In this document: in pieces, positions 1-64,000 of the stretch
How the letters are laid out: each line of letters begins with the position of its first letter
Position numbering within the stretch: position 1 is the first letter of the stretch
Assembly (NCBI GenBank): GCA_017307375.1
Contig: JAFKFH010000025.1
Location: forward strand, 1 to 64,000
Direction of reading: 5' to 3'
DNA length: 64,000 nucleotides
Origin: Alphaproteobacteria bacterium
GTDB lineage: Bacteria; Pseudomonadota; Alphaproteobacteria; Ferrovibrionales; Ferrovibrionaceae
Made by a program: the position numbers and the translations under genes
The notes under the pieces: model-generated
Seen by the model: only the letters and a program-made list of their open reading frames with translations
Database searches by the model: none
What the model was told of the DNA's origin: nothing

Positions 1-270
1 GGCGACGTCAAGCTGCACTTCCTGCGCCAGTCGGGCGGCAAGCCCGAGAAGTACATGACGATCGAACTGGGCGAGGCGATGGTTGCCCGGCTCGAGACCT
101 TCGTCCCCGGCGACGAGCAGGACGATCCGACGAAGAACAACGTGCCGCTGGAGAAGGTCTCGATCAGCTACAAGACCATCAAGTTCACCTACGCCCCCCA
201 GAAGACCGACGGGTCGATGGGCGGCAATGTCCAGGCCGGCTGGGACGTCATCGCCAACAAGGCGGCCTGA
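1..270 (+). CDS. hcp: Hcp-family type VI secretion tube protein, C-terminal part
   Basis: The reading frame is open from base 1, so the start lies outside the window and only the last 89 residues are seen. Hcp proteins form stacked hexameric rings that make the inner tube of the type VI secretion system and carry effectors. The visible part has the Hcp-like beta-rich pattern ending in VSISYKTIKFTYAPQKTDGS, then a Gly-Asn-rich tail and WDVIANKAA, typical of Hcp1-type C-termini. Full family members are about 160 residues. No other T6SS gene is visible in the window, so whether this is part of a T6SS locus or an orphan hcp cannot be judged. A strong hairpin follows the stop codon. Confidence 0.82.
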   Translation, partial: GDVKLHFLRQSGGKPEKYMTIELGEAMVARLETFVPGDEQDDPTKNNVPLEKVSISYKTIKFTYAPQKTDGSMGGNVQAGWDVIANKAA

Positions 271-284
271 TCTCTTCGGACAAG

Positions 285-313
285 GCGGGGCCGGCATCTG
301 CCGGCCCCGCTTT
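285..313 (+). terminator. Intrinsic terminator after hcp
   Basis: Perfect 11-bp stem (GCGGGGCCGGC at 285-295 with its complement at 300-310), a 4-base loop, then TTTGCTGTCTT. It starts 14 bases after the hcp stop and lies before the convergent LysR gene. The T tract is short, so strength is uncertain. Confidence 0.7.
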
Positions 314-320
314 GCTGTCT

Positions 321-1202
321 TCAGCAAACCTCGTTGATCGCGGTTTCCAGCGCCTCGACGAACATGCGCAGCTTGGGCAGCACCAGGCGGGCCGACGGAT
401 AGACCGCCCAGATCGACCAGAGCTGGGGCACGGCATCGTCAAGCGTGATCTCGACCAGCCGGCCGACGGCGACGTCCTCGGCCACGTTCCAGCGCGATTC
501 CAGGGTGATGCCCGCCCCGCCCAGCGCGCCCTGGTGCAGCGCCTCGATCGAATTGGCGGTGAATCGCCCGTGGACGCGCACCTGGCGCTCGCGCCCCGCC
601 GCCTCGAAGGTCCAATGCGTCGTGCCTGCGAGCGCCAGGCAATCATGGCCGCGCAGATCGTCGAGCGTGCGTGGGCGACCGCGCGCCGCGACATAATCCG
701 GCGCGGCGCAAAGCACCCGGGCATTCGGCCCCAGCCGCCGGGCCACCAGGCTGGAATCGCGCAGCAACCCGAGGCGGATCGACAGATCGATGCCCGCAGC
801 GACGATATCGACGACATGGTCGGTCAGTTCGAGGTCGATGCGCAGGTCGGGATGGTCGCGCAACAGCCGTGGCACCAGCGGCGCCACCACCTTGCGGCCG
901 AAGGCGAGCGAGGTGGTGACGCGCAGCCGTCCCGAAACCCCGGCGGAGGCGGCGCGCAGCGACGCCCGGCCGGCGGCCTCGCCGTCCAGCACCGCCTGGG
1001 CAAAGGGCAGGAACGCCTCGCCCTCCGGCGTCAGCGAGACCGAACGGGTGGTGCGCTGCATCAGCCGCACGCCCAGGTCGCGTTCCAGCGCGGCGAGCCG
1101 CCGGGTGGCGATCATCGGCGTCAGGCCGAGGCGCCGCGCGGCGGCCGACAGGCTGCCGGCCGCGGCGGCGGCGACCAGAACGGCGACGGCATCGGTGTCC
1201 AT
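321..1202 (-). CDS. LysR-family transcriptional regulator
   Basis: A 293-residue LysR-type regulator of normal family length. The N-terminal winged helix-turn-helix covers about residues 3-60 (GSLSAAARRLGLTPMIATRR, then LERDLGVRLMQRTTRSVSLT). The rest is a two-lobed effector-binding domain. The sequence looks like the CrgA/DmlR-type subgroup. It is divergent from the MFS transporter that starts at 1314, with about 110 bases between them, so it probably controls that exporter and itself. The inducer is unknown. Confidence 0.9.
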   Translation of the reverse strand: MDTDAVAVLVAAAAAGSLSAAARRLGLTPMIATRRLAALERDLGVRLMQRTTRSVSLTPEGEAFLPFAQAVLDGEAAGRASLRAASAGVSGRLRVTTSLAFGRKVVAPLVPRLLRDHPDLRIDLELTDHVVDIVAAGIDLSIRLGLLRDSSLVARRLGPNARVLCAAPDYVAARGRPRTLDDLRGHDCLALAGTTHWTFEAAGRERQVRVHGRFTANSIEALHQGALGGAGITLESRWNVAEDVAVGRLVEITLDDAVPQLWSIWAVYPSARLVLPKLRMFVEALETAINEVC

Positions 1203-1313
1203 TATATCGACTTTCGTTAAGCTGGCTTATCGAACTGCCAGACTACCGCGCAAATCGTTATGGGGCTACATGCTGTGGCCAGGACCCGACAGTTGCCGGA
1301 AAGGGCCGGGAAA

Positions 1314-2528
1314 ATGAGTGCTTCAGAGATCATGCAGGACCGCGCGACCCCCGCCATGGGCCGCGGCCTGACATTCGCGATGGCGCTGGCCTGCGGTGCC
1401 GCCGCCGCCAACATCTACTACAACCAGCCGATGCTGGGCGTGATCGAGCGCGAGTTCGCCGGCTCGCCCACCGTAGGCATGATCCCGACGGCCACCCAGC
1501 TCGGCTATGCCGCCGGCCTGCTGTTCCTGGTGCCGCTGGGCGACCTGATGGACCGTCGGCGGCTGATCGTCGTGCAGTTCGCCGTGCTCGCCCTTGCGCT
1601 GGTCGCCGCGGCGGTGGCGCCGACCCCGGCGATCCTGGTCGCGGCCTCCGCGCTGGTCGGCATCACCTCGACCGTCGCCCAGCAGATCGTGCCGTTCGCC
1701 GCCAGCCTCGCCACGCCCGAACGCCGCGGCTCGGTCATCGGCACGGTGATGGGCGGGCTGTTTTGCGGCATTCTGCTGAGCCGCACGATCGCCGGCTTCG
1801 TCGCTACCCATGCCGGCTGGCGCGAGATGTTCCTGATCGCCGTGCCGGTGTCGCTCGCTTTTGCCGCGCTGATGGCGGTGACCCTGCCGCGCAGCGCGCC
1901 GCATGCCCGCATCGCCTATCACCGGGCGATGGTCTCGCTGGCCCATCTGTGGCGCGACGAACCGGTGCTGCGCCAGGCCGCGATCAAGCAGGCCGCGCTG
2001 TTCGCCGCCTTCTCGGTGTTCTGGACGATCCTGGCGCTGCATCTGCAGGAACCGGCCTACAACCTCGGTGCCGACGTGGCCGGCCTGTTTGGCGTGCTGG
2101 GCACGGTCGGCGTGTTCGCCGCGCCGATCTCGGGACGACTGGCCGACCGCTATGGCGCTCGGGTCGTGGTGCTGTGCGGCGCCCTGCTGGCGCTGGCCGC
2201 CTGGATCGTGTTCGGCTCCTGGGGATCGGTCCTAGGCATGGTGGTCGGCGTGGTGCTGCTCGACCTCGGCGTGCAAGGCTCGCTGATCTCGAACCAGCAC
2301 ACGGTCTACGCATTGCGGCCCGAGGCGCGCAGCCGGCTGAACACGATCTTCATGACCGCGATGTTCCTCGGCGGTTCGGCCGGCTCGGCCGGTGCCACCC
2401 TGGCCTGGAACACCGCGGGCTGGCCCGCCGTGGTCGCCTACGGCATCGCCCTGGCCGCGCTGGCCGTGGTCATAGACCTGATCGGCTGGCGGCAGGCGGG
2501 GCCAGCGGCAGGCGGTCGGGCTCCTTGA
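1314..2528 (+). CDS. MFS drug/sugar efflux-type transporter
   Basis: A 404-residue 12-helix major facilitator superfamily protein of the DHA1/AraJ-like type. The first helix has the characteristic AAANIYYNQPML segment. Loop motif A appears as GDLMDRRRL between helices 2 and 3, and as GRLADRYGAR in the second half, as expected for an internally duplicated MFS fold. An in-frame upstream ATG at 1260 would add a hydrophilic leader, but MSASEIMQ at 1314 is the better start because the transporter homology begins soon after it. Substrate unknown; the divergent LysR gene suggests inducible export. Its last 59 bases overlap the convergent Lrp gene. Confidence 0.88.
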   Translation: MSASEIMQDRATPAMGRGLTFAMALACGAAAANIYYNQPMLGVIEREFAGSPTVGMIPTATQLGYAAGLLFLVPLGDLMDRRRLIVVQFAVLALALVAAAVAPTPAILVAASALVGITSTVAQQIVPFAASLATPERRGSVIGTVMGGLFCGILLSRTIAGFVATHAGWREMFLIAVPVSLAFAALMAVTLPRSAPHARIAYHRAMVSLAHLWRDEPVLRQAAIKQAALFAAFSVFWTILALHLQEPAYNLGADVAGLFGVLGTVGVFAAPISGRLADRYGARVVVLCGALLALAAWIVFGSWGSVLGMVVGVVLLDLGVQGSLISNQHTVYALRPEARSRLNTIFMTAMFLGGSAGSAGATLAWNTAGWPAVVAYGIALAALAVVIDLIGWRQAGPAAGGRAP

Positions 2529-2952
2529 CATGGGCCAGTGAGAAGCAGCTGGCGATGTTCTTGACGCCGGGCAACCCGCCCAGCCGGGCCAGCATCAGGT
2601 CGGCATAGGCCGGCAGATCGGGGATCACGACTTCCAGCAGGAAGTCGTGGTTGCCGGCCAGCGCATGGCAGGACACCACCTCGGGGATGGCCCGCACCGC
2701 CTCGGCAAAGCGCCGGGTATCGGCCTCGGTATGCTGCATCATGTCGATCAGCACGAAGGCGGTGACGCCCAGCCCGACCTTCGCCCGGTCGAGATCGGCG
2801 CGATAGCCGCGGATCACACCCTCCTCCTCCAGGTTCTTGATGCGGCGCTGGCAGGGCGTCGCCGACAGCCCGACGGTTTCGGCGAGTTCGGCGAGCGTCG
2901 CCCGGCCATCGACCTGCAGCCGTTCGAGAATTTTCACATCGATCCGGTCCAT
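2470..2952 (-). CDS. Lrp/AsnC-family transcriptional regulator
   Basis: A 160-residue feast/famine regulator. The winged HTH lies at about residues 4-50 (ATLAELAETVGLSATPCQRR) and the RAM ligand-binding domain follows (about 65-140), including the HALAGNHDFLLEV segment that forms the amino-acid site in Lrp homologues. The tail is extended and Pro/Ala-rich. It is divergent from the dioxygenase operon at 3092, with 139 bases between, so it is the likely amino-acid-responsive controller of that operon. Lrp-type regulators called DoeX or EnuR-associated often accompany ectoine and amino-acid use genes, but no close assignment is claimed. Confidence 0.9.
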   Translation of the reverse strand: MDRIDVKILERLQVDGRATLAELAETVGLSATPCQRRIKNLEEEGVIRGYRADLDRAKVGLGVTAFVLIDMMQHTEADTRRFAEAVRAIPEVVSCHALAGNHDFLLEVVIPDLPAYADLMLARLGGLPGVKNIASCFSLAHVKEPDRLPLAPPAASRSGL

Positions 2953-3091
2953 CGGGGCAATTTCCTACAAAACGGTCAGTTCATGGTGAAAACCTCTAAA
3001 TCCTGACAATTCGACAGCAAGCTTTGCAAGAAATTTTCCGGCCGGGGCGGCTATCGTTCGATGCAGTCCGATCCGCCGAGGGAGGCAAAGC

Positions 3092-3868
3092 GTGCTGCTC
3101 ACCCAGGAACAACTCGACCGTTTCGACCACGACGGCTTCCTGATCCTGCCCGATGTGTTCTCTGTCGACGAAGTCGAGACCCTGCGCCAGGCCATGCCGG
3201 CGCTGATGGCGGCGGCAGGGTCCGAGAACGGGCGCGAGGCCGACGGCCGCACCGTGCGCAACGTCTTCGGCGTGCATCGCCGCGACCGGCATTTCGCCGA
3301 CCTGACGCATCATCCCCGGCTGCTTGGCCCCGCCCGCCAGATCCTGGGCGAGGATTTCTACGTCCAGCAGTGCAAGGTCAACGTCAAGGATGCCTTCATC
3401 GGCGACGGCTTCGACTGGCACACCGACTTTCACACCCATCATTCGCGCGACGGCGTGCCCAAGCCGCTGGCCCTGAACCTGCACGTCTTCCTCGACGACG
3501 TCACCGAGTTCAACGGGCCGCTCTGGTTCGTCCCGGGCTCGCATCGCATGGACGTGCCGGCCGTTCGCGACGTCGACGGCGAGAAATGGGAATTGTGGAC
3601 CGTGCCGCGCAGCGCGGTGAAGGCCGCGATCGACCGGGCCGGCCTGGTATCGGCCGTCGGTCGGCGCGGCACGGTGCTGATCTTCGGCGACCAGTTGCTG
3701 CATGGCAGCCCGGAGAACATCTCGCCCTGGTCGCGCTGGATCTATTCGGTGATCGTCAACCCGATGTCGAACCAGCCGACCAAGAAGAACCTGCCGCGCA
3801 ACCAGCACGAACAGGACTTCGTGCCGATGATGCCGGTGGCCGACGATTGCCTGCGGCCCGCGGCATGA
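3092..3868 (+). CDS. EctD-like phytanoyl-CoA dioxygenase family hydroxylase
   Basis: A 258-residue Fe(II)/2-oxoglutarate dioxygenase. The metal triad is H110-x-D112 (in FDWHTDFHTHHSRDGVP) and H204 (LLHGSPEN); R215 (SPWSRW) fits the 2-oxoglutarate salt bridge. TEFNGPLWFVPGSH is the conserved core strand. The H110 segment closely resembles the ectoine hydroxylase signature (FxWHSDFETWHxEDGMP) but differs at several positions, and there are no ectoine synthesis genes nearby, so the substrate may be another amino-acid derivative. GTG start with GGGAGG about 7 bases upstream. First gene of a four-gene run with ATGA overlaps; divergent from an Lrp regulator. Confidence 0.85.
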   Translation: MLLTQEQLDRFDHDGFLILPDVFSVDEVETLRQAMPALMAAAGSENGREADGRTVRNVFGVHRRDRHFADLTHHPRLLGPARQILGEDFYVQQCKVNVKDAFIGDGFDWHTDFHTHHSRDGVPKPLALNLHVFLDDVTEFNGPLWFVPGSHRMDVPAVRDVDGEKWELWTVPRSAVKAAIDRAGLVSAVGRRGTVLIFGDQLLHGSPENISPWSRWIYSVIVNPMSNQPTKKNLPRNQHEQDFVPMMPVADDCLRPAA

Positions 3869-5004
3869 CGATCGCCGCCTTTTCGGCCAGCTATGCCGAG
3901 GCCAGGGAAAAGTTCCTGGCCGCCGCCACCGCCGCCGGCGCCGCGCTCGAAGCCTACGACAACCCGAACCGCGGTCCCGATGGCGGCAGCCTCGCCACCG
4001 ACACCGCCTGGCTCGGACCCGACGACGCCCGTCGCGTCCTGGTGCTGATCTCGGGCACGCACGGCGTCGAGGGTTTCTGCGGATCGGGCATCCAGGTCGA
4101 CTGGCTCGGCGGGTCGGGCGCGCTGCCGGCCGATACCGCGGTGCTGCTGATCCATGCGATGAACCCGCACGGCTTCGCCTGGCTCAGGCGCGTCACCGAG
4201 GAGGGGTGCGACCTCAACCGCAACCATGTCGACCACGGCAAGCCCTACCCCGAGAATTCCGGCTACGACGACATCGCCGACGATCTGCTGCCGCCGTCGC
4301 TGACCGGGCCTGAGGGCCAGGCCGCCGACGCCAGGCTGCTGGCCTATCGCGAGAAGGTCGGCGAGCTCGCCTATTACCGTGCCGTCGCCAGCGGCCAGTT
4401 CCGCCATCCCGACGGGCTGTTCTTCGGCGGCGGCGGCCCGGCCTGGGCCAATCGCACGCTGCATCGGATCATCGATGCCCGGCTGCGCGGGCGCAGCGAC
4501 ATCGGCGTCATCGACTTCCACACCGGCCTCGGCCCGTTCGGCTATGGCGAGATGATCACCGACTACGACCCCGATGGCGAGGGCGCGGCGCGCGTCCGCG
4601 CCTTCTGGGGCGATTCGGCGACCGAGATGCGCAAGGGCCAGACCGTGGCCCAGGTCACCGACGGCGCCACCCATTACGGTTTCATGCGCGCCCTGCCCGA
4701 TACGCGCGTCACCTTCGGCACCCTCGAATTCGGCACCTACGACCGTCTGGCCGGCCAGCGCACGCTGCGGGCCGATCACTGGCTGCACAAATACGGCGAC
4801 CCGCTGGGGCCGGAGGCCCGGCCGATCAAGGCGGCGATCCGCCGCCAATACTATCCCGACACCCCGGACTGGAAGGAAGCCGTGCTGTTTCGCGGCGATC
4901 AGGCCGTGCGCATGGCGCTGGCCGCCCTGCGTGGTGCCAGCGCCCGGCGCGGCGAACCGACCTCGCTTCCCTATCAAGGCAGATACAACGGAGACGCCCG
5001 ATGA
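3865..5004 (+). CDS. DUF2817 (M14-like) zinc metallohydrolase
   Basis: A 379-residue protein of the DUF2817 family, related to M14 zinc carboxypeptidases and aspartoacylases. H66-x-x-E69 in SGTHGVEGFCGSG is the first zinc-ligand pair. NPHGFAWLRR followed by CDLNRNHVD is the usual substrate-carboxylate region of this fold, and VIDFHTGLG supplies the third likely ligand. It probably removes an acyl or aminoacyl group from an amino-acid derivative or small peptide. The start ATG overlaps the dioxygenase stop (ATGA), and its own stop overlaps the next start in the same way, so translation is probably coupled. Confidence 0.82.
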   Translation: MTIAAFSASYAEAREKFLAAATAAGAALEAYDNPNRGPDGGSLATDTAWLGPDDARRVLVLISGTHGVEGFCGSGIQVDWLGGSGALPADTAVLLIHAMNPHGFAWLRRVTEEGCDLNRNHVDHGKPYPENSGYDDIADDLLPPSLTGPEGQAADARLLAYREKVGELAYYRAVASGQFRHPDGLFFGGGGPAWANRTLHRIIDARLRGRSDIGVIDFHTGLGPFGYGEMITDYDPDGEGAARVRAFWGDSATEMRKGQTVAQVTDGATHYGFMRALPDTRVTFGTLEFGTYDRLAGQRTLRADHWLHKYGDPLGPEARPIKAAIRRQYYPDTPDWKEAVLFRGDQAVRMALAALRGASARRGEPTSLPYQGRYNGDAR

Positions 5005-6599
5005 CCGTGCGCGCAGCCCTGCTGATCGCCGCAAGCCTGATCCTGGCGCCCGGCCTGGCCGATGCCGGCACCTTCCGCTGGGCGTCGGGCGGCGACGTGT
5101 CCTCGATGGACCCCTACGCCCGCAACGAAACCTTCCTGATCACCTTCACCGCCAACATCTACGAGCCGCTGGCCCGCCGCAACAAGCAGCTGGCGCTCGA
5201 GCCCGCGCTGGCGACGGCCTGGGGCCAGACCGGCCCGACCACCTGGTTCTTCGACCTGCGCCAGGGCGTGACGTTCTCCGACGGCACGCCGTTCACCGCC
5301 GACGACGTCGTCTTCTCGCTCGGCCGCGCGCAGGGCGAAGGGTCGAACATGCAGGCCTATTTCTCGTCGGTGCAGGCGATCCGCCGCGCCGGTGCGTTCC
5401 GCGTCGAGGTCGACACCAAGTATCCCGACCCGCTGCTGGCGATGAAATGGGCCTCGCTCGGCATCATGTCGAAGGCCTGGGCCGAAAAGAACAATGCGGC
5501 GACGGCGGCCGACATGACCAAGAACCAGGAGAACTTCGCCACCCGCAACGCGATGGGCACCGGCCCGTTCATGCTCAAGGAAAGAAAGCCGGAGGAGCGC
5601 ACGGTGCTGGTGCCGAATCCCGGCTGGTGGGACAGGCGCGACCACAATCTCGACGAAGTGATCTTCACGCCGGTCGGCAACCCCGCGACCAGGGTCGCGG
5701 CGCTGAAGGCCGGCAATCTCGACATGATCTACGAGGTGCCGCCGGCCGATACCGACGGCCTGCGCCGCGATGCCGGGCTCAAGGTGATCGAGGGGCCGGA
5801 GACCCGCGTCGTCTTCGTCGGCATGGACCAGGAACGGCCGGAACTGCCGGAATCCAACATCAAGGGCCGCAACCCGTTCCAGGACCGCCGGGTGCGCGAG
5901 GCGGTCTACCGCTCGATCGACGTCGAGGCGATCAAGCGCTCGGTGATGCGCGGGCAGTCCTACCCGACCGCCTCGCTGGTTGCGCCGGTGATCAACGGCT
6001 ATGTCGCCGATCTCGATCGGCGGCCGGCGATGCTGAAACCCGAGGACGCCCGGAAGCTGCTGGCCGATGCCGGCTATCCCGACGGCTTCGAAGTCGGGCT
6101 GGATTGCCCCAACGACCGCTATGTCAACGACGACAAGATCTGCGTCGCCCTGGTGCCGATGCTGGCGCGGATCGGTATCAAGGTCGCGTTGAACGCCCAG
6201 ACCCGCAACAAGTTCTTCGCCAAGATCATGCGCAAGGGCGACTACTCGCCCGGCGTCACCAGCATGTACCTGATGGCATGGTCGCCCGGCTCGACCTACG
6301 ACGTCCACAACGTGCTCGATTCGCTGCTGCAAACCCCGTCGGCCGTCACCAAGAAGGGTCAGGCGAATATCGGCGGCTATTCCAACAAGGCTTTCGACGA
6401 ACTGGCCGACCGCATCGAGCGCGAGACCGACAAGGCGGCGCGCGAGCAGATGATCCGCCAGGCGACGAAGATCTACATGGACGACTACGCCTATGTGCCG
6501 CTGCACCAGCAGGCGCTCGTCTGGGCGGCCTCGACCAAGGTCGAGCTGTTCCAGCCGGCCGACAACACCTTCCCCCTGCGCTACGTCACGGTGAAATGA
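5001..6599 (+). CDS. ABC transporter substrate-binding protein, family 5 (peptide type)
   Basis: A 532-residue extracytoplasmic solute-binding protein of the DppA/OppA (SBP_bac_5) family. Residues 1-22 form a Sec signal peptide ending ADA-G. Family hallmarks include FDLRQGVTFSDGTPFTADDV, GTGPFMLKE and the late LMAWSPG segment. There is no lipobox. No permease or ATPase gene is adjacent, so this receptor is orphaned within its operon and may feed another importer, perhaps one of the two complete systems in this window. Starts and ends with 4-base overlaps to its neighbours. Confidence 0.9.
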   Translation: MTVRAALLIAASLILAPGLADAGTFRWASGGDVSSMDPYARNETFLITFTANIYEPLARRNKQLALEPALATAWGQTGPTTWFFDLRQGVTFSDGTPFTADDVVFSLGRAQGEGSNMQAYFSSVQAIRRAGAFRVEVDTKYPDPLLAMKWASLGIMSKAWAEKNNAATAADMTKNQENFATRNAMGTGPFMLKERKPEERTVLVPNPGWWDRRDHNLDEVIFTPVGNPATRVAALKAGNLDMIYEVPPADTDGLRRDAGLKVIEGPETRVVFVGMDQERPELPESNIKGRNPFQDRRVREAVYRSIDVEAIKRSVMRGQSYPTASLVAPVINGYVADLDRRPAMLKPEDARKLLADAGYPDGFEVGLDCPNDRYVNDDKICVALVPMLARIGIKVALNAQTRNKFFAKIMRKGDYSPGVTSMYLMAWSPGSTYDVHNVLDSLLQTPSAVTKKGQANIGGYSNKAFDELADRIERETDKAAREQMIRQATKIYMDDYAYVPLHQQALVWAASTKVELFQPADNTFPLRYVTVK

Positions 6600-7804
6600 C
6601 CGCCGATCCGGCAGTCGCCGCCGCGATCGAGGCCGAGCGGCGGCGCATCCAGGGCTGGACCGAACTGGCTGCGTCCGAGAATTACGTCTCGGACGCCGTG
6701 ATGGCCGCACAGGGCTCGATCCTGACCAACCTGACGATCGAGGGTTATCCCGGCCGCCGCTTCCTCGGCCGCGACGGGGTCGCCGACACGATCGAGACGC
6801 TGGCCATCTCGCGGGCCTGCGCGCTGTTCGGCGCGGCCCATGCCAATGTCCAGCCGCATGCCGGCACCCAGGCAAACCAGGCCGCGTTCCTGGCACTGCT
6901 GAAACCGGGCGACCGGGTGCTGTCGATGCGGCTGGCCGATGGCGGGCATTTCAGCCACGGTCACGCTTCGACCCTGTCCGGCCGATGGTACGAAAGCCAC
7001 CACTACGGCGTGCGGCCCGACGACGGGCTGATCGACATCGACGACGTGGCGGAGAAGGCCGAGCGGTTGCGGCCCAGGCTGATCATCGCCGGTGGCTCGA
7101 CCTATCCCCGGACGATCGACTTCGCCGGGCTGCGCCGCATTGCCGACGATGTCGGCGCCGCCCTGCTGGTCGACATCGCCCATATGGCGGGGCTGGTCGC
7201 GACCGGCCTGTTTCCGGATCCGGTGCCGCATGCCGACCTCGTCACGACCACGACCTACAAGAACCTGCGCGGCCCGCGCGGCGGGCTGATCCTGACCCGC
7301 GATATCGAGCTGGGCCGGCGTTGCGAGGATGCGCTGTCGCCGCTGTTGCAGGGCACGCCGCTGCTGCATGTCATGGCGGCCAAGGCGGTGGTGTTCGCCG
7401 AGGCGGCGATGCCGGACTATGCCGAATACCAGCGCCGGGTACTGGCCACCGCCCGCCATCTCGCCATCCGCCTGCAGGATGCCGGCTGCCACGTCGTCAC
7501 CGGCGGCACCGACACGCCGCTGGTGCTGGTCGACCTGCGCGGCACCGCCGTCGACGCGGCGACCGCGGTGGCGCGGCTCGCCGCAATCGGTATCGGTGCC
7601 AACCGCGTGCCGCTGCCGGGCGACCCGGACGACCTGTCGCACCTCTCCGGCCTGCGCTTCGGCACCTCGGCCGCCTGCGCCCGCGGCTTCGGCATCACCG
7701 AGTTCGACGTGATCGCCGAGGCGATATCGGCGCAGCTCGGGGCAACGGCGGCGCCAGATTTCGCCGACCGGCTGCGCCTGCAGGCCGAGCGGTTCAGGGT
7801 TTGA
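6596..7804 (+). CDS. SHMT-like PLP enzyme, divergent
   Basis: A 402-residue fold-type I PLP enzyme clearly related to serine hydroxymethyltransferase (usual length about 415-435). K222 in TTTTYKNLRGPRGG is the PLP lysine, D193 and H196 match the cofactor-binding DxAH, H118 stacks on PLP, and the Arg of SGLRFGTSA fits the substrate carboxylate. It departs from GlyA at key sites: the His before the lysine is Tyr221, the paired tyrosines that contact folate/substrate (EGYPGxRYYG) are F56-L57, Tyr55 of E. coli GlyA is I48, and the FPGxQGGP loop reads SPLLQGTP. A folate-independent aldolase or other beta-hydroxy-amino-acid lyase is plausible. ATG overlaps the upstream stop. Confidence 0.8.
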   Translation: MTADPAVAAAIEAERRRIQGWTELAASENYVSDAVMAAQGSILTNLTIEGYPGRRFLGRDGVADTIETLAISRACALFGAAHANVQPHAGTQANQAAFLALLKPGDRVLSMRLADGGHFSHGHASTLSGRWYESHHYGVRPDDGLIDIDDVAEKAERLRPRLIIAGGSTYPRTIDFAGLRRIADDVGAALLVDIAHMAGLVATGLFPDPVPHADLVTTTTYKNLRGPRGGLILTRDIELGRRCEDALSPLLQGTPLLHVMAAKAVVFAEAAMPDYAEYQRRVLATARHLAIRLQDAGCHVVTGGTDTPLVLVDLRGTAVDAATAVARLAAIGIGANRVPLPGDPDDLSHLSGLRFGTSAACARGFGITEFDVIAEAISAQLGATAAPDFADRLRLQAERFRV

Positions 7805-8135
7805 CCACCGCCAGCAGTGCAATGACGGCGACACCGGCGACGATCAGCGGCGCGACGTGGCGCGGCGGGGGCAGACCGCGGCGCAACCGCCCCGCCAGCA
7901 CGCCATGCAACGCGGCGAGCGCCAGCACGACGACGAGCTTGGCGATCAGCCAGGCCTGAGGAAACCAGCCGCCGGCCATGGCCAGGCCGAGACCGAACGC
8001 GAAGGCCAGCAGCATCGCCGGCGTCGTCACCAGCCGGTCCCAGCGCGGCACCGGCGCCAGGGCGGCCGCGAGCATGCCGCCGATCCAGACCATCGCCGCC
8101 GCGACATGCCCGGCCTTGAGCAGCAGGTAGGTCAT
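7794..8135 (-). CDS. Small CopD/HemJ-like membrane protein
   Basis: A 113-residue integral membrane protein with about four hydrophobic helices. The N-terminus MTYLLLKAGHVAAAMVWIGG carries the His and Trp seen in the HemJ/CopD-like superfamily, and WLIAKLVVVLALAALHG carries a second His in a helix, a typical haem- or copper-ligand pattern. It is shorter than HemJ (about 140-150). The start overlaps the stop of the DUF3817 gene by 4 bases, so the two are co-translated. The last 11 bases overlap the convergent SHMT-like gene. Function not known. Confidence 0.68.
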   Translation of the reverse strand: MTYLLLKAGHVAAAMVWIGGMLAAALAPVPRWDRLVTTPAMLLAFAFGLGLAMAGGWFPQAWLIAKLVVVLALAALHGVLAGRLRRGLPPPRHVAPLIVAGVAVIALLAVVKP

Positions 8136-8422
8136 GCGGCGCGGCGCCGGCGCAGCAACCGCCGTACCGCCAGCACGCCGAAGGGAATGAAGGCGGCCGA
8201 CACGAGGCCGACGATCTCGCCGGCGCGCCAGCCGCCGCCGGAGACCACGGTCATCACGGTCCACAGATAGAACAGGAAGGCCAGTCCGTGGACCGGCCCC
8301 ATGATCGTGGTGGCGACGGGATAGCCGGCCAGATGCTTCAGCGGCACGGCGATACCGACCAGCAGGATCAGCGTCGTACCCTCCATCCAGGAGGCAAATC
8401 GCAGTCGTCCGATGTCCGTCAT
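8132..8422 (-). CDS. DUF3817 membrane protein
   Basis: A 96-residue membrane protein with three hydrophobic helices. RFASWMEGTTLILLVGIAVP and GPVHGLAFLFYLW are the conserved features of the DUF3817 family, including the His-Gly in the second helix. An upstream in-frame start at 8473 is possible, but MTDIGRL at 8422 gives the normal family N-terminus. It forms a two-gene unit with the CopD/HemJ-like gene and is divergent from the GlxA-type regulator at 8493. Role unknown. Confidence 0.78.
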   Translation of the reverse strand: MTDIGRLRFASWMEGTTLILLVGIAVPLKHLAGYPVATTIMGPVHGLAFLFYLWTVMTVVSGGGWRAGEIVGLVSAAFIPFGVLAVRRLLRRRRAA

Positions 8423-8492
8423 GGGCCGATCCTGGCCTGGAGGCGGCCAGGAGACCAGTGGCTGGATTGCCAATATGCGCTAGGATCCGGCC

Positions 8493-9434
8493 ATGCATGT
8501 CATTGCCGTCGCGGCCCTGCATGGGCTGATCCCCTTCGACCTGACCATTCCCTGCGAGATCTTCGGCCGGGTGCCGGGTTACGACGTCCGCGTCTGCGGC
8601 GAAGCCCGCCGGATCCGCGCCGCGCATTTCGACCTCGCGGTGCCGCACGGCCTCGATGCGATCGATCAGGCCGATACGGTCATCGTGCCTGGCATCGCCG
8701 ACGTCGACGCCCCGGTGGCGCCCAGGGTGGCAGCGGCGCTGCAGCGCGCCTCGAAGCGCGGCGCCCGCATCGCCTCGATCTGTTCGGGCGCCTTCGTCCT
8801 GGCGGCGGCCGGGCTGCTGGATGGACGGCGGGCGACGACGCACTGGCTGGCGGCGCCGCTGCTGGCCCGCCGCTACCCGCTGGTCGAGGTCGACGCCGAC
8901 GTGCTGTTCGTCGATGGCGACCGAATTCTCACCTCGGCCGGTGCCGCGGCCGGCCTCGATCTCTGCCTGCATATCCTGCGGCGTGACCGCGGCGCGGCCA
9001 TAGCCGCGGAAGCGGCGCGGCTGGCGGTGATGCCGCCGCAGCGCGAAGGCGGCCAGGCCCAGTTCATCCGCCATGAGCCGCCGGGCGAAGCCGCGGCCCT
9101 CGACCCGCTGCTCGACTGGCTGCGCCGCAACCTGCAGCGGCCGCTGACGCTGGCAGCCATCGCCCAGCATGCCGGGATGAGCGTCCGCACGCTGAGCCGC
9201 CGGTTCCGCGAACAGACCGGCACGTCGCCGCTGCAATGGGTGCTGGCCGCGCGCGTGCGGCGCGCGCAGCACCTGCTCGAAACCACCACGCTCGGCATCG
9301 AGCAGGTGGCGACGCGCTGCGGCTTCGAGTCGGCACCGAGCTTCCGCGAGCATTTCGGCCGTGTCGCCGGCTTGAGCCCGTCCGCCTATCGGCGCAGCTT
9401 CAATGCCCGGCCAGCCCGTCCCAGAGCAGCTTGA
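8493..9434 (+). CDS. GlxA-family AraC-type transcriptional regulator
   Basis: A 313-residue regulator with an N-terminal DJ-1/PfpI-like amidotransferase fold (about residues 1-165) and a C-terminal AraC helix-turn-helix pair (about 210-305). The nucleophile-elbow Cys is present in RIASICSGAFVLAAAG, followed by RRATTHW as in other GlxA proteins. The HTH includes HAGMSVRTLSRRFREQTG and GFESAPSFREHFGR. The DJ-1-like part usually senses a ligand rather than catalysing. It may control the divergent small membrane genes. The final 35 bases overlap the end of the convergent TauE/SafE gene. Confidence 0.9.
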   Translation: MHVIAVAALHGLIPFDLTIPCEIFGRVPGYDVRVCGEARRIRAAHFDLAVPHGLDAIDQADTVIVPGIADVDAPVAPRVAAALQRASKRGARIASICSGAFVLAAAGLLDGRRATTHWLAAPLLARRYPLVEVDADVLFVDGDRILTSAGAAAGLDLCLHILRRDRGAAIAAEAARLAVMPPQREGGQAQFIRHEPPGEAAALDPLLDWLRRNLQRPLTLAAIAQHAGMSVRTLSRRFREQTGTSPLQWVLAARVRRAQHLLETTTLGIEQVATRCGFESAPSFREHFGRVAGLSPSAYRRSFNARPARPRAA

Positions 9435-10152
9435 GCGCGGTGAGGATGAGCAGGGCATAGCAGATCTGGTAGAGGCGCCGCTGGTCCAGCCGCTCATGCA
9501 GCCGCCAGCCCGCCCAGACGCCCAAGGGTACCAGCGGCAGGCAGACCAGCCCGGCCGCCAGCATCGTCCGCCCGGGCTGCGCCACGATCAGCCACGGCGC
9601 GACCTTGACGATGTTGCCGACGGTGAAGACCAGGCTGGTGGTGCCGGCGTAGACCGCCTTGGGCAGGCCCCGGCGCAACAGGTACATGGCCAGCGGGGGG
9701 CCACCGGCATGGGCCAGCATGGTGGTGATGCCCGCGCCGAGGCCCGACAAAAGCGCGGGCAGCAACGCCGGCGGCCGCGCCACCACCTGGCTGCCGCCGC
9801 GAAACCACATCACCGCGAACACGATCGTGATGACCGCCATCGAGACGGCGACCAGGCCACGATCGACCGCGGCAAGCCACCAGGTACCAAGCGCGATGCC
9901 GGCCAGCAGCGCCGGCAGCAGCATCGCCAGATCGGGTTTAAACCAGGTGCCGGGTTTCCAGTAGCGCAGCGCAACAAGGTCCATCGCCACGAACAGCGGG
10001 CTGAGGAAGCCGCCGGCCTCGACCGGGTCCATCACGAGCGACAGCAACGGAATGCCCAGTATGGCGAAGCCGCCGCCGAAGGCGCCTTTCATGAAGGCGA
10101 TGCCGAAGACGCCGGCCCCGGCGACCAGCAGGGTCAGCGGGTCGAGCGTCAC
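9400..10152 (-). CDS. TauE/SafE-family sulfite/organoanion exporter
   Basis: A 250-residue membrane protein with about eight helices in two repeats. KGAFGGGFAILGIPLLSL is the first-repeat glycine-rich motif and HAGGPPLAMYLLRRGLP the second-repeat one, both diagnostic of the TauE/SafE (UPF0721) family of sulfite, sulfoacetate or small organic anion transporters. Its start codon overlaps the stop of the alpha/beta hydrolase by 4 bases, so they form one operon that is divergent from a MocR regulator. The substrate is therefore likely linked to the hydrolase product, but it is not known. Confidence 0.85.
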   Translation of the reverse strand: MTLDPLTLLVAGAGVFGIAFMKGAFGGGFAILGIPLLSLVMDPVEAGGFLSPLFVAMDLVALRYWKPGTWFKPDLAMLLPALLAGIALGTWWLAAVDRGLVAVSMAVITIVFAVMWFRGGSQVVARPPALLPALLSGLGAGITTMLAHAGGPPLAMYLLRRGLPKAVYAGTTSLVFTVGNIVKVAPWLIVAQPGRTMLAAGLVCLPLVPLGVWAGWRLHERLDQRRLYQICYALLILTALKLLWDGLAGH

Positions 10153-10952
10153 GGCCTGCCGATCCGCGACAGGAGCCGCGAGGCCGCGGCATTGAAGGCG
10201 TCGGCGGCTTCAAGGTTGGGCATGTGCCCAACCCCCTCCAGCCACAGCAGTTCGGCGTCCGGCAGCAGCGCCTGCATGCGATCGGCGTCGGCGCGGGTGG
10301 TGAAGGCATCGTGGTCGCCGACCACCACCAGCGCGGGACGATCGAAGGCCTCGAGCGTGCCGGCATAGTCCGGCCGCTCGGCCCGGCCACGCAGCGCCGC
10401 GGCGGCGCCCTGCGGCGGCGCGGACCGCATCATGTCACGGACGTGGGCGGCGACCGCTGGCTGCGTGGCGATCGTCTGCGCCGAAATCATCCTGGGCAGC
10501 GTTTCCGCGGCATAGGGTTCCATTCCCTCGGCCAGCAGCCGATCGGCCATCCGCACGCGATTGACCCTGCCCTCGCCCGTCTCGGCCTGCGGGAAGGTTG
10601 CGGCAAGGATCAGGCCGCGCACCCGATCGGGAAAACCGCGGCAGATCTCCATGGCGATCTGCCCGCCCATCGACAGCCCGCCGACGGCAAATCCGTCGAC
10701 GTCGAGATGGTCGAGCAGCCCGACCAAGTCTGCGGCGAACTGCGACAGCGTTGTCTTGCCCGGGACCACCGTGGTTTCGCCATAGCCCCGCAGGTCGGGG
10801 ACGACGATGCGCCAACCCTGAGCCAGTGCTGGCAATTGCGGCCGCCACATCGAGCGATCGAACGGATGACCGTGCACCAGCAGCAGCACGTCGGGGCCGC
10901 GGCCCCGGTCATCGTAGGCCATCGTGATGCCGTTGATCTGCGCCGTCGCCAT
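10149..10952 (-). CDS. Alpha/beta hydrolase
   Basis: A 267-residue alpha/beta-fold hydrolase. LLLVHGHPFDRSMW is the oxyanion-hole strand, GGLSMGG carries the nucleophile Ser, VVVGDHDAF the acid and GVGHMPNLE the catalytic His. This is the 3-oxoadipate enol-lactonase/haloperoxidase-like subgroup. An in-frame start at 11021 exists, but MATAQINGIT at 10952 is preceded by GGAGAAGG and gives the usual N-terminus. It is co-translated with the TauE/SafE permease and shares its upstream region with the MocR gene and the inverted repeat 10987-11036. Confidence 0.85.
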   Translation of the reverse strand: MATAQINGITMAYDDRGRGPDVLLLVHGHPFDRSMWRPQLPALAQGWRIVVPDLRGYGETTVVPGKTTLSQFAADLVGLLDHLDVDGFAVGGLSMGGQIAMEICRGFPDRVRGLILAATFPQAETGEGRVNRVRMADRLLAEGMEPYAAETLPRMISAQTIATQPAVAAHVRDMMRSAPPQGAAAALRGRAERPDYAGTLEAFDRPALVVVGDHDAFTTRADADRMQALLPDAELLWLEGVGHMPNLEAADAFNAAASRLLSRIGRP

Positions 10953-10986
10953 CGCCCTTCTCCGGATTGCATTGACCTTATGTAGG

Positions 10987-11036
10987 ATTGCACCGAGACT
11001 TATGTGGTACAAATGCTCCATTGCTCTCGGTGCAAT
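10987..11036. promoter_or_regulatory. Large inverted repeat, probable MocR operator
   Basis: Perfect 11-bp arms ATTGCACCGAG (10987-10997) and CTCGGTGCAAT (11026-11036), 28 bases apart, lie between the divergent hydrolase and MocR genes. The centre contains GTGGTACAAAT. The arm centres are about 39 bp apart, near four helical turns, which fits a dimeric MocR/GntR regulator binding two sites on one DNA face. It would cover both promoters. Confidence 0.6.
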
Positions 11037-11040
11037 TAAC

Positions 11041-12366
11041 GTGACCCAGGATTTCCGCTCGCTCGCCGACCGCCTCGCCGCCGATATCGCGGCCGGCCGG
11101 CTGAAGCCCGGCGACCGCCTGCCGCCACAGCGCGAGTTTGCCTATCGCCACGATATCGCCGCCTCGACCGCCGGCCGGGTCTATGCCGAGCTGACCCGGC
11201 GCGGGCTGATCACCGGCGAGGTCGGGCGCGGCAGCTATGTCCGCGCCGCCGCACCGGCGCCCGGCCCGGCCCTGGCCGATCCGCCCGCGGTGCCGGTCGA
11301 TCTCGAGCTGATCTTTCCCGTCCTGCCCGAACAGGGGCCGGCGATGTCGGCGGCGCTGGCCGGGCTGTTGCAGCCCGAGTTGCTGCAGCGCGCCTTGCGC
11401 CCGGTCGGCGCGGCGGCGACGCCGGAGGCCCGTGCGATCGCCGCCTCCTTCCTGGCCCGCGGCGGCTGGCAGCCGTCGGCCGATGCCATCCTGTTCACCG
11501 GCAACGGGCGCCAGGCGATCGCCGGCGCGATGGCGGCGCTGGCCCCGGCGGGCGGCCGCATCGGCGTCGAGGCGCTGACCTATCCGGTGGTCAAGGGCAT
11601 CGCCGCCCGGCTCGGCATCACCCTGGTGCCGCTGGCCCTCGACGACCAGGGCATCCGCCCGGATGCCCTGCGCGACGCCAGGCTCGATGGCATCTACCTG
11701 CAGCCGGCCTTGCAGAACCCGCTGGGCCTGACCATGGGCGCGGAACGCCGTAGCGAGCTGGCCGGGATGCTGCGCAAGCTCGACCTCGTCGCCATCGAGG
11801 ACGGCATCTATTCCTTCCTGGCCGACGAGGCGCCGCTGGCGGCATCGGCACCGGAGCGCGTGATCATGGTCGACAGCCTGTCGAAACGCATCGCGCCCGG
11901 CCTGACGCTCGGGCTGATGGCCGGCTGCGCGGCGGTCGGCGAGCGCCTGGCGGCGGCCGTGCGCTCAGGCACCTGGGCTGCAGCGGGCGTGCCGCTGGCC
12001 GTCGGCCTGCACTGGCTGGCCGACGGCACCGCGCAGCGCACAGGCCATGCCAAGCGGGCGGATGCGGCCGCGCGCCAGCGCCTGGCCCGCGACGTGCTGC
12101 TGGGCCTGGACCTCCGCGGCGATGCCCGCGCCTATCACCTGTGGCTGGAACTGCCGGAACCATGGCGAGGCGAAAGCTTCGCGGCCGCCGCCGCGCGGCA
12201 GGGCATTGCGGTCACGCCGGCCAGCGCCTTCGCCATCGGCACAGGCCATGCGCCCAATGCCGTGCGGCTGGCACTGGCCTCGCCCGACCTGGCAACATTG
12301 CACGATGCCCTGGGCCGCCTGCGGCGCCTGGTCCAGTCGGACGCGATGGCGGCGATCCGCGACTAG
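11041..12366 (+). CDS. MocR-family regulator (GntR HTH plus aminotransferase domain)
   Basis: A 441-residue MocR/PdxR-type regulator. The GntR winged HTH spans about residues 3-70 (LKPGDRLPPQREFAYRHDIA) and a fold-type I aminotransferase-like domain follows. MVDSLSKRIAPGLTLG has the lysine that binds PLP. These regulators usually sense an amine or amino acid through PLP. I chose GTG 11041 because the HTH homology starts directly after it. There is no clear Shine-Dalgarno and the operator repeat ends 4 bases upstream, so a leaderless mRNA or ATG 11003 remain possible. It is divergent from the hydrolase-TauE operon. Confidence 0.85.
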   Translation: MTQDFRSLADRLAADIAAGRLKPGDRLPPQREFAYRHDIAASTAGRVYAELTRRGLITGEVGRGSYVRAAAPAPGPALADPPAVPVDLELIFPVLPEQGPAMSAALAGLLQPELLQRALRPVGAAATPEARAIAASFLARGGWQPSADAILFTGNGRQAIAGAMAALAPAGGRIGVEALTYPVVKGIAARLGITLVPLALDDQGIRPDALRDARLDGIYLQPALQNPLGLTMGAERRSELAGMLRKLDLVAIEDGIYSFLADEAPLAASAPERVIMVDSLSKRIAPGLTLGLMAGCAAVGERLAAAVRSGTWAAAGVPLAVGLHWLADGTAQRTGHAKRADAAARQRLARDVLLGLDLRGDARAYHLWLELPEPWRGESFAAAAARQGIAVTPASAFAIGTGHAPNAVRLALASPDLATLHDALGRLRRLVQSDAMAAIRD

Positions 12367-12374
12367 AACATGGG

Positions 12375-12842
12375 TCAGTCTTCCGCTTCGTAGCGATAGC
12401 GGAAGTCGCAATGGCTGGCGCCTTCCATGATCGTCTGGCTGCGGGTCAGCTTCAGCTTGGGGTCGTAGCCGTCGCAGAACGCGCCGTCGCGGTTGCAGGA
12501 CAGCAGCGGGCCGATCTCGCCCAGGCCCATCTGCCGGTACATCTCGGCATAGCGACAGCGGACGACGTTGAAGTCGAAATGGGTTTCGTCGCGATGGACG
12601 ACCTCGATCTCCAGCGCGTCTTCCGCCGTCCAGTGCTTCTGGATGTCGACGAAACTCTGCAGGCTGGTGCCGCCGGGCTGGGCCGCAGCGAACTGGCCGG
12701 CCTGGGCGATCGCCGACCGCCGCACCGATTCGGCGATGACCGCGCGGGCCTCGTCGCGGCCGTGGCGAGCGACGAGGGTTTCGTAGACTTCGCGCAGCAG
12801 TTCGGCCTCGATGCGGCGGCGCTCGATGATCGGCAGGGTCAT
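12375..12842 (-). CDS. L-2-amino-thiazoline-4-carboxylic acid hydrolase family protein
   Basis: A 155-residue protein of the ATC-hydrolase family (AtcB of Pseudomonas opens L-ATC to N-carbamoyl-cysteine). Conserved Cys-centred segments are present: VVRCRYAEMYRQMG and LSCNRDGAFCDGYDPKLKLT, then RSQTIMEGASHCDFRY. The family is broad, so the actual substrate could be another cyclic amide. It is the last gene of a peptide-type ABC importer operon; its ATG overlaps the ATPase stop by 4 bases. This suggests that the importer brings in its substrate. Confidence 0.8.
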   Translation of the reverse strand: MTLPIIERRRIEAELLREVYETLVARHGRDEARAVIAESVRRSAIAQAGQFAAAQPGGTSLQSFVDIQKHWTAEDALEIEVVHRDETHFDFNVVRCRYAEMYRQMGLGEIGPLLSCNRDGAFCDGYDPKLKLTRSQTIMEGASHCDFRYRYEAED

Positions 12843-14446
12843 GGCTCTCCCTCGGACGGGTTGGCGGGCGGGATCCAGTGGCGGCCGGGCACGGCGTCGA
12901 GCAGCGACCGGGTATAGGGATGGGCCGGATGGGCGAAAAGCGTCGCGGCCGGCCCTTCCTCGACCACCTCGCCATCCTTCATCACCGCGATGCGGTCGCA
13001 GATCTGGGCGGCGACGCGGAGGTCGTGGGTGATGAAGAGAAGCGACAGGCCGAGCCGGGCGCGCAGATCGGCCAGCAGCGCCAGCACCTGGGCCTGCACC
13101 GACACGTCGAGCGCCGAGACAGGCTCGTCGGCGACCAGCACCTCCGGCTCGAGCGCCAGGGCCCGGGCGAGCGCGATGCGCTGGCGCTGACCGCCGGAGA
13201 ACTCGTGCGGGTAGCGGTCGATGGCGGCCGGATCCAGCCCGACCAGCCGGAACAGGTCGCGCGCCCGCGCCTGCGCCTGATCGGCGGGCACGCCATGCAG
13301 ACGCGGCCCCTGCGCCACCAGATCGCCGGCCCGCCGCCGGGGATTGAGCGATCCGAACGGATCCTGGAACACCATCTGGATCCGCCTGGCCGCCGGGCGC
13401 CCGGCAACGGCGAGATCGACGTCATCGAGCCGGATCCGGCCGGCATCGTAATCGAGCAGCCGGACGATGCAGCGGGCCAAGGTCGATTTGCCCGAGCCGG
13501 ATTCGCCGACGATGCCGAGCGTGCCGCCGCGCGGCAGGGACAGGGTGACGTCACGCAGCGCCGCGGTGGTGCGCCGGCGCATCAGCCCGCCGCTGCGATA
13601 GGTCTTGGTCACGCCCTCGGCCACCAGGATCGGCGCGGCCGCAATCTCGGGCCGGGCCGGCGGGGTGAGCGACGGCACCGCGGCGATCAGGCCACGGGTA
13701 TAGGCATGCTGCGGCCGGTTCAGCACGTCGTCGGCCGTGCCCTGCTCGACGATGCGGCCCTGGCTCATCACCGCGACGCGGTCGGCGATCTCGGCCACCA
13801 CGCCGAAGTCGTGGGTGATGAACAGCACCGCGGTGCCGCGCCGCCGCTGCAACTCCCGGATCAGATGCAGGATCTGCGCCTGGCTGGTGACGTCCAGCGC
13901 CGTGGTCGGTTCGTCGGCGATCAGCACGCGGGGCTCCAGCGCCAGCGCCATGGCGATCATCGCCCGCTGGCGCTGCCCGCCCGACAGCTCATGCGGATAG
14001 GCGCGCGCCGCCCCCGCCGGATCGGGCAGATGCACGTCGGCCAGTAGCGCCTCGACCCGCGCCGATATCTCCCGGTCGCGCAGCCTGGTATGGGTGCGGA
14101 ACATTTCCCCGATCTGGTCGCCGATCGTGCGCAGCGGGTTCAGCGCCGTCATCGGCTCCTGGAAGATCATGCCGATACGGGCGCCGCGGATCGGGCGCAG
14201 GCCGGCCTCGTCCAGGCCGGAAATCTCTTCGCCATCGAGCAGCACCCGGCCCGCCGTGCGCGCGACACCCGGCGGCAACAGCCCCAGGATCGCACCGGCC
14301 GTCATCGACTTGCCCGACCCGGATTCGCCGACCACGCAGAAGATTTCGCCCGGCTGCAACTCGAAGGTGACGTCCGCCAGCGCGAACGGCCGGTCGGCCC
14401 CCGCAGGCAGGGCCACGGTCAGTCCGTCGAGCGTCAGGGCGCTCAT
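12839..14446 (-). CDS. Fused dual ABC ATPase of a peptide-type importer (DppD-DppF)
   Basis: A 535-residue protein with two complete ABC ATPase domains in tandem, equal to DppD plus DppF fused. Each half has Walker A GESGSGKS, a signature ([12 protein letters not shown] in the first, [12 protein letters not shown] in the second) and Walker B ([22 protein letters not shown]). Each half ends with the peptide-importer C-terminal extension ([24 protein letters not shown]). The start MSALTLDG at 14446 overlaps the DppC-type stop (ATGA). It powers the importer made with the two upstream permeases. Confidence 0.92.
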
Positions 14447-15273
14447 CGCCGGCGCAGCCGCGGGTTCAGCGCGTCGTTCAGGCCTTGCCCGACCAGCGAG
14501 ACCGCCAGCACGGTGACGAGGATGGCAACCCCGGGAATGGCCGAGACATACCATTGCGTGCGCAGGACCGAGCGCCCGGCCCCGATCAGGTTGCCCCAGG
14601 ACGGCACGTTGGGATCGGACAGGCTGAGAAAGGCGAGCGCGCTTTCCAAGAGGATCGCGACCGCCATGATGACGCCGGCATAGACGATGACCGGCGGCAG
14701 CGCATTGGGCAGGATCTCGGCGAAGATCAGCCGCGCATCACCCATGCCCAGGCCGCGGCAGGCGGCGACGAAGTCGCGGTTGCGCAGCGAGAGGAATTCG
14801 GCCCGCGTCAGCCTGGCCGAGGCCGGCCAGGACACGATGCCGATGGCGATCGTCACCGTCGTCAGGGTCGAGCCGAACACGGCGACGAGGACCAGCAGCA
14901 ACAGGAAGTTCGGCAGGATCTGGAAGGCTTCGGTCACCCGCATCAGCACGTCGTCGACGATGCCGCCGTAGAAACCGGCCACGGCGCCGACGACCACGCC
15001 GATGACGATGGCAAGCGCCGTGGAAACCAGCGCGATCAGCAGCGAGATGCGCGCGCCGTGGAAGACCTGGGCGGCGATGTCGCGCCCCATGTTGTCGGTC
15101 CCGAGCCAGAAGCGCGGGTTGGCCAGCGGCCATTGCAGCGGCCGACCGGCGAGGCCGAGCGGATCCCTGGGGAACAGCAGGTCGGCCGAAGCCGCCATCG
15201 CGAGAACGAGCGCGAGCAGGACCAGGCCGATGACCGCCGGCGGGCTGGCGAGGTAGCGGCGCAGGAAATCCAT
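14443..15273 (-). CDS. ABC importer permease, DppC type
   Basis: A 276-residue inner-membrane permease with the N-terminal single helix and the large binding-protein-dependent transport domain of DppC/OppC. The EAA loop is present (LSLRNRDFVAACRGLGMG with ILPNALPPVI). WLGTDNMGRDIAAQVFHGAR is the DppC hallmark. ATG 15273 and a GTG just upstream at 15276 are both possible starts; either overlaps the DppB stop. It pairs with the 15273-16247 permease. Confidence 0.92.
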   Translation of the reverse strand: MDFLRRYLASPPAVIGLVLLALVLAMAASADLLFPRDPLGLAGRPLQWPLANPRFWLGTDNMGRDIAAQVFHGARISLLIALVSTALAIVIGVVVGAVAGFYGGIVDDVLMRVTEAFQILPNFLLLLVLVAVFGSTLTTVTIAIGIVSWPASARLTRAEFLSLRNRDFVAACRGLGMGDARLIFAEILPNALPPVIVYAGVIMAVAILLESALAFLSLSDPNVPSWGNLIGAGRSVLRTQWYVSAIPGVAILVTVLAVSLVGQGLNDALNPRLRRR

Positions 15274-16247
15274 CACCCGGCACCCACCCGCGGATCGAGC
15301 CGGGCGTAGGCGAGGTCGACCAGGAAATTCACGACGATGACCAGCACTGCCGAGACGAAGACGATGCCGAGCAGGGTGTTCAGGTCGCGCTGCACCACCG
15401 ACTCGTAGGCCAGCCGGCCGAGGCCCGGCAGCGCGAAGACGCTTTCGACCACCACCGAGCCGCCGAGTATCGTGCCAGCCTGCAACCCGACCAGCGTGAT
15501 CATCGGCAAAAGTGCATTGCGCATCACGTGGCGCACGGTGATCGCGGTGGGCGCGAGGCCCTTGGCCCGGGCGGTGCGCACGAAATCGAGCGTCATCACC
15601 TCCAGCATCGCGGCGCGCATGATGCGCAGATAGGTCGCCAGGAAGATCAGGGCCAGTGTCAGCGTCGGCAACAGCAGATGCCAGAAGATGTCGACGGCAC
15701 GGCGCAGGCCGGCATGGCCGGCGCCGATCTCCTCGAACCCGCCGGGCGGCAGCCAGCCGAGATGGATCGAGAAGATCACGATGCCCATCAGACCGAACCA
15801 GAACGACGGCGTCGCGTAGAAGATCAGCCCCAGCGTCGAGATCAGCGTGTCGGGCCAGCGGTTGACCCGCTGGGCCGCGACGATGCCGAGCGCCATGCCC
15901 GCGGCAAACGCCAGCGCCAGCGACGAGGACATCAACAGCAGCGTCGCGGGCAGTCGCTCGATGATGACGGTGGCGACCGGCTTGCCGTAGATCGCCGAGA
16001 ATCCGAGATCGAGCCGGACGAGCCGCCAGAGATAGTTCCCGAGTTGCACCGCCGCCGACGCATCGAGCCCGTAGAAGCGGCGCAGTTCGTCGATCATCGC
16101 CGGGTCGCCGCCGCCGATCTGGGCGACCAGCGCATCGACCGTATCACCCGGGGCGAGTTGCAGCAGCAGGAACAGCCCGACCAGGATGATCAGCAATGTC
16201 GGCAGGCTCGCCGCCAGGCGGCGCAGCGCGAGACCGAGGATGCGCAT
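15273..16247 (-). CDS. ABC importer permease, DppB type
   Basis: A 324-residue permease of the DppB/OppB/NikB type with about six helices. The N-terminal hydrophobic segment (LPTLLIILVGLFLLLQLAPGD) and the EAA loop (FVRTARAKGLAPTAITVRHV, then RNALLPMIT) are typical. It is the second gene of the operon, 10 bases after the binding-protein gene. With the DppC-type subunit it forms the membrane channel. Confidence 0.92.
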   Translation of the reverse strand: MRILGLALRRLAASLPTLLIILVGLFLLLQLAPGDTVDALVAQIGGGDPAMIDELRRFYGLDASAAVQLGNYLWRLVRLDLGFSAIYGKPVATVIIERLPATLLLMSSSLALAFAAGMALGIVAAQRVNRWPDTLISTLGLIFYATPSFWFGLMGIVIFSIHLGWLPPGGFEEIGAGHAGLRRAVDIFWHLLLPTLTLALIFLATYLRIMRAAMLEVMTLDFVRTARAKGLAPTAITVRHVMRNALLPMITLVGLQAGTILGGSVVVESVFALPGLGRLAYESVVQRDLNTLLGIVFVSAVLVIVVNFLVDLAYARLDPRVGAG

Positions 16248-16257
16248 GCCGCCGAGG

Positions 16258-17856
16258 CTAGCTCTTCAGCCAGGTGTCGCGCCAGTCCGACGAGCCCCAG
16301 CGCGGGATGTTGTGATCGTTCTGCACCGTCTTCGAGGTGACGTCGTAGAATTGCCGCTCGGTCACCATCCAGACCGGCAGTTCGTCGTTCACTGCCCGCA
16401 CCCAGTCGGCATAGAGGCCCTTGCGCCTGACCGGGTCGAGTTCGGCCGCCGCATCGTCGATCAACCGGTCGACGGCATCGGACTGCCAGCCCCACTGATT
16501 GGTCCAGGGTGCCCCCTTGGGCGAACCGGAGCGGTACCAGACCGTGGTCGAAACCGCGGGGTCGCCGCGATACTGGTGCCAGCCGGTGGCGATGTCGAAG
16601 TTCCAGTCGCGATAGACCGTGGTCAGCGCCCCGGCGATGTCGAGCTGGACGATCTCGACCTTGATGCCGATCTGGCCGAGCGATTGCTGGATGAAGGTGG
16701 CCAGCAGCGGCACGTCCTCGCCGTTGTTGATCGGGACCAGCCGCAGGCTGAAGCGCTGGCCGCCGGCACCGCGCTTGTAGCCGGCCTCGTCGAGCAGCGC
16801 CTCGGCCTTCTTCCTGTCGAAACGGTAGGGCGGCTCGCCGCCCGGATAGAACGCGGTCGACGACGACGGGATCGGACCGGTCGCCGGCTTGCCCTGGCCG
16901 TAGAGGAAGTTCTCGATGAAGAAATCGACGTCGATGGCATGCGCGATCGCGCGGCGCACGCGAACGTCGGACAGTTCCTTGCGGCGGGTGTTGAATTCCA
17001 GGGTGTTGTTGAACGCGTTGGCCTCGGTCCCGCGGGTCGAGACATCGAAGCGCGGATCGCTCTTCAGCCGGTCGAGATCGGCAAGCGACAGGCCGTTATA
17101 GGGCGAGATCTGCACCTGGCCGGTTTCGACCGCGGCGGTCGCCGCCGACTTGTCGGTAATGAAGCGCCAGACGATCCGGTCGAGATAGGGCAGGTTCTGC
17201 CGCCAGTAGTTCGGGTTCTTCTCGGCAATGACGAACTGCCCGCGTTCGTACTGGACGAACCTGAACGGGCCGGTGCCGATCGGGGCCGTGTTGGCCGGGT
17301 TCTCCAGCACGTTGGTGCCTTCGTAGAGATGGCGCGGCACGATATAGCCGAGATCGCAGAGCGCGCGCAGCAGCAGGTTCAGCGGCATCGGCCGGGCATA
17401 GCGGAAGATCGCGGTCTGCGGATCGGGGGTGTCGACCGCCTCCAGATGCTGCTGCAGCTGGGTGCCGTAGTTCAGCTGCTTCTTCCACAGTTCCATCGCG
17501 GTGAACTGCACGTCGGCGGCGGTGAACGGCTTGCCGTCATGCCACTTCACCCCCTCGCGCAGCTTGAAGGTGACGTTGCGGCCGTCCGGCGTCGCCTCCC
17601 ACTCGCTCGCCAGCACGCCGACGGGGCGGCCGTCGGGTCCGAGATCGACCAGTGCCTCGATGATCTTCGAGGTGATCACGTAGACACCGGTCGAGGCCCG
17701 CAGGGCGGGGTTCAGGATGCGCTGCTCGGTCGGCAGGTGCACGGTCAGCACCCCGCCCGGCTTCGGCGCGTCGGCGGCACCGGCAATACCCGGCATTGCA
17801 GCCGCCAGGCCAAGCGCGCTGGCGCCACGCAGCAAGTCGCGACGGGAGAGGTTCAT
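16258..17856 (-). CDS. ABC importer substrate-binding protein, family 5, Tat signal
   Basis: A 532-residue peptide-type solute-binding protein. The N-terminus has SRRDLLRGASALGL and ends AGAADA, a twin-arginine-like signal peptide. The family pattern is clear: VTFKLREGVKWHDGKPFTAADV, GTGPFRFVQYERG, NPNYW. The start at 17856 is chosen over 17865 and 17892 because a GGGGA element lies about 10 bases upstream. First gene of the operon 16258-12375. Substrate unknown; the terminal ATC-hydrolase gene hints at a thiazoline or cyclic amino-acid derivative. Confidence 0.9.
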   Translation of the reverse strand: MNLSRRDLLRGASALGLAAAMPGIAGAADAPKPGGVLTVHLPTEQRILNPALRASTGVYVITSKIIEALVDLGPDGRPVGVLASEWEATPDGRNVTFKLREGVKWHDGKPFTAADVQFTAMELWKKQLNYGTQLQQHLEAVDTPDPQTAIFRYARPMPLNLLLRALCDLGYIVPRHLYEGTNVLENPANTAPIGTGPFRFVQYERGQFVIAEKNPNYWRQNLPYLDRIVWRFITDKSAATAAVETGQVQISPYNGLSLADLDRLKSDPRFDVSTRGTEANAFNNTLEFNTRRKELSDVRVRRAIAHAIDVDFFIENFLYGQGKPATGPIPSSSTAFYPGGEPPYRFDRKKAEALLDEAGYKRGAGGQRFSLRLVPINNGEDVPLLATFIQQSLGQIGIKVEIVQLDIAGALTTVYRDWNFDIATGWHQYRGDPAVSTTVWYRSGSPKGAPWTNQWGWQSDAVDRLIDDAAAELDPVRRKGLYADWVRAVNDELPVWMVTERQFYDVTSKTVQNDHNIPRWGSSDWRDTWLKS

Positions 17857-17982
17857 CGGCCGCATTCCCCGAAAAATCTTGTCATCGGCCAAAGTGTTAG
17901 CGCGTCAACGCTGATTCGGCAAAGAATAAATTCCATCATTTTTATAGATTTATGACCTGCCGTGCTGGCAACGCGCCGGGCC

Positions 17983-18186
17983 TTATCGCCGTGCAACCCA
18001 CACCCCGAGCCGGCCGAGCACGCTGAGCAGGCCGCCTCCGGCGATGGCCAGCAGGGCATGCTCGCCATAGATCGGCAGGCCGATCAGATAGGCCAGGATC
18101 GACAGGATCAGCCCGGCCAGGGCACCGAGCAGGAACCAGCGCATGAAGGCGCTGCCCGAGACGACATCCCAGATCAGATCGAGCAT
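17983..18186 (-). CDS. Small two-helix membrane protein, hypothetical
   Basis: A 67-residue hydrophobic protein with two predicted membrane helices (FMRWFLLGALAGLILSILAY and HALLAIAGGGLLSVLGRLG) and a short basic C-terminal WVARR. I do not recognise a family. It is divergent from the membrane protein at 18256 and lies upstream of the Tat-signal binding protein, separated by an AT-rich gap (17857-17982) that probably contains promoters. Confidence 0.55.
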   Translation of the reverse strand: MLDLIWDVVSGSAFMRWFLLGALAGLILSILAYLIGLPIYGEHALLAIAGGGLLSVLGRLGVWVARR

Positions 18187-18255
18187 TGCGCCAGCCTCTT
18201 ATCCGCCCCGCCCAAGCCTTGTATAACACGGGCGCCGGCTGGCGATGGAGGGATG

Positions 18256-18957
18256 ATGACCACGGTACCCGGGACGAGGGCGGGCGAGACGTTGCCGCTG
18301 CATCGGCGCATCGGCGCCTTCGCGCTGCGCGAATTCCACCATGTGATGCCGCCGACGCTGTTCTTTGCCGCCGGGTTCTGCCTGATCGTCGCGACCCAGC
18401 GGCTGCTGCTGGGCGAATACCTCGCCGAGCTGGCGGGGTTCATGGTCGCGATCACCTCGGCGCTGGTCGTCGGCAAGGCGGTACTGGTGGCCGACAAGAT
18501 GCCGTTCCTGCGCCGGTTCGACAATGCGCCGCTGATACGGCCGATCCTGTTCAAGTCGGTGGTCTACTGGAGCTTCGTGTTCATCGCCCGCTTCCTCGAA
18601 CGCGTGCTGCACTACGTCCTGGACGAAGGCCAGTTCGCCGGCTTCTTCGCCGATCTCGATGCCAATTTTTCCTGGCATCGGTTCCTGTTCATCCAGATCT
18701 GGATCCTGGTGCTGTTCCTGATCTACACCAGCGCGGCCGAATTGAACGCGCTGCTGGGCGACGGCGAATTGTGGAAGATCTTCTTCACCCGCCGCTCGGA
18801 CGACCTGAAGCGGACGCGGCGCCAGCGCGTGCGGGCACTGGTGCGCCTCAATGCGATCCTGCGCGGCAATACCGTCGCCGCCCTGCACGATCCGGCCAGC
18901 CCCGCCCATCGCGAGGCGATGGCGGTGCTGGAAAGCCTCGCGCGCGACGCCCGCTGA
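18256..18957 (+). CDS. Conserved-looking membrane protein of unknown function
   Basis: A 233-residue protein with about four membrane helices: around TLFFAAGFCLIVATQRLL, AGFMVAITSALVVGKAVLV, PILFKSVVYWSFVFIARF and RFLFIQIWILVLFLIYTSA. The C-terminal 70 residues are soluble and basic (RRSDDLKRTRRQR). No enzyme motif seen. Two adjacent ATGs (18253, 18256) follow GGAGGG at 18247-18252; the second has the better spacing. No neighbour gives a clear function. Confidence 0.75.
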   Translation: MTTVPGTRAGETLPLHRRIGAFALREFHHVMPPTLFFAAGFCLIVATQRLLLGEYLAELAGFMVAITSALVVGKAVLVADKMPFLRRFDNAPLIRPILFKSVVYWSFVFIARFLERVLHYVLDEGQFAGFFADLDANFSWHRFLFIQIWILVLFLIYTSAAELNALLGDGELWKIFFTRRSDDLKRTRRQRVRALVRLNAILRGNTVAALHDPASPAHREAMAVLESLARDAR

Positions 18958-18972
18958 ACCCGGACGCGGCGA

Positions 18973-19371
18973 TCAGTCCTCGCGCACCCATTCGAGGCGA
19001 TGGATCGATTCACGGTCGGCCCGGCCGACCGCCGACAGGGTTTCCAGGATGAAGCCGTCGGCCGTCGGCACGACGCGGCGGCGCAGCGTCTCGCCCAGCA
19101 TGCGCGGATCGGAGGCGAAGTCGACGGCATGATGGACGATATCGCCCAGCAGTTCCCAGCGCGCGGAATAGGCGGTCACGCCACGGGCGCCGGCCCGCTC
19201 GGCCGCCACACTCCAGTCCGGCGTCATCAGGAAGGCTGACATCAGGCCGTTGGCCGCATAGATCAGCCGGCCGGTCGCCTCGGCCGTGAACGGGTGGGTC
19301 ACGGTGCCGTCAGCGGCGATCCGCGACCATTCCTTCAGTTTCCAGGTGCCGAGCAGGCTGTCGGTCGTCAT
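18973..19371 (-). CDS. Lipocalin-like domain protein
   Basis: A 132-residue protein of the lipocalin-like (Lipocalin_5) family. LLGTWKLKEW at the N-terminus, HPFTAEATGRLIYAANGLMS and the later YSARWELLGDIVHHAVDF are the usual conserved strands. Such proteins form a small barrel that may bind a hydrophobic ligand; some are encoded with polyketide or tailoring enzymes. It is followed upstream by an alpha/beta hydrolase on the same strand, about 90 bases away, so they may be co-expressed. Confidence 0.82.
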   Translation of the reverse strand: MTTDSLLGTWKLKEWSRIAADGTVTHPFTAEATGRLIYAANGLMSAFLMTPDWSVAAERAGARGVTAYSARWELLGDIVHHAVDFASDPRMLGETLRRRVVPTADGFILETLSAVGRADRESIHRLEWVRED

Positions 19372-19460
19372 CGCTTGTCCTCCGCGCCGATTGCGGGCGC
19401 GACACTAGCCTGCCTCCACCGCCGGGGCCAAGGGTGCCAGGCCCCACGCCCTCGTCGCCG

Positions 19461-20333
19461 TCACGCCTTGCGCGCGTGATCGGCAATCGCGGCGACGAAG
19501 GCCGGAACCAGCGCCTCCGGCAGATCGTGCCCCATGCCCGGGAAGGTCTGGAGGACAGCGCCCGGTATACGCGCCGCGAGATCGCGACCGTGTTCGACCG
19601 GACGCACCGGGTCGGCCTCGCCATGCAGCACCAGCGTCGGGCAGCCGATGCGCGCGACCAGGGCACGACGGTCGCCCGACGCCATCGTGGCGGCCGCCTG
19701 CCGGACGATGCCCGACGGATCGTAGTCGCGATCGATCTGGCGGGCGTAGAAGGCATAGGCCTCGTCGTCGGTCATCGGATAGGCCGGGCTGCCGATGGCG
19801 CGGCGCACCCGCATGCCCAGCCCGATCACCTGTTCGCGGTCGGCGGGGTCGTCGGGTTGCGCCATCAGGGCGGCCCGCGCCTCGGGCGTGCCGGGCGGCA
19901 GGTCGGCCGCATGGGTCGAGGCCATGATCAGGGTCAGGCTGCGGCAGCGCGACGGATGATCGGCGGCAACGATCTGCCCGATCGCGCCGCCCATCGACAT
20001 GCCGACGAGATGGACCCGGTCGAGGCCAAGTGCGTCGAGCAGACCGACGGTATCGGCCGCCATGTCCGACAGCAGGTAGGGCGCCCGTGCGTTGCCGGCA
20101 GCAATGGCAGCCAGATCGGGCTGGCCGGCGGCGTCGAACTTCTGCGACAGGCCGATATCGCGGTTGTCGAAGCGGACGACACGAAAGCCGGCGGCGGCGA
20201 GGCCGTCGATCATGGTTTCCGGCCAGAAGGTGAGCTGGGCGGCGAGGCCCATGATCATCACCATCGGCTCGCCATCGGCGGGACCGACCGCCTCATAGGC
20301 GATTCTTACACTATTGCCAGTTACAAAACCCAT
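19461..20333 (-). CDS. Alpha/beta hydrolase (RdmC-like)
   Basis: A 290-residue alpha/beta hydrolase. MVMIMGLAAQLTFWPE is the oxyanion strand (Met in place of His), VRFDNRDIGLSQKFD is typical of the aclacinomycin-methylesterase-like group, GMSMGGAIGQ holds the nucleophile and GMGHDLPEAL the catalytic His. An in-frame start at 20429 is possible, but MGFVTGNSV at 20333 has GGGGACG about 6 bases upstream and the usual family N-terminus. The substrate is not known; probably a methyl or acyl ester. Confidence 0.85.
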   Translation of the reverse strand: MGFVTGNSVRIAYEAVGPADGEPMVMIMGLAAQLTFWPETMIDGLAAAGFRVVRFDNRDIGLSQKFDAAGQPDLAAIAAGNARAPYLLSDMAADTVGLLDALGLDRVHLVGMSMGGAIGQIVAADHPSRCRSLTLIMASTHAADLPPGTPEARAALMAQPDDPADREQVIGLGMRVRRAIGSPAYPMTDDEAYAFYARQIDRDYDPSGIVRQAAATMASGDRRALVARIGCPTLVLHGEADPVRPVEHGRDLAARIPGAVLQTFPGMGHDLPEALVPAFVAAIADHARKA

Positions 20334-20448
20334 ACAGACGTCCCCGTGGACAGTGTGGCAGAATCTCGCATGAAAGAGGATCGGTGCATGACTGTATTGC
20401 GCAAGCCGGGGTTGCTTCGCATCCCGCACTGCGGCATCATCTTCAGCA

Positions 20449-20464
20449 TTAACTAATTATTAAC
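20449..20464. promoter_or_regulatory. CtrA-type binding box
   Basis: TTAA at 20449-20452, seven bases, then TTAAC at 20460-20464: an exact match to the full CtrA consensus TTAA-N7-TTAAC. It lies about 40 bases upstream of the 20505 start codon, a normal promoter-overlapping position. CtrA is the alphaproteobacterial master regulator of cell cycle or motility genes. Confidence 0.6.
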
Positions 20465-20504
20465 CAATTGTCCAAGATTACCCGAGTTTACTAGAGGAAT
20501 GCCG

Positions 20505-20936
20505 ATGCGCGGCGCAGTCGCCCCTTCAATGGCCCGTGTGCTGATGCCTGACGAGTTCGCCATCCGGCGGGCTTACAAGGCCATCAACATGAAGGGCAAG
20601 CGCGACACCTTCTCCAACCAGTTCCACAAGCGCCTCTACGAACTGCAGCCCAAGCTGGTCGAATCGCTGTCGCCCAACCAGACCCAGCAGAAAAAACGCC
20701 TGATGCTGCTGCTGGAGGCGATCATCGACAAGATCGGCGACGACGGCTCGGCACCGGCGACGCGGCCGCCGCAGGAGGCGCGCGACACCAAGCTGTCGTT
20801 TACCGACCTGCGCATGCAGCACATCACCCTGGCCTTCGTCGACGCGCTGGAGTTCTCGACCAACCAGTCGCTGTCGCCGCAGGCGCACGAATGGTTCGAA
20901 AGCCACGTCCGCTCGGTGCTGGGCGAATCGATCTGA
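20505..20936 (+). CDS. Small helical protein, possibly globin-like
   Basis: A 143-residue mainly helical protein. RDTFSNQFHKRLYELQPKLV followed by QTQQKKRLMLLLEAIIDKIG recalls the B-E helix part of bacterial globins, and ITLAFVDALEF with SPQAHEWFESHV resembles the G-H region, but identity is weak and haem ligands cannot be confirmed (a His is present in LRMQHIT). The ATG at 20505 is chosen over 20499 because AGAGGA at 20493-20498 then has correct spacing. A CtrA box lies upstream, so cell-cycle or motility-linked expression is possible. Confidence 0.7.
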   Translation: MRGAVAPSMARVLMPDEFAIRRAYKAINMKGKRDTFSNQFHKRLYELQPKLVESLSPNQTQQKKRLMLLLEAIIDKIGDDGSAPATRPPQEARDTKLSFTDLRMQHITLAFVDALEFSTNQSLSPQAHEWFESHVRSVLGESI

Positions 20937-20957
20937 TCCGGCGCCGCTGAAGCCCGG

Positions 20958-22052
20958 TCAGGCGCCGGCGGCGACGCGCGTCCAGACCTTGAGGGCCTGA
21001 ACCGTTTCGGCAACGTCGTGCACGCGCAGGATATGCGCGCCGGCCGAGGCCGCGGCCAGGGCGGCGGCGATCGATCCGGCCTGGCGCCGGTCCGGCTCGC
21101 GCACGCCGCTGGCCGCCCCGACGAAGCTCTTGCGCGACAAGCCGGCGAGGATCGGACGGCCGAGGGCATGCAGCGCGGCCATGCCTTTCAGCAACGCGAA
21201 ATTCTGCGCTTCGGTCTTGGCGAAGCCGAAACCGGGGTCGATCACCAGGCGCTCGCGCGCGATGCCGGCGGCTACCGCATGGTCGATCCGCGCAGCCAGT
21301 TCCTCGACGATATCGACGATCAGGTCGTCATAGGCCACGCGGTCCCGCATCGTCGTCGGGTCGCCGCGCATATGCATCAGCACGACCGGCACGTCGAGCC
21401 CCGCCAGCAGGTCGGCGGCGCCGGGATCATGACCCAGCGCGCTGACGTCGTTGACCATCGCCGCGCCGGCGGCGACCGCCGCCCGCATCACCACCGCACT
21501 GCGCGTATCGACGGCACAGCGCACGCCGTCCTCGGCCGCCGCGGCGACCACCGGCAGGACGCGGGCGCATTGCGTGCCGGCATCGATCTCGCGCGAGCCG
21601 GGGCGGGTCGATTCACCGCCGATATCGAGCAGGTCGGCACCCGCGGCGACCAGCCGGCGGGCATGGCAGATCGCCTCGGCCGGCAGGTCATGCCGCCCGC
21701 CATCGGAAAAACTGTCGGGGGTGACGTTGACTATGCCCATGACCAGCGGATGCGCCAGATCCCAGCCTGCAAGGATGGGACGATATTCCAGCCGGCTGAG
21801 GGCATCGGCCAGACGCGGCTCCCGCGCCGCCAGCGCGCCGGCCGCCGGCCGGTCGAGCCGCGTATCCCACAGGGTGCGGCCCGCGTCGCGCACAACGACC
21901 CGCAGGCGATGCCAGGCAAGGCCGGTGCCGTTGAGCCTGGGCTCGTCACGGCTGGCCCAGGCCACCGCATCGGGCAGGGCCCAGACGGTGCCGAGGGGCA
22001 AAATGTCAGGGCCCGCCGAAGGCGGGCCCTGGATCGTCGTGGCTGTCGTCAC
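20958..22052 (-). CDS. folP: Dihydropteroate synthase
   Basis: A 364-residue enzyme that joins 4-aminobenzoate to hydroxymethyldihydropterin diphosphate in folate synthesis. Core motifs: VMGIVNVTPDSFSDGG, DIGGESTRPGS, NDVSAL, VVLMHMRGDPTTM, IDPGFGFAKT and LAGLSRKSFVG. The roughly 100-residue N-terminal extension is common in alphaproteobacteria. The nominal GTG start at 22052 is 4 bases from the ftsH stop, but a terminator-like hairpin (22008-22030) lies over codons 8-15, so TTG 22001 is an alternative. Usually followed by glmM in this order, but not here. Confidence 0.93.
   Translation of the reverse strand: MTTATTIQGPPSAGPDILPLGTVWALPDAVAWASRDEPRLNGTGLAWHRLRVVVRDAGRTLWDTRLDRPAAGALAAREPRLADALSRLEYRPILAGWDLAHPLVMGIVNVTPDSFSDGGRHDLPAEAICHARRLVAAGADLLDIGGESTRPGSREIDAGTQCARVLPVVAAAAEDGVRCAVDTRSAVVMRAAVAAGAAMVNDVSALGHDPGAADLLAGLDVPVVLMHMRGDPTTMRDRVAYDDLIVDIVEELAARIDHAVAAGIARERLVIDPGFGFAKTEAQNFALLKGMAALHALGRPILAGLSRKSFVGAASGVREPDRRQAGSIAAALAAASAGAHILRVHDVAETVQALKVWTRVAAGA
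21999..22030 (-). terminator. Terminator-like hairpin after ftsH, inside the folP 5' end
   Basis: Perfect 10-bp stem (AGGGCCCGCC / GGCGGGCCCT, 22008-22030) with a 3-base loop, followed on the minus strand by GACATTTTG. It sits about 27 bases after the ftsH stop. It could terminate or attenuate ftsH transcripts before folP. Confidence 0.55.
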
Positions 22053-22056
22053 CGGG

Positions 22057-23982
<1,926 letters not shown>

Positions 23983-24129
23983 GACGTCAGTCCTTTCCTC
24001 CACCGGCGCGACGCAATCCTTGCAGCCCGGAAACCCGGGCCGTTGCGCCGGAAGACGGGTAGCATACCCCAAATTCCCGGCGTCGCCAGCCACCCGCAAT
24101 AGATAAGCGTCAAACGGCCGGTTGCAATG

Positions 24130-25416
24130 TCACCGATACGCGTTGCGGCGGGCATTTGTCGCATCCGGCCAGATCGGCGCGATGGTCAGGCCCTGGCATC
24201 CCGCCAGGGTCGGCAGGGCGACCGCCCGACCGCCGATCAGCAGGGCCGGCACGACCGGCCGGGCGATGGCCGGCACAGCCGACAACATCGCCTTCAGGGC
24301 TGCCGGCACGCCCGTGCCAACGGCGCCGAGCCTGGTACCGGGTGGCAGGTCAGCCGAGGTCCGGATCCGGAAACGGCCGTCCCAATCCAGGGTTTCCGCC
24401 GGTTTCAGATCGATCGGGGAGGCAATCGCGCTGGCTTCGCGCGCGATGAGCAGCCGATCGCCCGACAGCCGCAGACGGCAACCGGCAAGCGTGCGATCGA
24501 CCGGCTCGCCGGCCATCCAGCAGGCGAATGCAGCCTCCAGCCGGGCCAGCCTCGGCGGGTAGGCATCGCCACCAACCCAGCGCAGCAGATCGCGCAGCGC
24601 CCGCAGGCCGATTTCCTCGGGCGCGCCACGTACCGGGCCGGTCACAATTTCGGCATAGCCTTCGGGTCGGCAGGTCGCGGCAACTTCCAGCAACTGGTCC
24701 GTGACGACATCGAGGGCGGCGCGGGCCCTGGCCAGCCGCGCCGCGGTGGCGGCCAGGCGCGAGGCGCCGAGGCCCGCGGCCTCGAGCCCGGCGGCCGCCT
24801 GACGCATCACCGTGCGGGCATATCGCGCGTCGCGGTTCGATTCATCCTCGATCCAGGGCTGGTTGCGGGCGACGAGCGTCGCCCGCATGCGGGTGCGGGA
24901 TTGGTCGAGCAGCGGTCGTAGCAGGGCGATGCCGCCGATATCGAGGCGCAGCGCCATCGCGGCGAGGCCGTCGACGCCGCTGCCGCGGGCCAGCCGCAAC
25001 AGCACTGTCTCCCCCTGGTCCTCGAGATGATGGCCGAGCAGGATTGCCAATACCCGATGCCGCATGGCCCAGCCGAGCATCAGGCGATAGCGCGCGGTGC
25101 GGGCGGCCGCCTGCCGATTGGCGGTTGGTTTGGCTTCTTCCCAGCGCAGCGTTTCGTGCGGAATGCTGGCTGCGCCGAGCCAACCGCCCACGGTGGCGGC
25201 TTCCGCGGCTGAGCCGGGTCGCAATCCATGATCGACGGTCAGCGCGGTCAGGCTGTGCCCGGACGCACGAGCCCAGTCGGCCGCGACAAGCGCCAATGCC
25301 AGGCTGTCGGCGCCGCCCGATACCGCAACAGCCAGTCGCGAACCAGGCGGCAAGTCAATCAGCCGGTCGATCAGGCGGCCGAATTCGGCCGCCGTCAGGA
25401 CCTGATCGTCAGCCAC
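24130..25416 (-). CDS. tilS: tRNA(Ile)-lysidine synthase
   Basis: A 428-residue N-type ATP pyrophosphatase that converts C34 of the tRNA-Ile2 anticodon to lysidine, essential for reading AUA. The PP-loop is AVSGGADSLA near residues 31-40. LTVDHGLRPGS, LLGHHLEDQGET and RPLL are conserved TilS motifs. The C-terminal part is a substrate-binding region with weaker conservation. Start codon overlaps the cpoB 3' end by 8 bases. Position between cpoB and ftsH is the normal alphaproteobacterial order. Confidence 0.95.
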   Translation of the reverse strand: MADDQVLTAAEFGRLIDRLIDLPPGSRLAVAVSGGADSLALALVAADWARASGHSLTALTVDHGLRPGSAAEAATVGGWLGAASIPHETLRWEEAKPTANRQAAARTARYRLMLGWAMRHRVLAILLGHHLEDQGETVLLRLARGSGVDGLAAMALRLDIGGIALLRPLLDQSRTRMRATLVARNQPWIEDESNRDARYARTVMRQAAAGLEAAGLGASRLAATAARLARARAALDVVTDQLLEVAATCRPEGYAEIVTGPVRGAPEEIGLRALRDLLRWVGGDAYPPRLARLEAAFACWMAGEPVDRTLAGCRLRLSGDRLLIAREASAIASPIDLKPAETLDWDGRFRIRTSADLPPGTRLGAVGTGVPAALKAMLSAVPAIARPVVPALLIGGRAVALPTLAGCQGLTIAPIWPDATNARRNAYR

Positions 25417-26320
25417 TGCACCCGGCGCGCGCCCGTTCGGCCGCGGCGAGCTGGCGGACCGACGGCGGCGGGTTGGGGAAGTCGGCGTTGAGCTGCCGGA
25501 AGACTGCGCAGGCCTGCTGCTTCTGGTTCATGTTGGTGAGCGACATGCCCAGCTTGACCAGCGAGTCCGGCGCCTTGGGGCTCTTCGGATATTTCTGGTA
25601 GCCCTTCAGGAAGTTCGCGGCCGCCTTCTCGTAATCCTTGCGGGCATACGAGCTTTCGGCCAGCCAGTACTGGGCATTGCCGGCCAGCTTGTCGTCGGGA
25701 TAGGCGCCGAGCCATTCGTTGAACGCCTGTTCGGCCCCGGCATAGTCGCCCTTCAGCAACAGCTTGTAGGAAAAGTCATAGCGGTCCTGCGGGCTGCCCG
25801 GCGGCAGGGTCACCTTGGGTGCCGGCGCCGAAGCCTGTTGCTGGGCCGGGGCGGCCGGGGCCGGCCCCGTGCGCAACTGCATCGGCGCGCCCGCGTTCTG
25901 TTCCTTCGGCGGCGGGGCGCCTTCGGTCGAACCGGCCTGCGCCGCGCCGGCGGCTGGCGGCTTGCCGCCGTTCTCCAGCACGCCGAAACGATAGTCGACA
26001 TCGGCGACCAGCTTGTCGACGCGCTCGGTCAGGCGGCGGTTGTTGTATTCGGATTGTTCCTGCTGGTTCAGATACTGGCGCATCTGGTTTTCCAGCTGGT
26101 CCAGGCGGTCGGACAGGTTCTGCACGGCGCCGGCGGCCGGCTGGACGTTGCGCTGGGTCGCCTGCAGCTGCTGCATCTGCTGTTCGAGCGCGGCCATCCG
26201 GTCGCTCAGCAGTTTCCAGTCGTTCCAGCCTTGCGCGTGGGCCGGAACCGTCAAGGCCAGAAGGCTCGCGCCCACCGCCAAGGCGGACGCCCACATGTTC
26301 AGTCGCGCTGATGACATCAT
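25409..26320 (-). CDS. cpoB: Cell division coordinator CpoB (Tol-Pal system protein YbgF)
   Basis: A 303-residue periplasmic protein. Residues 1-28 are a signal peptide ending PAHA-Q. A coiled coil follows (LSDRMAALEQQMQQLQATQR, LSDRLDQLENQMRQYLNQQE), then a Pro/Ala-rich linker and a C-terminal TPR domain (YDFSYKLLLKGDYAGAEQAF onwards). CpoB links outer-membrane constriction by Tol-Pal to peptidoglycan synthesis. ATG 26320 has AGGA 9 bases upstream; ATG 26317 also possible. Last gene of the tol-pal cluster. Confidence 0.93.
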   Translation of the reverse strand: MMSSARLNMWASALAVGASLLALTVPAHAQGWNDWKLLSDRMAALEQQMQQLQATQRNVQPAAGAVQNLSDRLDQLENQMRQYLNQQEQSEYNNRRLTERVDKLVADVDYRFGVLENGGKPPAAGAAQAGSTEGAPPPKEQNAGAPMQLRTGPAPAAPAQQQASAPAPKVTLPPGSPQDRYDFSYKLLLKGDYAGAEQAFNEWLGAYPDDKLAGNAQYWLAESSYARKDYEKAAANFLKGYQKYPKSPKAPDSLVKLGMSLTNMNQKQQACAVFRQLNADFPNPPPSVRQLAAAERARAGCSG

Positions 26321-26483
26321 GCCCGAATTCCTGTGCAGTCCCGTGCAGCCGAGCCGCAGCTTGTCGATGATCTCTAAGTGTTTCCCAATTCAGGCCAAAT
26401 CAAGGCCGGGAATCCGGATAGCCGGGCCGTCCGCCGGGAGACATGCGGAACGACCGGATAAAATCTCCGGAAACCAAATCGCG

Positions 26484-26520
26484 CAAAACAAAACGGGGAG
26501 CGCGCAATGCGCGCTCCCCG
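26484..26520 (-). terminator. Intrinsic terminator after pal
   Basis: Perfect 12-bp stem CGGGGAGCGCGC (26494-26505) with its complement (26509-26520) and a 3-base AAT loop. On the minus strand it is followed by GTTTTGTTTTG. It lies 30 bases after the pal stop and before cpoB, so it probably separates pal from cpoB transcription, at least partly. Confidence 0.85.
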
Positions 26521-26549
26521 CCAGAACTCAGTGCAACGCAGTCGTCAGA

Positions 26550-27062
26550 TTAGTTGGCGACGACCGAAACCGCACGGCGATTCTGGGCCCAGGCCGCCTC
26601 GTTGTGGCCGAGCGCAACCGGGCGCTCCTTGCCGTACGAGATGGTCTGCAGGCGGTTGGCGGCGATGCCCTGGTTGACGAGGTAGTTGCGGGCCGCGTTC
26701 GCACGACGCTCGCCGAGGGCGAGGTTGTACTCACGGGTGCCGCGCTCGTCGCAATGGCCTTCGACGACCAGACGCACCTGGGCGTTCTTCTTCATCCACG
26801 CGGACTGGCGATCGAGGGTCGCACGGGCCTGCGGGCTGAGGTCGGACTTGTTGGTGGCGAAGAAGACGCGGTCGCCGACGTTGACGACGAGGTCTTCCTG
26901 CAGGCTGAGCTGGCGCTGGGCCGGCGCTGCCGGCGCCGGGGCGGTCGCACCGCCGGAACCACCGGTAGCAGCCGTCGACTCCGGCGCCGTCTCGCAGGCG
27001 GCGACCAACAGAGCAGCGGCGGCCACCGCGATGAACTTCGGGCCGAACGAGTAGAGGCGCAT
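26550..27062 (-). CDS. pal: Peptidoglycan-associated lipoprotein Pal
   Basis: A 170-residue outer-membrane lipoprotein with lipobox LLVAAC, a Thr/Ala/Pro-rich linker and an OmpA-like domain that binds peptidoglycan. VFFATNKSDLSPQA, VEGHCDERGTREYNLALGER and ISYGKERPVALGHNE are the conserved Pal/OmpA motifs. MRLYSFGP at 27062 is the start, with GAGGGGAGAT just upstream. It has its own promoter (27182-27210) and terminator, consistent with its high expression. Partner of TolB in envelope constriction. Confidence 0.97.
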   Translation of the reverse strand: MRLYSFGPKFIAVAAAALLVAACETAPESTAATGGSGGATAPAPAAPAQRQLSLQEDLVVNVGDRVFFATNKSDLSPQARATLDRQSAWMKKNAQVRLVVEGHCDERGTREYNLALGERRANAARNYLVNQGIAANRLQTISYGKERPVALGHNEAAWAQNRRAVSVVAN

Positions 27063-27181
27063 TTTATCTCCCCTCATGAGGATGTTTGCTGACGACAGGT
27101 TGCACAAGTATCACGGCAATTCATCCCGAGCCTGGGAAACGCGAACACGGTGGTGATCGCCGCAATCTGAATCACTGGCAT

Positions 27182-27210
27182 CTTATACCGGCCGTGCCTA
27201 GCCTAATCAA
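27182..27210 (-). promoter_or_regulatory. Sigma70-type promoter of pal
   Basis: On the minus strand, TTGATT (27210-27205), a 17-base spacer and TATAAG (27187-27182). It lies between the tolB stop and the pal start, with about 115 bases of leader before the ATG. Confidence 0.62.
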
Positions 27211-27241
27211 GGCCAAACCCTTACCGGAACAAAGGAAACCT

Positions 27242-28606
27242 TCACTGAACGAGGGGTGAAAGAGGCGACCACGCCGGGTCCGACGCGTCCGTCGGGGTGA
27301 TCACTTCCCGTTCGTTGCCCCCGGTCAGATCGATAGACCAAATGCGCGTGCGGCCCGGTTGTTCCCGGAAAAACATCAGCACGCGGCCGTTGGGTGCCCA
27401 GGTCGGCGCCTCCTGCACCGCCGAGCTCGACGACAGGATGCGCTCGCCCGAACCGTCGGGCCGCATCACGCCGATCTGGAAGTTGCCGCCGGTCTCCTTG
27501 GTGAAGGCGATCAGGTCGCCGCGCGGCGACCACACCGGCGTCGAATACTGCCCGCCCTGGCCGAACGAGATGCGCTGCTGATTCGACCCATCCGCGTTCA
27601 TCACGTAGATCTGCTTGCCGCCGGAACGGTCGGAATTGAACGTGATGCGGGTGCCGTCGGGCGAATAGGAGGGCGAGGTGTTGATCGACGGGTCGTTGGT
27701 CACCTGCACTTCGCGGCGGTTGCGCAGGTCCATGCGGAAGATATTGGAAATGCCTTCCTTGGCATAGGACATGATGACGCTGTTGCCGTCGGGGGCGAAG
27801 CGCGGCGCGAAGGTCATGCCGGCGAAGGTGCCGACCAGTTCCTGTTGCCCGGTATCGATGTTGAAGAGATAGACACGCGGCGGGGCCTGCCGGCCGGTGG
27901 GATAGGCCAGGTAGGTGATTTCCTGCTGGAAGCGCGCGGGGTTGAAGCGCGGGGTCAGCACCAGGTTGTCGCCGGTGGTCAGGAACTTATTGTTCTCGCC
28001 GTCCTGGTCCATGATCGCCAGCCGCTTGCGACGCGCATTGGCCGGGCCGGACTCGGAAACATAGACGACTCGGGTATCGAAATAGCCGTCCTCGCCGGTC
28101 AGCCGCTTGTAGATCGCGTCCGAGATGATGTGGGCGACGCGGCGCCAGTTTTCCGGCGTCGAGAAGAAGACGAGGCCGGTCAGCTGCTGCTCGGCATAGA
28201 TGTCCCACAGCCGGAATTCGGCGCGCAACCGGCCGTCGGCCTGGTTCTCGATTCGGCCGGTGACCAGCGCCTGGGCGTTGATGACGCGCCAGTCCTGGAA
28301 GCGCGGCTGGGTCCGCATGTCCGCCGGCTTCTGGATATGCGACTTCGGGTCCAGCGGACGGAACAGCCCGGACCGCTCCAGATCGGCGCGGATCACCCGC
28401 GGCACGTTGATCGCGGTCTGGGCGGCCGAGCCTCCCTCCGCATCGAAATCCGAGATCGCGATCGGCATCGGCTCGATCGTCGCCTTGGTAATGTCGATCC
28501 GAAGCTGGGCCCGGGCTTCGCCCAATGGCACGGCCGCGGCGCCAAGCAACAGCGCACCAGCGAGTGCGAGGCGATAGGCGAATGGCATTATCTGCATCGT
28601 CTTCAT
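27242..28606 (-). CDS. tolB: Tol-Pal system periplasmic beta-propeller TolB
   Basis: A 454-residue periplasmic protein with signal peptide (cleavage after ARA-Q), an N-terminal domain and a six-bladed beta propeller built of repeats such as [36 protein letters not shown] and [13 protein letters not shown]. It binds Pal and the TolA C-terminus. The ATG overlaps the tolA stop by 4 bases. Length is normal for alphaproteobacterial TolB. Confidence 0.97.
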
Positions 28607-29670
28607 CCCAGCATATCCTTCGGATCGAAAGTCAATTCAATTTCCTTCCAGGTATCATACTTGCCCGTCGGGAGGTTCTTCAGCGGCGAGCATTTAAACA
28701 CAGCTCGCATGGCACTTTCAGCCGCAGCGCGATAATGCTGCTCGCCCATGCGGCTGGTATCGATGAACACCGGCTGCCGCTGAAGGGATCCGTCCTGGTT
28801 GAGCCAGATGCGGATCCTGACCTTGAGGCTCGCCGCGTCGCGGGCACCGGCATCGAAGTTCCAGCAGCGCGCATACTGGCTGCGAATACCGTCGATCTCG
28901 GACATCGAAAGCGGCGCCGAGGGGTTGTAGTTGTTCGATTCGCTGCGTGACGGCGACGCCTGCGGCGGCGTCGGCTTGGCATCGGCCTGCGGTTTCGCCG
29001 GCGCCTTGTCGCGCTCCTTCAGATTCTTGTCGAGCAACGCCGCCAGCTTGTTGACGTCCAACGGCTTCGGATCGGGCTTGGCCTGCGGCGACGTCACCTG
29101 CGACGGCGTCGGGCGCGCCTTCGGCACCGGCGGGGTCTCCGTCGGGGGCGGCGGGGTCTCGGCCTTCGGCGGCTCCGGCTTCGGCGGCTCGGGCTTCGGC
29201 GGCGCCGGCGCGGGTGGCGGCGGCTCGGGCTTCGGCGGCTCGGGCTTGGGCGGCGGCGGGGGCGGCACCGGATCGGGCGTCGGCTCGGGATCGACCGGCG
29301 GCGGGGGCGGCGGCGCCGGACGCGGCGGGGCAGGCGTCGGCGGCGGCTGCGGCGCGGGCGTCGGTACCGGGGGCGCCGGCTCGGGCTTCGGTGTCGGAGC
29401 CGGCGGGGGTGGTGGAGGCGGGGGTGGCGGCGGCGGCGGGGTTTCCGGCTTCGGCGGCTCCGGCTTCGGCTCGGGTTTCGGCTCGACGCGCGCGACCTTC
29501 GGCGCCGGCGGCGGCGCATTGGTCTTGTCGGTGATCGGCGCGTCGAGGTCGACCATGACCACGACCGGCGTGTCATCTTCCGGCGGCGTGCGCGTCGGCA
29601 AGCCGAAGATGATCAGCACCAGCGCGCCGAGATGCAGAATCCCAGAGAATGTCAGCGCGGAGGACCGCAC
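28603..29670 (-). CDS. tolA: TolA, energy-transducing Tol protein with proline-rich linker
   Basis: A 355-residue protein. One membrane helix near residues 8-25 ([18 protein letters not shown]) anchors it next to TolQR. Residues about 52-190 are almost only Pro, Lys, Glu, Ala and Thr ([12 protein letters not shown]), as in TonB, instead of the Ala/Lys helix of E. coli TolA. The C-terminal domain (from [16 protein letters not shown] to [10 protein letters not shown]) is the TolA-III/TonB-like fold that contacts TolB and Pal. Spans the periplasm to transmit proton-motive energy. Confidence 0.93.
29101..29517 (-). repeat. Low-complexity Pro-rich coding repeat in tolA
   Basis: Degenerate tandem GC-rich units coding for [12 protein letters not shown] and PAPTP runs. 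It encodes the periplasmic spacer of TolA, about 139 residues. The opposite strand gives a spurious Gly-rich frame. Confidence 0.85.
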
Positions 29671-29715
29671 CTCACACCTTTCCTTGTACGCGCAAAGCTT
29701 CGATGCCCGCGTTCG

Positions 29716-30162
29716 TCAGCGCTTGCGGGCCGTGTTTCCGGGCTGCGTGATCAGCGCCACGCGGGAAAACCCGGCGGAATTGATCATGCCCATGACTTCC
29801 ATGACCCGGCCGTAGTTGATCGCCTGGTCGCCGCGGACGAAAATGCGCCGGTCGGCCGCGCCCTTGGCGATCGCCGACAGCCGCGGCACCAGATCGGTCG
29901 GATCGACCGCGGTCTCCTGGATGAAGATGCGGCCCTGGGCATCGACCGAGACGGTGATCGGCTCGTCGTTGCCCTGGACGGCCTGGGCGCCGGTCTTGGG
30001 CAGGTCGACCTGGACGCCGACCGTCAGCAGCGGTGCCGCCACCATGAAGATGATGAGCAGCACCAGCATGACGTCGACCATCGGCGTCACGTTGATGTCG
30101 GCCATCGGCGCCCGGCGGCCGCGCCGGCCACCGCCGCGCCCGCCGGAAAGCTGGATCGCCAT
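29716..30162 (-). CDS. tolR: Tol-Pal system protein TolR (ExbD family)
   Basis: A 148-residue inner-membrane protein with one helix. ADINVTPMVDVMLVLLIIFM contains the conserved Asp in the membrane segment that takes part in proton conduction. The periplasmic part has VSVDAQGRIFIQE and IFVRGDQAINYGRVMEVMG. A Gly/Arg-rich N-terminus (GGRGGGRRGRRAP) precedes the helix. Its ATG directly follows the tolQ stop. Forms the motor with TolQ. Confidence 0.96.
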   Translation of the reverse strand: MAIQLSGGRGGGRRGRRAPMADINVTPMVDVMLVLLIIFMVAAPLLTVGVQVDLPKTGAQAVQGNDEPITVSVDAQGRIFIQETAVDPTDLVPRLSAIAKGAADRRIFVRGDQAINYGRVMEVMGMINSAGFSRVALITQPGNTARKR

Positions 30163-30888
30163 TTAGGACGCCTCCTCGTCGAGCTGGCGCGACAGGATCG
30201 CGGCGAACTCGCCGGCGAAGCCCTCGAGACGGTTCGAGTAGCGGCCGAAATCGGAATTGAACTTGTTGTAGGCGATGACCGCCGGAATGGCCGCGACCAG
30301 GCCGATGGCGGTGGCAAACAGCGCCTCGGCGATGCCCGGCGCCACGACGCTGAGCGAGGTGTTCTTGGTGGCCGCGATCGACTGGAACGAGTTCATGATA
30401 CCCCAGACCGTGCCGAACAGCCCGACGAAGGGGGCGGTCGAGCCGGTTGTGGCCAGGAAACTGGTGTAACGCTCCAACCGTTCCATCTCGCGGTCGATCG
30501 TTACCCGCATGACCTGGCCGATACGGGTCTGCAGGCTTTGCAGCGACTTGCGGTCGCGGGTCAGGCCGCGTTCGGTCGACCGGCGCCATTCGCGCATCGC
30601 CGCGGCGAACAGCGCGGCCATCGGATGGGACGGGTTGTTGCCGATGCGGTCGAACAGCGCGTCGAGCGAGCCGCCCGACCAGAATTCCTGCTCGAAACGG
30701 TCGGCCGCGGAAAACACGCGGCGGACCTTGATCATCTTCTCGAAGATGATCGCCCAGCACCAGAACGAAGCAAACAGCAGGATGATCATCACCGCCTTGA
30801 CGATGATGTCAGCCTGCATGAACAGCGCCCACATCGACAAGTCATGCGCAGCGCCAGGCAGCGTCTGCGTCAGGGCCTCATTACCCAT
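30163..30888 (-). CDS. tolQ: Tol-Pal system protein TolQ (ExbB/MotA family)
   Basis: A 241-residue three-helix protein. Helix 1 is ADIIVKAVMIILLFASFWCW; helices 2 and 3 carry FLATTGSTAPFVGLFGTVWG and ALFATAIGLVAAIPAVIAYN, the MotA/TolQ/ExbB proton-channel signature. The cytoplasmic loop carries RRSTERGLTRDRKSLQSLQT. It makes the ion channel with TolR that energises TolA. It is 38 bases after ybgC. Confidence 0.96.
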   Translation of the reverse strand: MGNEALTQTLPGAAHDLSMWALFMQADIIVKAVMIILLFASFWCWAIIFEKMIKVRRVFSAADRFEQEFWSGGSLDALFDRIGNNPSHPMAALFAAAMREWRRSTERGLTRDRKSLQSLQTRIGQVMRVTIDREMERLERYTSFLATTGSTAPFVGLFGTVWGIMNSFQSIAATKNTSLSVVAPGIAEALFATAIGLVAAIPAVIAYNKFNSDFGRYSNRLEGFAGEFAAILSRQLDEEAS

Positions 30889-30926
30889 CGCTAATTGTCC
30901 CCTTGAATCCTATGATGTTTCATCGG

Positions 30927-31382
30927 TCAGGAATTTGGTGAAAGTGTGGCGAGTAGCGCCGCCACGTCCCGTGGAATCCGCCGCGGCCGTCCCGCCGGCT
31001 CGATGCAGGCCAGGCGCACTTCGGCGGTCACCAGTTCGTCCCCCGCGCGCAGCAGCCGCTGGCGCATGACGAGGGTGGCGCCGCTGATCTGTGCCACCGA
31101 CGAGCGTATCTCGACGGCGTCGTCGAGCCGCGCCGGCTTGCGGAAATCGAGCGTCATCGCGCGGACGACGAAGGCGAGCCCGGCTTCGAGCAAGCCGCGC
31201 TGGCCAAGGCCCAGAACACGCAGGGAATCCGACCGCCCGCGTTCGAAGAAGCGGAGATAATTGGCGTGATAGACGATGCCGGAGGCGTCGGTATCCTCCC
31301 AATAGACGCGCGCGGGCAACACATGTTCGTGACCGTCCCGGCGCCCCGAGGTCGGCTGATCCATGCTGACATCAACTGTCAT
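30927..31382 (-). CDS. ybgC: Acyl-CoA thioesterase YbgC
   Basis: A 151-residue hot-dog fold thioesterase (4HBT type) that hydrolyses short-chain acyl-CoA or interacts with phospholipid synthesis; it is almost always next to tol[21 protein letters not shown] contains the catalytic Asp and the HANY motif. ATG 31382, inside the last codons of ruvB, has GAGGGCG upstream; ATG 31364 lacks one. Overlap with ruvB suggests a single transcript with the ruv genes. Confidence 0.93.
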
Positions 31383-32415
31383 CTTCGCCCTCGAAGATGT
31401 CGGGCTGGCTGGCGGCCGGCTGGTTGGGCGGGGTCAGCCCGAGATGCAGGAAGGCGCGCGGGGTCAGCACCCGGCCGCGCGGCGTGCGCTGCAGGAAGGC
31501 CTTCTGGATCAGGTAAGGCTCGATGATGTCCTCGATGGCGTCGCGCGGTTCGGACAGGGCCGCCGCCATGGTGTCGATTCCCACCGGCCCGCCGCCGAAA
31601 TCGACGGCGACGCACCGCAGATAGCGCCGGTCCAGCGCGTCCAGGCCGATCTGGTCGACCTCGAGCCGCGTCAGCGCCGCGTCGGCCTTGACCCGGTCGA
31701 TGACCTTGGCCCCGGCGACCAACGCAAAGTCGCGCACCCGCCGCAGCAGCCGCCCGGCAACCCGGGGGGTGCCGCGGGCGCGCGCCGCGATCTCGCGCGC
31801 GCCATCGGGCGTCAGCTCGATATTGAGTACCCGGGCACCGCGCTTGACGATCAGCTCGAGCTCGTCGATCTCGTAGAACTCGAGCGCCAGCGGGATGCCG
31901 AAACGGTCGCGCAGCGGCGTGGTCAGCAGGCCGCGGCGGGTGGTGGCGCCGACCAGGGTGAAGGGCGGCAGGTCGATGCGCACGCTGCGCGCCGCCGGCC
32001 CCTCGCCGATGATCAGGTCGAGCTGGAAATCCTCCATCGCCGGATAGAGGATTTCCTCGACCGCCGGGTTGAGCCGGTGAATCTCGTCGATGAACAGGAC
32101 GTCGCGCGGTTCCAGATTGGTCAGCAGCGCGGCCAGATCGCCGGCCTTGGCGATGACCGGGCCGGAGGTGGCGCGAAAATTCGCGCCGAGCTCGCGGGCG
32201 ACGATCTGCGCCAGCGTCGTCTTGCCCAGGCCCGGCGGCCCGTGGAACAGCACGTGATCAAGCGCGTCTCCCCGCACCTTGGCCGCGTCGATGAACACCT
32301 TCAGGTTCTCGCGCGCCCGGCGCTGGCCGACGAAATCGGCCAGGACCTGCGGCCGCAGATGGCGCTCGACATCGTCGCCCTCGGCCTTGCCCGACGCGAT
32401 CAGCCGCTCGGTCAT
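31372..32415 (-). CDS. ruvB: Holliday junction branch-migration ATPase RuvB
   Basis: A 347-residue AAA+ motor. [20 protein letters not shown], Walker [10 protein letters not shown], Walker [12 protein letters not shown], sensor 1 [18 protein letters not shown] and the C-terminal winged helix with [19 protein letters not shown] are all present. With RuvA it drives branch migration. Start ATG 32415 overlaps the ruvA stop (ATGA). Confidence 0.97.
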
Positions 32416-33023
32416 TTCGCCAATTCCTTGAGGCCCGCGGTGATCAGCTTCTGCACGCTGGCCCCCTCGCCCAGCTCGCGGGCGACGCGCAGCACCACCG
32501 AGAAGGCCTCGGCCCGGCGATAGCCGAGATTGACCAGGGCCGAAACCGCATCCTCGGCGGCCCCGCCCGGGGCGGCAGGGGCGCCGGCGGCGGCCGGGGC
32601 CGCGGCGGCATGGCCGAAGACCTGGCCTGCCTTGTCCTTCAGTTCGGTCGCCAGCCGGGTGGCAAGCTTGGGTCCCACGCCCGGCGCGGCGGTGAGCCGC
32701 GCCTTGTCGCCCGCGCCGATCGCCTGGGTCAGTTCGTCCGGGCCCAGGCCGGACAGGATTGCCAGTGCCAGCTTGGCCCCGACGCCCTGAACCGTCTGCA
32801 ACAGCCCGAACCAGCGCTTTTCGGCCTCGGTGGCGAAACCATAGAGGTGGATATGGTCCTCGCGGACATGAGTCTCGATCAGCAGCTTCGCCGCCTCGCC
32901 CGGCCGCGGCAGCGCGCGCAGCGTGCGCGCCGAGCAGAAGACCAGATAGCCGACACCGCCGACATCGATGATGCAGCTTTCCTCGGCGACGCCGTCGACC
33001 AGCCCGGCCAGCTTGGCAATCAT
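32412..33023 (-). CDS. ruvA: Holliday junction DNA helicase subunit RuvA
   Basis: A 203-residue protein with the N-terminal OB fold ([20 protein letters not shown]), two helix-hairpin-helix motifs ([19 protein letters not shown] and [20 protein letters not shown]) and a C-terminal domain III that contacts RuvB, joined by an Ala-rich linker. Tetramers clamp the four-way junction. ATGA overlaps on both sides with ruvC and ruvB. Confidence 0.96.
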
Positions 33024-33535
33024 GCGCCGGCTCCCGCGACCAGCTTGGCCGATGCCACCCGCCGGGCGGTGGCCGCGTGATGGGCGTGGCAGATCGCGAC
33101 CGCCAGTGCATCGGCGGCGTCGGCGCCGTTAAGCTTAACGCCGGGCAGCAGGCGCTGGACCATCATGTGGACCTGCTCCTTGTCGGCGTGGCCGGTACCG
33201 ACGACCGACTTCTTGATCAGGTTCGGGGCATATTCGACGACCTCGAGATTGCGGCGGGCCGGCACCAGCATGGCGATGCCGCGCGCCTGGCCGAGCTTGA
33301 GGGTCGAGCCCGGGTTCTTGTTGACGAAGGTTTCCTCGACCGCGGCGGTATCGGGCATCCAGGTGTCGAGCACCGCATTGAGCCCGTCGAAGAGCTGCGC
33401 CAGCCTGACGCCCAGCGGGGCATCGTCCACGCTGGTCACCACGCCGTTGGCGAGGTGGGAGAGACGGTTGCCCGTCGCCTCGATCACCCCCCAGCCGGTG
33501 CGGCGCAAGCCTGGATCGAGCCCGATCAGCCGCAT
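33020..33535 (-). CDS. ruvC: Holliday junction resolvase RuvC
   Basis: A 171-residue RNase H-fold endonuclease that cleaves four-way junctions. Acidic catalytic positions lie in [36 protein letters not shown] and [16 protein letters not shown]. First gene of ruvCAB, 6 bases after the yebC stop. No lexA-like site was recognised upstream. Confidence 0.97.
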
Positions 33536-33541
33536 GACGGA

Positions 33542-34291
33542 TCAGGCCGACAGCTTCGCCATCACCTCGTCGGCGATCTCGAAATTGGCGTAGACCTGCT
33601 GGACGTCGTCGGAATCCTCGAGCACGTCGAGCATCTTGAGCAGGCTGCGGGCGGTGTCCTCGTCGACCGGCGTGCCGGTCTTGGGCTTCCAGATCATCCG
33701 GGCCGATTTCGGCTCGCCCAGCGTCTTTTCCAGCGCGTCGCGAACCTCGTTGAAGGCGTCGGTGGCGCAGAGCACCTCGTGCTCCTCCTCGCTCGACAGC
33801 ACCTCGTCGGCGCCGGCTTCCAGCCCGGCTTCGAACACCTTGTCGTCGCTGCCGGCCGATTTCGGGAAGACGATCTGGCCGACCCGGTCGAACATGAAGG
33901 AGACCGAATTGGTCTCGCCGAGCGACCCGCCGGCCTTGGAGAAGGCCGAGCGCACTTCGCCGGCGGTGCGATTGCGGTTGTCGGTCAGCGCCTCGACGAT
34001 GACGGCGACGCCGCCGGGCCCGTAGCCCTCGTAGCGCATCTCGACATAGGCATCGCCCTCGCCCGCCCCGGCACCGCGCTTGATCGCGCGCTCGACGGTA
34101 TCCTTGGGCATGTTCGCGGCCCGCGCCGCCTGTACGGCGGCACGCAGCCGCGGATTGGCGGCCGGGTCGGGCAGGCCGGTACGCGCGGCAACCGTCAGTT
34201 CGCGGATCAGCTTGGTGAATACCTTGGCCCGCTTGGCGTCCTGCGCGCCCTTGCGGTGCATGATGTTCTTGAATTGCGAATGTCCGGCCAT
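33542..34291 (-). CDS. yebC: YebC/PmpR-family protein
   Basis: A 249-residue protein of the YebC/TACO1 family, described both as a DNA-binding regulator and as a translation factor for proline-rich stretches. [20 protein letters not shown] at the N-terminus, [15 protein letters not shown] and [23 protein letters not shown] are diagnostic. The position directly upstream of ruvC is very common. A role in translating poly-proline is of note because tolA in the same cluster is proline-rich, but this is only a thought. Confidence 0.95.
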
Positions 34292-34420
34292 GGCGTCTTA
34301 AGCCCCGAGAAACGTCGTGGGATAATGGAGAATCGCGGGCTTATAGCATGGCCGCAACCGTTGTGCAGCCTCAGGCCCCGATTTTCCTGTACATCGCCTT
34401 TGCCACGAAGAGGACGGTAC

Positions 34421-34825
34421 ATGAGTACAACAAAATCACCCCGAGTCGGCTGCGGCGCCGCCCTCCTGCGCGACGGCCGCCTGCTGCTGGTCAGGCGGCG
34501 GCGCGCGCCCGAGGCCGATCATTGGGGCCTGCCCGGCGGCAAGGTCGATTTCCTGGAAACCGTCCCCGACGCCGTCGTCCGCGAGATCGACGAGGAACTG
34601 GGCGTCAGGATCGGCAGGCTGGTCCTGCTCTGCATCGTCGACCAGATCGATGCCGCGGCGGGCATCCATTGGGTGGCGCCCGTCTATCGGGCCGAGATCC
34701 TCGATGGCGAACCCGCGGTCCGCGAGCCCGACGCCCTGTCCGATGCCGGCTGGTTCGCGCTCGACGACCTGCCCGAGCCGCTGACCCTATCGACCCGGAT
34801 GGCCCTGCCCCACCTGCGCCGCTGA
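34421..34825 (+). CDS. NUDIX hydrolase
   Basis: A 134-residue Nudix protein. The Nudix box is complete: GGKVDFLETVPDAVVREIDE followed by ELGV (GX5EX7REUXEEXGU). Substrates of this family are nucleoside diphosphates linked to another group. ATG 34421 has AGAGGA about 6 bases upstream. The last 39 bases overlap the convergent LysR gene. It is divergent from yebC. Exact substrate unknown. Confidence 0.88.
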   Translation: MSTTKSPRVGCGAALLRDGRLLLVRRRRAPEADHWGLPGGKVDFLETVPDAVVREIDEELGVRIGRLVLLCIVDQIDAAAGIHWVAPVYRAEILDGEPAVREPDALSDAGWFALDDLPEPLTLSTRMALPHLRR

Positions 34826-35692
34826 CGCGGATTCGGCCGCGATCCAGTCGCGGAACTGCTTGAGCGCCGGGCGCTCCGCCACGGCCGGGCGCCAGACCAG
34901 CCAGTAGCTGAAGCCCGAGGGAACGGGCGGTTCCGCCACCGCGACGAGCCGGCCGAGCCCGAGATCGTCGCCGATCAGGTTGACGTCGGCCATGGCGATG
35001 CCGTGGCCGCCCTCGGCGGCGCGCACCGCGGCGTCGAAGGTATCGAAGATGTGGCCGCGTTCGAGATCGAGCGCGCCATGGCCCGTCGCATCGGCCCAGC
35101 GCCGCCAGTCAAGCCGGTCGGTATTGGGATGCAGCAGCACGGCCCGGTCGAGCGCGGGGACCATCCCCGGTGCCGCCACCGGCATCAGCAGTTCGGGAAA
35201 CAGCAGAAGATACGGCAGGCCCGCCGGCGGCGCGGCGGCGTAGATGATGCCGGCATCGACCATGTCGCGGGTGATGTCGCTGCAATTCCACTGGGTGACG
35301 ACCTGCAGGTCGATGCCGGGCTGCTGCGCCTCGAAACGCTTCAGCCGCGGCATCAGCCAGCGGGTCACCAGGGTGGGCGGCGCCTTCAACTCCAGCCGGG
35401 CGGGATCGCCGGCCAGGGCCGCGACGGTCGCCGCGATGCGGTCGAAGCAATCGGCCAGCGTCCGCGCCAGGCTTTCGCCGGCCGGCGTCAGGGCGAGGCC
35501 GCGATGCAGACGATCGAACAACCTGAGACCCAGCAGCGTCTCGAGCTGGCCGAGTTGCCGGCTGATCGCCGACTGCGTGACCGCCAGTTCGTCGGCCGCC
35601 GCGGTGGCCGACAGATGGCGGGCCGTGGCCTCGAAGGCCCGGAGGGCGACGAGGGGCGGCAGCCGACGGCGCCTCGCATGATCTGAACTCAT
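34787..35692 (-). CDS. LysR-family regulator, GcvA-like
   Basis: A 301-residue LysR regulator. RRRLPPLVALRAFEATARHL is the N-terminus typical of the GcvA/AmpR-like group, followed by the HTH (DELAVTQSAISRQLGQLETL) and LFDRLHRGLALTPAGESL. The effector domain follows. ATG 35692 is preceded by AGGGTCAG; an in-frame ATG-like start at 35755 would add a non-conserved leader. It is divergent from the DUF1127 gene. Target unknown. Confidence 0.88.
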   Translation of the reverse strand: MSSDHARRRRLPPLVALRAFEATARHLSATAAADELAVTQSAISRQLGQLETLLGLRLFDRLHRGLALTPAGESLARTLADCFDRIAATVAALAGDPARLELKAPPTLVTRWLMPRLKRFEAQQPGIDLQVVTQWNCSDITRDMVDAGIIYAAAPPAGLPYLLLFPELLMPVAAPGMVPALDRAVLLHPNTDRLDWRRWADATGHGALDLERGHIFDTFDAAVRAAEGGHGIAMADVNLIGDDLGLGRLVAVAEPPVPSGFSYWLVWRPAVAERPALKQFRDWIAAESASAAQVGQGHPGR

Positions 35693-35775
35693 CTGACCCT
35701 GCCTCAATCGGAATTTGTCGCGGCTATGATGAAGGAAGAATATTGGGCGAACCATCCGAATTGACGGAGTTTGCC

Positions 35776-35973
35776 ATGATTATGGAGAATGGATTCAGCT
35801 GGCGCCTGCCCGCCCTTGCCGGCTTGTCGCTGCTGGCTTGCTGGCGTCGGCGCGCCGAGCAGCGCGCGGCGCTCGGCCGGCTGCTCGAGACCAGCCCGCA
35901 TCTGATCGACGACCTCGGCCTTGACCGGCGCGAAGCGCTCGCCGAGGCCGGGAAGCGGTTCTGGCAGGACTGA
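35776..35973 (+). CDS. DUF1127 (YjiS-like) small protein
   Basis: A 65-residue protein. The C-terminal ~40 residues (RRRAEQRAALGRLLETSPHL, IDDLGLDRREALAEAGKRFW) match the DUF1127 domain, short Arg-rich proteins common in alphaproteobacteria; some bind RNA and affect phosphate or stress responses. The N-terminus is hydrophobic. ATG 35776 follows GGAG by 8 bases. It is divergent from the LysR gene. Confidence 0.82.
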   Translation: MIMENGFSWRLPALAGLSLLACWRRRAEQRAALGRLLETSPHLIDDLGLDRREALAEAGKRFWQD

Positions 35974-36217
35974 CGGCCAATGGTGCGGTCGGGCTTGCAT
36001 ATCGAGGTCGACAATGACGACGCAGAGGTGGAAGTCTTGTCGGTGTCGCGCCGGACCGTTGTTCAGGTCAGATTCGGCTCAGGCGGCGGCGATGCGGGCG
36101 CGCAGGAAAGTAACATCCGCATCCTGGGGATCGCCATCGGCCTCGATCGGTGCTTATACAATTGGCTGATCGCCGCCGGCCGGGCGGCCTGAACGGTAAG
36201 GACGGAGTTTTGGGGGC

Positions 36218-38548
36218 ATGACCGGGGCGTGGCGTTGGGTGATCGGGGCGGCGGCGGGCCTGCTGATCGGCATGGCCGCGGCTGTCGCCGCCGATACCCC
36301 CGCCGCCGACGCGCCCGCCCCCGCCCTGCCCGCCGGCATGACCCAGGCCGAATTCGACCGGCTGGCCGATGCGCTGGCCAATGCCGTGGCCGCGCGGCTT
36401 GCGACAGACGCGCCGCAGGCCGCGCCCGCCGTGCCACCGCCCCCGGCGGGCGATGGCGCGGCCGAGGCGGCGGCGCCCAAACGCCGCGGCGCTTTCGCCG
36501 ATGCCGAACAGATCCCGCGGGGCGAAGCGGTGATGCCCAGCATCACCAGCGCGCTGCAAATGCATCGCGGCGAATTGTCGCGGCGGATCGAGGAAATGTG
36601 GGCGGCACTGCCGGGGTTTGGTGCCGATCTGGCCGGCGCGGTCGATCGCATCACGGCGGTTTCGACCACCGGCCGGGCCTTCAGCACCTTGCTGTGGCAG
36701 CTGGCCCTGGCGATGGCCGGCATGGTCGCGATCGGCCATTTCCTGCGCCGCGGCCTGATCACGCTGCGCCACGCCATCCTGCACGACGATGCCAGGCCGG
36801 CTTCCGGGCGGCCCGGCCTGCTGGTGCTGGGATCGCTGCTGATGGTCGATCTCGGCGTCGTCGTCGTTATGGCGGCGGTCGCCTGGGCCATCATCGAAAT
36901 CTGGTTTTCGGGTCGGGCGGTCCAGAACCTGTTCGCCGCCACGGTGCTGACCGGCTTCATCCTGTGGCATGCGGTGCTCGTCCCCTTCCTGGTCTTCATC
37001 CGTCCGGTCGAGCCGGCGGCCCGCCTGCTGCATCTGAACGACCGCCAGGCCGCCGAAGGCTGGATCTATGCCCGCTGGGGCAGCCTTGCGGTGATCGTCC
37101 TGATGGCCAAGACCGAACTGCTGCATCGCGCCGGCCTCAGCCATGCCAACGCCCACTGGCTTGCCCTGGCCGACGGGGTGATCGTCGCGCTGATCCTGCT
37201 GGTCGGCATCCACCGGGCGCGCGAGGAGGTGGCCGACTGGCTGGCGACGACGGCGCTGCGCAACCCCCATGCCCAGCAATTGCGGCTGTTCATGGCGCGC
37301 CGCTGGAACCGCGTCGCCATGGCGGTCGTGGCGCTGGCGCTGGTCACCTGGTCGGTCGGCGTCGTGCTGCGCGACTTCTCGCTGTTTGCCGCGATCACCG
37401 AAAGCTATCTCGTCGTCATCATCGGCGTGATGGCCGACCGCTTCTTCAGCTATCTGTCCGAACAGGTGCTGGGCCCGGCCGAGGCCGAGGACCGGCCGTG
37501 GTGGCAGTCGGCGATGGCACTGACGGCCCAGCGCTGCGGGCGGATCGGGCTCTACGTCGTCGCGGCGGCCCTGCTGGTCCAGATCTGGATCGTCGAAATG
37601 GCCGGGGCCGTCCATGCCGACGACTGGCGCGTGTTCGGTTCGGGCTTCTTCCAGGCCGGCGTCACCCTCTTCGTCGCCTATATCGTCTGGCAGATCATGC
37701 GCCTGTTCCTCGACCGCCACTTCGGCCATGCCGATCAGGACGGCGATGGCCAGGCCGATGTGGCACTGCCCGGCGACATCCCCAAGGTCGCCACCCGCCT
37801 GCGCACGATGATGCCGCTGGTCCGCATCGCGGTGTTCGGGGCACTCGGCGTGCTGACCCTGCTGATCGTGCTGACCGAACTCGGCATCAACACCGCGCCG
37901 CTGATCGCGGGCGCCTCGGTGTTCGGCCTGGCGATTTCGTTCGGCAGCCAGGCGCTGGTGCGCGACATCGTCTCCGGCATCTTCTTCATGGCCGACGATG
38001 CCTTCCGCGTCGGCGAGTACATCGACACCGGCAAGCTGAAGGGAACGGTCGAGGGCATGTCGGTGCGCTCGCTCAGGCTGCGCCACCAGAACGGGCAGGT
38101 CCACACCGTGCCGTTCGGCCAGATCCAGTCGGTGACGAACTACAGCCGCGACTGGACCACGGTGAAGTTCAACCTGCGCCTCGCCCGCGACGTCGACCTG
38201 GAACTTGTCCGGCGGACGGTGAAGAAGATCGGCCAGGAAATGCTCGAGGATCCCGAGATCGGCCCCGAAATGATCCTGCCGCTGAAACTGCAGGGCGTGG
38301 CCGACATCGAGCCGGGTGCGGTGCTGATCCGCTGCAAGTTCACGGTCAAGCCGATCAAGCCGACCTACGTGCAGCGCGACGCGCTGAAGCGCATCTACCG
38401 CGCGTTTGCCGAAAAGGGAATCGAATTCGCGTCGCAAAACGTGGTGGTCCAGACCACCTCCGGCGCGCCCGTCGACCCGCAGATCCTGGCCCAGGCCGGT
38501 GCCGCCGCGGCACATGTGACCCTGGGCCCGCCGCGCGCGGCGGAGTGA
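36218..38548 (+). CDS. Large MscS-type mechanosensitive ion channel
   Basis: A 776-residue channel protein, much larger than E. coli MscS (286). A signal peptide (AAGLLIGMAAAVAADT) precedes a periplasmic Pro/Ala-rich domain; then several membrane helices and the C-terminal MscS core. The pore helix and beta domain read GASVFGLAISFGSQALVRDI, then GIFFMADDAFRVGEYID and VRSLRLRHQNGQVHTVPFG. It should act as a hypo-osmotic pressure valve. GGACGGAG lies upstream of ATG 36218. A second large MscS gene is at 46281. Confidence 0.92.
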   Translation: MTGAWRWVIGAAAGLLIGMAAAVAADTPAADAPAPALPAGMTQAEFDRLADALANAVAARLATDAPQAAPAVPPPPAGDGAAEAAAPKRRGAFADAEQIPRGEAVMPSITSALQMHRGELSRRIEEMWAALPGFGADLAGAVDRITAVSTTGRAFSTLLWQLALAMAGMVAIGHFLRRGLITLRHAILHDDARPASGRPGLLVLGSLLMVDLGVVVVMAAVAWAIIEIWFSGRAVQNLFAATVLTGFILWHAVLVPFLVFIRPVEPAARLLHLNDRQAAEGWIYARWGSLAVIVLMAKTELLHRAGLSHANAHWLALADGVIVALILLVGIHRAREEVADWLATTALRNPHAQQLRLFMARRWNRVAMAVVALALVTWSVGVVLRDFSLFAAITESYLVVIIGVMADRFFSYLSEQVLGPAEAEDRPWWQSAMALTAQRCGRIGLYVVAAALLVQIWIVEMAGAVHADDWRVFGSGFFQAGVTLFVAYIVWQIMRLFLDRHFGHADQDGDGQADVALPGDIPKVATRLRTMMPLVRIAVFGALGVLTLLIVLTELGINTAPLIAGASVFGLAISFGSQALVRDIVSGIFFMADDAFRVGEYIDTGKLKGTVEGMSVRSLRLRHQNGQVHTVPFGQIQSVTNYSRDWTTVKFNLRLARDVDLELVRRTVKKIGQEMLEDPEIGPEMILPLKLQGVADIEPGAVLIRCKFTVKPIKPTYVQRDALKRIYRAFAEKGIEFASQNVVVQTTSGAPVDPQILAQAGAAAAHVTLGPPRAAE

Positions 38549-38665
38549 CGCTGCACAAAACGCCTATACGGCACGGCTGGCATCGCGAGAATTCAGGACA
38601 ATCGCCCCACGGCGCTGCTACCGTGCCCACCCTTCGAATTCCCTATGTCGATATGGAGAGCCATG

Positions 38666-39739
38666 ATGCCATCCCGGATCACCGTCGAACGCGCGAGCAC
38701 CCTGCGCCCGGTCCCGGCCGCCAAGGATCTGAGCTTCGGCACCCAGTTCAGCGACCACATGTTCATCATGGACTATCATGAGGGCCAGGGCTGGCACGAT
38801 CCGCGCATCGTTCCCTTCGCCGACTTCCACCTGTCGCCGGCGTCCTGCGTGCTGCATTACGGCCAGGCGATCTTCGACGGGCTGAAGGGCTTCCACGGCG
38901 ACGACGGCGTGATCCGGCTGTTTCGGCCGGAAGCCCATATCGCCCGGCTGAACCGCTCGGCCGCGCGGCTGTGCATGCCGGCCCTGGATCCGGACCTGGT
39001 GCTCGACTCGCTGACCCGCCTCGTCGACATCGACCGCCGCTGGGTGCCGACCGAGCGCGGCACGTCGATCTACCTGCGCCCGACCGTGATCGCGACCGAG
39101 AACTTCCTGGGCGTGCGGCCGGCCAAGTCCTACCGCTATTTCGTCATCCTCTCGCCGGTCGGCGCCTACTACGCAGAGGGTAGCGCGCCGGTACGCATCC
39201 TCGCCTCCGAGGACCATACCCGCGCCGTGCGCGGCGGCCTGGGCGCTGCCAAGACCGCGGCGAACTACGCCGCCAGCCTCTATGCGGCCGAACTGGCCCA
39301 CAAGGCCGGTTTCACCCAGGTGCTGTGGCTCGACGGCGTCGAGCATCGTTACCTCGAAGAGGTCGGCACCATGAACATCATGGTCAAGATCGGCGGCAAG
39401 GTGCTGACCCCGCCGCTTTCCGATTCGATCCTGGCCGGCGTCACCCGCGATTCGGTGCTGAGCCTGCTGCGCAGCTGGGGCCTCGACGTCGAGGAACGCC
39501 CGATCGCGATCGACGAGATTCAGGCCGCGGCCCGGAACGGGACGCTGGAGGAAATCTGGGGCACCGGCACCGCCGCCGTCATCTCGCCGGTCGGGGAGAT
39601 CAACTGGCGCGGCGAGGCGCTGATCGCCAATGACGGCAAGGCCGGGCCGATCACCCGCCGCCTCTATGATGCGATCACCTCGATCCAGTACGGGGCGACG
39701 GCGCACAACGACTGGGCGCTGCCGGTCCTGCCGGCCTGA
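38666..39739 (+). CDS. ilvE: Branched-chain amino acid aminotransferase
   Basis: A 357-residue fold-type IV PLP enzyme of the type II BCAT group, which transfers amino groups for Leu, Ile and Val. K196 in GLGAAKTAANYAASL is the PLP lysine. LHYGQAIFDGLKGF, EEVGTMNIMV and the TGTAAVISPVG phosphate-binding loop are conserved. Two ATGs (38663, 38666) follow GGAGAG at 38655-38660; 38666 has better spacing. The downstream DoeB-like gene is 29 bases away and may be co-transcribed. Confidence 0.93.
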   Translation: MPSRITVERASTLRPVPAAKDLSFGTQFSDHMFIMDYHEGQGWHDPRIVPFADFHLSPASCVLHYGQAIFDGLKGFHGDDGVIRLFRPEAHIARLNRSAARLCMPALDPDLVLDSLTRLVDIDRRWVPTERGTSIYLRPTVIATENFLGVRPAKSYRYFVILSPVGAYYAEGSAPVRILASEDHTRAVRGGLGAAKTAANYAASLYAAELAHKAGFTQVLWLDGVEHRYLEEVGTMNIMVKIGGKVLTPPLSDSILAGVTRDSVLSLLRSWGLDVEERPIAIDEIQAAARNGTLEEIWGTGTAAVISPVGEINWRGEALIANDGKAGPITRRLYDAITSIQYGATAHNDWALPVLPA

Positions 39740-39768
39740 TCGCGCCAGACAGCTTGCAAAGGTATCCG

Positions 39769-40776
39769 ATGGACAAGCCGGCTTCCCTGATCACGACCGA
39801 CGTCGATTTCGATCGCGACGGCATCCAGACCGGCACGCTGCGCGTGCCCTACTCGCACAACCGCTCGGCCTACGGCCATATCCCGATCCCGCTGATGGTC
39901 GCCCGGAAGGGCGACGGGCCGACCGTACTGCTGACCGGGGCCAATCACGGCGACGAATACGAGGGTCCGGTCGCGCTGATGGACCTGATGCGCGAGATCG
40001 ACCTCGACCGCCTGAACGGCCGCATCATCATCGTGCCGGCCCTGAACTATCCGGCCTATCTGGCCGGGACCCGGGTCTCGCCGATCGACGCCGTCAACCT
40101 GAACCGGGCGTTTCCCGGCGACCGCAACGGCACGCCGACCGAGATGATCGCCCACTACATCGAATCGGTGCTGATGCCGAAGGCCGACTTCGCCTTCGAC
40201 TTCCACGCCGGCGGCTCGTCGCTCGACTATATCCCGACCCTGTTCGCCGACCGCCCGGCCGATCCGGCCAAGGCCGCGCAGATCGAGCGGCTGATCGCCG
40301 CCTTCGGACCGCCGCGCGTCGTCATCATGAACATGCTGGGCGAGGACCGCGTCATCTCGGCCGGCGCGCATCGCCAGGGCACGCTGTTCCTGACCGGCGA
40401 GTTCGGCGGCGGGGCGACGGTGGACCTGGAGGGCCTGGCCTGCGTCCGGCGCGGCATCGCCGGGATCCTCGACGAACTGGGCGTGCTGAAGGCCCGCGAA
40501 CCGCTGGCCCCGGCCCCGGCCCCGCGCCGGCTGGTGGTCCGCGGCGCCGAACATTACCTGTTCGCCCCCTGCGCCGGCATCTTCGAACCGGCGTTCCGCC
40601 TGGGCGACGAAGTGACGGCGGGCCAGATCGCCGGGTACATCCACGATCCGGTGATGCCCTGGAAGGAAAAGCTGCCGCTCTACTTCAAGGGCGCGGGGCT
40701 AGCCGTCTGTATCCGGACCTTTGCCCTGGTGCAGCCCGGCGACTGCCTCGGCCATCTGGCCGGCGACGAGGCCTGA
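39769..40776 (+). CDS. DoeB-like N-acyl-diaminobutyrate deacylase (AstE/AspA family)
   Basis: A 335-residue zinc deacylase of the succinylglutamate desuccinylase/aspartoacylase family. H60-x-x-E63 (GANHGDEYEG) and H146 (FDFHAGGSS) are zinc ligands. SAYGHIPIPLMV, ALNYPAYLAGTR and VNLNRAFPGD closely match DoeB, which removes acetyl from N2-acetyl-diaminobutyrate in ectoine breakdown. No doeA, doeC or doeD gene is in the window. ATG 39769 has AAAGG upstream. The last 78 bases overlap the end of the convergent YmdB gene. Confidence 0.85.
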   Translation: MDKPASLITTDVDFDRDGIQTGTLRVPYSHNRSAYGHIPIPLMVARKGDGPTVLLTGANHGDEYEGPVALMDLMREIDLDRLNGRIIIVPALNYPAYLAGTRVSPIDAVNLNRAFPGDRNGTPTEMIAHYIESVLMPKADFAFDFHAGGSSLDYIPTLFADRPADPAKAAQIERLIAAFGPPRVVIMNMLGEDRVISAGAHRQGTLFLTGEFGGGATVDLEGLACVRRGIAGILDELGVLKAREPLAPAPAPRRLVVRGAEHYLFAPCAGIFEPAFRLGDEVTAGQIAGYIHDPVMPWKEKLPLYFKGAGLAVCIRTFALVQPGDCLGHLAGDEA

Positions 40777-41607
40777 CGGCCCGGGCGGCAGCGGCGCCGG
40801 ACCCGACGGGGCCAGCCTGCCGCCCAGCCTGACGGCCACGACCCGGACGGCAAGACCGGTGGCATCGTCGGTCTCGACATAGACGCCGCACAACGTCGCC
40901 TCGCCCCCCGCCGGCTCGAACCGCCGGCCGGGACGCTTGGTGACGAAGCGGCGCACCGGCTCGTCCTTCACGAAGCCGATCACCGAATCATAGTCGCCGG
41001 TCATGCCGAGATCGGTCTGGTAGGCGCTGCCGCCCGGCAGGATCTGGGCATCGGCGGTCGGGACATGCGAATGGGTGCCGCAGACCAGCGAGACCCGCCC
41101 GTCGGCAAAATGGCCCATCGCCATCTTCTCCGACGTCGCCTCGCCGTGGATGTCGAGGATGATGGCGCCGACACCGCCCTGGCCCAGCCGGTGGTGGTCG
41201 AGCGCCTCGGCCACCGCGGCGAAGGGATCGTCGAGGGCATCCATGAACACCCGCCCCATCACCTGGATGACCGCGACCTGGCCGCCGGTCGCGGCGTGGA
41301 ACAGGCCGTGGCCGCGACCGGGCGCGCCGGCCGGATAATTCATCGGCCGCAGCAGCCTCGGCTCGTCGGCAATATAGGCCGCGGTATCCTTCTGGTCCCA
41401 GACATGGTTGCCGGTCACGATGACGTCGACGCCCGCGGCGAAGAAGTCGCGGCAGATGCCGCCGGTGATGCCGAAACCACCGGCCGCGTTCTCGCCGTTG
41501 ACGACGACGAAATCGAGCGCCCAGGCCGCGCGCAGGGCGGGAATGTGATCCAGCACGGCCTGCCGGCCGGAACGGCCGACGACATCGCCGCAGTAAAGCA
41601 GACGCAT
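40699..41607 (-). CDS. YmdB-family metallophosphatase
   Basis: A 302-residue calcineurin-like phosphatase of the YmdB (TIGR00282) family, which hydrolyses cyclic nucleotides in Bacillus. YCGDVVGRSGRQ, VVNGENAAGGFGI, IVTGNHVWDQ, LDIHGEATSEK and GTHSHVPTAD hold the metal ligands. The C-terminal 35 residues extend beyond the family core and overlap the convergent deacylase gene. ATG 41607 overlaps the cyclo-ligase stop by one base, so the two are co-expressed, together with 6S RNA upstream. Confidence 0.9.
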   Translation of the reverse strand: MRLLYCGDVVGRSGRQAVLDHIPALRAAWALDFVVVNGENAAGGFGITGGICRDFFAAGVDVIVTGNHVWDQKDTAAYIADEPRLLRPMNYPAGAPGRGHGLFHAATGGQVAVIQVMGRVFMDALDDPFAAVAEALDHHRLGQGGVGAIILDIHGEATSEKMAMGHFADGRVSLVCGTHSHVPTADAQILPGGSAYQTDLGMTGDYDSVIGFVKDEPVRRFVTKRPGRRFEPAGGEATLCGVYVETDDATGLAVRVVAVRLGGRLAPSGPAPLPPGPSGLVAGQMAEAVAGLHQGKGPDTDG

Positions 41608-42173
41608 CAGGTGATTCTCCAGGCGGCCCGCTCGGTCGCGACGGCGTCGAGCGGTTGGTCGGTCGGTTCGATCGGCAGGTCGTCGACCTGCTGGGCGGCA
41701 TAGGCCAGCCCGACGGCCAGGCCCGCCCCGGACGCCCGCCAGCCGGCGAGCGTGCGGTCGTAATAGCCGCCACCATAGCCCAGCCGGTGCCCGCGTGCAT
41801 CGAAGGCGAGAAGCGGTACCAGGATCACGCCGGGGCAGGTTTCCGGGGCCGCCGCATCGGGGGCGGGAATACCGAACCGCCCGGCCGGCGGCAGGGTCGC
41901 CCCGTCCCAGCGGCGGAAGACCAGCGGCGCGGCCTTGGCAGCAACGACCGGCAGGGCGAGGCCATGGCCGCGCGCGGCCAGCGCCTGCATCAGCGGCCGC
42001 GGATCGATCTCGCCCTGCGTCGGCCAATAGCCGGCAATGACGGCGTCGGGCGCGAGGGAGAAGCGGGCGAGGAAGTACCGCGACAGTGCCAGCGCGGCAC
42101 CGGTCGGGTCGACCCGGGCTGCCGTATCGCGCGTGGCGCGCGCCTGCCGGCGCAAGGTGTCCTTCCCGTTCAA
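41607..42173 (-). CDS. 5-formyltetrahydrofolate cyclo-ligase
   Basis: A 188-residue ATP-dependent enzyme that turns 5-formyl-THF into methenyl-THF (FAU1/YgfA family). ILVPLLAFDARGHRLGYGGG followed by YYDRTLAG is the diagnostic C-terminal motif. E. coli ygfA lies just downstream of the 6S RNA gene and is co-transcribed with it; the same order is seen here, with the 6S-like RNA at 42257-42422 directly upstream on the same strand. Confidence 0.93.
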   Translation of the reverse strand: MNGKDTLRRQARATRDTAARVDPTGAALALSRYFLARFSLAPDAVIAGYWPTQGEIDPRPLMQALAARGHGLALPVVAAKAAPLVFRRWDGATLPPAGRFGIPAPDAAAPETCPGVILVPLLAFDARGHRLGYGGGYYDRTLAGWRASGAGLAVGLAYAAQQVDDLPIEPTDQPLDAVATERAAWRIT

Positions 42174-42256
42174 TCCACGCTCCGCCGGCGGCTCACGGTA
42201 GGGTTGCCGCAGGAGGCAGGCGACTTCCGAAGGCAGGATGCGAGGGAAAGGAAAGT

Positions 42257-42422
42257 GGACGGGGCCGCCATGGCCGTCGGCAGAAACCGATCCTCCATAG
42301 GCCTGGTTGTACCAGGTGGGCGCCGCGTGCCGAGACCAGGGCCCCGGTAGAGACAGCTCCCAAGAGAGTCAGCATTGGCCCCGGGGATGCGAACGCCAGA
42401 CGCACCGGGCAGCGACCCGTCC
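42257..42422 (-). ncRNA. ssrS: 6S RNA
   Basis: About 166 nt on the minus strand between zapA and the cyclo-ligase gene, the standard 6S location. The ends pair perfectly (GGACGGG at the 5' end with CCCGTCC at the 3' end). Inside, GTTCGCA, CCCCGGGGCC, TCGGCACGC and GCGCCCACCTGGT then ACCAGG match the closing-stem and central-bubble elements of alphaproteobacterial 6S RNA. 6S RNA mimics an open promoter and binds sigma70-RNA polymerase in stationary phase. The ends are inferred from pairing and the promoter position, not measured. Confidence 0.85.
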
Positions 42423-42428
42423 ACCGCT

Positions 42429-42458
42429 ATATCTAAGTCTCTTCGACCTCGGCGGCAA
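42429..42458 (-). promoter_or_regulatory. Promoter of the 6S RNA gene, inside zapA
   Basis: On the minus strand, TTGCCG (42458-42453), a 17-base spacer and TAGATA (42435-42430), placing the RNA start at about 42422. The elements lie in the last codons and stop region of zapA. Confidence 0.55.
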
Positions 42459-42768
42459 GGGTCTCGATCCGTGCCGCCGTGCCGTTCAGCCGGTCGGCGG
42501 TACCGTCCAGCCGCGAGACCTGCTCCTTCAGCCGCGACATCTCAGCGCGCAGCTGGTCGACCTCCTCATAGGCGACCGACAGGTCGTCGGCGACCATCAG
42601 CGCGGCCAGCAGCAGCGAGCGGCTTTCGGCGAGCGGGCCGAGCTTGGCGACCAGTTCCCGCAGCCGCTTGTCGACGAATTCGGCGAGATAGAGGATATGC
42701 TGTTCCTCGCCATCGTCGCAGCCGACCGCATAGTCGCGGCCGTTGACCTTGACCGTTACCTGACCCAT
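42433..42768 (-). CDS. zapA: Cell division protein ZapA
   Basis: A 111-residue FtsZ-ring-associated protein. MGQVTVKVNGRDYAVGCDDG and EEQHILYLAEFVDKRLREL are the globular domain; the C-terminal half is a coiled coil (VDQLRAEMSRLKEQVSRLDG). It bundles FtsZ filaments. It sits 25 bases after a coiled-coil gene on the same strand. The 3' end contains the 6S RNA promoter. Confidence 0.93.
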   Translation of the reverse strand: MGQVTVKVNGRDYAVGCDDGEEQHILYLAEFVDKRLRELVAKLGPLAESRSLLLAALMVADDLSVAYEEVDQLRAEMSRLKEQVSRLDGTADRLNGTAARIETLAAEVEET

Positions 42769-42793
42769 CGCGCCCTCCCTGCCGGCCTCAGGC

Positions 42794-43471
42794 TCACGCC
42801 GCGCCGGCCATCAGCTGTTCGACCTGCGCCAGCGCACCATCGAGCCGGCGCGACACCGTCTCGGCCGCATCGCGCAGCCGGCCATGCTCGCCTTCCAGCT
42901 GGTTCAGGCGAGTCTTCAGCGTATCGCGCTCGCCCTCGCTGGCGGCGAGGCGGAAGCGCAGCGAATCCCGCTCCTGCTCGCGCGCGGTCAGGGTCTGGCG
43001 GATCGCATCGCGCTCGGCCGCCATCCTTGCCACCTCGGCCTGGGCCTCGGCGATCCTGGCTTCTGCAGCCGCATCCGCCGACGCGGCGGCCTCGGCGCCG
43101 GCATTGCTGGCAGCGTCCAGCGCCGTCCGCACCTCGGCCAGGGCGACCGAAAGCTCGGCCGCCTCGGCGCGCGCCGCGGCGAGTTCTGCCTCGAGTTTCT
43201 CGGCGAGGCCGAGCGCCGTGGCCGCCTCGGACTTGGCAGCCTCGGCCCCTTCCTCGGCCTGGGCGAGCTGCTCCTTCAGCGTCTTCACGTCGGCCACGCC
43301 GCGGGCCATGCCCAGCGCGGTGGCCGCCAATTCACTCTTCAGCGCTTCGACTTCATCTGCCGAGCGCCCGTCGCGCTCGCGCATTGCCGTCTCCAGCCGG
43401 GACAGTGCCTCGGCAAGGCGCTGTTCGGCGGTTTCAAGCGCCTGGGCGATACCGCCCGTATCCGTCGTCAT
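42794..43471 (-). CDS. Long coiled-coil protein next to zapA
   Basis: A 225-residue Ala/Glu/Arg-rich protein that is almost all heptad repeat (for example ALETAEQRLAEALSRLETAM, EAEVARMAAERDAIR-like segments, LKTRLNQLEGEHGRLRDAAE). No signal peptide or membrane helix. MTTDTGG at 43471 is the likely start. Alphaproteobacteria often carry a small coiled-coil gene before zapA; this one is longer. A division-related role is inferred from position only. Confidence 0.78.
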   Translation of the reverse strand: MTTDTGGIAQALETAEQRLAEALSRLETAMRERDGRSADEVEALKSELAATALGMARGVADVKTLKEQLAQAEEGAEAAKSEAATALGLAEKLEAELAAARAEAAELSVALAEVRTALDAASNAGAEAAASADAAAEARIAEAQAEVARMAAERDAIRQTLTAREQERDSLRFRLAASEGERDTLKTRLNQLEGEHGRLRDAAETVSRRLDGALAQVEQLMAGAA

Positions 43472-43554
43472 CAGCCAAAAACCTCCGCAATACGGCGAAT
43501 CGCGGCACAATAGGCGGGTGCCGGAGTCGGCGTCAATCTCGCGAGGACCAGGCC

Positions 43555-43974
43555 ATGCCGCTGCGCCATGCCCTTTCCGCCCTGATCCTGGCCGGCCTTG
43601 CCGCCGGCTGCGCGCCGCCGGCCCCGGATTGCGCGGCCCTGGGCGGCGGCCAGCCGATGCTGGTGGCCGAACTGCTGTACGGGAGAAACCAGGGCAGCAC
43701 GTTGCGCGTCACCGACGCCGAATGGCAGGTTTATGTGGCCGAGGAGCTGACGCCACGTTTCCCAGACGGGCTGACCGTCGTGGATGCCGTCGGCCAATGG
43801 CAGGATGCCGGGGGCCGCGGGCTGGTCCGCGAACCTTCCAAGCTGGTCCTGATCGCCACAACTCCGGGACCGGCGACCGACGCAAAGCTGACAGCGGCGA
43901 TCACAACCTACAAGGCCCGCTTTGCCCAGGATGCCGTCGGACAGATCCGTCGCCCGGCCTGCGTCGCCTTCTGA
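43555..43974 (+). CDS. DUF3574 lipoprotein
   Basis: A 139-residue predicted lipoprotein: signal peptide with lipobox LAAGC at residue about 19. The DUF3574 core is clear (ELTPRFPDGLTVVDAVGQWQ, REPSKLVLIATTP). GAGGACCAGG precedes ATG 43555. The function of the family is unknown. It is divergent from the zapA-linked coiled-coil gene and convergent with the helical protein at 43977, two bases away. Confidence 0.82.
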   Translation: MPLRHALSALILAGLAAGCAPPAPDCAALGGGQPMLVAELLYGRNQGSTLRVTDAEWQVYVAEELTPRFPDGLTVVDAVGQWQDAGGRGLVREPSKLVLIATTPGPATDAKLTAAITTYKARFAQDAVGQIRRPACVAF

Positions 43975-43976
43975 GA

Positions 43977-44663
43977 TCAGGCGATCCGGATCTCGCCGGG
44001 CAGCAGGATCCGTTCGGCGGACTGCGCGAAGCTGTGCCCGATTTCCTGCCAAACCTGCCACGGAGATTGCCCGAGAGCCTGCAATGCGCGGCCGTGACGC
44101 AGGAAAAAACCTGCCGCCGACAGCTGAAAGCCGAGCGACCACATCAGATGGTAGCTGCGCCGTGCGGCTTCGCCATGAACGGCGGCGCGGCGCCGCAGCG
44201 TATCGCGGATGAAGGCCAGCTGGCCCGCCAGTTCGCGCAGCAGAACCTGACAAACCTGGCGCAGGACCGGATCCTCGACCGACTGGTGCAGGGCGCGCAG
44301 GAAGGCGCGCGCGATCAGCGCCTCGCGCCACAGCCGGGCAAGGCCGGCGATCAGGCCCTTGCGGCCCAGCCGGGGGGCGGGTGCCTGGCGATTGCCGCCC
44401 AGCGCCAGCACGGCGCGATCGAGCATGGCGCCGTGGATCAGCCGCTCCTCGCAGGCCAGCGTCAGGGCCGCGCTGAGGCGTGGATCCCCAGTGGCCGCCG
44501 CCGCACGCAGCAACGCGGACGGATCGGCCAGCAGTTCGGAGGCGAGCCGGGCAAGCGAGCGGACGACGGCCGGCGTGGCGGCGGACGGTACGGAAACGCC
44601 GTGCTCCCAGTGAATGGCCGGCACGGCATGATGATTGCGGCGGAAGTGATCGAGCCAATCCAT
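43977..44663 (-). CDS. Helical protein of unknown function
   Basis: A 228-residue all-alpha, Ala/Leu/Arg-rich protein. LTLACEERLIHGAMLDRAVL and LLRELAGQLAFIRDTLRRR carry Glu and His/Gln at spacings that recall ferritin-like helices, but a four-helix metal site cannot be confirmed. No signal peptide. ATG 44663 (MDWLDHF) or GTG 44672 can be the start; neither has a strong Shine-Dalgarno. I do not recognise a named family. Confidence 0.65.
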   Translation of the reverse strand: MDWLDHFRRNHHAVPAIHWEHGVSVPSAATPAVVRSLARLASELLADPSALLRAAAATGDPRLSAALTLACEERLIHGAMLDRAVLALGGNRQAPAPRLGRKGLIAGLARLWREALIARAFLRALHQSVEDPVLRQVCQVLLRELAGQLAFIRDTLRRRAAVHGEAARRSYHLMWSLGFQLSAAGFFLRHGRALQALGQSPWQVWQEIGHSFAQSAERILLPGEIRIA

Positions 44664-44815
44664 TGGAAACACCCGGATACGGAACGCTTACAGTCCGCAA
44701 TCTGCCAGCCAAGCACGGCGCTTCCATGCCCGAATCATGGCGGCGATGGGGTGATTTCCCGAAAACGCGCCCCGGACGACCGCTTCCCGGCTGGTGGCCA
44801 CCGGGCGCCGCCGCC

Positions 44816-45706
44816 TCAAACCCGGACCCGGGCGACCTCGCCCGCCACCACCTGCTCCGGCCAGTCGCGGTGGTTCAGGACCTGGCCCTCGCGCCGGACC
44901 CGGTCGACGGCATCGAGGTCGACGGTCGCCGAAACCCAGCCCGGCTGGTCGACGGGGCCGGCCGCCAGGATCCCGTCATCGGGCAGGCCGCGGTCCGGGG
45001 CGGAGAAGAAGCCGGCGCGGCCCCGGTTCTCGTCGACCGCAAGCGACCATGGCGCCGACCCCACCGTCGGCGAGACGGCGACGACGCACTGGTTTTCGAG
45101 GGCACGGGACCGGGCACCGACCCAGACACGGTTCGAGCCCGCCAGGGTATCGGTGCAGGAGGGGGCCAGGATGATCTCGGCCCCGGCCTCGACCAGGGCG
45201 CGGGCGATCAGCGGGAATTCGACGTCGTAGCAGATGGCCAGGCCGATCCGGGCAAAGCCGGTCTCGATCACCTGCAGGCGCGATCCGCCGGCGATGTCCC
45301 AGTCCTCGCGCTCGAACCGGGTCATCACGATCTTGTCCTGCACGGCCATCGTGCCATCGGGCCCGAAGACGTGGACGCGGTTGCGATACCGGCCGTCGGG
45401 ATCGCGAACGGGAAAGCTTGCCGCCGCGATGTGGACGCGATGGCGGCGGGCGAGACCGGCATGCGTCTCGATGAAGCCGGGCAGCAGCGCCTGCATGCCC
45501 GCGATCTCGCGATGCAGGTCGCCCTGCATGGCCGGCGTGATCAGTGCGGCCAGTTCCATCGCGCCGTATTCGGGGAACAGCAGCAGGTCGGCACCGTCGC
45601 GGACACCCTCGGCCACCCAGGCGTCCAGCTTGGACTTCCAGCCGGCGAAATCGCGCTCGCGGGTAATCGGATATTGCGCGGCCTTCAGCCGGGCCGGCCG
45701 GCTCAT
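44816..45706 (-). CDS. Carbon-nitrogen hydrolase (nitrilase superfamily)
   Basis: A 296-residue amidase of the nitrilase superfamily. Catalytic E46 (LLLFPEYGAMEL), K125 (VQDKIVMTRFE) and C159 (GLAICYDVEFP) are all present. The subgroup looks like R-group omega-amidases or aliphatic amidases, not true nitrilases. The SnoaL-like gene downstream overlaps by 4 bases in reverse order (its stop covers this start), so they form one operon. Confidence 0.88.
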   Translation of the reverse strand: MSRPARLKAAQYPITRERDFAGWKSKLDAWVAEGVRDGADLLLFPEYGAMELAALITPAMQGDLHREIAGMQALLPGFIETHAGLARRHRVHIAAASFPVRDPDGRYRNRVHVFGPDGTMAVQDKIVMTRFEREDWDIAGGSRLQVIETGFARIGLAICYDVEFPLIARALVEAGAEIILAPSCTDTLAGSNRVWVGARSRALENQCVVAVSPTVGSAPWSLAVDENRGRAGFFSAPDRGLPDDGILAAGPVDQPGWVSATVDLDAVDRVRREGQVLNHRDWPEQVVAGEVARVRV

Positions 45707-46113
45707 ACCCCGACCTGGCGCAGCCAGTCGGCCAGGTTGTAATAGTTGGTGACGCGGGCGACGCGTCCGTTCTCGATGGCGAAGAACGCCCCGGCAGGCA
45801 GGCGGTAGGTCTGGCCGGTCGCCTCGGGCAGGCCGGCATCGGTGGCGAGGTACTTGCCCTCGACGACGAATTCGGCCGAGGCGCGGGTGCCGTCGTCGCT
45901 GGCCATCACCACCAGATCGACGATCTGTTCGGCATAGCAGCGGTTCATCCGGTCCATGAAGGCGCGGAAGGCATCGCGGCCGGTCTCACGGTCGCCATGA
46001 TTGATGTCGTGCACGACGCCATCGGTCAGCAGGCCGAGGAAATCGTCCCACCGACCGGCATTGAAGGCCTGGTAGTAGGACCGGATCAGGGCGACGGCGG
46101 CTTCACGCGTCAT
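45703..46113 (-). CDS. SnoaL-like/NTF2-fold protein
   Basis: A 136-residue protein with the NTF2-like cone fold. RSYYQAFNAGRWDDFLGLLT, VVHDINHGDRETGRDAFRAF and VTNYYNLADWLRQVGV match ketosteroid isomerase-related proteins that are often found next to nitrilase-family genes. Its stop overlaps the nitrilase start by 4 bases. Reaction unknown. ATG 46113 has CGGGAGTGT just upstream. Confidence 0.82.
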   Translation of the reverse strand: MTREAAVALIRSYYQAFNAGRWDDFLGLLTDGVVHDINHGDRETGRDAFRAFMDRMNRCYAEQIVDLVVMASDDGTRASAEFVVEGKYLATDAGLPEATGQTYRLPAGAFFAIENGRVARVTNYYNLADWLRQVGV

Positions 46114-46280
46114 GGCACACTCCCGAATCGAGGAAACGCCGGATATTGCCACCGGCGGATCGCGGCAGCAGCCCCGATTCCGACATCTTTCGTCGCCAGG
46201 ATCGCCGTCTTGCACCCGGCCCCGTCTCCGCCGATAGTCGGCGCCCGCCACCGATAGCCCTGCCGCCCCGAAGAGGTCCG

Positions 46281-48536
46281 ATGCCTGCCGGCCGCCCGCT
46301 CCGACTGCTGATCGTCCTGCTGACCCTGCTGCTGCCTTTCGCCACCCGCGCCGAGACCCCGCAGGAATCTGCCAACCGCCTGGCCGTCGAGGCCAAGCTG
46401 CTGGCCGAGAAGGCCGACGGGGCCGACGGCGACACCGCCCGCATCGAACTGCTGCGACAGGCCCAGGCCAAGCTGGACCAGATCCTGGTCGCCTTCCCCG
46501 GTACCGACATGGCGGTCAAGATCGCCGGCGGCGAGAAGGTGGCGGGGCTGACCCGCGGCGAACTGGCCGATCAGATCGCCCGGCTGTCCAGCCCCAATCC
46601 GGCCGCCACCACCGGCTGGCGGCAGTTCGCCCGCTTCACCGCCACGACATTCGAGACCGGCATCGACTGGGCGCGCGACCTCGCCGCCTATGCCGCGACC
46701 GTGCCGGCGCTGCTGGCCCTGATCCAGGCGCCCGACGGCGGGCTGTTCCGCTGGGTGGGGGCGGAACCGGCCTGGGCCTTCGGCATGACGCTCGTCGCCT
46801 ATTTCCTGCTCTACCAGGCCGTCACCCGGCTGGCGCCGGTGACCCAGCGCCGGCGCTGGGTCCGGGTGGTGGCCGAGCTTGCCGCGCTGGTGCTGGCGCT
46901 GGCCGTCGGCTACATCGTCGCCTTCATCTGGCTTGGCAGCCCCGGCTCGATCGCGGTCGTGACCGTCATGGTGCTGAACGTCTTCCTGCTCACCGAGGCG
47001 ATCCGGCTGGTCGCGCGCGCGGTGCTGCGCCCCGAAGCCGGGTCGAAGCGCTTCCTCAGCCTGTCCGATCGCGCCGCCGCCTATCTCTATCGCTGGCTGA
47101 ACCGCTTCGTCCTGGTCACGGGCTACGGCGTCCTGCTGCTCTACGGCATGGCATCGGGCAGCCTGCCGCCCTCGGCGCTGGCCGCGTTGCGCGCGATCCT
47201 CGCGGTCACGCTGTGGGCAATGGCCGTGACCGTGGTGGTCCAGACCCGCGCGCCCGCCCGCCGGCTGATCCGCGGCCGCCAGGATCCCGACGGCGGCGAC
47301 ATCGCGACCGCCTGGCATGCGCTGCGGCGGGTCGCGGCCAAGGCCTGGACGCCGGTCGCCATCGCCTATCTCAGCGTCCTGCTGCTCGTCTATCTCGCCC
47401 GCGAAACCCTGACCCTGCCGCTGATCGGCCGGTCGATCGCGACGATGGCGCTGCTGGTCGCGGCCGCGGCGGTCCAGGACCTGCTGATCCGGCGGCTCAC
47501 GCGCGGCATCGTGCTCTCCGAGCGTTCGCGCGAGCGGCTGCCCCAGCTCGAGGAACGGCTCAACCATTTCCTGACACCGGTCGGGCTTGCCGCGCGCATC
47601 GCGCTGATCGTCGTGGTCGCAGCGACGTTCCTGCAGATCTGGAACATCCTGCCGGTCAGCCAGTGGCTGACCAGCCCGGAGGGCGGCCGGCTGCTGCAGA
47701 CGCTGTTCTCGATCACCGTCATCCTGGCCTTCGCCCTGCTCGTCTGGATCGCCTTTGCCACCTGGGTCGAGGCACGGCTCAATCCGCGCGGGCAGACCGT
47801 GGCGGCCTCGCAGCGCCTGCGCACCTTGCTGGTCCTGGCACGCAACGCGGTGTCGATCACCCTGTCGGTGCTGGTCACGATGGTCATCCTGTCCGAGCTG
47901 GGCATCAATATCGGCCCGCTGCTGGCCGGTGCCGGCGTCGTCGGCCTGGCCGTCGGCTTCGGCGCGCAGAGCCTAGTCAAGGACATCATCAACGGCGCCT
48001 TCCTGCAGTTCGAAAACGCGCTGAACACCGGCGACGTGGTCACGGCCGGCGGCGTGTCGGGCGTGGTCGAACGGCTGACGATCCGCTCGGTGGGCCTGCG
48101 CGACGGCAGCGGCACATTCCACGTCATCCCGTTCTCGGCGATCGACAAGGTCGCCAACATGACCCGCGATTTCGCCTACCATGTCGCCGACATCCGCGTC
48201 GCCTACGACCAGGATGTCGAGCGCGCCTTCGAGGTGATCCGCAATGTCGGAGAAGGCCTGCGCCAGGACGAAGCCTGGTGCGGCAAGATCATCGACAAGA
48301 TCGACCTGCAGGGCGTCACCGCCTTCTCGGACGCCGGCATCGCGATCGGCGTGCGGCTGAAATGCCGGGCGGGGGATCAATGGGGGGTCGGGCGCGAGTT
48401 CAGCCGCCGGCTGAAGGCCGCCTTCGACCGCGAGGGCATTGCGATGCCGTTCCAGCAGCGCCTGGTCCAGGTCCGCGAGGAGCGGCCCGCCGACCGGCCG
48501 GCGCCGGCGGACACGCCCAAGCGGACCGAGGAATAG
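46281..48536 (+). CDS. Large MscS-type mechanosensitive ion channel
   Basis: A 751-residue channel of the YbdG/YjeP-like large MscS group. Signal peptide (LLIVLLTLLLPFATRAET), a periplasmic helical domain, about nine to eleven membrane helices, then the MscS core: AGAGVVGLAVGFGAQSLVKD, IINGAFLQFENALNTGDVV, IRSVGLRDGSGTFHVIPFSA. Pore helix Gly/Ala pattern is intact. GAGG lies 7 bases before ATG 46281. Divergent from the nitrilase operon. Confidence 0.92.
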   Translation: MPAGRPLRLLIVLLTLLLPFATRAETPQESANRLAVEAKLLAEKADGADGDTARIELLRQAQAKLDQILVAFPGTDMAVKIAGGEKVAGLTRGELADQIARLSSPNPAATTGWRQFARFTATTFETGIDWARDLAAYAATVPALLALIQAPDGGLFRWVGAEPAWAFGMTLVAYFLLYQAVTRLAPVTQRRRWVRVVAELAALVLALAVGYIVAFIWLGSPGSIAVVTVMVLNVFLLTEAIRLVARAVLRPEAGSKRFLSLSDRAAAYLYRWLNRFVLVTGYGVLLLYGMASGSLPPSALAALRAILAVTLWAMAVTVVVQTRAPARRLIRGRQDPDGGDIATAWHALRRVAAKAWTPVAIAYLSVLLLVYLARETLTLPLIGRSIATMALLVAAAAVQDLLIRRLTRGIVLSERSRERLPQLEERLNHFLTPVGLAARIALIVVVAATFLQIWNILPVSQWLTSPEGGRLLQTLFSITVILAFALLVWIAFATWVEARLNPRGQTVAASQRLRTLLVLARNAVSITLSVLVTMVILSELGINIGPLLAGAGVVGLAVGFGAQSLVKDIINGAFLQFENALNTGDVVTAGGVSGVVERLTIRSVGLRDGSGTFHVIPFSAIDKVANMTRDFAYHVADIRVAYDQDVERAFEVIRNVGEGLRQDEAWCGKIIDKIDLQGVTAFSDAGIAIGVRLKCRAGDQWGVGREFSRRLKAAFDREGIAMPFQQRLVQVREERPADRPAPADTPKRTEE

Positions 48537-48539
48537 GCG

Positions 48540-49682
48540 TCAGGCCAGGCTGAGGATGGTGCCCGCGACCGCCTGGGCGCGGGGCACCAGCGTTTCCAGC
48601 CGGCAGAATTCGCGGTCGGTATGCGGCTTGCCGCCGACCGGGCCGAGGCCGCACAGCGTCGGCACGCCGAGACTGGCGGTGAACCCGGAATCGGCACAGC
48701 CGCCGGTGAATTCGCCCTCGACCTCGAAGCCGATCTCGGCGGCGACCCGGCGATAGCGCGCCATCAGCTCGGCGGCGTGGCGCTCCTCCAGCGGCAGCAT
48801 GACGTGGCCGCGCGTCAGCGTCGCGGTCGCGCCCGGCAGTTCCTCGGCCGCGACGATCGCCTCGATCCGGGCCATCACGTCGTCGAGCTGGGCCAGCGAC
48901 ATGACCCGCACGTCGATCTCGGCCCGCGCCGCCGGCGCCACCGTATTGACCGACACGCCGCCCGCGATCTTGCCGACGTTGATGGTCAGCCCGGTGGCAT
49001 AGTCGGTCAGCGCATGCAGCTTGCGGATCTTGGCGGCCAGCACCTCGATCGCGCTGATGCCGTCGGCATGGGCCATGCCGGAATGGGCGGCGCGGCCGGC
49101 AACATCGAGGATCAGCGTGGCCCCGCCCTTGCGCGAGGTGACCACGTTGCCGGTGATCCGCCCCGGCTCGGCATTCAGCACGGCCCGGGCATCGCGCGCC
49201 GCCGCCTCGATGAAGGGCCGGCCGGCGGCCGAACCGATCTCCTCGTCCGAGGTGAACAGCGCCCGCAGTGGAAACGGCGCCCCGCCGGCGCGGGCAAAGG
49301 CGCGCAGCACGAAGCAGTTCAGCACCAGACCCGATTTCATGTCGGCGACGCCCGGGCCGAAGGCAAGATCGCCGTCGCGGGTATAGCCGCGCGTCGCCAC
49401 CGTGCCTTTCGGAAAGACGGTGTCGCGATGGCCCATCAGCAGGACATGGGCGCCCGCGTCACGGCCGGGCACCTGGGCTGCGAGCACGTCGCCGAACGCC
49501 GCGACCGGATGGCGATCGACCGCGACGCCATCCTCGGCCAGCAGTTCGGCGATCGCATCGGCTACCGCATCGGTACCGGCCTTGTCGTAGGAATTCGAAT
49601 CGATGTCGACCAGCCGCTGCAGGAATTCCTCCATCGCCGGGCGCTGGGTGGCAAGCCAGCCGTAGACCGCCTCGCGGGTCAT
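48540..49682 (-). CDS. M20-family metallopeptidase (ArgE/CPG2-like)
   Basis: A 380-residue di-zinc peptidase. Ligands lie in LMGHRDTVFPKG, GPGVADMKSGL, TSDEEIGS and GGKPHTDREFC; AHSGMAHADGISA is the dimerisation-domain His region. Resembles carboxypeptidase G2-type enzymes that release a C-terminal Glu or deacylate amino acids. No signal peptide, so cytoplasmic. Last gene of the operon 56371-48540; its ATG overlaps the preceding M20 gene's stop, so imported peptides are probably processed here. Confidence 0.9.
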   Translation of the reverse strand: MTREAVYGWLATQRPAMEEFLQRLVDIDSNSYDKAGTDAVADAIAELLAEDGVAVDRHPVAAFGDVLAAQVPGRDAGAHVLLMGHRDTVFPKGTVATRGYTRDGDLAFGPGVADMKSGLVLNCFVLRAFARAGGAPFPLRALFTSDEEIGSAAGRPFIEAAARDARAVLNAEPGRITGNVVTSRKGGATLILDVAGRAAHSGMAHADGISAIEVLAAKIRKLHALTDYATGLTINVGKIAGGVSVNTVAPAARAEIDVRVMSLAQLDDVMARIEAIVAAEELPGATATLTRGHVMLPLEERHAAELMARYRRVAAEIGFEVEGEFTGGCADSGFTASLGVPTLCGLGPVGGKPHTDREFCRLETLVPRAQAVAGTILSLA

Positions 49683-51084
49683 GCGCGCCGCCGGCGCACG
49701 GCCTGGCCCTCCTCGCCCAGATCCCAGAACAGCCCGGCCATGATCTGCAAGGCCTCGCGCGCGACCGAACCCAGCAGATGTTCGTTGGGCGCATGCTGCG
49801 AGCAGGCCGGATAGGAATGCGGCACCCAGATCGTCGGCAGGCCCAGGATATCGGCAAAGACGTCGTTGGGCAGCGAGCCGCCGAGATTGGGCAGCAGCGC
49901 CGGCTTCTTGCCGGTAGTCCGGGTCAGCGAGGCCAGCGCCCAGCCGACCCACGGGTCCTCGGGGTCGAGGCGCGTGGCGTTCATCGTCTCGATCCGGGCC
50001 GGCGAGACGGCGACCATGCCGAAGCCATGGGCGTCGAGATGGGCACGGATCGCCGGCACGAAGCTTTCGGGATCGCAGCCGACGACGAAGCGCAGCTGGC
50101 AATGGGCCGAGGCGCGCGGCGGCACGGCATTGACCGGGGCATCCGGATTGCCGGTGCGGAAGGCCAGCACCTCCAGCGCGTTCCAGGCCAGCACGCGCTC
50201 GGTCGGCGTCAGGCCTTCTCCCCCCAGTCGGCATCGACGTCGGGATCGCCCGGACCGCCGCCGACCTCGATGTCGGCCAGGGCTGCGCGCACCGCATTCG
50301 GGATCGGCGGCGGGCGCAGTGCCGCGATGCGGATGACGCCGTCACCGTCGACCATGCTGGCTATGGCATTGGCCAGCACGGTGCCGGGGTTGCGCAACAG
50401 CCCGCCCCAGTTGCCGGAATGGTGGCCACCGTCGCGCAGGTTGACGCTCAGATCGAAGTTGAAGCAGCCGCGCGAGCCCAGGAAGATGGTGGGCCGTGAT
50501 GCCGCCAGCCGCGGCCCGTCCGAGGCGATCAGCAGGTCGGCCCGCAGCGCGTCGCGATGGGCGCGGGCAACGGCGGCAAGACCGGGCGATCCGGTCTCCT
50601 CGCCCATTTCCAGGATGACCTTGACGTTGAAGCCGAGCCTGCCGCCGCGCGCCTCGATCACCTGGGCCAGCGCGGCGAGATTGATCGTGTGCTGGCCCTT
50701 GTTGTCGGCAGTGCCGCGGCCATAGAGGCGGTCGCCGTCGACCACGATCGACCAGGGCGACAGGCCCTGGCGCCACTGCGCGTCGTAGCCGCGCACCACG
50801 TCGCCATGGCCGTAGGTCAGCACGGTCGGCAGGGCCGGATCCTCGATCCGCTCGCCCAGCAGGAACGGGCCGAAGCCGTCGACCGGATTGGCGACGATCC
50901 GGCTGGTGAAGCCGAGACGGCCAAGCGCCGGCGCGATCTCGTCCGCGAGATAGGCCCGCAGCGGTTCGGCGCGATCGGCTTCCTGGCTTTCGGTGCGGAA
51001 ACCGACGCGACGATCGAGTTCGGCAAGAAAGCCGCCGTCGTCGAAATGGCGGGCGGCGGCGTCGATGGCAGCCTGGCGGGTCAT
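49679..51084 (-). pseudogene. M20-family peptidase, frameshifted at a six-G run
   Basis: Two frames together make one M20 peptidase of about 468 residues. The first part (51084 to stop at 50209) has TYGHGDVVRGYD, GRGTADNKGQH and LEMGEETGSPG, that is the zinc ligands and catalytic Glu. The second part (about 50224 to 49679) continues without its own start as LTPTERVLAWNALEVLAF and ends with the conserved SYPACSQHAPNEHLL. The break is at six C bases at 50220-50225 (six G on the coding strand); one extra G would join the frames. Either a real -1 frameshift, ribosomal slippage or an assembly error. Sits between the ATPase gene and the second M20 gene with ATGA overlaps. Confidence 0.85.
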
Positions 51085-52052
51085 GGCGCGGAACCTTGTT
51101 CGAGGGGAAAGTGACAGGAAACCGTGCCGCCGGGCGTGCCGGTGGGCTGCGGCACCTCGATGCGACAGCGTTCTGCGGCAAGGGTGCAACGCGGATGGAA
51201 GCTGCAGCCCGGCGGTGGCGAGATCGGATTGGGAAAGCTGCCGCCCAGGCCCGGATCGGGTACGCCCAGCCCGGGTTCCGGGGTCAGCACCGAGGCCAGC
51301 AGCGCCCTGGTATAGGCATGGCGCGGATGCGCGAACAGGCTGGCCCGGTCGGCCTGTTCGACCAGCCGCCCGAGATACATGACGGCCACCCGGTCGGCGA
51401 GATGCTCGACGACGGCGAGGTTGTGGCTGATGAACAGGTAGGTCAAGCCGAACTCGCGGCGCAGCGTGACCAGCAGGTTCAGGATCTGCGCCTGGACGGA
51501 GACGTCGAGGGCCGAGGTCGGCTCGTCGCAGATGACGACGTCCGGCCGCATGACCAGCGCGCGCGCGATCGCCACGCGCTGGCGCTGGCCGCCCGACATC
51601 TGGTTCGGATAGGCGTCGGCATGCCGCCGGGCGAGCCCCACGACGTCGAGCATTTCGGCAACGCGTGCCCGGCGTTCCTCGGGCGTGCCGATGCCGTGCA
51701 CCACCAGCGGCAGAGCGACGATCTGGCTCACCGTCTTGCGCGGGTTCAACGACGAATAGGGGTCCTGGAAGATCGGCTGGATGCGGCGGGCCATGGCCCG
51801 GCGGCGCGACGCGTCCAGCACCTCGCCGTCGACCAGGATCTGGCCTGCCGTGGGAGCGAGCAGGCCGAGCAGCATGCGGGCGATCGTGGTCTTGCCGCTG
51901 CCCGACTCGCCGACCAGGGCCAGCGTCTCGCCGCGCCGGATCGTCAGGTCGACGCCGTCGACCGCGACCAGGCTTGCCGGCTTGGCGAACATGCCCCGGC
52001 TGATCGGATAGACCTTGCGCACGCCACGCAGTTCGAGGACGGCCTTGTCCAT
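51081..52052 (-). CDS. Peptide-type ABC importer ATPase, DppF type
   Basis: A 323-residue ATPase. Walker [10 protein letters not shown], signature [20 protein letters not shown], Walker [15 protein letters not shown], and the C-terminal oligopeptide-transporter extension with Cys motif ([15 protein letters not shown]) are seen. [16 protein letters not shown] is typical of DppF/OppF. The ATG at 52052 overlaps the DppD stop. Works with the 52052-53020 ATPase. Confidence 0.92.
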
Positions 52053-53020
52053 CACGCGGCCCCCACGCAACGCACCGCCTGCCCGGCCAGGCCCTGCCGC
52101 CACGGCACCGGGCCGGCGCAGGCGTCGCGCGCCTCGCCGCAGCGATTGCGGAAGGCGCAGCCTTCGAGCCGGCCGGTCAGGCTGGGGACGATGCCCGGGA
52201 TCGATCCCAGCATCTCGCCCGGCCGGGTGCGGCCGGGCACCGGGATACAGGCGAGCAGCCCGCGGGTATAGGGGTGAGACGGGGCGGCGAACAGCGAAGC
52301 GACCGGACCGGTCTCGACGATCTCGCCGGCATACATCACCGCGACCCGGTCGGCGACGCGGGCGACGACGCCGAGGTCGTGGGTGATCAGCACCACCGCC
52401 ATGCCGAATTCCTGCTGCAGTTCGCGCAGCAGGTGCAGGATCTGCGCCTGGATGGTGACGTCGAGCGCCGTGGTCGGTTCGTCGGCGATGATCAGCTCGG
52501 GGCCGCACATCAGTGCCATCGCGATCATGACGCGCTGGCGCAGCCCGCCCGAAAGCTGATGCGGATACTGGCCCAGCCGGCTTGCCGCGGCGGTGATGCC
52601 GACGCGTTCAAGCAGGTGGACGGCCCGGTCGCGTGCCTGGGCCGCAGTCACCTTGCGATGGCGCGACAGCGCCTCGGTCAGCTGGTTGCCGATGGTATAG
52701 GCCGGGTTCAGCGACGTCATCGGCTCCTGGAAGATCATCGCCATGCGGTTGCCGCGCAGGTCGGCCATCCGCCGTTCCGGCAGCGTGGTGAGCTCCGCGC
52801 CGGCAAAACGCAGCGCAGCGGCACGACGGCGCGCCCGCGACGGCAGCAGGCCCATCAGCGCCAGCGACGTCAGCGACTTGCCGCAGCCGGATTCGCCGAC
52901 GAGACAGACCAGTTCGCCGCGATCGACATGGAAATCGATGCCGCGCACGGCATGCAGCGTACTGTGACCCAGCGGAATGTCGACATGGAGGTCGCGGACC
53001 TCGAGCAGGTGATCGGTCAT
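52052..53020 (-). CDS. Peptide-type ABC importer ATPase, DppD type
   Basis: A 322-residue ATPase. Walker [11 protein letters not shown], signature [16 protein letters not shown], Walker [15 protein letters not shown], switch His in [14 protein letters not shown], and the C-terminal [14 protein letters not shown] extension that binds an iron-sulfur cluster or zinc in this family. The usable start is ATG 53020 (MTDHLLEV); the longer frame to 53053 reads into the intergenic region of DppC. Confidence 0.92.
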
Positions 53021-53024
53021 CGCG

Positions 53025-53921
53025 TCAGTTCCGGTTTTCCGGCGCGGTGGCATCGCGGATGCCGTCGCCGACGAGATTGATGGCCAGGACGAGGATCAGC
53101 AGCGTCACGCCGGGAATGGCGATCACCCAGGGCGAAAAGAACATGTACTGCTTGCCCTCGGCGATCATCAGCCCCCAGGAGGGTGCCGGCGGCGGCACGC
53201 CGAGGCCGAGGAACGACAGCGTCGCCTCGAGCAGGATGGCATGCGCCATTTCCAGCGTCGCGACCACGATCAGCGCGTTCAGAATGTTGGGCAGCAGCTC
53301 GGACAGCAGGATACGTGTCGTCGAGCAGCCGATCGCCTGGGCCGCCGCGATGTAGTCGCCATGGCAGACCTGCATCGTGGCGCTGCGGGTGACGACGGCG
53401 AAGCGATCCCACAGCAGGAAGCCCAGCACCAGGATGACGACCTGCAGCGATCCGCCGACCAGCGAGGCGACGGCCAGCGCCACCAGGACCACCGGCATGG
53501 CCAGTCGCGTGGTGATCAGGTAGTTGATCACCGCGTCGGTACGGCCGCCGAAATAGCCGGCCAGCACCCCCAGCGTCGTGCCGATCAGGCCCGAGATGAC
53601 GGTCGCCGACAGGCCGATGATCAGCGACAGGCGGCTGCCGTAGATCAGCCGGCTGAGATAGTCGCGGCCGAGCTTGTCGGTGCCGAGGACATGTTCCCAG
53701 GTTCCCTTGGCATGCCAGATCGGCGGGATCAGCCGGCGCGACAGGTTCTGGGCATACGGATCGTGCGGCGCCAGCAGCGGCGCGAAGATCGCCACCAGCG
53801 CGACCAGGACGAGGATGATGCCGCCGAGCATCAGGCCGTGATGGCCGAAGACGCGGCGCATCGCGGTGGCAAACACCGAGCGGGGCGGCAGATGGTCGGA
53901 AAGCGGAAGGGTCGCGGTCAT
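53025..53921 (-). CDS. Peptide-type ABC importer permease, DppC type
   Basis: A 298-residue permease. N-terminal helix (GLMLGGIILVLVALVAIFAP), HVLGTDKLGRDYLSRLIYGS, and the EAA loop YIAAAQAIGCSTTRILLSEL with LPNILNALIV. About six membrane helices. Four bases before the DppD gene and one base after the DppB gene. Confidence 0.92.
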   Translation of the reverse strand: MTATLPLSDHLPPRSVFATAMRRVFGHHGLMLGGIILVLVALVAIFAPLLAPHDPYAQNLSRRLIPPIWHAKGTWEHVLGTDKLGRDYLSRLIYGSRLSLIIGLSATVISGLIGTTLGVLAGYFGGRTDAVINYLITTRLAMPVVLVALAVASLVGGSLQVVILVLGFLLWDRFAVVTRSATMQVCHGDYIAAAQAIGCSTTRILLSELLPNILNALIVVATLEMAHAILLEATLSFLGLGVPPPAPSWGLMIAEGKQYMFFSPWVIAIPGVTLLILVLAINLVGDGIRDATAPENRN

Positions 53922-53922
53922 G

Positions 53923-54840
53923 TCAGCGCACCCGGATGCGCGGATCGATCGCCGCGTTGAGGAGATCGGCGCCGAGCGTCAGCAGGATATAGATCGATGC
54001 GAGGATCAGGACGATCGCCTGCATCACCGGATAGTCGTTGCGGGCGATCGCTTCCCAGGCGAGATAGCCCAGGCCGTGCAGCGAGAACACCGCCTCGATG
54101 ACGAGCGAACCGCCGAGCATGAAGCCGAGCTGAACCGCAGCCAGCGCGATCACCGGGATGATCGCGTTGCGCAGGGCATGCTTGAACATGATCGTGCCCG
54201 TCCGCAGGCCCTTGGCGCGGGCCGTGCGGATATAGTCGGATCCGAGCACGTCGAGCATGCCGGTCCGGGTCAGCCGCATGATCGCGGGCGTCGCATAGTA
54301 GCCGAGCGCGACCACCGGCAGGATGAAACCCTGCCAGCTGTCGGCACCGGAGGCCGGCAGCCAGCGCAGTTGCACCGAGAAGACGATGATCAGCGTCAGG
54401 CCGAACCAGAAGCTCGGCATCGCCTGGCCGAGTACCGCGATCACCAGCGCCAGGCGATCGATCCAGCTGTCGCGCTTGATCGCGGCGATCACCCCGAGCG
54501 GAATGGCGACGATCAGCGCGAAGGCCAGCGCCAGGCCGCCCAGGATCATGGTGACCGGCAGGCGCGAGGCGATCAGGTCGATCACCCGGTCCTGGAAATA
54601 ATAGGACCGGCCGAAATCGAGCTGCACCGCATGCCATAGCCAGTCGGCGAACTGGGTGACCAGCGGGCGATCCAGGCCGTATTGCTTGCGCACGGCCTCG
54701 ATCTGGGCGGCGGTGGCTTCCGGCCCGGCGATCGACGTGGCGAGATCGCCCGACAGATGCAGCAACAGGAAACAGGCGAGCGACACGGTGAACGCCACCG
54801 CGATCGCCACGCCCAGTCGGCGCAGCGCGAACCGCAACAT
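53923..54840 (-). CDS. Peptide-type ABC importer permease, DppB type
   Basis: A 305-residue permease with an N-terminal helix (GVAIAVAFTVSLACFLLLHL), FGRSYYFQDRVIDLI, and the EAA loop YIRTARAKGLRTGTIMFKHA, then LRNAIIPVIALA. Typical DppB order and size. It follows the binding-protein gene by 10 bases. Confidence 0.92.
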   Translation of the reverse strand: MLRFALRRLGVAIAVAFTVSLACFLLLHLSGDLATSIAGPEATAAQIEAVRKQYGLDRPLVTQFADWLWHAVQLDFGRSYYFQDRVIDLIASRLPVTMILGGLALAFALIVAIPLGVIAAIKRDSWIDRLALVIAVLGQAMPSFWFGLTLIIVFSVQLRWLPASGADSWQGFILPVVALGYYATPAIMRLTRTGMLDVLGSDYIRTARAKGLRTGTIMFKHALRNAIIPVIALAAVQLGFMLGGSLVIEAVFSLHGLGYLAWEAIARNDYPVMQAIVLILASIYILLTLGADLLNAAIDPRIRVR

Positions 54841-54850
54841 GACGCGTCGC

Positions 54851-56371
54851 TTACTTCCAGCTGCTCATGTAGAAGCGCGGCAGTTCGTCGGGGAAGGCCT
54901 GGAACTGCAGCTTGTCGGTGGAGACGTAGTCGGTCGAATAGGAGAACAGCGGCAGCCAGTAGACCTCGTCCGATATCCGCTTCAGTGCCGTGCGATAGAG
55001 CGCGAGCCGCTTTTCGGGATCGACCGTCGCATCGGCCTCGGTCAGCGTCTTGATGACCTCGGGATCCTTCGAGGTGTCGTCCTCGCCGCCCTTGAAGTAG
55101 ACCCCGGTCGACGCCGAGGCGTCATTGACCGAGAACGAGCCCCAGGTGTTGAACACCAGCGGCACGGTGCCGGCGCGCAGGTTCTCGCGCATCGCGGCGT
55201 ATTTGAGGAAGTTCAGCTTGGCATCGATGCCGACGGCCTTCAGGTAGCCGACCATGGCCTCGGCATAGTCGCGCTCGCGATAGGCCTGGATCTCGGTCTT
55301 GAAGCCCTGGGGATAACCGGCGGCGGCCAGCAGTTCCTTGGCCTTCTTGGGATTGTATTCGTACTTCGTGACCGCGTTCTGGTCGCAGCCGGTCTGGCTG
55401 GGGAAGCAGGCGGCGTGCATGACGTTCGAGCCGCCGCCGACGAGGTTGTCGACCATCGACTTGCGGTCGATCGCCATCGCCACCGCCTGGCGCACGCGGA
55501 GATCCTTGAACGGCGAATTGGCGCTGGACGTCCCGCGCGAATCGAAGGCGACATAGCCGATACGCATCGATTCGGCGGACAACACGCTGATGCCGGGCGC
55601 GGACTTCATGGCCATCGCCTGGTCGTGCGGCACCCGCCAGGTCCAGTCGATCGCGCCGGTCATCAGCGCGGCGACGCGCGATTCGCTGTCCGGCATAATG
55701 CGGAATTCGAGCTTGCCGATCTTCGGCTTGGGGATCGGGCTGTCGGCGAAATAACCGTCGAAGCGCTCGAGCTTGACACCCTTGCCGCTGGCGACCGCGG
55801 TGATGCGGTAGGGGCCGGAGCCGACCGGCGCCTTGGAGAATCCCTCCAGCCCGACCTGCTGGAAATACTTCGCCGGATAGATCGGCGTCGGGCCCGAGAG
55901 ATATTCGAGGGCCGCGGGGAACGCTTCCTTCAGGTGGATGCGGACCTTGTAGTCGTCGAGCTTCTCAGCCGACTTGATCCAGTCGACGTTCTGCTTGGTC
56001 ACCACCTTCGATTCCGGCTTCTGCACGTAGTTGAACGTGAAGACGACGTCGTCGGCGGTCAGCGTGTCGCCGTTGTGGAACTTGACCCCGCGGCGCAGCT
56101 CGACATCGAGGGTCTTCGGGTCGACCCAGGTCCAGGACGTCGCCAGATAAGGCTTGTACTTGCCGTCGGCCGGGTCGGCATAGACCAGCGTGTCCCAGGC
56201 ATGCCGCGACAGGATCACGCCCTCGCGGAGATTGTTGTGATAGGGGCTGACGTTCTCCGGCTCGCTATCGGAGGCGTAGACCAGCGTGTCGTCGGCCTTG
56301 CCGGCCATGGCGGCGGCGGGAACCAGGGCGACGATGGCAACGCCGAGCGCGAGCAGACCACGGGTGATCAT
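54851..56371 (-). CDS. Peptide-type ABC importer substrate-binding protein, family 5
   Basis: A 506-residue solute-binding protein. Signal peptide MITRGLLALGVAIVALVPAA then AMA-GKAD. LRRGVKFHNGDTLTADDVVF, GSGPYRITAVASGK and RIGYVAFDSRG are the family pattern. First gene of a seven-gene operon (SBP, B, C, D, F, M20 frameshifted, M20). ATG 56371 has AGGAGAGG upstream. The peptide specificity is unknown; the two M20 genes suggest acylated amino acids or dipeptides. Confidence 0.92.
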   Translation of the reverse strand: MITRGLLALGVAIVALVPAAAMAGKADDTLVYASDSEPENVSPYHNNLREGVILSRHAWDTLVYADPADGKYKPYLATSWTWVDPKTLDVELRRGVKFHNGDTLTADDVVFTFNYVQKPESKVVTKQNVDWIKSAEKLDDYKVRIHLKEAFPAALEYLSGPTPIYPAKYFQQVGLEGFSKAPVGSGPYRITAVASGKGVKLERFDGYFADSPIPKPKIGKLEFRIMPDSESRVAALMTGAIDWTWRVPHDQAMAMKSAPGISVLSAESMRIGYVAFDSRGTSSANSPFKDLRVRQAVAMAIDRKSMVDNLVGGGSNVMHAACFPSQTGCDQNAVTKYEYNPKKAKELLAAAGYPQGFKTEIQAYRERDYAEAMVGYLKAVGIDAKLNFLKYAAMRENLRAGTVPLVFNTWGSFSVNDASASTGVYFKGGEDDTSKDPEVIKTLTEADATVDPEKRLALYRTALKRISDEVYWLPLFSYSTDYVSTDKLQFQAFPDELPRFYMSSWK

Positions 56372-56448
56372 GACGAGTACCTCTCCTGCATCTGTTGTCG
56401 GGCCTTTTGAGGCCAATTTTTATGCACCTGTCTTCAGTGATAGTGATT

Positions 56449-56475
56449 TTGGCAGCGCGTGATCACAATTATAAT
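56449..56475 (+). promoter_or_regulatory. Candidate promoter of the LysR gene
   Basis: TTGGCA (56449-56454), 15 bases, then a perfect TATAAT (56470-56475) on the plus strand, about 45 bases before the LysR ATG. The spacer is short. The AT-rich core also reads as a -10 on the minus strand. Confidence 0.35.
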
Positions 56476-56497
56476 GTTTGGAAGTTTCCGTTGCCAA
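56468..56497 (-). promoter_or_regulatory. Promoter of the peptide importer operon
   Basis: On the minus strand, TTGGCA (56497-56492), an 18-base spacer and TATAAT (56473-56468). The leader to the binding-protein ATG is about 90 bases. The -35 lies inside the LysR box 56491-56505. Confidence 0.55.
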
Positions 56498-56505
56498 ATC
56501 GGCAA
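56491..56505. promoter_or_regulatory. LysR-type operator TTGCC-N5-GGCAA
   Basis: Perfect 5-base arms with 5-base centre, fitting the T-N11-A rule for LysR boxes. It is 14 bases upstream of the LysR start codon and overlaps the -35 of the divergent importer operon, so it can serve both autorepression and control of the operon. Confidence 0.55.
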
Positions 56506-56519
56506 GGCATGCTGACGCT

Positions 56520-57413
56520 ATGCTCGATGTCGGCCTGCGCTATTTTCTCGAAGTGGCCCGCTGCGGCTCGATCAGCGGCGCTTCCGCCCGGCTCAACGTC
56601 GCCTCCTCGGCGATCAGCCGCCAGATTGCCAAGCTGGAGGAGGAGGTGGGGGCGGTACTGTTCGAACGCCGGCCGCGCGGCATGGCGCTCAGCCCCGCAG
56701 GGCGACTGCTTGCCGACTATGCGCGCCGCACCGCGCTGGAGGCCGACCGCGCGATCGCCGAAATCCGCGAATTGCCGAACCTGAACCAGGGCATCGTCAA
56801 GGTCGCGGCGATGGAGGGCAGCGCGATGGACCTGCTGCCGCACGCCTTCCGCACCTTCAACCAGAAGCACGCCGGCGTGCGCTTCGACCTGACCGTCCAG
56901 TCGCCGGGCCTGGTCGCGCGCCGGGTGCGCGAGGGCGAGGCCGATATCGGCATCACCTTCAGCCTGGCGCCCGAGCGCGACATCCGCGTCGAATATGCGC
57001 TGCGCGCGCCCGTCCTGGCGCTGATGTCGTCGGACCACCCGCTGGCCGGCCGCAAAGCAATCTCGATCACCGAGATGAAGGACCATCCGATCGCGCTGCC
57101 GACGCCCGACACGACGCTGCGCCAACTGTTCGACCTCACCTGCGCGGCCGAAGGCCTGCTGATTGAGCCGGTCCTGACCTGCAACTACATGCCGACCCTG
57201 AACAGCTTCGCCCGCGCCGGCGGCGGCATCGCGCTGACCGGCCGGCTGTCGGTCGCCCGCCGCCTGCGCAGCGACGGCCTGGCGCTGGTGCCGATCGCCA
57301 ATCCGGGCATGCAGGAACGCCGCGTCGAAATCCAGACGATGGCCGGCCGCACCCTGCCCCATGCCGTCAAGGCATTTCTCGACCATCTGATCGCCGAGAT
57401 CGAGACGCTGTGA
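56520..57413 (+). CDS. LysR-family regulator of the peptide importer operon
   Basis: A 297-residue LysR-type regulator. HTH near residues 5-60 (LRYFLEVARCGSISGASARL, ASSAISRQIAKLEEEVGAVL), then the effector domain with PGLVARRVREGEADIGITF. ATG 56520 gives the family N-terminus; the frame extends upstream to 56478 without homology. Divergent from the importer, with a LysR box between them. Inducer probably an imported peptide or amino acid. Confidence 0.9.
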   Translation: MLDVGLRYFLEVARCGSISGASARLNVASSAISRQIAKLEEEVGAVLFERRPRGMALSPAGRLLADYARRTALEADRAIAEIRELPNLNQGIVKVAAMEGSAMDLLPHAFRTFNQKHAGVRFDLTVQSPGLVARRVREGEADIGITFSLAPERDIRVEYALRAPVLALMSSDHPLAGRKAISITEMKDHPIALPTPDTTLRQLFDLTCAAEGLLIEPVLTCNYMPTLNSFARAGGGIALTGRLSVARRLRSDGLALVPIANPGMQERRVEIQTMAGRTLPHAVKAFLDHLIAEIETL

Positions 57414-57458
57414 GGCGACGGCGGAACGAAGCCGCCGCCCCGGCAAGACCGGCGTTGC

Positions 57459-58085
57459 TCAGCGCGCCATCGCGTACGGACCGCCGCGTTCCAGCGCCGC
57501 CTGGTAGGCCGGACGCTGATGCAGGCGCTTGATCCAGCCGTCCATCGCCGGATAGGCGCCGCGCAGGCCGAAGGCGCCGGCCACCTCGGCGACGAAGCTC
57601 ATCTGGATGTCGGCGCCGGTGAAATCGTCGCCCAGCAGGAACTGCCTGCCCGCCAGTGCCCGATCGACAAAGCCGAGATGATTGGCCAGTTCGGCATCGA
57701 TGCGCGGGCGAAGCGGGGCGGCCGCCTCGCCGAGCCGGCCGGTGTAGAGATGCAGCATCAACGGCAGCATGGCCGAGCCCTCGGCATAATGCAGCCACTG
57801 GACGTAGCTGTCATAGGCTGCGGTCTCGGGCGCCGGCTGCAGCCGGCTGCCGCCATGCCGGCGGATGACGTAGTCGATGATCGCGCCCGATTCGTGGACG
57901 GTGCGGTCGCCGTCGGTGATGACCGGCGACTTGCCCAGCGGATGGATCGCCTTGAGCTCTTCGGTGGCCAGCCGGGTCTGGGGATCGCGCTGGTATTTCC
58001 TGATCTCGTAGGGCAGCGACAGTTCCTCGAGAAGCCACAGAATCCGCTCGGAACGCGAATCGTTCAGGTGATGGACGATGATCAT
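57459..58085 (-). CDS. Glutathione S-transferase
   Basis: A 208-residue GST. Thioredoxin-like N-domain (VHHLNDSRSERILWLLEELS, PLGKSPVITDGDRTVHESGA with the cis-Pro and ES glutathione contact) and helical C-domain (GDDFTGADIQMSFVAEVAGA). HLNDSRSERILW suggests a Ser in the active-site region. It probably conjugates glutathione to electrophiles. Not clearly linked to neighbours; 67 bases from the kinase gene. Confidence 0.9.
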   Translation of the reverse strand: MIIVHHLNDSRSERILWLLEELSLPYEIRKYQRDPQTRLATEELKAIHPLGKSPVITDGDRTVHESGAIIDYVIRRHGGSRLQPAPETAAYDSYVQWLHYAEGSAMLPLMLHLYTGRLGEAAAPLRPRIDAELANHLGFVDRALAGRQFLLGDDFTGADIQMSFVAEVAGAFGLRGAYPAMDGWIKRLHQRPAYQAALERGGPYAMAR

Positions 58086-58152
58086 GGAAGCTCCTGTCGC
58101 CTTTTGACGCGCGACTATGGCCTCGGGCCGGGCACCGCGTCCACCGCCAACG

Positions 58153-60177
58153 TCACCGCGGTTGGAGCGGCTGCCTCGGTATCCTGATCTGGAACGCCAG
58201 CCCCTCGCTCTCCTCGCTCGTGGCCGCGATGGTCCCGCCCAGCTGCTGAGTGACGATATTGTAGATGATCGACAGGCCGAGCCCCGATCCGCCGCGACCG
58301 CGCGCGGTGGTGAAAAAGGGTTCGAAGATCCGCTTCAGCGTGTCGCGCGACACCCCGACGCCGTCGTCCCGGTAGGCCAGGGCGATCTCGTCGCCGGTGG
58401 CCGCGGCTTCCAGCGTGATGTTGCCGATCCGCCCTTCCGGGAAGCCATGGCTCAGGCTGTTGAGGACCAGGTTGGTGACGATCTGCGACAACGCGCCCGG
58501 ATAGGTGTCGATCTGGATTCCGTCGGGGCAGGTGATGACAAGCCGATGCGGCGTGCCGCGCAACGTCGGGCGCAGCGTGGCGACGATGTCGTGCAGATAG
58601 CGGCCGAGATCGATGCGCTGCAGCGTGTCGGCCGCCTGATCGACCGAGATGCGCTTGAAACTCGCGACCAGATCGGCCGCCCGTTCCAGGTTGCGCTGGA
58701 TCACCTCGGTCGCCTCGTGCAGATCCGCAAACAGCGATTCGAACAGGCGCCGGGTCATGCTGCCGTCGCGATAGCGGCGCTGCAGGTCGTTCATGCGCAG
58801 GTCCAGCGCGCCGATCGCGGTGAGGCTGATGCCGATCGGCGTATTGATCTCGTGCGAGACACCGGCGACGAGGCGGCCCAGCGCGGCCATCTGCTCGGCC
58901 TGGCTCAGCGACTGCTGGGCGACATGCAGCCGTGTCAGGTCGGTATGAACCACCAGCAGCCCGCCTTCGGCCGTGCGGATGTGGCGCGCCAGGATGAAGC
59001 GTCCGTCGAGCGTCTCCCCCTGCCACACCCCGGTCCTGGCGATGTCACGGAAATAGGGACTGTCGGCCGGCAGGATGCCGGCCATGGTCGCGACCTTCAT
59101 CGCCTCGTCATACGCCAGCCCGACGGCCAGATGCGGGGCCAGGAACGGCAGGATGCGCTGGACGGCGTCGTTCCAGAGAATGAGCCGCAGTTCGGCATCG
59201 TAGAGCTGGATCGCGCTGTCATTGTTGTCGATCGCATCGCGCAGGCGCTGCTCGGCACGGCGCAGGTCGGTGACGTCGATATTCGTCACGATCGTGGTGC
59301 CGTCGTCGAGATGCTTCGATTTCACCCAGACCGACCGTCCGCTGAGGCTGAGCTGGTCCAGCCCGCCGGCCGGCTTCTCGACGTCGACGAGCCAGGCCTG
59401 CAGCTTTCGTTCGATCAGGTCGGCCGGGGGATCGCCCGCCCCATGGCCCGCGATCAGGATCCGACGCAGCCTCTCGCGTCTGGTCATGCCGATCACGGCC
59501 TGGCCCGAATAGTTCGGATAGAGGTCTTCGATGGCCTGATTGCAGACCGAGATCCGGTCGTCCGGCGGGTCGTAGACGACCACGCCGACCGGAATCGCAT
59601 CGATGATCTGACGCAGGCGCGTCGCCGCCTGCGCGACCTCGCTTTCCGCCTTCTTGCGGTTGGCGATTTCCTTGATCAGCCAGCTGTTGCTGGTGCGCTG
59701 CTCGGCCTCGGCGACCTTCAGGGCGGTGATGTCGGTCTGGACGATGACCAGACCGCCGGTGCTGACCGGACGCGCCTGGTAGCGGACGACCCGGCCGCTG
59801 CTGAAGCTGAACTCTTCCTCGACATACCCCTCGGCGGCGACGCGCGTCACCCAGCGATCGACGATCTTCGCCGCCTCGTCGTCCGACAATCCGTCAAGCT
59901 GCCCGCCCGCGCGCAGCAGTCGCTCGGCCCCGACGCGGCGATGCGTGCCGATGACGCCGTCGGGATCACGCACGGGAAAAAGTTCCTGCATGCGCTGATT
60001 GCGCAGCAACAACCGGTCGTCGCGGCCGTAAACGAGTACGCCGACCGGCATGACGTTGAGAATTTCGCGAAAGAACGCGTCGCGCGCAGCGATCTGCCGC
60101 GATCGCCACCAGATGCCGAACAGCGCGCCCAGGACAAAGCAGAGCAAAGCGACGGCAGCCACACTGGTCGCGTCCAT
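58153..60177 (-). CDS. PAS-domain sensor histidine kinase
   Basis: A 674-residue kinase. One membrane helix (residues about 4-27) anchors it; nothing large is periplasmic. Three PAS-like modules follow: ILNVMPVGVLVYGRDDRLLL, RQIIDAIPVGVVVYDPPDDR and DNNDSAIQLYDAELRLILWN. The phospho-accepting His is H442 in GVSHEINTPIG. The ATPase has NLVLNSLSHGF (N box), YRDDGVGV (G1) and GRGGSGLGLSIIYNI (G2). ATG 60177 follows GGAG by 9 bases. Divergent from the response regulator at 60397, so they are a likely pair. Confidence 0.92.
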   Translation of the reverse strand: MDATSVAAVALLCFVLGALFGIWWRSRQIAARDAFFREILNVMPVGVLVYGRDDRLLLRNQRMQELFPVRDPDGVIGTHRRVGAERLLRAGGQLDGLSDDEAAKIVDRWVTRVAAEGYVEEEFSFSSGRVVRYQARPVSTGGLVIVQTDITALKVAEAEQRTSNSWLIKEIANRKKAESEVAQAATRLRQIIDAIPVGVVVYDPPDDRISVCNQAIEDLYPNYSGQAVIGMTRRERLRRILIAGHGAGDPPADLIERKLQAWLVDVEKPAGGLDQLSLSGRSVWVKSKHLDDGTTIVTNIDVTDLRRAEQRLRDAIDNNDSAIQLYDAELRLILWNDAVQRILPFLAPHLAVGLAYDEAMKVATMAGILPADSPYFRDIARTGVWQGETLDGRFILARHIRTAEGGLLVVHTDLTRLHVAQQSLSQAEQMAALGRLVAGVSHEINTPIGISLTAIGALDLRMNDLQRRYRDGSMTRRLFESLFADLHEATEVIQRNLERAADLVASFKRISVDQAADTLQRIDLGRYLHDIVATLRPTLRGTPHRLVITCPDGIQIDTYPGALSQIVTNLVLNSLSHGFPEGRIGNITLEAAATGDEIALAYRDDGVGVSRDTLKRIFEPFFTTARGRGGSGLGLSIIYNIVTQQLGGTIAATSEESEGLAFQIRIPRQPLQPR

Positions 60178-60302
60178 CCCACACTCCTTACAAGTTGCGG
60201 TAAGGATTACCGCCAAAAGGAACGAAAATCATTTTCAATAACGCACGCAGATGTGAATTTTGCCGCAAAACATCAGCGGCATTAATTGAGTAGGACAAGT
60301 GT

Positions 60303-60350
60303 TGCAAATTTTTGCATTTCGAATGGTGACATCAATGCATCGAATGATGC
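60303..60350. promoter_or_regulatory. Two inverted repeats in the kinase/regulator intergenic region
   Basis: TGCAAATTTTTGCA at 60303-60316 is a perfect 6-2-6 palindrome, and GCATC-GAAT-GATGC (60337-60350) a 5-4-5 inverted repeat. Both lie in the AT-rich gap 60178-60396, unlike the GC-rich surroundings, and would sit near promoters of the divergent genes. Candidate operators; no binding protein identified. Confidence 0.4.
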
Positions 60351-60379
60351 TCTATCCTTAACCAAAGGTAGGGTAGAGA

Positions 60380-60400
60380 ATGCCAAGGCGTAATCGATGA
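60380..60400 (+). other. Possible six-codon leader ORF before the response regulator
   Basis: ATG at 60380 starts MPRRNR and stops with TGA at 60398-60400, overlapping the regulator ATG (60397-60399) as ATGA. GGTAGGG precedes it. It could couple translation of the regulator, or be chance. Confidence 0.3.
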
Positions 60401-62655
60401 CGGGCGACAGTCACGCCGACGACCTCGTGGTTTTTGCCGCCGACGGGCGGGACGCGGAGGACACGACCGACGAGGCACTTCCCGGCTGGAAGGTTCTGGT
60501 CGTCGACGATGAACCCGATGTCCATGTGGCGACGCGGCTGGCGCTCGACGACGTCGAAGTCAATGGCCGCCGGTTGTCGTTCCTGAATGCCCACTCCGCC
60601 GCCGAGGCGCGCGACGTGCTGGCCCGGCACGACGACATTGCGGTCGTGCTGCTCGACGTGGTGATGGAAACCGACCGCGCGGGCCTCGACCTCGTCCATT
60701 TCATGCGTCGCGTTCTCGGCCGGGCCGAAACGCGCATCATCCTGCGCACCGGCCAACCCGGCCTGGCCCCCGAAATCGACGCGATCCGCGATTGCGACAT
60801 CAACGACTACAAGTCGAAAGGCGAGTTGACGCGGACGCGGCTGTTCTCCTCGGTCACCGTCGCCATCCGCTCCTACGACCAGATCCGCGCGATCACCGCG
60901 AGCCGCCGCGGACTGGGCCAGGTCGTCGCCGCGACCGCCGCGCTGATGGCCCGCCGCGACCTGCCGGCCTTCGCCGACGAGGTTCTGGCGCAGCTCTCCG
61001 CCCTGCTTCGCGTTCCCGACACCGGCATCGTCATGGCCTGCGACGGTGCCGAGCCGCCGCGACCGGCGGTGGCGATCGCGCGCGGCTACCCCGACATCCT
61101 GCCGGGGTGGACGCTGGATCGCCTGCCGGCATCACCCGGCCGCGACCTGATCGATCAGGCCTGCACCGGCCGGTGCAACGTGCGCGGTGCCGGCGGCCAG
61201 GCCTTCTTCGTTCCCGGCCAGAACGGGAAGATGGTCGTGCTGCTGCCCCCCTCGACGAACAACGATGTCGAGCAGGACCTGGCAGAAGCCTTCTGCGCCA
61301 ATGCCGGCATCGCCTATGACAATGTCATCCTCTACGGCCGGCTCCGGAATCTTGCCTTTGTCGACCCGCTGACGGGCCTGCCCAATCGCCAGGGCTTCGT
61401 CGCGGTGATCGACGCGCGGATCGCGGCGGCGCCAGACCGCGAAGGCCGTGTCGCCCTGATCGACCTGAACGGTTTCGGCGAGGTGAACAACGTCCTGGGC
61501 CACGACCAGGGCGACGAGCTGCTGCGCGCCGTCGCCGCGCGCCTGGGCCAGGGCCTGCCCGAAGGCACGACCATCGCCCGGCTCGGCGCCGATACCTTCG
61601 GACTTCTGGGCGACGAGGCGGCGATGACGCCGGAGGCGATCCACGCCCTGTTCGTCGAGCCGCTGCCGTTGCACGGGGCGTCGCGCCCGATGTCGGTGAC
61701 GGTCGGCCTTGCCGATATCGGCCAGGTGTCGGGCGATGGCCGCACCCTGCTGCGCAAGACCGATGTCGCGCTGCGGCGGGCCAAGCAGGAAAACGCCCGG
61801 TCGATGTGGTACCGGTCGGAAGACGCGACCGAACTGGGCGTGCGGCTGCGACTGCTCGACGAGTTGCGGGCGGCACTCGCTGCCGGCGACATCAACGTTG
61901 CCTATCAGCCGCAGATCCGCCTGGCCGACGGCAGGATCGTCGGCTTCGAGGCCCTCGCCCGCTGGCGCACTGCCGATGGCCGCGACATTCCGCCGGCGAC
62001 CTTCGTGCCCCTGGCCGAACAGTCCGGCCTGATCGTCGAGCTGGGCCGTCTCGTGCTGCGCCGCGCGCTCGGCGATCTGGCCCGCCTGCGGCGGACGATG
62101 GGGGCCGAACTGACGATGGCGGTCAACATGTCGATGCTGGAATTCCAGGACAGCGACACCCTCGGCCATATTCGGCAGGCCCTGGAGGCAGCGGGCCTGC
62201 CCGGCTCGGCCCTGGAAGTCGAACTGACCGAAAGCCTGGCGGCGCAGGATCCGGCTGCGTTGGCCGTACGCCTGAAAAGCTTCCGCGACGAGGGCATCCA
62301 GATCGCGATCGACGATTTCGGCACCGGCTTCTCGTCGCTCGGCCGGCTGGCCAGCCTGCCGCTCGACCGGCTGAAGATCGACCGCTCGTTCCTGGCGGAT
62401 GTCGAGCATCCGAGCAGCCAGCGCACCATCGTGGCGGTGATGGTCGAACTGGCCCATGCCTTCGGCCTGGATGTCGTCGCCGAAGGCGTCGAGACCCCCG
62501 GTCAGCTCGACGCGCTGGCGCGGCTCGGCTGCAGTCTCGCGCAGGGTTACCATGTTGGCCGGCCGATGCCGTTCGACCGACTGACCGAATGGCTCGATCG
62601 CCGGTCGCGGGTGCCGGCGCCCGCCGGCTTGCTCGGCCAACCCAACCTGCATTGA
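60397..62655 (+). CDS. Response regulator with DUF3369, degenerate GGDEF and EAL domains
   Basis: A 752-residue c-di-GMP regulator. The receiver has D37-D38 and phospho-site D87 (VLLDVVMETDRAG). DUF3369 (about 160-310) is a GAF-like sensory module seen only in such regulators. The GGDEF site reads G397-A-D-T-F, so cyclase activity is probably lost. The EAL domain keeps E518 (FEALAR), AVNMSML, VELTES, IDDFGTGFSSL, LKIDRSF, EGVET and QGYHVGRPMPF, so phosphodiesterase activity is expected. Probably phosphorylated by the divergent kinase. Confidence 0.93.
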   Translation: MTGDSHADDLVVFAADGRDAEDTTDEALPGWKVLVVDDEPDVHVATRLALDDVEVNGRRLSFLNAHSAAEARDVLARHDDIAVVLLDVVMETDRAGLDLVHFMRRVLGRAETRIILRTGQPGLAPEIDAIRDCDINDYKSKGELTRTRLFSSVTVAIRSYDQIRAITASRRGLGQVVAATAALMARRDLPAFADEVLAQLSALLRVPDTGIVMACDGAEPPRPAVAIARGYPDILPGWTLDRLPASPGRDLIDQACTGRCNVRGAGGQAFFVPGQNGKMVVLLPPSTNNDVEQDLAEAFCANAGIAYDNVILYGRLRNLAFVDPLTGLPNRQGFVAVIDARIAAAPDREGRVALIDLNGFGEVNNVLGHDQGDELLRAVAARLGQGLPEGTTIARLGADTFGLLGDEAAMTPEAIHALFVEPLPLHGASRPMSVTVGLADIGQVSGDGRTLLRKTDVALRRAKQENARSMWYRSEDATELGVRLRLLDELRAALAAGDINVAYQPQIRLADGRIVGFEALARWRTADGRDIPPATFVPLAEQSGLIVELGRLVLRRALGDLARLRRTMGAELTMAVNMSMLEFQDSDTLGHIRQALEAAGLPGSALEVELTESLAAQDPAALAVRLKSFRDEGIQIAIDDFGTGFSSLGRLASLPLDRLKIDRSFLADVEHPSSQRTIVAVMVELAHAFGLDVVAEGVETPGQLDALARLGCSLAQGYHVGRPMPFDRLTEWLDRRSRVPAPAGLLGQPNLH

Positions 62656-62678
62656 CTGATTATCATGTTAATTATACT
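62652..62678 (+). promoter_or_regulatory. Promoter of the hpaG genes with an operator in the spacer
   Basis: TTGACT (62652-62657) and TATACT (62673-62678) are separated by 15 bases that contain the near-palindrome ATTATCATGTTAAT (62659-62672; ATTA.CATG.TAAT arms). A repressor bound there would block the promoter. The short spacer is a weakness. MarR-type HpaR regulators control such genes in enterobacteria. Confidence 0.4.
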
Positions 62679-62725
62679 CTCCGGCCAACGGCAACGACGG
62701 TGCCGATGGCGCCAGGGGAGGAGAC

Positions 62726-63364
62726 ATGCCGGCATACGGCACGGTCTATGGCTGTCTGCTGAACTACCGTTCGGCACTGGCCGCATTGGGCGACGCGGTC
62801 AACGCCCCGCCCTATCAGGCGCCGCCGAAGGCACCGATCCTCTATATCAAGCCGCCTAACACCCTGAACGCCCCCGGCGCGCCCATCATGCTGCCGCGCG
62901 GGGTCGAGGCGGTCGAGATCGGCCCCGCCCTCGGCCTGGTGATCGGCCGCACCGCATGCCGGCTAGCCGAAGCCGACGCGCTCGATCACCTTGCCGGCTA
63001 CACCGTCATCAACGATGTCACCCTGCCCCATGCCAGCGTCTATCGCCCGGCCATCGCCCAGCGGTGCCGCGACGGGTTCTGTCCGATCGGTCCGGTACTG
63101 CCGGCGACGGCCGACCCCGCCGCGCTGACGGTGCGCGCCTTGATCAACGGCGACGTCAGGCTCGAGGCCTCGACATCCGGGCTGATCCGCCCCGCGGCCC
63201 GGCTGCTGGCCGAGGTCACCGCCTTCATGACGCTCGAACCCGGCGATGTCGTGCATGTCGGCGTGCCGCACGGTGCGCCGCTGGCGCGGGCCGGCGACCG
63301 GGTCGCGGTCGAGATCGCGGGGCTGGGCCGCGTCGAAAACCACATCGTGGAGGACGAGGCATGA
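62726..63364 (+). CDS. hpaG: Fumarylacetoacetate hydrolase family protein, HpaG N-terminal half
   Basis: A 212-residue FAH-fold protein like the first half of HpaG/HpcE, the bifunctional isomerase/decarboxylase of homoprotocatechuate (4-hydroxyphenylacetate) breakdown. YGCLLNYRSALAALGDAVNA, PPKAPILYIKPPNT, IGPALGLVIGRTA and GYTVINDVTLPH are conserved FAH parts. Metal-ligand E is in the EIGPALG segment. GGGGAGGAG lies upstream of ATG 62726. It is followed by the second half as a separate gene with ATGA overlap. Confidence 0.87.
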   Translation: MPAYGTVYGCLLNYRSALAALGDAVNAPPYQAPPKAPILYIKPPNTLNAPGAPIMLPRGVEAVEIGPALGLVIGRTACRLAEADALDHLAGYTVINDVTLPHASVYRPAIAQRCRDGFCPIGPVLPATADPAALTVRALINGDVRLEASTSGLIRPAARLLAEVTAFMTLEPGDVVHVGVPHGAPLARAGDRVAVEIAGLGRVENHIVEDEA

Positions 63365-64000
63365 AGCGCGCCCGCGTGGCCTTCGGCGGGGCCATCCATA
63401 CCGCGACGCCCTGCGGCGACGCCCTGCGGCTCGCCGATGGACGAATCGTCGGGGAAACCGACGTGGTCTGGCTGCCGCCCGTCGTGCCGGGCAAGATCTT
63501 CGCCCTGGGCCTCAATTACGCCGATCACGCCAGGGAACTGGCCTTCAAGGCCCCGACCGAGCCGCTGGTCTTCCTGAAGGGTCCCAACACCCTGCTGGGC
63601 CATCGCGGCCGCACCCGGCGGCCGGCCGATGCCACCTACATGCATTACGAATGCGAGCTGGCGGTCGTGATCGGCCGCACCGCGCGCAACGTGACCCGCG
63701 CCGACGCGCTCGACGTCGTCGGCGGCTACACGGTCGCCAACGACTATGCGATCCGCGATTACCTGGAGAACTATTACCGGCCCAACCTGAAGGTCAAAAA
63801 CCGCGACGGCTGCACGCCGCTGGGGCCGTGGCTGGTCGATGCCGCCGACGTGCCCGACCCGATGGCGCTGGCCTTGCGGACCTCGGTCAACGGCACGGTC
63901 ACCCAGCAAGGCACTACCCGCGACATGATCTTCGACGTGCCCGGACTGGTCGAGTATCTCTCCGGGCTGATGACGCTGACGCCCGGCGATCTCATCCTGA
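63361..64000 (+). CDS. hpaG: Fumarylacetoacetate hydrolase family protein, HpaG C-terminal half (cut off)
   Basis: The frame is open to the end of the window (213 residues seen). KIFALGLNYADHARELAFKA, PLVFLKGPNTLLGHR, MHYECELAVVIGR (metal ligands), YTVANDYAIRDYLENYYRPN and VKNRDGCTPLGPWLV match the second half of HpaG/HpcE. The usual partner genes (hpaE, D, F, H) should follow outside the window. Start ATG 63361 overlaps the upstream stop, so the two halves are made together. Confidence 0.87.
   Translation, partial: MKRARVAFGGAIHTATPCGDALRLADGRIVGETDVVWLPPVVPGKIFALGLNYADHARELAFKAPTEPLVFLKGPNTLLGHRGRTRRPADATYMHYECELAVVIGRTARNVTRADALDVVGGYTVANDYAIRDYLENYYRPNLKVKNRDGCTPLGPWLVDAADVPDPMALALRTSVNGTVTQQGTTRDMIFDVPGLVEYLSGLMTLTPGDLIL

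Follow-up and report, generated by a model that had tools for sequence, protein, structure and literature searches.

Single-domain bacterial globins (PF00042), such as the Vitreoscilla-type and Hell's Gate globin-like proteins, are the described proteins closest to the 143-residue protein considered here, which has their helix order in common with them, as well as the B-helix core, Gln E7, Pro49 and the H-helix Trp, and both types are among the structure matches listed for its alignment-based model; the protein differs from the PF00042 globins in having none of the residues His F8, Phe CD1 and Tyr B10. Globin folds that hold no haem have also been described. The N-terminal domain of RsbR is reported as a globin fold without haem that forms the receiving end of the stressosome signal (PMC6614362), and the N-terminal sensor domain of MabR as a globin fold without the iron-binding His (PMC11617747). 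Compared by description, RsbR carries a C-terminal STAS domain, which is absent from the 143 residues, where the globin-like region is all that is found, and MabR, a protein of Actinomycetes, has GGDEF-like and HTH domains, unlike the single-domain protein. In the CtrA circuit of Caulobacter, MopJ is described as a stand-alone sensor-type PAS protein that tunes the circuit (PMC4432633); its fold is PAS and not globin, so that the analogy is one of role only. A search of the open full-text literature for CtrA together with globin gave, among the papers listed, no title on a CtrA-controlled globin. On the more doubtful reading given below, in which the protein has become part of the CtrA cell-cycle circuit, direct control of a globin by CtrA would be seen here for the first time. 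A haem-free globin under CtrA would also be an instance from nature of a globin retained after ligand loss.

The window, i.e., the whole stretch of 64,000 nucleotides that was analyzed, has a GC content of 68.5%, and TTAA is rare in it, two of its 12 occurrences forming the box listed in Table 1. That an exact TTAA-N7-TTAAC stands about 40 bases before a 143-residue open reading frame, as an earlier note on this DNA had stated, was confirmed: this is the single exact match in the 64-kb window, and its 3' and 5' ends lie 40 and 56 nt, respectively, upstream of the ATG at 20505. Among 100 dinucleotide shuffles of the window, a match occurred in one, with a mean of 0.02 exact boxes. Local mononucleotide shuffling recreated the site in 0.05 to 0.16% of the sequences (94, 54 and 159 per 100,000 for 20335-20504, 20400-20504 and 20430-20498, respectively), and local dinucleotide shuffling in 0.05 to 0.08% (9 and 16 per 20,000 for the first two of these stretches).

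Table 1. Features of the region around the CtrA box (window coordinates)
Feature	Coordinates	Strand	Basis
Exact CtrA consensus TTAA-N7-TTAAC, TTAACTAATTATTAAC	20449..20464	+	Predicted CtrA site; presumed -35 position
AGAGGA, probable ribosome-binding site of the 143-residue ORF (ATG 20505)	20493..20498	+	Motif read directly; role presumed
143-residue divergent globin-like protein, stop included	20505..20936	+	ORF, profiles, alignments
Alpha/beta hydrolase, divergent neighbor (ATG 20333)	19461..20333	-	Pfam PF00561, 7.2e-25
Presumed folP-like dihydropteroate synthase, convergent neighbor, synteny anchor	20958..22052	-	

The frame itself is coding, with strong codon bias: its GC content by codon position is 0.62/0.40/0.90, and its codon log-likelihood is 57.7, compared with -111.2 and -68.1 for the two remaining forward frames and with 7.3, 3.3 and -123.4 for the reverse ones. 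An in-frame ATG at 20499 offers an alternative start, giving 145 residues, and the AGAGGA motif appears better spaced for the ATG at 20505. The intergenic region that holds the box is common to the hydrolase and the globin-like gene; the convergent neighbor is one that we take, from sequence motifs, to be a folP-like dihydropteroate synthase. The window also contains a 235-residue frame with membrane-like stretches (18250-18954, forward strand), which has no Pfam or NCBIfam match. A sigma-70 consensus scan found no promoter for the globin-like gene. In Caulobacter, the 5' end of the full CtrA motif is reported to lie most often in the -35 region (PMC4287350). If the 5' end of the present box likewise lies near -38, transcription would start near 20487, and the leader would be shorter than 20 nt and would carry the AGAGGA motif.

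Kinship to the globins was not apparent in searches of Pfam-A, NCBIfam and the PDB. Pfam-A returned no family for the protein even at E 10, PF00042 being without a match; NCBIfam gave one insignificant row (0.18), and the PDB, searched by sequence, three weak rows, the best at 0.044, with no globin among them. Among the weak matches in the class, single-domain globins and globin-MCP proteins were frequent, and globin frames were found in 16 of the 29 loci fetched (L002-L030, besides the protein's own locus). A profile of 15 globin domains from 14 of these loci, in which the globin frames of L010 and L026 and the second globins of L014, L021 and L027 were left out, scored the protein at 27.9 bits, the best of the 1579 shuffles reported (2000 were made) reaching 7.9; it is to be noted that these globins had been found with the query itself, so that the set favors it. 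A second profile was built for this reason, with the genome's own canonical globin (L031) as bait; this yielded 42 loci, from which 39 domains were kept. This profile gave the protein 19.3 bits, against 8.7 for the best shuffle and -0.9 for the reversed sequence (4538 entries were reported of 5000 shuffles plus the reversed sequence), and of 1487 ORFs none scored above 7.0 bits apart from globins and the 143-residue protein; the confident alignment is confined to residues 33-80. In a recheck among 534 ORFs, the protein was retrieved at E 4.1e-5, the next row that was not clearly a globin standing at 0.034, and hhalign gave globin homology a probability of 85.5 and an E of 5.8e-6. Identity to globins is 15-20%.

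Structure prediction came out on both sides. Without an alignment, AlphaFold2 reached a pLDDT of 50.2, and no globin was among the 50 structural matches listed; with the 15-globin alignment, it produced seven helical elements (pLDDT 80.9, pTM 0.74), and all 50 matches listed for this model were globins, the best with Z 12.5 and rmsd 3.0 over 124 aligned residues. RsbR is not one of these 50, which speaks for neither side. Foldseek returned no match for the alignment-based model at E <= 0.001. Since this model leans on the true globins in its alignment and is thereby biased, since its Foldseek matches lay above E 0.001, and since a Z of 12.5 is ambiguous with this aligner, in which values under about 13 can reflect a common helical arrangement, the case for kinship was rested on the profiles. 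These place the protein above all reported shuffles in two separate tests and support it as a distant globin relative. The earlier description of the protein as globin-like thus stands as distant homology, carried by the 27.9 and 19.3 bits and by the alignment-based model; the structure prediction that had been suggested as its check looks like a globin when given the globin alignment, which biases it, and does not when given the single sequence.

The same alignments point to the loss of the usual haem pocket. The proximal His F8, Phe CD1 and Tyr B10 are each present in 39 of 39 globins; in the 143-residue protein they are replaced by Asp94 (in both alignments), Leu55 and His41, respectively, so that the first two, by which a haem globin is recognized, are both missing. 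Met104 stands in place of a Tyr that is conserved close to the beginning of helix G. What is kept includes Gln E7 (Gln62), the H-helix Trp (Trp130), Pro49 and the B-helix core. Histidine occurs at positions 41, 106, 128 and 134 only, with none at 42-105, and there is no Cys; therefore, in any register of the alignment, no His of the E or F helix is available to ligate iron. The globin alignment runs without a gap through the F region, and the F helix amounts to four residues in the alignment-based model. As read from these alignments, the usual haem pocket is gone, and haem would be absent from the folded protein. The link to oxygen or redox sensing that had been drawn in the earlier note consequently finds no support as a haem function, and the haem-binding His that it proposed to look for was sought and not found at F8 or elsewhere in the E and F helices. 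One canonical globin with His F8 is encoded elsewhere in the genome, at C28, and is free for oxygen or NO work.

A regulator able to use the box is present. The genome encodes a CtrA orthologue that is 77% identical to the Caulobacter CtrA sequence used as query and scores 423.3 bits against NCBIfam NF045991, for which the cut-off is 350; its gene adjoins a divergent fliJ (Pfam FliJ, 1.2e-8). In the family, ctrA was found at E <= 1e-70 in 15 of 18 genomes, including 11 of the 11 of high quality. The 300 nt before ctrA contain three to five TTAA per locus in 14 of 15 loci (mean 4.6), the fifteenth having no recognized start and being left out of the count. The controls had a mean of 0.56 before 27 homologues of a PAS gene described below (27 of 30 loci, its own gene and two short loci being left out) and two in all before nine globin genes. 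This enrichment over both controls makes it very likely that CtrA of this family acts on groups of TTAA. Their commonest spacing is N9 (12 of 14 loci), and exact N7 occurs in 4 of 14; several of these promoters are nearly identical in sequence. The ctrA promoter of the present genome has, instead of an exact N7, TTAA-N6-TTAAC, an arrangement reported for Caulobacter ctrA P2 (PMC11264516). A recurrent site resembling TTAA-nnnnn-GGTAAA was also seen within 300 nt before ctrA in L161-L170 and L172-L175. The globin-like gene therefore has what is looked for in a member of the CtrA regulon, namely a consensus box in its promoter and CtrA in its genome, and its control by CtrA is plausible from the exact box, the placement of this box, the presence of CtrA and the TTAA-rich ctrA promoters of the family.

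On the scale of the whole 7.54-Mb genome, the exact pattern occurs four times, the box studied here included, against seven for the same pattern read backwards, i.e., without excess; without the final C, the numbers are 8 forward and 23 backward. This control is biased against the box, and less weight was placed on it, because TTAA holds stop codons, which are avoided in genes, and the backward pattern does not. A comparison of spacings is fairer and favors N7 modestly: TTAA pairs separated by N7 number 8 genome-wide, and the remaining nine spacings in the range 3 to 12 have 27 sites between them, a mean of 3.0, which gives a Poisson tail of 0.012. As regards the other three exact boxes, one starts 38 nt upstream of a single-domain PAS gene that resembles MopJ (L035/L131; genome C16:621537-622030). 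This gene matches NCBIfam NF051868 at 7.5e-9 with 35.6 bits, under the cut-off of 200 of that model, and the genome has five such PAS matches at E <= 1e-8. Another box is flanked by two divergent genes, of which one, with 75 residues, is HTH-like (Pfam 0.0087, under the family cut-off), and the remaining one has no convincing gene beside it. The occurrence of exact boxes before both a PAS and a globin-like single-domain gene is suggestive and no more. A search with the PAS protein gave 54 matches, from which 30 loci including its own were taken, two of them short and with a possibly misplaced upstream stretch; in the 300 nt examined, the exact N7 box was found before none of the 29 homologues besides the gene itself, and a one-mismatch N7 site before 5 of the 29. 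The exact box was likewise found in none of the nine loci examined for further globin genes of the family (L031, L053-L060); in L054, a site with one mismatch stands some 160 nt upstream of the globin.

No orthologue of the 143-residue protein was found in 60 other relatives, of which 17 belong to the same family; the genomes searched include one of its own genus, namely its own. Across 385 genomes of the class, a row at E <= 1 was obtained in 66, its own included, and the sole other genome under 0.001 (G253) offered an ordinary globin with His F8, which is not an orthologue. The genome_contigs collection gave 32 pattern stretches, in a search that finds close relatives only, and the viral contigs gave four, none of them confirmed as an orthologue in either case; the one plasmid row, at E 0.8, fell inside a methylase, and the phages gave no match to the protein. 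Synteny was followed through folP, which is present in 17 of the 18 family genomes, the present one included; when flanks of at most 1.5 kb around these 17 folP loci were searched with the globin profile, a globin-like frame was found at the protein's own locus only.

Taken together, the gene probably encodes a haem-free single-domain globin under CtrA control, and as far as sequence can tell, a globin that signals through proteins is more likely than an oxygen carrier. We give about an even chance (roughly 0.5) to a reading in which CtrA drives the expression of a haem-free globin that serves as an interaction or sensing module. In such a scheme, the protein would descend from a globin as a single domain in which haem is no longer held through a proximal histidine; phosphorylated CtrA would bind the box, which would overlap the -35 region, and would switch on the gene whenever CtrA is active, be it at a stage of the cell cycle or in the motile phase; and the haem-free fold would then act on a partner as a small interaction or sensing domain, in the manner of RsbR or MopJ. 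Here, the sequence itself shows the box, the coding frame, CtrA in the genome, distant homology to globins and the loss of the F8 and CD1 residues; the binding of CtrA, activation rather than repression, the absence of haem from the folded protein, and the signaling role are what we infer. A more doubtful proposition, to which we would give perhaps one chance in five, is that the CtrA cell-cycle circuit has recruited the protein as a stand-alone regulatory domain, a globin counterpart of MopJ.

The alternatives differ in which part of this reading they deny. The gene could be the relic of a globin, in decay or without function, and its box the chance product of an AT-rich intergenic stretch; the lack of an orthologue in the collections searched, the extreme divergence, and the fact that exact boxes do not outnumber the pattern read backwards would all agree with this, and the intact frame with its strong codon bias and likely ribosome-binding site, the local improbability of the box in the shuffles, and the retention of Gln E7 and the B-helix core speak against it, leaving it unlikely, though still the strongest of the competitors. 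Somewhat less likely again is that haem is still bound through an unusual ligand (His41, His106 or a rearrangement) and that the protein senses O2, NO or redox. Globin homology, the retained Gln E7 and the His at B10 leave room for such binding, a globin in which the proximal and distal sites have changed places has been described (PMC4476040), and CtrA and redox regulators are reported to interact (PMC7232146); the stretch between residues 41 and 106 without His, the absence of Cys, the lost CD1 Phe and the four-residue F helix of the model weigh on the other side. Such cross-talk between CtrA and redox regulation keeps the broader redox idea alive, though not by way of haem in this protein.

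Hardly different in its low probability is the denial of globin kinship altogether, by which the protein would be a small helical protein whose profile similarity amounts to one amphipathic helical pair. The empty Pfam result, the confinement of the confident profile match to residues 33-80 and the single-sequence model with no globin among the matches listed are as this would predict; two profiles well above their shuffles, the gapless F region and the kept H-helix Trp are not. Quite improbable, finally, is that the box serves the divergent hydrolase, or that CtrA represses there: the intergenic region is indeed common to both genes, and the box read on its reverse strand departs from the consensus at one position, but the box lies 115 nt from the hydrolase start as opposed to 40 nt from that of the globin-like gene, and the exact orientation faces the latter. 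The preferred reading remains that of a haem-free globin expressed under CtrA.

Two observations concern other globins met in the course of the searches. Four genomes of the family (L057-L060) carry a second divergent type of globin in which, by eye, no CD1 Phe is evident, and in L057 the F8 position is occupied by Tyr, in place of the His of its relatives; the loss of haem may be under way there too. In addition, short globin-MCP proteins, with frames of about 245-260 residues, were seen at L016 (977-1756), L017 (938-1672) and on the minus strand of L019. For L016, the one tested with Pfam, both Globin and MCPsignal were matched, and at L019 the short globin-MCP gene adjoins a gene for a single-domain globin. 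These short proteins look like compact chemotaxis sensors.
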